This document shows positions 1-20,873 of a stretch of 20,873 nt of DNA, in pieces. The DNA lies in the IMG/VR virus record IMGVR_UViG_3300047121_000726, positions 1-20,873 of that record. One strand, written 5' to 3'. The notes beneath the pieces are model-generated. The model was not told the DNA's origin and did not search any database. It saw only the letters and a list, made by a program, of their open reading frames with translations. This DNA comes from a virus. Positions within the stretch are counted from its first letter, which is position 1. Every line of letters starts with the position of its first letter. A program made the translations under genes and the position numbers.

Positions 1-36
1 TACCGGGCCGAAGTCCATGTGGAGCCCTGCGAATGA
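1..36 (+). CDS. 3' end of an upstream gene (partial)
   Basis: The first reading frame is open from base 1 and stops at TGA 34-36, giving only the C-terminal residues YRAEVHVEPCE. Its stop overlaps an ATG at 33, the same ATGA junction seen between many genes here, which supports it being the end of a real gene. Nothing can be said about function from eleven residues. Confidence 0.4.
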   Translation, partial: YRAEVHVEPCE

Positions 37-77
37 GCGACCGCCTGATCGACATTCAAGAGGAGAGCAACCAATGA
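33..77 (+). CDS. Possible 14-codon minigene bridging two genes
   Basis: An ATG at 33 overlaps the stop of the preceding frame (ATGA) and opens a 14-codon frame, MSDRLIDIQEESNQ, that ends at TGA 75-77, itself overlapping the ATG at 74 of the next gene. A GGAG stands about eight bases before ATG 33. The double ATGA junction could pass ribosomes from the upstream gene to the one at 74 (translational coupling). The peptide has no recognisable motif. It could equally be a chance frame, since the next gene has its own strong ribosome binding site. Confidence 0.3.
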   Translation: MSDRLIDIQEESNQ

Positions 78-298
78 CTGACCCAAAGATCACCGACGAC
101 TTCACGCCCCCGACCGAGCATAAGGCCGAGCAGACGATCTTCTACGCCTTCTACCGTGGCAAGTCCGGCGCGTGGTTCCTCGGACCAAACGCCCCGACAA
201 GGGATGCGGTTGTCCGAAATCTGTCCCACTACGGGCCATTTGAAGAAGCCCGCATCTTCTCGATGCGTCTCCCCGCGCCATGGAGCAACGATGCCTGA
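74..298 (+). CDS. Small protein of unknown function (74 aa)
   Basis: I start this gene at ATG 74 rather than the upstream in-frame ATG at 17, because 74 is preceded by a clear GAGGAG (60-65) at good spacing and the extension would overlap the preceding frame. The product is 74 residues with an acidic N-terminus (MTDPKITDDFTPP) followed by an aromatic segment (TIFYAFYRGKSGAWFLGP) that looks like a beta hairpin, then a short helix-forming stretch. No family is recognised. It overlaps the next gene by eight bases (291-298). Its place ahead of a resolvase and an HNH nuclease suggests a phage accessory gene of the late-early boundary; this is inference only. Confidence 0.7.
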   Translation: MTDPKITDDFTPPTEHKAEQTIFYAFYRGKSGAWFLGPNAPTRDAVVRNLSHYGPFEEARIFSMRLPAPWSNDA

Positions 299-617
299 CC
301 CAACCCTGACCGAGATCGCCGCCGAGATCCGCAAGCACGCGCCGGGGCTGCTGCCGACATCAATCGAAGTCGGCGATAAGCGCCTCTGGACATTTTGCGC
401 TGCCGAAACTGACATGTCGGTGCTACTCCCCGACGACATCGCCCGCCATGTGCTCGGGTTCGCGATGGTGATGGACCGGAGCCCAGAGAGGGATGATCTC
501 GGCTGGATGGTGATGAATCAACGCGGACAGACATTCGGATTCGCTGACCGCGACCACGGCGGCGACCCGCTCCTGTCGCTGTACGCCGCGTGGCGGTGGG
601 CGAGGGGGATTGAATGA
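291..617 (+). CDS. Phage protein of unknown function (108 aa)
   Basis: ATG 291 is chosen over the far upstream ATG at 156, which would overlap the previous gene almost entirely. The product starts MPDPTLTEIAAEIRKHAPG, a predicted amphipathic helix, continues with a probable beta-rich middle (ERDDLGWMVMNQRGQTFGF) and ends with a helix (DPLLSLYAAWRWARG). The closing helix after a mixed beta region recalls small phage proteins with an alpha-beta-alpha sandwich that sit beside DNA modification or replication genes, but the resemblance is weak and no name is justified. Its end overlaps the next start by ATGA at 614-617, so the two are probably co-translated. Confidence 0.7.
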   Translation: MPDPTLTEIAAEIRKHAPGLLPTSIEVGDKRLWTFCAAETDMSVLLPDDIARHVLGFAMVMDRSPERDDLGWMVMNQRGQTFGFADRDHGGDPLLSLYAAWRWARGIE

Positions 618-814
618 AGCTACCCTGGTTCACGAAGCCCAAGCCCGCCGATCGGGACTCGCTCACCCGACGCGGATGGCATGTCGCCGGAACATCGACG
701 AAGGACGGATTCATCGTCACCGTCAGACGCGGGCCCGTCTCCGCCACATTCCGCGCGCCAAGCGAAGAGCAGGCCATCGCCGAAGCCGCCAGGTATGTCG
801 AGGCGTCACCATGA
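614..814 (+). CDS. Small basic protein of unknown function (66 aa)
   Basis: This 66-residue gene starts at ATG 614 inside the stop of its neighbour and ends by overlapping the RusA-like gene at ATGA 811-814. The sequence is basic at the N-terminus (MKLPWFTKPKPADR) and then reads as two short beta strands (GFIVTVRRG, SATFRAP) followed by a helix (SEEQAIAEAARYVEA), a compact beta-beta-alpha layout. No signal peptide, membrane segment or catalytic motif is visible. The ATGA overlaps on both sides make it very likely a real member of the operon. Function unknown. Confidence 0.7.
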   Translation: MKLPWFTKPKPADRDSLTRRGWHVAGTSTKDGFIVTVRRGPVSATFRAPSEEQAIAEAARYVEASP

Positions 815-1260
815 TCACCATCCGAATCAAGGGAACGCCGGCGCCCGGAGGATCCAAGTCCTCCATGGTCCACCCACACACCGGGCGAAGGATCATGCTC
901 GACGCCGGCGGAAAGCGAAACAAGATCTGGCGATCCTGCTGCGAGGCGTTCGCGCGAAGGCAGATCGGATCCACGCCGCCCCTCAGCGGGCCGCTCTCCG
1001 TCAGCTTCGAGTTCATCATGCCTCGCCCCAGGTCGCACTTCCGCAGCGTCAAGAAAATGCCCGTGCTGCGGGACGACGCGCCAAGGCACCACACACAGGC
1101 ACCCGACAGGACCAAGCTCATGCGATCCACCGAGGACGCACTCACCGGGATCTGCTGGGTCGACGACGCTCAGATCGTCACCGGTCAGGACATCATCAAG
1201 AGATGGGCCGCGCCAGACGAAGAGCCCGGGGCCGTCGTCACCATCCTCGGAATCGAATGA
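811..1260 (+). CDS. rusA: RusA-like Holliday junction resolvase / crossover junction endodeoxyribonuclease
   Basis: RusA-family nucleases cut four-way DNA junctions and in phages resolve branched replication products before packaging. The 149-residue product starts with a beta strand and glycine/proline-rich loop (IRIKGTPAPGGSKSS, residues 4-18), has a central strand SVSFEFIM (63-70), the basic segment RPRSHFR, and the family's acidic core: P98-D99 in APDRTKL, an EDALTG helix (108-113) and WVDDAQI (116-122). Family members normally carry D-x-D followed by a lysine-containing helix; here the second acidic position is threonine (T101), which I believe occurs in some phage homologues but have not checked. 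ATG 811 overlaps the previous stop (ATGA), and the end overlaps the HNH gene. Magnesium-dependent cleavage is inferred from the family. Confidence 0.85.
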   Translation: MITIRIKGTPAPGGSKSSMVHPHTGRRIMLDAGGKRNKIWRSCCEAFARRQIGSTPPLSGPLSVSFEFIMPRPRSHFRSVKKMPVLRDDAPRHHTQAPDRTKLMRSTEDALTGICWVDDAQIVTGQDIIKRWAAPDEEPGAVVTILGIE

Positions 1261-1580
1261 TGCCCATCAAGCCGCCCACGCTCGGACAACCCAAAGCCAA
1301 GAAGCCAACCGAGGACCGGGCCTCGGCATCATCAAGAGGCTACGACCGGGCATGGCAGAAGCTCAGGCTCGCCGTTCTCGCCGAAGAGCCGCTCTGCCGA
1401 TACTGCCTCGCCGCCGGGCTCACCACCGCCGCCGTCGATGTCGATCACATCATCGCCAAGGCCAAGGGCGGAACCGACCACCGCAGCAACCTCCAGCCGC
1501 TCTGCCATTCCTGCCATTCCATAAAGACAAACGCCGAAGATCACCCGCGCACAGGCTATAGTGCTCCACGAGGAACATGA
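1257..1580 (+). CDS. HNH endonuclease (packaging-associated)
   Basis: The product (107 aa) has a textbook HNH fold signature: C47-x-x-C50 (CRYC), the catalytic DVDHI with D63/H64, N78 in SNLQPLC, and C83-x-x-C86-H87 (CHSCH), so it should bind a structural zinc and one catalytic metal. The N-terminal 30 residues are basic and proline rich. Two adjacent start codons exist (ATG 1257 and ATG 1260); I use 1257 because it forms the ATGA overlap with the RusA stop, but 1260 would remove only one residue. HNH proteins encoded just before the terminase genes are known in HK97-type phages to work with the terminase in cutting cos ends, and the position here, next to a repeat-rich gap and terS, fits that role. 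Confidence 0.92.
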   Translation: MMPIKPPTLGQPKAKKPTEDRASASSRGYDRAWQKLRLAVLAEEPLCRYCLAAGLTTAAVDVDHIIAKAKGGTDHRSNLQPLCHSCHSIKTNAEDHPRTGYSAPRGT

Positions 1581-1615
1581 CCACTACCCATTGTGGTAGG
1601 TGACTGCCCCCACCA

Positions 1616-1631
1616 CCCCCCCCAGGGGGGG
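1616..1631 (+). repeat. Homopolymer palindrome, eight C, one A, seven G
   Basis: Bases 1616-1623 are all C, 1624 is A and 1625-1631 are all G. The arms are complementary but the loop is too small for a relaxed hairpin, so on duplex DNA it may act as a symmetric protein site or a structural element. It sits in the middle of the HNH-terS gap. It is the most extreme homopolymer in the window. Confidence 0.6.
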
Positions 1632-1645
1632 TCGGATTGTGGGGA

Positions 1646-1661
1646 GTCTGCGGACGCAGAC
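1646..1661 (+). repeat. Perfect 6-bp inverted repeat with GGAC loop
   Basis: GTCTGC (1646-1651) and GCAGAC (1656-1661) are exact reverse complements around GGAC. No T run follows, so a terminator is unlikely. It belongs to the cluster of inverted repeats ahead of terS. Confidence 0.5.
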
Positions 1662-1698
1662 CGGCGAGTGAGCCACGCGTGCGTGCGTTCGGATTTGG

Positions 1699-1720
1699 AG
1701 TTTCAACCCGGACTGAAACT
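1699..1720 (+). promoter_or_regulatory. Hairpin between the ribosome binding site and TTG start of terS
   Basis: AGTTTCA (1699-1705) pairs exactly with TGAAACT (1714-1720) around an eight-base loop. A GGAG at 1697-1700 lies too far (about 19 bases) from the TTG at 1720 for normal initiation, and folding of this stem would bring it close. The in-frame TGA at 1714-1716 rules out any earlier start. A structure-assisted start is therefore possible. This is inference. Confidence 0.35.
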
Positions 1721-2187
1721 TGAAGGGAGCCAAGCCCAAGCCGACGGCGGAACTTCGACTCTCTGGGAGTCGTCGTCTGTCGCTTCGTTCTGGCGAGCCG
1801 GAGTTTGCGGGCACGCCTCGTCGTCCGGACTGGCTGACGCAGTATGCGAAGGAGGTCTGGGATCGGGTGATCCCTGACCTGATCGAGCAGGGCGTGACTC
1901 GTCGGGTGGACCAGGACGCGCTCTGCGGGTACTGCGAGGCTGCGGCCTCCCTTCGAAGCGCGACGGAGATCATCGCGAAGGCGGGTCTGACGACCCGCGG
2001 TGCGAACGGCGAGGTGAAGAAGCACCCCGCGGTGACGATCCAGAAGGAAGCGATGGCGATGCTGGCGAGGTATTCGGCCGAGTTCGGGCTCACGGGAGCG
2101 AGCCGGAGCAAGGTCAAGTCGACGAAGGTGCGTCAGGAGGAGAACGGGAAGGGCCGTTTCTTTGGCTCGAAGCCGTCAACGGCGTGA
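1720..2187 (+). CDS. terS: Terminase small subunit, P27 family
   Basis: The small subunit recognises the phage packaging site and hands DNA to the large subunit. The product (155 aa) starts MKGAKPKPTAELRL, matching the usual P27-family opening (a GPKPKPT-like motif), then has the family's proline turn (TPRRPDWL, about 31-38), helices around YAKEVWDRVIPDL and ALCGYCEAAASLRSATEI, and the conserved KKHPAVTIQKEAMAMLARYSAEFGLTGASR in overlapping pieces near residues 98-127. The start must be TTG 1720: an in-frame TGA lies immediately upstream at 1714-1716 and any later start would remove the conserved motif. The 3' end overlaps terL by 26 bases, so translation is probably coupled. The C-terminus is basic. 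Confidence 0.92.
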   Translation: MKGAKPKPTAELRLSGSRRLSLRSGEPEFAGTPRRPDWLTQYAKEVWDRVIPDLIEQGVTRRVDQDALCGYCEAAASLRSATEIIAKAGLTTRGANGEVKKHPAVTIQKEAMAMLARYSAEFGLTGASRSKVKSTKVRQEENGKGRFFGSKPSTA

Positions 2188-3808
2188 CACATCGAGGCGT
2201 GGATGGCCGAAGCTTCTTCGGTCTCTTCCGTCGATTCCGGGTTTCGATCCGGTGTCGACGGCGGATCCGGGCGACTGGTTCGACGAGTCGACAGCGCTTC
2301 GGTCGATCGCGTTCATCGAGGAGTGCCTGAAGCACGAGAAGGGCCGCTGGGCGGGCAAGCCGTTCCTGCTGTTGCCTTGGCAGAAGGCGATCGTGGCGAA
2401 CATCTTCGGCTGGCGCCGGTCGGACGGCACTCGTCGATTTCGCCAGGTGTACATCGAGGTCCCGCGGAAGAACGGGAAGAGCCAACTGATCGCGGCGATC
2501 GGCCTGTACATGCTGTTCTGCGACGGCGAGCCTGGTGCCGAGATCTACTGCTGCGCGAGCGACCGGGCGCAGGCGGCGATCGTCGGGAACGCGGCCCGGG
2601 CGATGGTTCGGATGGAATCGGAGCTTTCGACGCGTTCGGAGGTGTTCCGGAACACGATCACGCGTCCGTCGAGCTCGAGCAAGCTGGAGATTCTCTCGAG
2701 CGATGCGGACCTGAAGCACGGCCTGAACTGCTCGACGCTGATCTACGACGAGCTTCACACGGCCCCGAACCGGGAGTTGTGGGATGTGATGGTGACGAGC
2801 ATGGGCGCTCGGACGCAGCCGTTGGTGATTGCGATCACGACGGCGGGCACGAGTCGCCAGACGATCTGCTGGGAGCAGCACGACTACGCGACGAAGGTCC
2901 GGGACGGCGTGATCCGGGACCGGGCGTTCCTTCCGGTGATATTCGCTGCTCCGGACTCGATGTCTTTCGACGATCCGAAGGCGTGGGAGATCGCGAACCC
3001 GAGTCTCGGGGAGACGGTGACGCGTGAGTTCCTTGCGGCGGAGGCGCAGAAGGCCCGGGAGATGCCGCAGTACGAGGTGAAGTTCAGGACGCTGTACCTG
3101 AACCAGTGGACGACGGTCCAGCGTCGCTGGATCCCGCACGACCTTTGGGCGTCGTGCGCGGACCGTTTCACGCTGGACGAGATGGCGGGCCGTGAGTGCT
3201 GCCTCGGGATCGACCTTTCGACCACGACGGATTTGACGGCGGTCTGTCTTCTCTTTCCTTGGGACGGCGGTTTCCGTGCGTGGCCGATGGTGTTCGTCCC
3301 GGAGGACCGCGCCGAGATCCGCGAGCGTCAGGACCGGGTTCCTTATGTGACATGGGCTCGCGCGGGCCATCTTGAGATGACGCCGGGCAATGTCGTGGAC
3401 TACGAGTTCGTGCGCGAGAGGATTCTTTGGGTGGCATCCCGGCATCGGGTGAAGGTGTCGGGTTATGATCCGTGGAACGCGCAGATGCTCGCGAACTCGC
3501 TGGTATCCGAAGGGATGGGTCTGGTCGAGGTCAGGCAGGGGTATCGAACGCTGAGCGAGCCGACGAAGCGTTTCGAGCAGTTGGTGCTTTCCGGGAAGCT
3601 TCGGCACCCGGGGAACCCGGTGCTCGACTGGTGCGTGAGCAATGCGTGCTGCGATATGGACCCGGCGGGCAATGTGAAGCCGAGCAAGTCGCGGAGCACG
3701 GAGCGGATCGATGCGGTGAGTGCGTTGGTGACGGCCTTGGCGGTGAGCATGTCTGACGAGTCGGGCGGTCCGCTCGTCTACGAGGATCGCGGGTTCCTGG
3801 TGATCTGA
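2162..3808 (+). CDS. terL: Terminase large subunit (ATPase and nuclease)
   Basis: TerL is the motor that translocates DNA into the prohead and cuts it. The 548-residue product shows the ATPase half first: Walker A VPRKNGKS (100-107), Walker B LIYDE (193-197), and a coupling motif ITTAGT (225-230). The nuclease half follows with three acidic residues at the expected places: D351 in GIDLSTTTD, D436 in GYDPWN and D517 in RIDAVSA. Length and layout match the HK97 / Terminase_1 type. The start is TTG 2162, preceded by GGGAAGGG (2146-2153) eight bases away; no ATG occurs before the Walker A, and GTG 2252 would remove 30 residues. The gene overlaps terS by 26 bases and is one base from the portal gene. 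Confidence 0.96.
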   Translation: MARSRQRRDTSRRGWPKLLRSLPSIPGFDPVSTADPGDWFDESTALRSIAFIEECLKHEKGRWAGKPFLLLPWQKAIVANIFGWRRSDGTRRFRQVYIEVPRKNGKSQLIAAIGLYMLFCDGEPGAEIYCCASDRAQAAIVGNAARAMVRMESELSTRSEVFRNTITRPSSSSKLEILSSDADLKHGLNCSTLIYDELHTAPNRELWDVMVTSMGARTQPLVIAITTAGTSRQTICWEQHDYATKVRDGVIRDRAFLPVIFAAPDSMSFDDPKAWEIANPSLGETVTREFLAAEAQKAREMPQYEVKFRTLYLNQWTTVQRRWIPHDLWASCADRFTLDEMAGRECCLGIDLSTTTDLTAVCLLFPWDGGFRAWPMVFVPEDRAEIRERQDRVPYVTWARAGHLEMTPGNVVDYEFVRERILWVASRHRVKVSGYDPWNAQMLANSLVSEGMGLVEVRQGYRTLSEPTKRFEQLVLSGKLRHPGNPVLDWCVSNACCDMDPAGNVKPSKSRSTERIDAVSALVTALAVSMSDESGGPLVYEDRGFLVI

Positions 3809-3809
3809 G

Positions 3810-5354
3810 ATGACGACGACGACCCCGAAACGGCGATCGAGGAAGGGCAAGGAGCAGACCCCACCGGGTCAGCCGATCGCCACGGTCCAGACATGGCTTT
3901 CGTCGCTGAGCGACACGGGCCAGCAGATCACGCCGACTGTCGCGCTTGCGTTCTCGACGGTGTACGCGTGCGTGCAGCTTCTCGCGGATTCGGTCGCGGG
4001 CCTTCCGTGGTGCGTCTATCGCAAGACTCCGTCGGGTCGGATCCTGACTGACGCGCATCCGTGGGCGTGGAAGCTTGCGACGGAGCCGAACCCGGACATG
4101 GACACCTTCACCTTTCGCCAGGTGATGATGGTTTCGGTCCTGCTGACGGGCAACGGCTACGCGCAGATCGTTCCGGACGGCCCGCAGTCGGGGATCTATT
4201 TCCTTCGCCCTGACCGGATGACGCTTCTTCGCCGCGACGGCGAGGTGGTGTACCTGTACTCGGGCCTTGACGGTCCTCGGGCGTTCGTGGCGAGCGAGAT
4301 CTTCCACCTGAAGGCCCTCGGGTTCGACGGCCTGATGGGCCAGAGCCCGATTTCGGTGATGCGGAACGCGATCGGTGCGGCGCTGGGTCAGGAGGGTTTC
4401 GCGTCGAGCTTCTTCCGGAACGGTGCCCGCCCGTCCGGAGCGCTGAAGCTTCCGGGGAAGCTGGACATCGAGGCGCAGAACAGGCTTCGCCAGAGTTGGG
4501 AGAACCTGTACGCCGGCCAGAGCAACGCGGGTCGGACGGTGATCCTCGAGCAGGGCATGGAGTGGATCCCGTTGAGCATTCCGGCCGAGGACGCGCAGTT
4601 CCTCGAGAGCCGTCAGTTCCAGCGGGTCGAGATCTGCTCGGCGTTCCGGGTCCCGCCGCACATGATCGGCGACCAGACGGGCTCGAGCTATTCGAACAAC
4701 GAGCAGGCGAACACGGAGTTCGTTCAGCACACGCTTCGGAGTTGGGTGACTCGTTGGGAGCTCGAGGCGCAGCGGAAGCTGTTCCGCGGCGACCGGTCCC
4801 ACTACTCTCGGATGCGTTTCGACGATTTGCTCCGCGGCGACATGGTCCAGCGATCGCAGTTCTACGAGGCGATGAAGCGGGTCGGCGCCCTGAACGCGAA
4901 CGAGATCCGGATGCGCGAGGACCTGAACGACATCGGTCCGGACGGCGATGTCTACACGATCAGCCAGAACGAGACGCCGGTCGCGCAGAAGCTTGCGGAG
5001 TCGCAGCCTGCTGAGTCGGTGCAGCCCGTGAAGGCGGATCCGCCGAAGGTCGAAGACGAGGACGGCGTTGACCCGGCCTATGCGGACTGGGCGACGGAGA
5101 CGGCTGAGCGGATGATCCGGGTCGAGCTGAACGCGATCACGCGGAAGCGTGAGGGCTGGGAGCCGAATCCGGCGAGGATCCAGGACGCGTTCGGCCCGAT
5201 CGTCCGTTCGGCGGGCCTTCCGGATTCTCGATGTGCGGATGTGGCGCATGCGGTCTGTCGCTGGATGCGGGAGACCGAGTCCGAGCTTTGGGTGCAGACG
5301 CTTCCGGTCCGTGCGGCCGACGCTCTACTGAGGGGTTGCCATGTCGCGGTATGA
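3810..5354 (+). CDS. Portal protein, HK97 family
   Basis: Twelve copies of the portal form the ring through which DNA enters the head. The product (514 aa) has the family hallmarks: STVYACVQLLADSVAGLPW (49-67), LLTGNGYAQI (111-120), FLRPDRM (131-137), the FHLKALGFDGLMGQSPI segment (165-181), FRVPPHMIGD (279-288) and SNNEQANTEFVQHTLRSW (295-312). The portion after about residue 390 is a long C-terminal extension, acidic and proline rich first (KADPPKVEDEDG), then helical up to HVAV; it may be an extended barrel or a species-specific addition. ATG 3810 begins one base after the terL stop. The 3' end overlaps the protease gene by 14 bases. Confidence 0.95.
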   Translation: MTTTTPKRRSRKGKEQTPPGQPIATVQTWLSSLSDTGQQITPTVALAFSTVYACVQLLADSVAGLPWCVYRKTPSGRILTDAHPWAWKLATEPNPDMDTFTFRQVMMVSVLLTGNGYAQIVPDGPQSGIYFLRPDRMTLLRRDGEVVYLYSGLDGPRAFVASEIFHLKALGFDGLMGQSPISVMRNAIGAALGQEGFASSFFRNGARPSGALKLPGKLDIEAQNRLRQSWENLYAGQSNAGRTVILEQGMEWIPLSIPAEDAQFLESRQFQRVEICSAFRVPPHMIGDQTGSSYSNNEQANTEFVQHTLRSWVTRWELEAQRKLFRGDRSHYSRMRFDDLLRGDMVQRSQFYEAMKRVGALNANEIRMREDLNDIGPDGDVYTISQNETPVAQKLAESQPAESVQPVKADPPKVEDEDGVDPAYADWATETAERMIRVELNAITRKREGWEPNPARIQDAFGPIVRSAGLPDSRCADVAHAVCRWMRETESELWVQTLPVRAADALLRGCHVAV

Positions 5355-5913
5355 CAGTCGCTATCTATCGTTCCCCTGCGAGGTCCGCGAGGCATCATCG
5401 CCCGACTCGATCGGGATGCTGGTGGGCACCGCGGTCGTCTTCGACGCGGAGAGCGAGGACCTCGGCGGGTTCGTGGAGACGATCGACCCGAGGGCCCTTG
5501 ACGGGGTGATGGCATCCGATCCGGATGTCCGGGCCTTCTGGAACCACGACACCGGGAGCCTGCTGGCGAGGACGATCGCGGGCACGCTTCGGCTCCGGCT
5601 CGACGCGAAGTCCCTTCGGTACGAGATCGACCTTCCGGACACGAGCGCGGGTCGGGATGTGCTGACGCTCGCGAGGCGAGGCGACCTGCGAGAGAACTCC
5701 TTCGGTTTCGATGTGGACATCGACGGAGACGAGTGGAGCCGTCGGGATGACGGCATGCGGATGCGTCGCCTGAAGCGGATCAGCCGCCTCTACGAGGTGA
5801 GTCCGGTGAGCATTCCGGCGTATCCGCAGACCTCGCTTGCGGTCCGCTCGCTCGAGCGTTGGGAGCGGGAGTCGGTTCGCAGGCACTACACGACGCTCTC
5901 TCCGAGGCGCTGA
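5341..5913 (+). CDS. Prohead maturation protease (HK97 gp4 / peptidase U35 type)
   Basis: This serine protease processes the head proteins after prohead assembly. The 190-residue product carries the three conserved elements: H69 in AFWNHD, S120 in ENSFGFDV and E152 in RLYEVSPVSIPAYPQT. These fit the known His-Ser-Glu arrangement of HK97-type proteases, and the length is typical. The preceding strand GMLVGTAVVFD and the FVETIDPRAL segment are also family features. ATG 5341 lies within the last codons of the portal gene, so expression is coupled. The likely substrate is the delta region of the capsid protein encoded at 7250; the capsid paralogue at 6218 has no such region to remove. A terminator-like hairpin follows directly. 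Confidence 0.94.
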   Translation: MSRYDSRYLSFPCEVREASSPDSIGMLVGTAVVFDAESEDLGGFVETIDPRALDGVMASDPDVRAFWNHDTGSLLARTIAGTLRLRLDAKSLRYEIDLPDTSAGRDVLTLARRGDLRENSFGFDVDIDGDEWSRRDDGMRMRRLKRISRLYEVSPVSIPAYPQTSLAVRSLERWERESVRRHYTTLSPRR

Positions 5914-5932
5914 CACGATCGCCTCTCTCTCT

Positions 5933-5972
5933 GACGGCGGGCCCGACCACGAATCGGGCTCGCTGTCGTTTT
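5933..5972 (+). terminator. Rho-independent-like terminator after the protease gene
   Basis: A 14-bp stem (5933-5946 with 5954-5967, two G-U pairs, otherwise perfect) closes a seven-base loop CCACGAA and is followed by G and TTTT at 5969-5972. It is the best terminator candidate in the window. The T tract is short, so termination could be partial. It would separate the packaging/portal/protease transcript from the capsid transcript. Confidence 0.7.
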
Positions 5973-6000
5973 GGGGATTGAAATCTTGCATGCCCGACTC

Positions 6001-6028
6001 TTGACGGCCGCGCGATTGCCCTGAAGAT
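6001..6028 (+). promoter_or_regulatory. Weak sigma-70-like promoter candidate
   Basis: TTGACG at 6001-6006 matches five of six bases of the -35 consensus. Sixteen bases later GAAGAT (6023-6028) matches three of six bases of a -10 box. The position just after a terminator and before the capsid genes is right, but the -10 is poor and planctomycete promoter rules are not well known to me. Confidence 0.25.
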
Positions 6029-6051
6029 CGTGCGGACATCCATTCTTGCCT

Positions 6052-6116
6052 CATCAGCGGCGACTGCCGCGCGAGAGCGCCCCGGGGCCCTTAGGCCGAC
6101 CGGCGCGTCGCTGATG
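6052..6116 (+). repeat. Long-range inverted repeat in the capsid leader
   Basis: CATCAGCG (6052-6059) is exactly complementary to CGCTGATG (6109-6116), with further partial G+C-rich complementarity inside. The intervening 49 bases could fold into inner helices. It may be a structured 5' leader element or chance pairing in G+C-rich DNA. Confidence 0.35.
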
Positions 6117-6197
6117 ACCGAGATAGCGGCCTCGCGTCTTCACGGGATGCCTGCATCGGACGGCTCACGCACCGTTCGCTGTCGCATTCCGCGCAGC

Positions 6198-6212
6198 GAC
6201 CCCACAAGGGTC
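6198..6212 (+). promoter_or_regulatory. Hairpin covering the ribosome binding site of capsid gene 1
   Basis: GACCC (6198-6202) pairs with GGGTC (6208-6212) across the loop CACAA. The ribosome binding site AAGGG (6206-6210) of the ATG at 6218 lies in the loop and right arm, so folding would lower initiation. Five G+C-rich pairs are modest but sit exactly on the signal. Confidence 0.35.
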
Positions 6213-6217
6213 ACGCC

Positions 6218-7237
6218 ATGCAGTCACAGACGCGAGCGACTCCGGAGTACCTCCGGGCGTTCACCAGATACCTGAAGGTCGGAAAGGGCAACCTGACTCC
6301 GGAAGAGACGCGAGTCCTTCAGGAGGCGGTTTCCGCTGACGGCGGCGTTCTCGCGCCGCAGCTCTACCTCGACCGGATCGCGGAGATCCGCCGACAGGGC
6401 CTCGTCGGGTTCGTCTCGCGCGTCCAGACGGGGAAGAGCATCTCGGTTCCGTACTTCACGACTCCGATCGTGGTGAAGGAACTGGGCGAGTCCCCGACTC
6501 TCGACAGCGGATCGAACTACGGCCTTCAGACGAGCGGCGACGGCTCTCCGTTCAACCTTCCGAACTTCGGCACATCGGGCTCGCCCGACCGCCGCGCGTT
6601 CACGCCCCAGAAGAAGGGCGTCTACACGAAGGTGACGGAGGAGCTTCTCGACGACTCCGAGCCGGATCTTGCCTCGTTCCTGTCGATGCAGATCGCGATC
6701 GCGATCTACGCGGCGGAGGCGAACCAGATCATCAACGGATCTGGATCGTCGGGCCAGCTCAAGGGGATCATCGGCAACTGCGCGGCGGAGTCACGCACGG
6801 TCACGGCGGCATCGGCCACCGCGATCGCGACGGGCACCGGCGCCGCGGCGAACGATCTCGCCGAGCTTCTCGATCTCGTCGACGCGGCCTATGTCGACCG
6901 CGGCGTGTGGCTGATGCACCCTCGCGTGTTCGTGCGGTATGTGGCGGGTTCCGCCGCAGCGTCGCACAGCGTCGAGCGTGACGGTCGTGTGTGGCCGACG
7001 GTCTACGGACTGCCGGTCCTGCTGTGCTCATGGATGCCTCGGGTCGTCACTTCGGGAGCGACCTCGGTCGTCTTCGGCGACCTCAGCCAATACCTCGTTG
7101 CCGAGTCGAAGCCCGGCTACCAGTTCGCCGCGCTGGACCAGGTGCACATCGCATCGGGCCAGATCGGCGTCTACGCGCGCACCCGCTTGGACGGCAATGT
7201 CGTCCAGCCTCGGGCCTTCGCGGCCCTTGTCCACTGA
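6218..7237 (+). CDS. HK97-fold major capsid protein paralogue without delta domain (capsid 1)
   Basis: The product (339 aa) is a Phage_capsid-type protein. Its segment YLRAFTRYLKVGKGNLTPEE (11-30) followed by ADGGVLAPQLYLDRI (40-54) lines up with residues 122-166 of the next gene; further matches are KKGVYTKVTEELLDD (132-146) and LDQVHIASGQIGVYAR (306-321). It begins directly at the N-arm and has no scaffold region, whereas capsid 2 has about 118 extra N-terminal residues. ATG 6218 is supported by AAGGG seven bases upstream, and an in-frame TAG at 6092 limits extension. Relative to capsid 2 it contains a longer glycine/serine/proline-rich loop near residues 92-128, which could be an E-loop or surface insertion. 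Probable roles: minor shell or vertex subunit, or a second shell protein. Not an obvious pseudogene: the frame is intact. Confidence 0.88.
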   Translation: MQSQTRATPEYLRAFTRYLKVGKGNLTPEETRVLQEAVSADGGVLAPQLYLDRIAEIRRQGLVGFVSRVQTGKSISVPYFTTPIVVKELGESPTLDSGSNYGLQTSGDGSPFNLPNFGTSGSPDRRAFTPQKKGVYTKVTEELLDDSEPDLASFLSMQIAIAIYAAEANQIINGSGSSGQLKGIIGNCAAESRTVTAASATAIATGTGAAANDLAELLDLVDAAYVDRGVWLMHPRVFVRYVAGSAAASHSVERDGRVWPTVYGLPVLLCSWMPRVVTSGATSVVFGDLSQYLVAESKPGYQFAALDQVHIASGQIGVYARTRLDGNVVQPRAFAALVH

Positions 7238-7249
7238 AAGAGAACAGTC

Positions 7250-8575
7250 ATGACGCTGAACGAAATCATGTCGCAGATCGAGGCCGGTTGGGCCGAGATG
7301 AAGAAGCTCGTCGACGCGGCGAACGCCAAGGGCGAGCCGATGAGCGGCGAGGAGCAGGAGCGATACCTCAAGATCGAGACCGACATCGATCGCCTCTGCA
7401 AGCTCCGTGACCAGAACACCCGCCACCTCGCGAAGCTCGAGGAGCACATCGCGAAGAACAAGCCCGTTCGCGAGGCTCCGGTCGGGACCGGCGGCTATCG
7501 CCTCGGGAACGGCGAGTACCGCGACCAGCACACCGAGGGCGGATTCGTCGACGAGGACGGGTCCGACGAGCCGTTCACGCCGGCGTCGGTGAAGGCCAGC
7601 CGCTCCAAGCGCTACCTGCGGGCCTACCGGGCCTACATGAAGCGCCCGCACGCCCTGACCCCCGACGAGCTTCGCGTCCTCAACGAGACCACGAACGCCG
7701 ACGGTGCGTTCCTTCCGGCGCAGGAGTACTACGGCAAGCTCGTCGAGACCCGTCAGCTCGCGAACTTCCTCCGCTCCATCTCGACGGTCTTCACGCTCGG
7801 CACGAAGACGGGCAATGTGACCTTCGAATCGAGCCTCGGCGCGGTCGTGTACGAGGGCGAGTCCGCCGCCACCTCGGATGTCACGAGCCAGTTCGACAAC
7901 CTGACGATGAGTTCCAAGAAGCAGGTCTTCCTGACGAAGATCACCGAGGAGCTCATGCAGGACGACCGGTTCGACACCGGTTCGTGGATCAGCTCGCAGA
8001 TCGGCCGCGCGATGGGCCAGAGCGAGCTTTCGGCGATGCTCGGCGGCGCAGCCAACGGGCCTGCCGGCCTGAAGTCGATCGTCACCGTCGGCAACTCGAA
8101 CCTCGTGACCACCGCGGCGTCGGGTGCCCTTACCGCGGACGAGCTGATCGATGTCATCTACACGGTTCCGCAGCAGTACCGCTCGCAGTCCGTTTGGGTG
8201 ATCCACGACACGCTCGCGAAGGCCATCCGCAAGATGGTCATCAAGACCGCGTCGATCGCTACCGCGAACGGCTCGTCGATCACGGCGACTCCGTACCTGT
8301 GGGAGCCGAGCTTCCAGGCGGGCCAGCCCGACAAGCTGCTCGGCTATCCGGTCTACACCACGAATGTCGGTCTCGACGCGTTTGCGGCGAGCAACAAGAA
8401 GGTCGCGCTCTTCGGCGACTTCAGCTACCACTTCATCGCCGACCGCGACGCGGTGTCGATCCGGTTCCTCGACCAGGCGTTCATCGCGAGCGGCCAGTAC
8501 GGGTTCCGTGCCGTCGCCCGCCACGACGCGGGCTGGACCGTGAAGTCCGCGATCTGCGGTCTCCAGATCCTCTGA
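7250..8575 (+). CDS. Major capsid protein, HK97 fold with N-terminal delta (scaffold) domain (capsid 2)
   Basis: The 441-residue product has an N-terminal charged helical region (about 1-75, for example ERYLKIETDIDRLCKL and HLAKLEEHIAKNKP) that looks like a coiled-coil delta domain, a flexible acidic linker (about 76-115), and then the HK97 fold from about residue 120. Mature-domain landmarks include ALTPDELRVLNETTNADGAF (135-154), KKQVFLTKITEELMQDD (223-239), WEPSFQAGQPDKLLGYPVY (351-369) and VALFGDFSYHFIADRD (385-400). Protease cleavage is expected between about residues 105 and 120; I cannot fix the site. The gene starts 12 bases after capsid 1, preceded by AAAGAGAAC. It is the more conventional capsid gene of the pair and presumably the main shell subunit. 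Confidence 0.95.
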   Translation: MTLNEIMSQIEAGWAEMKKLVDAANAKGEPMSGEEQERYLKIETDIDRLCKLRDQNTRHLAKLEEHIAKNKPVREAPVGTGGYRLGNGEYRDQHTEGGFVDEDGSDEPFTPASVKASRSKRYLRAYRAYMKRPHALTPDELRVLNETTNADGAFLPAQEYYGKLVETRQLANFLRSISTVFTLGTKTGNVTFESSLGAVVYEGESAATSDVTSQFDNLTMSSKKQVFLTKITEELMQDDRFDTGSWISSQIGRAMGQSELSAMLGGAANGPAGLKSIVTVGNSNLVTTAASGALTADELIDVIYTVPQQYRSQSVWVIHDTLAKAIRKMVIKTASIATANGSSITATPYLWEPSFQAGQPDKLLGYPVYTTNVGLDAFAASNKKVALFGDFSYHFIADRDAVSIRFLDQAFIASGQYGFRAVARHDAGWTVKSAICGLQIL

Positions 8576-8596
8576 TTCCGATCCCATGAAGGTGCC

Positions 8597-8629
8597 ACCC
8601 CTCCGCCCGGGAAACCGGTCGGCAGGGGT
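8597..8629 (+). promoter_or_regulatory. GAAA-capped hairpin after capsid 2, overlapping the next ribosome binding site
   Basis: ACCCCT-CCG-C-CCGG (8597-8610) folds onto CCGG-T-CGG-C-AGGGGT (8615-8629) around a GAAA tetraloop at 8611-8614. The right arm contains AGGGG (8624-8628), which is the ribosome binding site for the ATG at 8632. The stem therefore could limit translation of the next gene or protect the capsid message; the short TTT after it makes a strong terminator less likely. Confidence 0.5.
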
Positions 8630-8631
8630 TT

Positions 8632-8883
8632 ATGAAGGTCCAGTTCCTCACTTCCTGCATCGTTCTCGGCGCCCCCGTTCTCTCCGGCGAGGTCCGCGAT
8701 GTCCCCGACGGCGTCGCTCGCTCGCTGATCGACTGCCGCTATGCGGACCCGTCCGAATCCGATCCGGTCTCGCTCACATCGACGGCGATCAGCCCAGACC
8801 CGTCGATCGTCGAGCGTGAGCGCAAGTCGGAGACCCGGGTGAAGCGTCCGCAGCGCCGGGCGGTGACCGCACGCGACGAGTGA
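8632..8883 (+). CDS. Small head-region protein of unknown function (83 aa)
   Basis: The product has a beta/alpha N-terminal half (MKVQFLTSCIVLGAPVLSGEV, DVPDGVARSLIDCRYADP in separate pieces) and a disordered, charged, proline/serine-rich tail ending in a basic segment (KRPQRRAVTARDE). Short proteins of this kind, with a DVPDxxARxLI-like motif, are often found between capsid and connector genes in siphoviruses, and are usually left unnamed. I start at ATG 8632 because AGGGG lies four bases upstream; the identical octamer ATGAAGGT at 8586 belongs to another frame whose translation is arginine rich and implausible. It ends one base before the connector gene start. Confidence 0.7.
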   Translation: MKVQFLTSCIVLGAPVLSGEVRDVPDGVARSLIDCRYADPSESDPVSLTSTAISPDPSIVERERKSETRVKRPQRRAVTARDE

Positions 8884-8884
8884 C

Positions 8885-9490
8885 ATGGCGTACCCACCGA
8901 CCATCCTCGAATCGACGGTCTCGAGCGGCGATCCGGCAGCGGAGCCCGTGACGATCGACCAGGCGAAGCTCCACTGTCGCATCGACAACGACGCGGAGGA
9001 TTCGCTGATCGAGAGTCTGATCGTCACGGCCCGCGAGTATGTCGAGGGCGAGTGTGAGCGTACGCTCGCGCGCCGGACATTCGTGACGCGGTTCAGTCGG
9101 TTCCCGCTCTCGGGATATCCGATCGTCCTCCCTCGCTGTCCGCTGATCTCGGTGACATCGGTTTCGTACTTCGATGCGCTCAACGCATCGCAGACCCTTT
9201 CGGGCTCCCTGTACCGGGTCCGTACCGACACCACCCCGGGCACTCTGGAGGAGGCCGTCGGCTCGTCGTGGCCCGCTACCGCGGTGCGTGGCGACGCGGT
9301 GACGGTGACCTATGTGGCCGGCTACGGGAACGCGTCGGACTGCCCGCAGCTTGCGCAGCACGCGATCCGGATGCTCGTCGGGCACTGGTACGAGAACCGC
9401 GAGTCCGCGACGGTCGGCGCCGAGGTTCGCGAGGTCCCGATGGCGGTGACTCGCCTCTGCTGGCTCCTGCGGACGGGGGTGATGCGATGA
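8885..9490 (+). CDS. Head-tail connector protein (HK97 gp6-like)
   Basis: Connector proteins of this family bind below the portal and form the ring to which the stopper and tail attach. The product (201 aa) has the typical opening EPVTIDQAKLHCRID (20-34) followed by NDAEDSLIESLIVTAREYVEG (35-55) as two helices, then the ERTLARRTFVTRF strand region (58-70) and a tryptophan/tyrosine-rich beta middle, ending with the helical AQHAIRMLVGHWYENRES segment near residues 158-175. Closing helices of the form LxxxWYENRE are typical of gp6-like connectors. ATG 8885 follows the previous stop by one base; the end overlaps the next gene by ATGA (9487-9490). Confidence 0.88.
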   Translation: MAYPPTILESTVSSGDPAAEPVTIDQAKLHCRIDNDAEDSLIESLIVTAREYVEGECERTLARRTFVTRFSRFPLSGYPIVLPRCPLISVTSVSYFDALNASQTLSGSLYRVRTDTTPGTLEEAVGSSWPATAVRGDAVTVTYVAGYGNASDCPQLAQHAIRMLVGHWYENRESATVGAEVREVPMAVTRLCWLLRTGVMR

Positions 9491-9807
9491 GGGCGGGTCG
9501 CCTCCGCAAGCGGGTCTCGATCGAGCAGCCGGTGCGCACCCCCGACGCGCACGGCCAGCCGATCGTCACATGGCGCGAGGTCGCGCAGGCGTGGGCCGAG
9601 ATCATGCCGGTCTCCGGCGACGAGCCCAAGCGGGCGATGGTCGTGCAGGGCGAGGTCACGCACCGGATCACGCTTCGGTACACGCCGGACCTGACGGGAC
9701 CCGAGTACCGCATCCGCTGGAACGGACGGACCTTTCAGGTCACGAGCCGCCTGAACTACATGGAGATCGGTCGCGAGCTGGACCTCATGTGCAAGGAGAT
9801 GGTCTGA
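9487..9807 (+). CDS. Head-tail adaptor / stopper protein (SPP1 gp16-like, Phage_H_T_join type)
   Basis: The 106-residue product opens MRAGRLRKRVSIEQPVRTPD and continues QPIVTWREVAQAWAEIMPVSGDE, the strongly recurring pattern of head-tail joining proteins (basic start, I-x-x-P strand, W-x-x-V-A-x-x-W-A strand). It has a C-terminal beta region with YRIRWNGRTFQVTSRLNY. Such adaptors close the connector after packaging and provide the surface for the tail. ATG 9487 lies in the ATGA overlap with the connector gene, and the stop overlaps the next start at 9807. Length is normal for the family. Confidence 0.9.
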   Translation: MRAGRLRKRVSIEQPVRTPDAHGQPIVTWREVAQAWAEIMPVSGDEPKRAMVVQGEVTHRITLRYTPDLTGPEYRIRWNGRTFQVTSRLNYMEIGRELDLMCKEMV

Positions 9808-10274
9808 TGGCCGCTCCACTGTCCGTGGGCTTCGAGAACGCGAACGACCTGATCCGCCGCTTCAACGCGCTGGACCGCAAGGTGCAGCGTCAGATCATCA
9901 ACAAGGCGGGCCTTCCGATCCTGAAGGACATCCGCCAGTCGGCGAGGCGATACATCATCTCGGCGTTCCGGGGGATGAACCGATCGGGCAAGAATGTCCG
10001 CGTCAACATGGCGGAGGGTCTGGGCTTCAAGCGTTCGATGCGGCGCGGCATCGCGAGCATCTCCCTGTCGGTCATGTACAGGGCTGCGAAGACGAATCGG
10101 CTGTCCCACCTGATCGAATGGGGATTCCTCAATCGCCGCTCGGGCCGTCGCGTCAGGGGCAACCTGATGATGACGAAGGCATTCGAGGAGCACAAGCAGG
10201 CGGCGATCGATCGATTCAAGGTCGAGCTTGCCCGGATGCTGGACCAGGCGGAAGGGGGGATGCGTGTCTCTTGA
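9807..10274 (+). CDS. HK97 gp10-like head-tail / tail component
   Basis: The product (155 aa) follows the adaptor gene and has the character of HK97 gp10-family proteins: an N-terminal helix (ANDLIRRFNALDRKVQRQI), an internal basic helix (LPILKDIRQSARRYI), a variable basic loop, then SHLIEWGF (the family's H-x-x-E-x-G element near residues 107-114) and a C-terminal helix KAFEEHKQAAIDRFKVEL. The family takes part in joining head and tail. The start at ATG 9807 overlaps the previous stop by one base. The central loop is unusually arginine rich. The 3' end overlaps the next gene by 11 bases. Confidence 0.8.
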   Translation: MAAPLSVGFENANDLIRRFNALDRKVQRQIINKAGLPILKDIRQSARRYIISAFRGMNRSGKNVRVNMAEGLGFKRSMRRGIASISLSVMYRAAKTNRLSHLIEWGFLNRRSGRRVRGNLMMTKAFEEHKQAAIDRFKVELARMLDQAEGGMRVS

Positions 10275-10677
10275 GTCCGAGATGCGTGCAGTCCTCACCT
10301 CGAACGCGGGCGTCACCGCGGTCGTCGGCGGCCGCATCTACCCGTGGCAGCGTCAGGAGGACTCGGTCTTTCCCGCGATCGTGTATCGGTCGGTTGCGGA
10401 GGGGCCGAAGCAGAGCCTTCGGAGCGAGGTCGGCCTGTCGGAGACGACGATCGAATACGAGTGCGTCACGACCAAGGTCGCCGACTCTATCGCCCTTGCG
10501 GAACTCGTCAGGCAGGCGCTCGCCGGAGTGACGACGCTCGCCACGATCAGCCCGGTCGCGATCCGGCACACGGGAAGCCGGTCGCTCTTCATCGATCCGT
10601 TCGACGGCTCCGCGGAGGGTCTCTACTCCGTCGTCGTCGAGTTCACGGTCCTACACCGCACACCAGCCCTTGCATAG
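10264..10677 (+). CDS. Tail completion protein (SPP1 gp17-like / DUF3168 type)
   Basis: Residues SLESEMRAVLTSNAGVTAVVGGRIYP near the N-terminus, then FPAIVYRSVAEGP and a C-terminal YSVVVEFTVLH strand, match the usual layout of tail completion proteins that cap the head-proximal end of the tail tube. I start at GTG 10264 (137 aa): a purine-rich AAGGGGGG is just upstream, and an ATG at 10228 in the same frame would add twelve poor residues and lie entirely within the previous gene. It lies exactly where this gene occurs in other siphoviruses, between the gp10-like gene and the tail tube gene. A seven-base gap separates it from the tube gene. Confidence 0.83.
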   Translation: MSLESEMRAVLTSNAGVTAVVGGRIYPWQRQEDSVFPAIVYRSVAEGPKQSLRSEVGLSETTIEYECVTTKVADSIALAELVRQALAGVTTLATISPVAIRHTGSRSLFIDPFDGSAEGLYSVVVEFTVLHRTPALA

Positions 10678-10684
10678 GTGAACC

Positions 10685-11089
10685 ATGGCAGGCAATGTCT
10701 CATACGGAACCACATTCAGCTTCGCGTCGACGCTGATCGACGATGTGAAGAGCGTCAAGTTCTCCGGCGTCACGCGTCAGATGGTGAAGCGGACCCCGCT
10801 CGCGAGCACGCACGCCCGCAAGCTGCCGGGCCGTCCCGACGCGGGCAAGTGCACGGTCGAGCTCTACTACAACGAGACGGCGCACAACACATTCTGGTCG
10901 ACGCTGAGCGCCGCGTACTCGTCCACGACGGCGCCGGCGTCGGTGGCCTGCGATGTCGTCTTCCCGGACGGGACGACGCTCGCCTTCAACGCGTTCGTCG
11001 AGGCCCTGAACGGGCCGGAGGCGGACGGCGAGGACGCGCTCGTTGCGACCCTCGTTCTCGACATCGACGGGGCAATCACGAAGTCCTGA
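10685..11089 (+). CDS. Major tail (tube) protein
   Basis: The 134-residue product is dominated by beta strands (SYGTTFSFASTLIDDVKSVK, GKCTVELYYNE, VACDVVFPDG, DALVATLVLDIDGA in separate stretches), as expected for the tube fold that stacks in rings to form the tail. The segment VKFSGVTRQMVKRTPL, a PGRPDAGKCTVEL motif before a central strand, and a closing D-I-D-G-A-I strand are typical of short tail tube proteins of siphoviruses. AGGTGA stands just upstream of ATG 10685. It lies between a tail completion gene and the tail assembly chaperone, which fixes the role by position even though detailed similarity is modest. Confidence 0.8.
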   Translation: MAGNVSYGTTFSFASTLIDDVKSVKFSGVTRQMVKRTPLASTHARKLPGRPDAGKCTVELYYNETAHNTFWSTLSAAYSSTTAPASVACDVVFPDGTTLAFNAFVEALNGPEADGEDALVATLVLDIDGAITKS

Positions 11090-11092
11090 CCC

Positions 11093-11425
11093 ATGCTGAC
11101 CAAGGAACAGATCCTCAACGCGAAGCCGCGGATGTCGTCGGTATTCCTGCCCGTTCTGGGCGGGGAGATCAGCCTTCGCGCGATCTCGCTGAACGACAGG
11201 GACGCCCTCGAGGTCTTCATCCAGAAGTCCCGGGGCAACATCCGCGGCATCCGGGCCCGCATGCTTCGCCTGTGCGCGTGCGACGCGGACGGCAAGCCGC
11301 TCTTCGCGGAGCAGGATGAGACGGCGCTGAGCGAACTCGATTCCGGAGCGATCGAGCCGGCGATGGACGAGTGCATGAGGCTTTGCGGCCTGAGGTCGCA
11401 GGAGATCGGCGGGGAAAAAGCGTGA
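11093..11425 (+). CDS. Tail assembly chaperone, upstream frame (gpG-like)
   Basis: The product (110 aa) begins MLTKEQILNAKPRMSSVFLPVLGGEISLRAISLNDRDALEVF, split here as a helix, a beta pair and the L-x-x-x-D-R-D-A motif of tail assembly chaperones. It continues with a helical IRARMLRLCACDADGKPLFAEQD segment and ends EIGGEKA at TGA 11423-11425. These chaperones bind the tape measure protein and recruit tube subunits, and are not part of the virion. The next gene is in the -1 frame and overlaps by GTGA, as expected for the G/GT arrangement. It follows the tube gene after three bases. Confidence 0.8.
   Translation: MLTKEQILNAKPRMSSVFLPVLGGEISLRAISLNDRDALEVFIQKSRGNIRGIRARMLRLCACDADGKPLFAEQDETALSELDSGAIEPAMDECMRLCGLRSQEIGGEKA
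11411..11425 (+). promoter_or_regulatory. Candidate -1 frameshift or reinitiation site in the tail chaperone genes
   Basis: GGGGAAAAAGCGTGA ends the upstream frame. It holds a run of four G and five A immediately before the overlap with GTG 11422. A slip of one base on the AAA codon (11417-11419) would read on as S-V-T-R-P in the downstream frame. The register is not the classical X-XXY-YYZ one. The same GGGGA is also well placed as a ribosome binding site for GTG 11422, so reinitiation is an alternative. Confidence 0.5.
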
Positions 11426-11607
11426 CCCGGCCCGTTCGGAGACTGATGTTCCGACTGGCCGGGCATCTGGGAATGACGGTTCGCGAGCTGTGCGAACGGA
11501 TGGATGCGGTCGAGTTTCGCGAGTGGTCCGACTACCTCTCGTCTGACGAGGGGTCCGAGGACGGGCTGGAGTCGGTTCTGGCGAACGCGATACAGGCAAG
11601 GAAGTGA
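11422..11607 (+). CDS. Tail assembly chaperone, downstream frame (gpT-like)
   Basis: The 61 residues following GTG 11422 contain FRLAGHLGMTVRELCERMDA and EFREWSDYLSSDE, which match the T domain pattern of lambda-type chaperones (an L-G-M/C-T-V-x-E-L helix followed by E-F/L-x-x-W-x-x-Y). In lambda and HK97 the T region is made as a fusion to G by a -1 frameshift; this frame is -1 relative to its neighbour, so a fused protein from 11093 to 11607 is likely. The alternative is separate translation from GTG 11422 (GTGA overlap). The tape measure gene starts four bases after the stop, where this gene always stands in siphoviruses. Confidence 0.78.
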   Translation: MTRPVRRLMFRLAGHLGMTVRELCERMDAVEFREWSDYLSSDEGSEDGLESVLANAIQARK

Positions 11608-11610
11608 ACG

Positions 11611-12354
11611 ATGGCCGTCGTAGGCAACCTGTTCGTCAACATCGCGGCGAAGACGAGCGAGTTCTCCAGGGGAATCGCCGGTGTCGTCGAGCGCCTCCAG
11701 AGGCTTCCGATCGCCGGTCGCCTCTCGGCGATCGCGTTGTCCGGTGCGATGATCTACGAGTTCGGCCGCATCACCAGGCAGGCTCTTTTCCGGTTCGCGG
11801 AGACCCGCGAGTCGATCTACTCGATCACCAAGACCTTCCGCGAACTCGAGCTCGCGGCCGCCCGATCCCTTGCTCCGGTCCTGAATGTCCTGACGGGCAT
11901 CCTCGACACGAAGCTGAAGGGCTGGCTTGACGACTCGTCGGCCGGAATGAGTGCGTTCGGCGCTGTGGCCGGGGTCGTCGGCGGTGCCGTTCAGGCGACA
12001 TTCAACGGCGTCGAGAGCGCGATCAGGTCTGCGGGCCTCGTCATCACGGGATTCGCGACGGCGCTCGCGTCGATCGTCGAGACGGTCATGTACCTCGCCT
12101 CCTTCGGATCGACCGACTTCGAGTGGACGAGGACCCTGAAGGGCGCCACCGCGTCCATGTGGAGCGACGCGAAGAACTCGATCTATGACATGGGCCAGCA
12201 GCCGAGCGCCTTCCGGGCCGGCGTGACGGGAACCGTCAACGGACGGCGACTGACCGAGACGGGCACGATGGGCAGCGAGGAGCTGCTGATGATGGCCCGC
12301 AGGCAGGTCGAGCTTCTCCGCGAGATCAACCAGAAGGTCGGGGGGGTGCGCTGA
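11611..12354 (+). CDS. Tail tape measure protein, unusually short
   Basis: The product (247 aa) opens MAVVGNLFVNIAAKTSEFSRG, the characteristic tape measure start (GxLxVxIxAxTxxFxxG), followed by helical and hydrophobic stretches (LSAIALSGAMIYEF, AFGAVAGVVGGAVQATF, SAGLVITGFATALASIVETVMYLASF) and ends with LLREINQKVGG, a common tape measure tail. Tape measure proteins set tail length and are later ejected with the DNA. At roughly 1.5 angstrom per residue it would specify a tail near 35-40 nm, far below lambda, whose tape measure exceeds 850 residues. The gene follows the chaperone pair, as expected, with AAGGAAG upstream of ATG 11611. The stop overlaps the next ATG at 12354. Confidence 0.85.
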   Translation: MAVVGNLFVNIAAKTSEFSRGIAGVVERLQRLPIAGRLSAIALSGAMIYEFGRITRQALFRFAETRESIYSITKTFRELELAAARSLAPVLNVLTGILDTKLKGWLDDSSAGMSAFGAVAGVVGGAVQATFNGVESAIRSAGLVITGFATALASIVETVMYLASFGSTDFEWTRTLKGATASMWSDAKNSIYDMGQQPSAFRAGVTGTVNGRRLTETGTMGSEELLMMARRQVELLREINQKVGGVR

Positions 12355-13229
12355 TGCCCGACTTCTCGATCATCGAGACCACCGACACGCGGGCCGTCGA
12401 GATCGTCACGCCGGGCCAGCCGAGCCGGTTCGTGCGGACATTCACCGCACTCATCGACACCGCCAACACCGGCGGTGCGGCGCTCGACAACTCGCAGGAA
12501 CTCATCAACGAGCTTTGGTCGCAGTACTCGGTCGCGATCCGGGAGCGGCTGACCTCGACGAGTTCGTTCATCTGCCGTCGGATCGCGTTCGAGCCGATTC
12601 CGGACAGTTCGAACTTCGACATCCGGGCGGAGTACGAGACCTTCGCGAACCGCTGCGACGCGACGACCGAGGGATTCGTCGCCCGTCCGCCGTTCGTGCG
12701 TCGGCAATGCCAGTCCGCCGACCGGATGTTCGACCTCTACCGCGAGGGGGTCACGATTCCGACGAACGGCGATCCGGTGAGCACGGCGGACATCGGCGGA
12801 ACGGCGGTCGACCAGCAGGGACGCCCGATCGCGGTTCCGATCAACACCGTCGAGCTTCAGATCGACACGCTCTACGACACCACCGACTGCTTCGATTCGG
12901 AGGTCGCGTACCTGTCGTACCTGAACCATCGGAACAGTGTCGCCGCATTCGGATTCCCGGTCGGTCAGCTTCTCTTTCGGTCCGCCGTGATCAGCGAGGT
13001 CGGGCCGGAGTGGTATCAGATCACCTACCGGATCCTCGCCGACGAGAAGTACCACCTCAAGCAGATCCCGAAGCTCGACATCAACGGCAATGTGCAGCTC
13101 ACGGGCACGAGCGGCATCGGAACCGCGGCGTCGGTCTACTGGTTCCAGCCATACAAGGACAAGGTCGATTTCGAGCTCCTGTTCACCGCCGAGGAATGGG
13201 ACTACCTGACGAGGACCTGCCCGCCATGA
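12354..13229 (+). CDS. Probable tail tip / distal tail protein (291 aa), unknown family
   Basis: This gene directly follows the tape measure gene (TGATG overlap at 12354), the usual place of the distal tail protein. The product starts SIIETTDTRAVEIVTPGQPSR as a probable beta hairpin, contains a helix NSQELINELWSQYSVAIRERL (about 47-66), and then an extended beta-rich body with VELQIDTLYDTTD and a YQITYRILADEKYHLKQIP segment near residues 221-240. Repeated FDLYREG, NHRNSV and aromatic residues suggest a globular structural protein. Five cysteines are spread along it. I do not recognise the family; the role is from position only. It overlaps the following gene by four bases (ATGA 13226-13229). 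Confidence 0.7.
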   Translation: MPDFSIIETTDTRAVEIVTPGQPSRFVRTFTALIDTANTGGAALDNSQELINELWSQYSVAIRERLTSTSSFICRRIAFEPIPDSSNFDIRAEYETFANRCDATTEGFVARPPFVRRQCQSADRMFDLYREGVTIPTNGDPVSTADIGGTAVDQQGRPIAVPINTVELQIDTLYDTTDCFDSEVAYLSYLNHRNSVAAFGFPVGQLLFRSAVISEVGPEWYQITYRILADEKYHLKQIPKLDINGNVQLTGTSGIGTAASVYWFQPYKDKVDFELLFTAEEWDYLTRTCPP

Positions 13230-13717
13230 CGCGCACCCGCTTCACGCGAGGGGACGGTGCGCTGACGGCCGTGGAGATGAACCGGCAGCGCGATCTCACG
13301 CGCGTCGTCGAGCGCTACGGGCCCGCGCTTCCGCAGGCCGCGAAGGCGACCGAGACGCCGGGGAAGGCGCTCCCGTACTTCTGGGCGAAGATCACCGGCT
13401 ACTCGGCGTGGGGCTCGTTCCTGTACCGCTGGAAGTACTCGTTCGAGGAGATGCGATGGGAGGTCTCGTCGAGCACCTTCGTCACGATCACGGGCGGGAT
13501 CGTCGGAACGAGCAACGCCTACAACGCGAACGAGGCGTTCAACACGAACGCGGCGACGGTGCTCGCGCCGGGCTACCTCGTCGCCAACATCCCCGCGGGC
13601 TTCTCCTACCAGCCGATTCAGGGGAATCCCGTCGTCCTCATGATGCCGCATGTCACGCAGAGCGGCGAGCAGATCTTCATGTTCTGCGCACAGAACACCA
13701 TCGACGGAGCCTGCTGA
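13226..13717 (+). CDS. Probable tail structural protein (163 aa), unknown family
   Basis: ATG 13226 overlaps the previous stop. The first 45 residues are basic and probably helical (RGDGALTAVEMNRQRDLTRVV, split by flexible proline/alanine segments). Residues 49-80 (LPYFWAKITGYSAWGSFLYRWKYS) are strikingly aromatic and look like an OB-like or barrel strand set, followed by small-residue-rich strands and a closing QIFMFCAQNTIDGAC. The pattern FWAKIT...YxWxE-like recurs in fibre-region proteins of phages, so I regard it as a minor tail protein, but the family is not known to me. The TGA at 13715 and next ATG at 13719 are separated by one base. Confidence 0.65.
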   Translation: MTRTRFTRGDGALTAVEMNRQRDLTRVVERYGPALPQAAKATETPGKALPYFWAKITGYSAWGSFLYRWKYSFEEMRWEVSSSTFVTITGGIVGTSNAYNANEAFNTNAATVLAPGYLVANIPAGFSYQPIQGNPVVLMMPHVTQSGEQIFMFCAQNTIDGAC

Positions 13718-13718
13718 C

Positions 13719-14087
13719 ATGGCCGACACGCTCAACATCACGATCGACCAGAACGCGACCTTCGTGCAGGCCCTCCAGTGGCTCGACTCCAACGACTCGC
13801 CGGTGAACCTGACGGGCTATGCGGCCCGGCTGGTCGTCAAGAGCGCCTACGAGGCCGCGATCGGTCAGGCGATCCTCGACATCTCGAGCGGATCCGGCGG
13901 CTCTGGCGACACCACTGGCATCGCGCTTGACTCGAGCGGCAACATCACCGTCGTCGTCGCGAAGGCGACCACGGCGACGCTGGTGCCCGGGAAGTATGTA
14001 TACGACCTGCTCCTCACCGCCGGCGGAGGCCGCGCGACTCGCCTGGTGCAGGGCGATTGCCTCGTGACCGCGGGGGTGACGCCGTGA
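13719..14087 (+). CDS. Baseplate/fibre-associated protein with BppU-N-like beta domain (122 aa)
   Basis: I start at ATG 13719, one base after the preceding stop; the upstream in-frame ATG at 13650 lies in the previous gene. The product has the layout of small immunoglobulin-like receptor-region modules: [15 protein letters not shown] (7-21), [16 protein letters not shown] (27-42), a glycine/serine loop, [27 protein letters not shown] and a final [13 protein letters not shown]. The NLTGYxARLVVKS followed by TxxLxPGxYVYDLxL signature is common in N-terminal baseplate upper protein domains and in phage fibre accessory proteins. It probably connects the tail tip with the collagen-like fibre encoded next. 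The end overlaps that gene by four bases. Confidence 0.75.
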
Positions 14088-15298
14088 GCGTGACCGTGAT
14101 CAGGGAGATCGCGAGAGTCCTCGTCTCGTCCGACCGTCCGTCGGCGAAGGTCTCCGCGCCTGGTCCACAGGGTCCAGCCGGAGCGGCTGGAGCGACCGGA
14201 CCTGCTGGTCCGCAGGGCGCTACCGGTCCGCAAGGGGCGACTGGTCCAGCAGGCGCGACCGGAGCGACGGGTGCCACCGGAGCAACCGGCCCGCAGGGTC
14301 CTGCCGGTCCAACCGGCCCAGAGGGCCCGCAGGGGGCCGCTGGCGCGACCGGAGCGACGGGGGCCACTGGAGCCACCGGACCGCAGGGCGCGACCGGACC
14401 GGAAGGCCCGCAGGGCCCTGCCGGAGCGACGGGCGCGACCGGGGCGACCGGACCGCAGGGACCGGCCGGTACGAGCGCAACCCGCATCGCTGGCCAGTAC
14501 CACGACTTTTCGACGGCGGGTGTCATCGAGTGGGGCGGGCTGGTTCATTTTTACAATGTCTCGGCCTCGAGCTCGCTCGAGGTCTCGCCGCTGCTCGCAC
14601 GCTCCGGCAACGGCGGCTCGATCGCGATCGGCACCGCCGCCATCGTGCAGGCGTCCGAGGCGCAGGCGTTCGGCGTCCTCACGCTCGGCACCGGCACGAC
14701 CAACAACAACACCGGCTATGCGAGCTACGGAACCTCGACCGACATCCTCGTCGGCGTGCCGACCCCGGGCGTCAGCGCTGTCTGCGTCTACGAGAGCGAG
14801 TATGCATTCCGCACCGGAGCGGCGATCCCTGCGGCCGGAACGCAGGGTTACATCCGAGTCGGGTTCAACGGGTCTTTCACGGGCCTCGCCTCGAACGGCA
14901 TGTACCTCGAGTACCTCGTGAACGGCACGACCAACGACACCACATGGTGGTGGGTCAACCGGAACAACGGCGTCGAGACCCGTACGCAGTGCGTCGGCAC
15001 TTCGCTCGCGATCAACACCTACTACTGGATCAAGCTCCGCGTCACGCGAGCCACGAGCGGCGACATGACCTTCGAATGGTGGGTGAACGGAGCGTCCGGC
15101 AGCTTCACCGTCACCAACGCCAATGTCGGCACCGCAAATGTCCCCGTCGGGACCAACCGTTCCTTCGGGTTCGGAGCCATCGAAAGCAAGGCCGGAACGG
15201 CTCACGCGACGACGCAGGTCCTGGAGCACGACTTCGTCGCGTGGCGCATCCGCCGACCGTTCGCACCCACCTACTCGCCGACGCTCTTTGTGGCGTAG
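14084..15298 (+). CDS. Collagen-like tail fibre with concanavalin A-like C-terminal domain
   Basis: The 404-residue product has an N-terminal region ([15 protein letters not shown], 2-16) that may bind the tail, then 35 uninterrupted Gly-X-Y triplets (residues 27-131) rich in [12 protein letters not shown] and GPEGPQ, and then a beta-rich globular domain (about 135-404) with features of a LamG/ConA-like jelly roll ([56 protein letters not shown]). Such proteins form trimers in which a collagen stalk carries a receptor-binding head. GTG 14084 overlaps the previous stop; GGGGGTGA stands upstream, and an ATG nine codons earlier lacks such support. The right end is followed by a 21-base gap. Confidence 0.85.
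14162..14470 (+). repeat. Gly-X-Y tandem repeat DNA inside the fibre gene
   Basis: Thirty-five consecutive nine-base units encode Gly-X-Y. Individual units such as those for GAT GAT and GPQ GPA recur many times with only third-base changes. Slippage or recombination could change stalk length. On the opposite strand the same DNA gives a long proline/alanine frame, which is a mirror artefact. Confidence 0.9.
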
Positions 15299-15319
15299 CA
15301 CAGAAAGAAGGAGACCCCC

Positions 15320-15724
15320 ATGCCAAGAAACATCACTCTCGCGGCCGCAGGCAACATCACGGCGGCAGGACTCGTCGGAACGGCTGCGGTCGTCGATGCG
15401 GTTCCGCCTCAGGGCGGAGGCCCGTCTGACCTCAACCGCGGAATCCTCTATTTCCAGTGCACGAAGACCGCAGGAGGCGTGATCGACGCCACCGACACCG
15501 CGAAGCTTCAGGTCTCGCAGGACGGCGGGACGACCTGGTGCGACCTGTACCAGAGCTACGACGACTCGTCTCCGATCAACCTTTTCGCCGGCGCGATCGG
15601 ACAGTCGTCGGTCTCGCGGGCCTTTCCGATCGTCGCGTTCGACCGGATGAGGATCAACATCATCGGCGACGGGACGACCGACACCTACACGCTCGACAAG
15701 GCGATCACGATCCAGCTCGTCTAA
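15320..15724 (+). CDS. Small beta-rich virion or fibre-accessory protein (134 aa)
   Basis: AAGGAG a few bases upstream supports ATG 15320. The product has an alanine/glycine-rich N-terminus (MPRNITLAAAGNITAAGLVG) and then beta strands: GILYFQCTKTAG, KLQVSQDGGTTWCDLYQSYD, VSRAFPIVAFDRMRINIIGDG and YTLDKAITIQL. The QVSQDGGTTW and FDRMRINI features recall the sandwich domains of small phage decoration or fibre-associated proteins that resemble carbohydrate-binding modules. The family is not recognised. The gene lies between the collagen fibre and the SGNH spike and is separated from the latter by nine bases, so it is probably part of the same adsorption apparatus. Confidence 0.7.
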   Translation: MPRNITLAAAGNITAAGLVGTAAVVDAVPPQGGGPSDLNRGILYFQCTKTAGGVIDATDTAKLQVSQDGGTTWCDLYQSYDDSSPINLFAGAIGQSSVSRAFPIVAFDRMRINIIGDGTTDTYTLDKAITIQLV

Positions 15725-15733
15725 GGGGAACCA

Positions 15734-18259
15734 ATGCCGATCACGAACCACCGCATCGTCACCGGAGTCGCCGGAGGCGAGAACTCGATCACCAATGTCG
15801 GCACGGGTGCCGATGTCACCTGGTCGGGCGCAGTCACGACCTACCCGACTTTTGCCTCGACCGGAAACTACTACGCATCCGGGGACGGTGCTGGCATCAT
15901 CAACCTTGCGGCCAGCAATGCGGCACGCGGAACCTTCAACGCATGGGGCACGCAGGGCGACGACGCGAAGCCAGCGGGGGCTACCGGGACGGGCTACATC
16001 GAGTTCCCGGCTGGGGTCTCGGGACAGTTCGTCGAGTTCCTGAACAACTCCCTGTTTGCGTCACTCACCACGGCCCAACTTCAGGACGGCTTTGAGGTCT
16101 CATTCTTCCTCTCGCTTGTCACGAGCGGGGCCTATGTCCGGGACACCAACCCGGCCAACAACGCGGCCCAGGTCATCGCTCAGACGATCGACACGGGCGG
16201 CGGCGCAGAGACGAACAGCCAGTTCCGTGTCCTAACCCGCAACCGAGGCGGGTTCGCGCCGGGCTGGGGCATGGACATCTCGTCCCTCGCGACTCCCACC
16301 GAGACGATTGCCTCGGTTGTTGGCGGAGGCGCAGTGGAAAACCCGAACATGATGCTCTCAATGGGCTCATGGGCGAAAGTCCGAATCAACTGGGAGCGGG
16401 CCACGACCAGCACCGCGACCGACGGGCGAGCGTCGCTCTATATCAACGATGTCCTCGTCGCACGCTACACCTCAGCCGATGTCTTCGTCACGACGCAGGC
16501 GTGGCTGGCCCGCCTCGTCGGCATCGGCTCCGGATTCAACGCCATCACCGGCGTCAAGATCCGCTACGCCCCGCCGATCATGGTCCGCACCGTCCCGCAG
16601 GCGGATCTTGACCTCGCCCCCAACTGGACGAAGAACACATCCGACAACCGCGATCTCCGTCGCTGGTACTCGGCTCTCTTCTCAAACAACGGCACCCGTC
16701 AAGGGGGGGCGTGGAACATCTCCGGCACGGCGACGCTGCCCGCGACGGGCACGGCCTATTCGACCAGCGGCAACAACCCCGGCCGAAGCCGGTTCGTCAT
16801 CGCGGGAACGGCGGGGCAGACCTTCAACATTCAGACCGCAACCGAGGTCTGGACCGGAGGGTCCGCCGATTCGCCGAAGGGCGAGAACGGGTATGTCTGG
16901 ATTCGATTCTCCGACATCTACCACGGCAACAACTGCAACATCAGCATCGACATCACCGGAAACCCCGGCCCGACGCTGCACACGATCCAGATCAACTCAT
17001 CGACAAACTCCCTGATCGTCGACGGAGTGACGAAGCAGACCGGGCTCTCCACTTCGACCCGGTTCGAAATCATCGTCGGCATCAAGCAGGGGGCCCTGAC
17101 GCAGATCCTGCTGAACGATGTCACCACCGTCAGCAAGTCCGCGACCAAGCTCCGACGGTACACCACCGCCGGAACATGGGACGGGACTGCCATCAGCGGG
17201 TTCGTCATCGTGGGCACATTCAGCGGTTCCACCTCTGCTGAAATCGGCGGAGTCGGCGTCTATGCCCGATGCCGGGCGATCGAGTGCGACTCGTTCGTGA
17301 CGGCGGCCCTCGGAGGCTACAGCATCACCGCTGTCAGCACCGGATCTAAGACATTCACGATGTCTGGCGACCAGCGTGCGGCGTTCGCCGTAGGCATGAA
17401 GTTCGCCGTGACCGGATCTACGGGCAACAATGGGACATACACCATCACGGCCATCACATACAACCCCCCGGCCACGAACACCACGGTACTTACCGTCTCT
17501 GAGACGATTCCGTCTGCCACAGCCGACGGGACGATCGGGGCAAGTCCCGCCCTCCAAACTCCCTCTCAGCGAATGGGCCAGTACTTCAACCAGGCGACCG
17601 ATGCGACGGTCCCAGGCGGATACGACTGCATCGCCACCGAGGGCGGCATGCGTGGCATCGACATCTGCCTCAATCTGTCGCTGTCTGGCTCCAGGCTCAG
17701 CGAGAGCGAGACGCACATCTGGCCGCAGCTTTCCGGATGCCCGGACATCCACGGCGTCCTCATCTGCGGCGTCGTCAATGATGTCACCGCGGCGACCGCA
17801 TCGCACGCCGCAGCGCTTGCCGCGGCCGCGACGATCGCCGAGCGACAGTGCAAGTTCGCCGACCTCTGCGTCAACAGCGGCGGGACATGCTGGTTCATCG
17901 ACGCTCCGTCGATCGTCAACGGAACCGGGGCCTATACCGAGTTCGCGACCCGCGTGCCCGGGCTCGTCGCGGACATCATGCCGCAGAAGCTCCGCGATCG
18001 GCGGTACGCGCCCGGGAAGGTCGACCACAGCCGCATCCGCGGGCTCATGCAGGCCGACTACGACTACATCGACGCCGACGGCATTCACCCGTCCGGATCC
18101 ACCGCCTTCGGCGATCGAGAGATGGTCCGTCTCGCTCATGCATCCATCTCGATCGCCGGAAGCATGCCGGGCAACAACGCCGACGGCAGCGTCGGCCGCG
18201 AGTCGCGCGGCGGGTCGTCCGGCCCGATCGGGTCCGTCGTCGGGAGCGCCATGCTATGA
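15734..18259 (+). CDS. Large tail spike with SGNH (GDSL-type) hydrolase domain
   Basis: The 841-residue product has a beta-rich N-terminal half with two probable ConA-like sandwiches (about 1-285 and 286-510) and a C-terminal SGNH esterase fold. Catalytic candidates are S520 in ECDS (block I, with Cys where Gly is usual), G641 in GGMRG (block II), N682 in GVVND (block III) and D782/H785 in DADGIHPS (block V). Between block I and block II a separate beta module (about 529-602, containing GDQRAAF, TGSTGNNGTYTIT and TADGTIG) is inserted. SGNH spikes in phages remove acetyl or acyl groups from surface polysaccharide, so the target is probably the host envelope glycan. ATG 15734 has GGGGAAC upstream; the end overlaps the next gene by ATGA. 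Confidence 0.85.
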   Translation: MPITNHRIVTGVAGGENSITNVGTGADVTWSGAVTTYPTFASTGNYYASGDGAGIINLAASNAARGTFNAWGTQGDDAKPAGATGTGYIEFPAGVSGQFVEFLNNSLFASLTTAQLQDGFEVSFFLSLVTSGAYVRDTNPANNAAQVIAQTIDTGGGAETNSQFRVLTRNRGGFAPGWGMDISSLATPTETIASVVGGGAVENPNMMLSMGSWAKVRINWERATTSTATDGRASLYINDVLVARYTSADVFVTTQAWLARLVGIGSGFNAITGVKIRYAPPIMVRTVPQADLDLAPNWTKNTSDNRDLRRWYSALFSNNGTRQGGAWNISGTATLPATGTAYSTSGNNPGRSRFVIAGTAGQTFNIQTATEVWTGGSADSPKGENGYVWIRFSDIYHGNNCNISIDITGNPGPTLHTIQINSSTNSLIVDGVTKQTGLSTSTRFEIIVGIKQGALTQILLNDVTTVSKSATKLRRYTTAGTWDGTAISGFVIVGTFSGSTSAEIGGVGVYARCRAIECDSFVTAALGGYSITAVSTGSKTFTMSGDQRAAFAVGMKFAVTGSTGNNGTYTITAITYNPPATNTTVLTVSETIPSATADGTIGASPALQTPSQRMGQYFNQATDATVPGGYDCIATEGGMRGIDICLNLSLSGSRLSESETHIWPQLSGCPDIHGVLICGVVNDVTAATASHAAALAAAATIAERQCKFADLCVNSGGTCWFIDAPSIVNGTGAYTEFATRVPGLVADIMPQKLRDRRYAPGKVDHSRIRGLMQADYDYIDADGIHPSGSTAFGDREMVRLAHASISIAGSMPGNNADGSVGRESRGGSSGPIGSVVGSAML

Positions 18260-18885
18260 GTTCGCCCGCGTTCAGCATCACCGTCGCTTCCCGGTTCGAC
18301 ACCGCCGCCGGGCCCGTCTCCACGCAGGCCGACACCATCTCGGCCGTCGGGCTCGGGCTCTTTCGTCGGATGTCGACGAGCGGCCCCGCCGGGTTGATGT
18401 CGTTCTGGGTCCGATTCGAGATCGACGCGAACGGCGATTCGGTCCGATCCTGGCGGTTCACGGCACAGAACGAGACCGCGCATCCGGTCGAGATCGACAT
18501 CGATCTCGCGCTTGCGTCGTCTCTCGATTGGCACAGGGGCCCGGTTCGCGTCGTGCAGCCGGTCGATGAGTCTGCGATCGTTCTTGCGCGCAAGACCTAC
18601 CGCGTCGGAGCGGAAAGGCTTGGCAACGCCATTCAGGCGGGCGCAGGCGCGATGCGCGACATCGTGCGGATCGCCCTGCCCGGATTCGCGTCCGGGCAGG
18701 CGGTCTGCCGAACCGAACCGAGATTGCCCGCCGATCTTGACGCCGACGGGCGCGTCGACGCCGTGGACCATGCGATACTGCTCGGCGCGTGGTCGCAACA
18801 TCCGCACATCGCGGACATCAACCTCGACGGGCTCGTCGACGCGTCTGACATTGCGATCCTTCTCTCACAATGGAGCACCCAGTGA
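18256..18885 (+). CDS. Virion-region protein with C-terminal dockerin-like EF-hand pair
   Basis: ATG 18256 overlaps the spike stop (ATGA). The product (209 aa) has a beta-rich N-terminal domain of about 150 residues without signal peptide (LMSFWVRFEIDANGD, VRSWRFTAQNETAHPVEID) and a C-terminal tandem of calcium loops: D160-x-D162-x-D164-G-x-V-D168-x-x-D171 followed by HAILLGAW, and D187-x-N189-x-D191-G-x-V-D195-x-x-D198 followed by IAILLSQW. This is the dockerin type I arrangement in the form widespread in planctomycete exported proteins. In cellulosomes dockerins bind cohesins; here the partner is unknown. As the N-terminus lacks an export signal and the gene is translationally linked to the spike, a fibre-attached or virion protein is likely. 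A gene captured from the host is the alternative. Confidence 0.8.
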   Translation: MSSPAFSITVASRFDTAAGPVSTQADTISAVGLGLFRRMSTSGPAGLMSFWVRFEIDANGDSVRSWRFTAQNETAHPVEIDIDLALASSLDWHRGPVRVVQPVDESAIVLARKTYRVGAERLGNAIQAGAGAMRDIVRIALPGFASGQAVCRTEPRLPADLDADGRVDAVDHAILLGAWSQHPHIADINLDGLVDASDIAILLSQWSTQ

Positions 18886-19199
18886 CGACAGCAGCGATTC
18901 TCGCATCGTGCGTTCTTGCGATCTCTCAGCCGGAACCGCTTCCGCTTGTCTCCGTCGACCTTCACTCCGACCGAATCGAGTTTCTCTCGGCCGACGGCGT
19001 CGAGATCGAGCGCGAGGTGTTCTGGTTCGCGTGGTCGCCCGTGGATTCGGCCGATCCGGTGACGATCGACGACTGCGTCGCGTCCGCCCAGATCGCCTGT
19101 GGGCCCGCCGGGATCAAGCGGCTCTACTACCGCGTCAACCCCACCACCGGCGAGGTCGTCTGCGACTTCGAGTGCAACTCGACCGGTACGAAGGGGTGA
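18882..19199 (+). CDS. Exported small protein of unknown function (105 aa)
   Basis: I start at GTG 18882, in a GTGA overlap with the preceding stop and with GGAG six bases upstream; ATG 18870 would add four residues before the hydrophobic segment. The N-terminus TTAAILASCVLAISQPEP looks like a short signal peptide with cleavage near residue 15-20 (uncertain). The mature part is beta rich and acidic (LVSVDLHSDRIEFLSADG, REVFWFAWSPVDSADP) with cysteines at CVASAQIAC and VCDFEC, which could form disulfides outside the cytoplasm. The paired cysteine pattern and YYRVNPTTGEVVCDFECN are similar in flavour to the cysteine-rich protein encoded at 20097. Family unknown; context suggests an envelope or virion-surface role. 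Confidence 0.65.
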   Translation: MTTAAILASCVLAISQPEPLPLVSVDLHSDRIEFLSADGVEIEREVFWFAWSPVDSADPVTIDDCVASAQIACGPAGIKRLYYRVNPTTGEVVCDFECNSTGTKG

Positions 19200-19202
19200 C
19201 GC

Positions 19203-19604
19203 ATGTCCACGATCAACCCGGTCCAAATGCCCACGGACATCCGGAAAAGCGGAGGGTGGGTCCGAGCGTTCGCAACCGAAGCCGAGGTCAGCATGGCAGC
19301 GAAGAGTGACGAATCCGGGGGCATCGTCCAGACCAAGCAAGGGGTCCTGATCCCGCATCAGTACCTCCTGTGGGCCATCCTGATCGTTCTCGGCACCGGC
19401 GGCGGATCGACCGTGCTCAACGCCCTGAACGGGCGAGGCGAGACGCACGCGATCACCCAGCAGGGCGAAGTGATCGCGGGCCTTCTTCAGCGTCTCGACC
19501 AGAAGATCGGAATGCTCGCGGAGCATATGGACGAGCTTGATGCCCGCATGACCAGGCTCGAGCGCGCCGACCGGGCGAACAAGTCCAAGGAGACTTCACC
19601 ATGA
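19203..19604 (+). CDS. Single-pass membrane protein with coiled coil; possible inner-membrane spanin or holin-like
   Basis: The product (133 aa) has a cytoplasm-like charged segment (1-50), one transmembrane helix (about 53-72, YLLWAILIVLGTGGGSTVL), and a C-terminal heptad-rich coiled coil (about 86-122, GLLQRLDQKIGMLAEHMDELDARM). ATG 19203 has AAGGGG upstream. A single membrane anchor followed by a periplasmic coiled coil, directly upstream of a small lipoprotein gene with an ATGA overlap, is the layout of a two-component spanin pair, which fuses inner and outer membranes at lysis. The unusually long N-terminal segment before the helix is a point against. XhlA-type membrane-associated lysis proteins are an alternative. 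Confidence 0.65.
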   Translation: MSTINPVQMPTDIRKSGGWVRAFATEAEVSMAAKSDESGGIVQTKQGVLIPHQYLLWAILIVLGTGGGSTVLNALNGRGETHAITQQGEVIAGLLQRLDQKIGMLAEHMDELDARMTRLERADRANKSKETSP

Positions 19605-19930
19605 GAACCATCACCGCGGGCCTGTGCCTGCTTGCCTGCATCGTCGGGTTTTTGGCTGGCTGCGGATCGACTCCGACGGCTCGGTGGGCGTCGGCGGCGG
19701 AATCGCTCAACATCGCCAGAGACACAACCCTTGAACTCCACGCCGCGGGCGTCGTCAGCGACGCGACGCTCATCAAGGCCGACAAGGTCGAGAAGGTCGC
19801 GCGGGGCGCGCTGAAGGTCGCCGAGGCCCAACTGCCCGAGGGCGGCGAGGGCTTCGAGCACTGGCTGTCCGTCGCCAAGGGCGGCATCATCGAGCTTGCG
19901 GCTGCCTACGCCGAGGAGGTGCAGAAGTGA
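19601..19930 (+). CDS. Small lipoprotein; possible outer-membrane spanin
   Basis: The first 21 residues form a lipoprotein signal: MRTITAGLCLLACIVGFLAG followed by C21 (lipobox LAGC). The mature part (about 88 aa) is mainly helical (RWASAAESLNIARDTTLEL, KADKVEKVARGALKVAEAQL) and ends in AAAYAEEVQK. It starts inside the stop of the membrane coiled-coil gene (ATGA) with AAGGAG upstream. Small lipoproteins of this shape are common in the lysis or late-late region of phages, and as a partner of the preceding gene it could act as an o-spanin; o-spanins are often proline rich, which this one is not, so the role stays tentative. Outer-membrane targeting is inferred, residue after C21 is G. Confidence 0.75.
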   Translation: MRTITAGLCLLACIVGFLAGCGSTPTARWASAAESLNIARDTTLELHAAGVVSDATLIKADKVEKVARGALKVAEAQLPEGGEGFEHWLSVAKGGIIELAAAYAEEVQK

Positions 19931-20100
19931 ATCCGAGCATCATCATCGCGGGGATCAACGCCATGCTGCACATCCTCGACACGCTCGCCGCAAAGGGCGA
20001 GGTGTCCGATGAGAAGGTGGCCGAGATCAAGGCCCGCGTTGCGGTGAGCGAATCGAAGTGGGACGCCGCCGTGGATGCGGCGAAGGCGCGACAGGGATGA
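19927..20100 (+). CDS. Small helical protein (57 aa) in the lysis-like cassette
   Basis: GTG 19927 overlaps the lipoprotein stop (GTGA) and is preceded by GGAGGT at 19916-19921, one of the strongest ribosome binding sites here. The 57 residues start VNPSIIIAGINAMLHILDTL, a mildly hydrophobic helix too polar to be a clear membrane segment, and continue with a charged helical stretch GEVSDEKVAEIKARVAVSESK. The stop overlaps the next start at 20097. No family is recognised. Both junctions are of the coupled type, so this small gene is very probably translated. It shares a VSDxxxxK-like pattern with the lipoprotein gene before it, perhaps by chance. Confidence 0.7.
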   Translation: MNPSIIIAGINAMLHILDTLAAKGEVSDEKVAEIKARVAVSESKWDAAVDAAKARQG

Positions 20101-20873
20101 GCGGGGCGCGGTGCTGCTGTGCCGGAGCGTGCTGCCAGTGCTGGAAGGGCCCGCAGGGCGATGCCGGCGGCTGCTGCTATCGGCTGGGGGATGTCCTGCG
20201 GCTGACCTTCCCGCGTCCCGCGTTTGACACGGTCGCGATGTTCTCGAACGCGATGTCCTGCTCCGGCGCTCCGTTCACCGCATCGTGCGACGGGGCTTCG
20301 TGCCCGCCGGAGATCACCTATCCGAAGCGGTGCTGCTACACGATCGAGTGCAGCGACCAGCCCGACCTGTGGGTCGAGTACGAGTGCACCGCGACGCCGT
20401 GCGACGGGCTCGTCGTTTACCGCACGAACCCCGACGACGGGTTCTGCTACTGTCATCCCTACTACCAGTTCACCCTAAACGGCAACAGCAACTTCCCGCC
20501 CGGCACCCCGACCGCGTGCAACTACCCGCTGGAGATCCGATGGGTCTGCGCGGGCTGCCGGGTCATCGAGGATGTGTGCGCGACGCCGAGCGACTGGCGG
20601 CCGGACAGCGTCGAGCCGTGCCGGTTCGTCGATGCGCTCGGCAGTCCGTTCTACCTGCCCGCGGCGACGGCGCCCGGTTGGGAATGGACATGCGCGGGCA
20701 CCTGCCCGGGCGATGTCGACAACGGACCCTGCATCAACTGCATCGGCTCGACGGCGTGCACCTGCACGAACCAGGCGGGGCTCGGATGGCAGAATCCGTG
20801 CGAGTGCTCGTCGGAACCGTGCGAGGGCGAAGACCCGGGCGTCTGCATTTTCCCGTGCACCGTCGAGTACGAC
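20097..20873 (+). CDS. Extremely cysteine-rich protein, open at the right edge (partial)
   Basis: From ATG 20097 (ATGA overlap with the preceding gene) the frame stays open to the last base, 259 codons, with no stop. I count 34 cysteines. They cluster as CCC and CC pairs at the N-terminus (residues 6-15), then as C-x-C, CC and C-x-x-C groups such as YPKRCCY, FCYCHPYY, WVCAGC, PCINC, ACTC and PCEC. There is no signal peptide. The intervening sequence is beta-like and rich in aromatic residues, D, P and G. Such density suggests metal binding or a disulfide-rich surface or virion protein. No family recognised; I know short CC-x-x-x-x-x-C repeats in planctomycete proteins but cannot link this one to any function. 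Confidence 0.8.
   Translation, partial: MSGARCCCAGACCQCWKGPQGDAGGCCYRLGDVLRLTFPRPAFDTVAMFSNAMSCSGAPFTASCDGASCPPEITYPKRCCYTIECSDQPDLWVEYECTATPCDGLVVYRTNPDDGFCYCHPYYQFTLNGNSNFPPGTPTACNYPLEIRWVCAGCRVIEDVCATPSDWRPDSVEPCRFVDALGSPFYLPAATAPGWEWTCAGTCPGDVDNGPCINCIGSTACTCTNQAGLGWQNPCECSSEPCEGEDPGVCIFPCTVEYD

Follow-up and report, generated by a model that had tools for sequence, protein, structure and literature searches.

A tailed-phage head module with two diverged HK97-fold capsid genes, one of them without the scaffold tower

Introduction

The vertex pentamers of the bacteriophage T4 head are formed by gp24, of which a head contains about 55 copies. According to PMC12407261, no virus other than T4 is known to have two HK97-fold proteins in separate roles, and searches of the open-access literature gave no further example. 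Of the two T4 proteins, gp24 is the low-copy one, residing at the pentamers (PMC9958956, PMC5694885), and the bypass mutations that let gp23 replace gp24 sit in the A domain of gp23 (PMC9958956).

In HK97 the scaffold is part of the capsid protein gp5. Residues 2-66 form coiled-coil towers, which are trimers, two per hexon, wrapping the portal, and the scaffold density beneath the pentons is weakly connected (PMC10275583). In prohead I, residues 76-103 make up the so-called spoke, consisting of a helix (76-88), a turn and a strand docked under the capsomer, and the protease cleaves at 103/104 (PMC10275583). How one protein forms both pentamers and hexamers, and how the towers meet the mismatch between 5-, 6- and 12-fold symmetry, are questions on which the gene pair described here could bear.

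Genomic setting of the capsid genes

The DNA analyzed (hereafter the window) is the IMG/VR virus record IMGVR_UViG_3300047121_000726, 20,873 bases in length, from an uncultivated bacterial virus. The record is incomplete, since a near-identical contig reaches 1.6 kb further left. According to the ORF calls and profile searches the window comprises a tailed-phage structural module in the order RusA, HNH, small and large terminase subunits, portal, S78 protease, capsid 1, capsid 2, a small ORF, gp6-like adaptor, head completion, neck, tail terminator, tail tube, chaperone, a short tape measure candidate and fibers. The interval between the protease and the adaptor thereby holds two HK97-fold capsid genes where one is usual (Table 1). 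In each of the ten annotated relatives examined, a single capsid gene follows the protease.

Table 1. Sequence features in and around the capsid gene pair (positions in the window).
Feature	Position	Strand	Evidence
Prohead protease, S78 family; upstream neighbor of capsid 1	5341..5913	+	PF04586 6.9e-41; PHROG_80 4e-47
Non-coding gap of 304 nt, protease to capsid 1	5914..6217	+	GC3 periodicity absent from all frames
15-bp hairpin followed by TTTT, candidate intrinsic terminator/attenuator	5932..5972	+	folding z -5.2, 0/200 shuffles
Capsid 1 (339 aa), HK97-fold capsid protein lacking the tower	6218..7237	+	PF05065 1.1e-31; AlphaFold2
Capsid 1 residues 9-36: spoke-like helix (9-21), turn/helix (28-35), presumed cleavage region	6242..6325	+	alignment, model
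Capsid 1 E-loop, insertion of ~20 residues, predicted disordered (residues 82-95, 112-121)	6461..6580	+	alignment, model
Capsid 2 (441 aa), HK97-fold capsid protein of full length, coiled-coil delta at the N terminus	7250..8575	+	PF05065 9e-43; AlphaFold2
Capsid 2 coiled-coil scaffold tower, residues 3-69	7256..7456	+	helices 3-27 and 33-69, pLDDT 87-97
Weak hairpin 3' of capsid 2	8597..8632	+	z -0.76, no better than chance

The gap between the protease and capsid 1 genes appears as a structured leader with a terminator-like hairpin inside a compact head operon; in related phages (e.g., L048) the protease and capsid genes nearly touch. The gap contains no relic of a delta domain, as judged by codon periodicity and by matches to the delta domain of capsid 2, both of which were lacking, and no in-frame ATG, GTG or TTG start was found upstream of capsid 1. 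If the hairpin is a terminator, it would give the capsid genes a separate transcript start. Sigma-70 promoter-like sites were not found near the capsid pair, and there was no match to Rfam.

Some features of the tail genes also deserve mention. The sole tape measure candidate (positions 11611-12354; 247 aa; PHROG_305, E 4e-4), taken as the ruler, would mean a very short tail. The tail assembly chaperone gene at 11093-11607 (PHROG_344) is overlapped by a second ORF (PHROG_337), a candidate for programmed frameshifting as in lambda G/GT. The fiber protein encoded at 14057-15298 has collagen-like repeats (PF01391, 2.9e-16), and the protein at 18262-18885 ends with two dockerin-like repeats (PF00404, E 0.003, below the cut-off), which are unusual for a phage tail module and recall planctomycete proteins.

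Two capsid proteins of one family

A first-pass annotation of this DNA had described two tandem, diverged HK97-fold capsid genes, and this was borne out by Pfam, PHROGs and predicted structure. Both proteins pass the PF05065 cut-off (Table 1) and match PHROG_10 (2.5e-34 for capsid 1 and 3.3e-53 for capsid 2), and they align with each other at 27% identity over 354 columns (BLASTP, E 3e-23). All three motif pairs that had been quoted for the mature fold, including YLRAFTRYLK/YLRAYRAYMK and KVTEELLDD/KITEELMQDD, are present. Both frames are intact, as had also been stated, and their start signals were found as Shine-Dalgarno-like sequences 6-9 nt upstream of the two ORFs (AGGGtcacgccATG; AAAGAGaacagtcATG). 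Structure prediction, suggested at that stage as a check, gave models (AlphaFold2; pLDDT 78.8 and pTM 0.77 for capsid 1, pLDDT 83.4 for capsid 2) that match solved HK97-fold capsids: capsid 1 the RcGTA capsid 6tb9 (VIA Z 19.7) and capsid 2 the EcCI2 capsid 9gyi (Z 20.4) and that of RcGTA (Z 20.1). The RcGTA capsid 6tb9 is also the best solved relative by profile (E 8e-67). Fold matches of the T5, SPO1 and encapsulin types score under or level with RcGTA/EcCI2 in the fold lists and were set aside. Sequence and model together indicate that both proteins are PHROG_10/RcGTA-type capsids by descent and that capsid 2, presumably the major capsid protein, carries its own scaffold of the HK97 type.

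Capsid 1 had been described as beginning exactly with the mature domain of capsid 2. The start registers were compared using an alignment with ten characterized relatives and the two structure models. The structural alignments pair residue 10 of capsid 1 with HK97 gp5 residue 76 (prohead I, 8fqk) and residue 124 of capsid 2 with gp5 residue 79; the sequence alignment equates capsid 1 residue 13 with capsid 2 residue 124, and therefore both structural registers agree. With the gp5 cut at 103/104 it follows that capsid 1 begins approximately 33 residues ahead of the cleavage equivalent, so the claim of an exact coincidence had to be abandoned. In the model of capsid 1, residues 9-21 form a helix that is as long (13 residues) as the HK97 spoke helix. 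By structural register and alignment, a spoke segment and a cleavage region precede the mature domain in both proteins; the N-terminal coiled-coil delta is present in capsid 2 and absent from capsid 1. The scaffold domain had been assigned to capsid 2 only, which is correct for the coiled-coil tower and incorrect for the spoke part, kept in capsid 1. In the capsid 2 model residues 71-107 are a disordered linker. As read from the alignment and the models, capsid 1 retains the equivalent of the spoke (gp5 76-103) together with the cleavage region, and what it lacks is the tower (gp5 2-66) and the linker only. Capsid 1 is expected to be cut near residue 33-37, and the neighboring S78 protease would be expected to cut capsid 1 and capsid 2 alike.

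Judged by the family alignment, both copies are accelerated compared to the rest of the family. Out of 69 near-invariant columns, 34 are kept by capsid 1 and 43 by capsid 2; every other member keeps at least 83%. In addition to the E-loop insertion, capsid 1 is without a near-invariant A-domain stretch near QPxLQAGQPD (the Y, P, G and PD columns), which 49 relatives have kept, and capsid 2 has gained residues just ahead of it. The altered A-domain and E-loop of capsid 1 could equally reflect relaxed constraint. The GC3s value of capsid 2 (0.92) is the highest among the long genes, that of the major tail protein being 0.90, and capsid 1 (0.843) is like the average gene (Fisher p 0.001 against capsid 2). 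This codon bias weakly suggests that capsid 2 is the abundant subunit, GC3 being a weak proxy of abundance; one short non-shell gene also reaches 0.93.

Distribution of the pair

The capsid pair was found in three further IMG/VR contigs (3300043803, 3300034012 and 3300044911), the capsid sequences being identical to those of the window; in 3300044911 capsid 2 is interrupted by the contig end. As the same pair is present in independently assembled contigs, it is not an artefact of one assembly. The near-identical copies differ by four SNPs over 12.9 kb, located at 12740-14155 with none in the capsid genes, and all pair carriers recovered are identical across both capsid genes.

More diverged carriers were searched for in several ways. 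Two alignment-based scans of IMG/VR covered at least 142 distinct family capsids, at least 100 of which had at least 1.2 kb on each side, and among the matches listed there was neither a second capsid next door nor another tower-less member. A close match to capsid 2 occurs in 239 of 50,697 phage records and a weak one to capsid 1 in 157, always at a single place per record, and none of the 51 capsid matches listed from 149 Bacillota genomes adjoins another. Degenerate-pattern scans with single-protein queries returned near-identical contigs only, apart from two distant ones with the portal query, and the scan of genome contigs gave one distant single capsid only. The DNA pattern for LDQxxIASGQ, tried as a probe for the pair, matched two unrelated contigs (L032 and L035) and was rejected. 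Single open frames of approximately 820-940 codons, part of which matches the capsid profile, were seen in other viral contigs (L015, L016, L017 and L018); these are probably longer fused head proteins and perhaps protease-capsid fusions.

Origin of the pair

In trees without far outgroups the two capsids are sisters at 96/80, and at 93/97 with wider sampling (bootstrap 93-96%), and either one placed alone goes to the same branch. The rare states common to both cluster in a C-terminal motif, LDQxxIASGQ, which elsewhere reads LNELYAxNGQ. The end branches are long, approximately 2.5 (capsid 1) and 1.9 (capsid 2) changes per site, on a stem of 0.06, and the tree program gives a warning that long branches meet. 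We consider it probable, on these sequence comparisons, that an ancient duplication produced the pair. Alternatively, the second capsid gene may have been acquired by recombination from a different phage with a capsid of this family, an origin that leaves the function free. The top BLAST match of capsid 1 is indeed phage L048 (115 bits), capsid 2 ranking about 49th, and the AU test does not reject a tree in which capsid 1 joins the L047/L048 clade (p 0.096). Against recombination stand the sister grouping, the common branch of the copies placed singly and the shared rare motif, and we regard it as doubtful, although a serious contender. The duplication proposed earlier, with loss of the delta domain from one copy, is thus favored by the sister trees; the loss applies to the tower and not to the whole delta domain.

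Function of capsid 1

The explanation that we prefer, tentatively and somewhat short of an even chance, is that capsid 1 co-assembles into the shell as a minor subunit, most probably one specific to the pentameric vertices in the manner of T4 gp24. A vertex subunit had already been suggested in the first-pass annotation, and the idea fits with the lost A-domain loop, the weaker codon bias of capsid 1 and the example of gp24. Each step beyond an HK97-fold, tower-less protein we infer. Capsid 1 and capsid 2 would be made together, and capsid 1 would join the prohead through shell contacts and be cut by the same protease as capsid 2; because it keeps the capsomer-docking segment and the protease site, it should be able to enter the prohead and be processed. 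The penton would be the most natural site, since the HK97 towers are trimeric with two per hexon, and since the A domain, to which the T4 mutations substituting gp23 for gp24 map, is the part changed most. Five penton subunits are not divisible into tower trimers, a mismatch that a tower-less penton subunit would avoid. The changed A-domain loop at the capsomer axis and the long E-loop may fix the penton geometry, and capsid 1 would need the towers of capsid 2 for portal recruitment. Several points count against the penton model: no diverged relative with the pair was found, T4 gp23 and gp24 have no fused delta domain, and the pentons of HK97 accommodate their scaffold domains with no need of a second protein.

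Other roles have to be weighed against this one. Capsid 1 and capsid 2 might be mixed randomly in both kinds of capsomer, and their mixing would then tune head size or the tower density inside the prohead. A precedent is the two-component Family 2B encapsulin of Streptomyces lydicus, which forms HK97-fold shells whose composition is variable and irregular (PMC12407261); its two shell proteins (9bje and 9bix) each match the capsid 1 model, and the mature lengths inferred for capsid 1 (about 303 aa) and capsid 2 (about 296 aa) are close to equal. The encapsulin pair is, however, about 70% identical, whereas 27% identity and opposite length changes in the A domain make mixed capsomers less likely here, and T4 gp23 and gp24, which are 17% identical, do not mix (PMC12407261). 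We therefore consider random mixing unlikely. That capsid 1 would build a shell of its own, an alternative small particle, is hardly to be expected: its mature fold is complete, and self-assembly is known for proteins of the HK97 fold that have no tower, among them the encapsulins found in its fold matches, but it is without the portal-recruiting tower, the window has one portal and one protease gene only, and its codon bias is not that of a major product.

Capsid 1 may also have left the lattice altogether, as a head-associated protein or as a regulator or inhibitor of assembly (e.g., of the heads of a competing phage or satellite). The drift of both copies far from the family would fit such a role, as would the absence of the portal-contacting tower from capsid 1 alone; the full mature fold predicted and the retained docking segment and cleavage region speak against it, no precedent was found in the open-access literature, and we hold it to be improbable. 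A functionless relic of a duplicated or replaced capsid gene would explain the longer branch of capsid 1 and the loss of half of the near-invariant columns, and paralogs are absent from most dsDNA phage genomes, as cited in PMC5694885. Yet the frame of 339 codons is open, with gene-like coding periodicity, a Shine-Dalgarno-like site and a confident fold, and the persistence of frame, periodicity and fold through saturation-level divergence argues for long purifying selection on capsid 1. The intact frame, its own leader and the Shine-Dalgarno-like site, after about 2.5 changes per site, count against a relic, which we regard as quite unlikely.

Under the penton reading, the scaffold towers would be confined to hexons in a small phage of the HK97/RcGTA type, and a dedicated HK97-fold penton protein would have evolved independently a second time, after T4. 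It is possible rather than likely that a single self-scaffolding capsid was split in this way into a hexon subunit with the tower and a penton subunit lacking it, the second dedicated HK97-fold penton protein after that of T4. A natural pair differing by exactly the tower would separate the role of the tower from that of the spoke, and it could be expressed and tested in E. coli.

Comparison with known systems

Capsid 2 resembles HK97 gp5, which is accompanied by the protease gp4, in having a coiled coil, linker, spoke, cleavage region and HK97 fold next to an S78 protease gene. In HK97, however, one gene serves hexons and pentons, whereas here the full-length gene is preceded by a second copy that has no coiled coil. 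The closest solved relatives of both proteins are the capsids of RcGTA and of the EcCI2 cf-PICI (PHROG_10 family; fold Z 19-20), but in RcGTA both pentamers and hexamers are described as made from its one major capsid protein (PMC7296036). The S. lydicus encapsulin has two co-assembling HK97-fold shell proteins (PMC12407261), similarly to what is proposed here; it differs in being non-viral, in having neither scaffold nor protease and in its components, which are about 70% identical and form mixed pentamers.

T4 shares with the phage described here two diverged HK97-fold proteins in one phage, probably paralogs in the present case, and the presence of a protease (PMC9958956, PMC5694885). T4 has a separate core scaffold, whereas the delta domain is fused to capsid 2 here, and its large prolate head contrasts with a small HK97/RcGTA-type gene module. 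The comparison with T4 is one of how the proteins may work only, the best relatives here being PHROG_10/RcGTA capsids. In this functional sense T4 gp23/gp24 would be the nearest analogue, with the S. lydicus two-component encapsulin as the counterpart for mixed shells. A minor shell subunit beside a full-length one, which is probably what capsid 1 is, has otherwise been described for T4.
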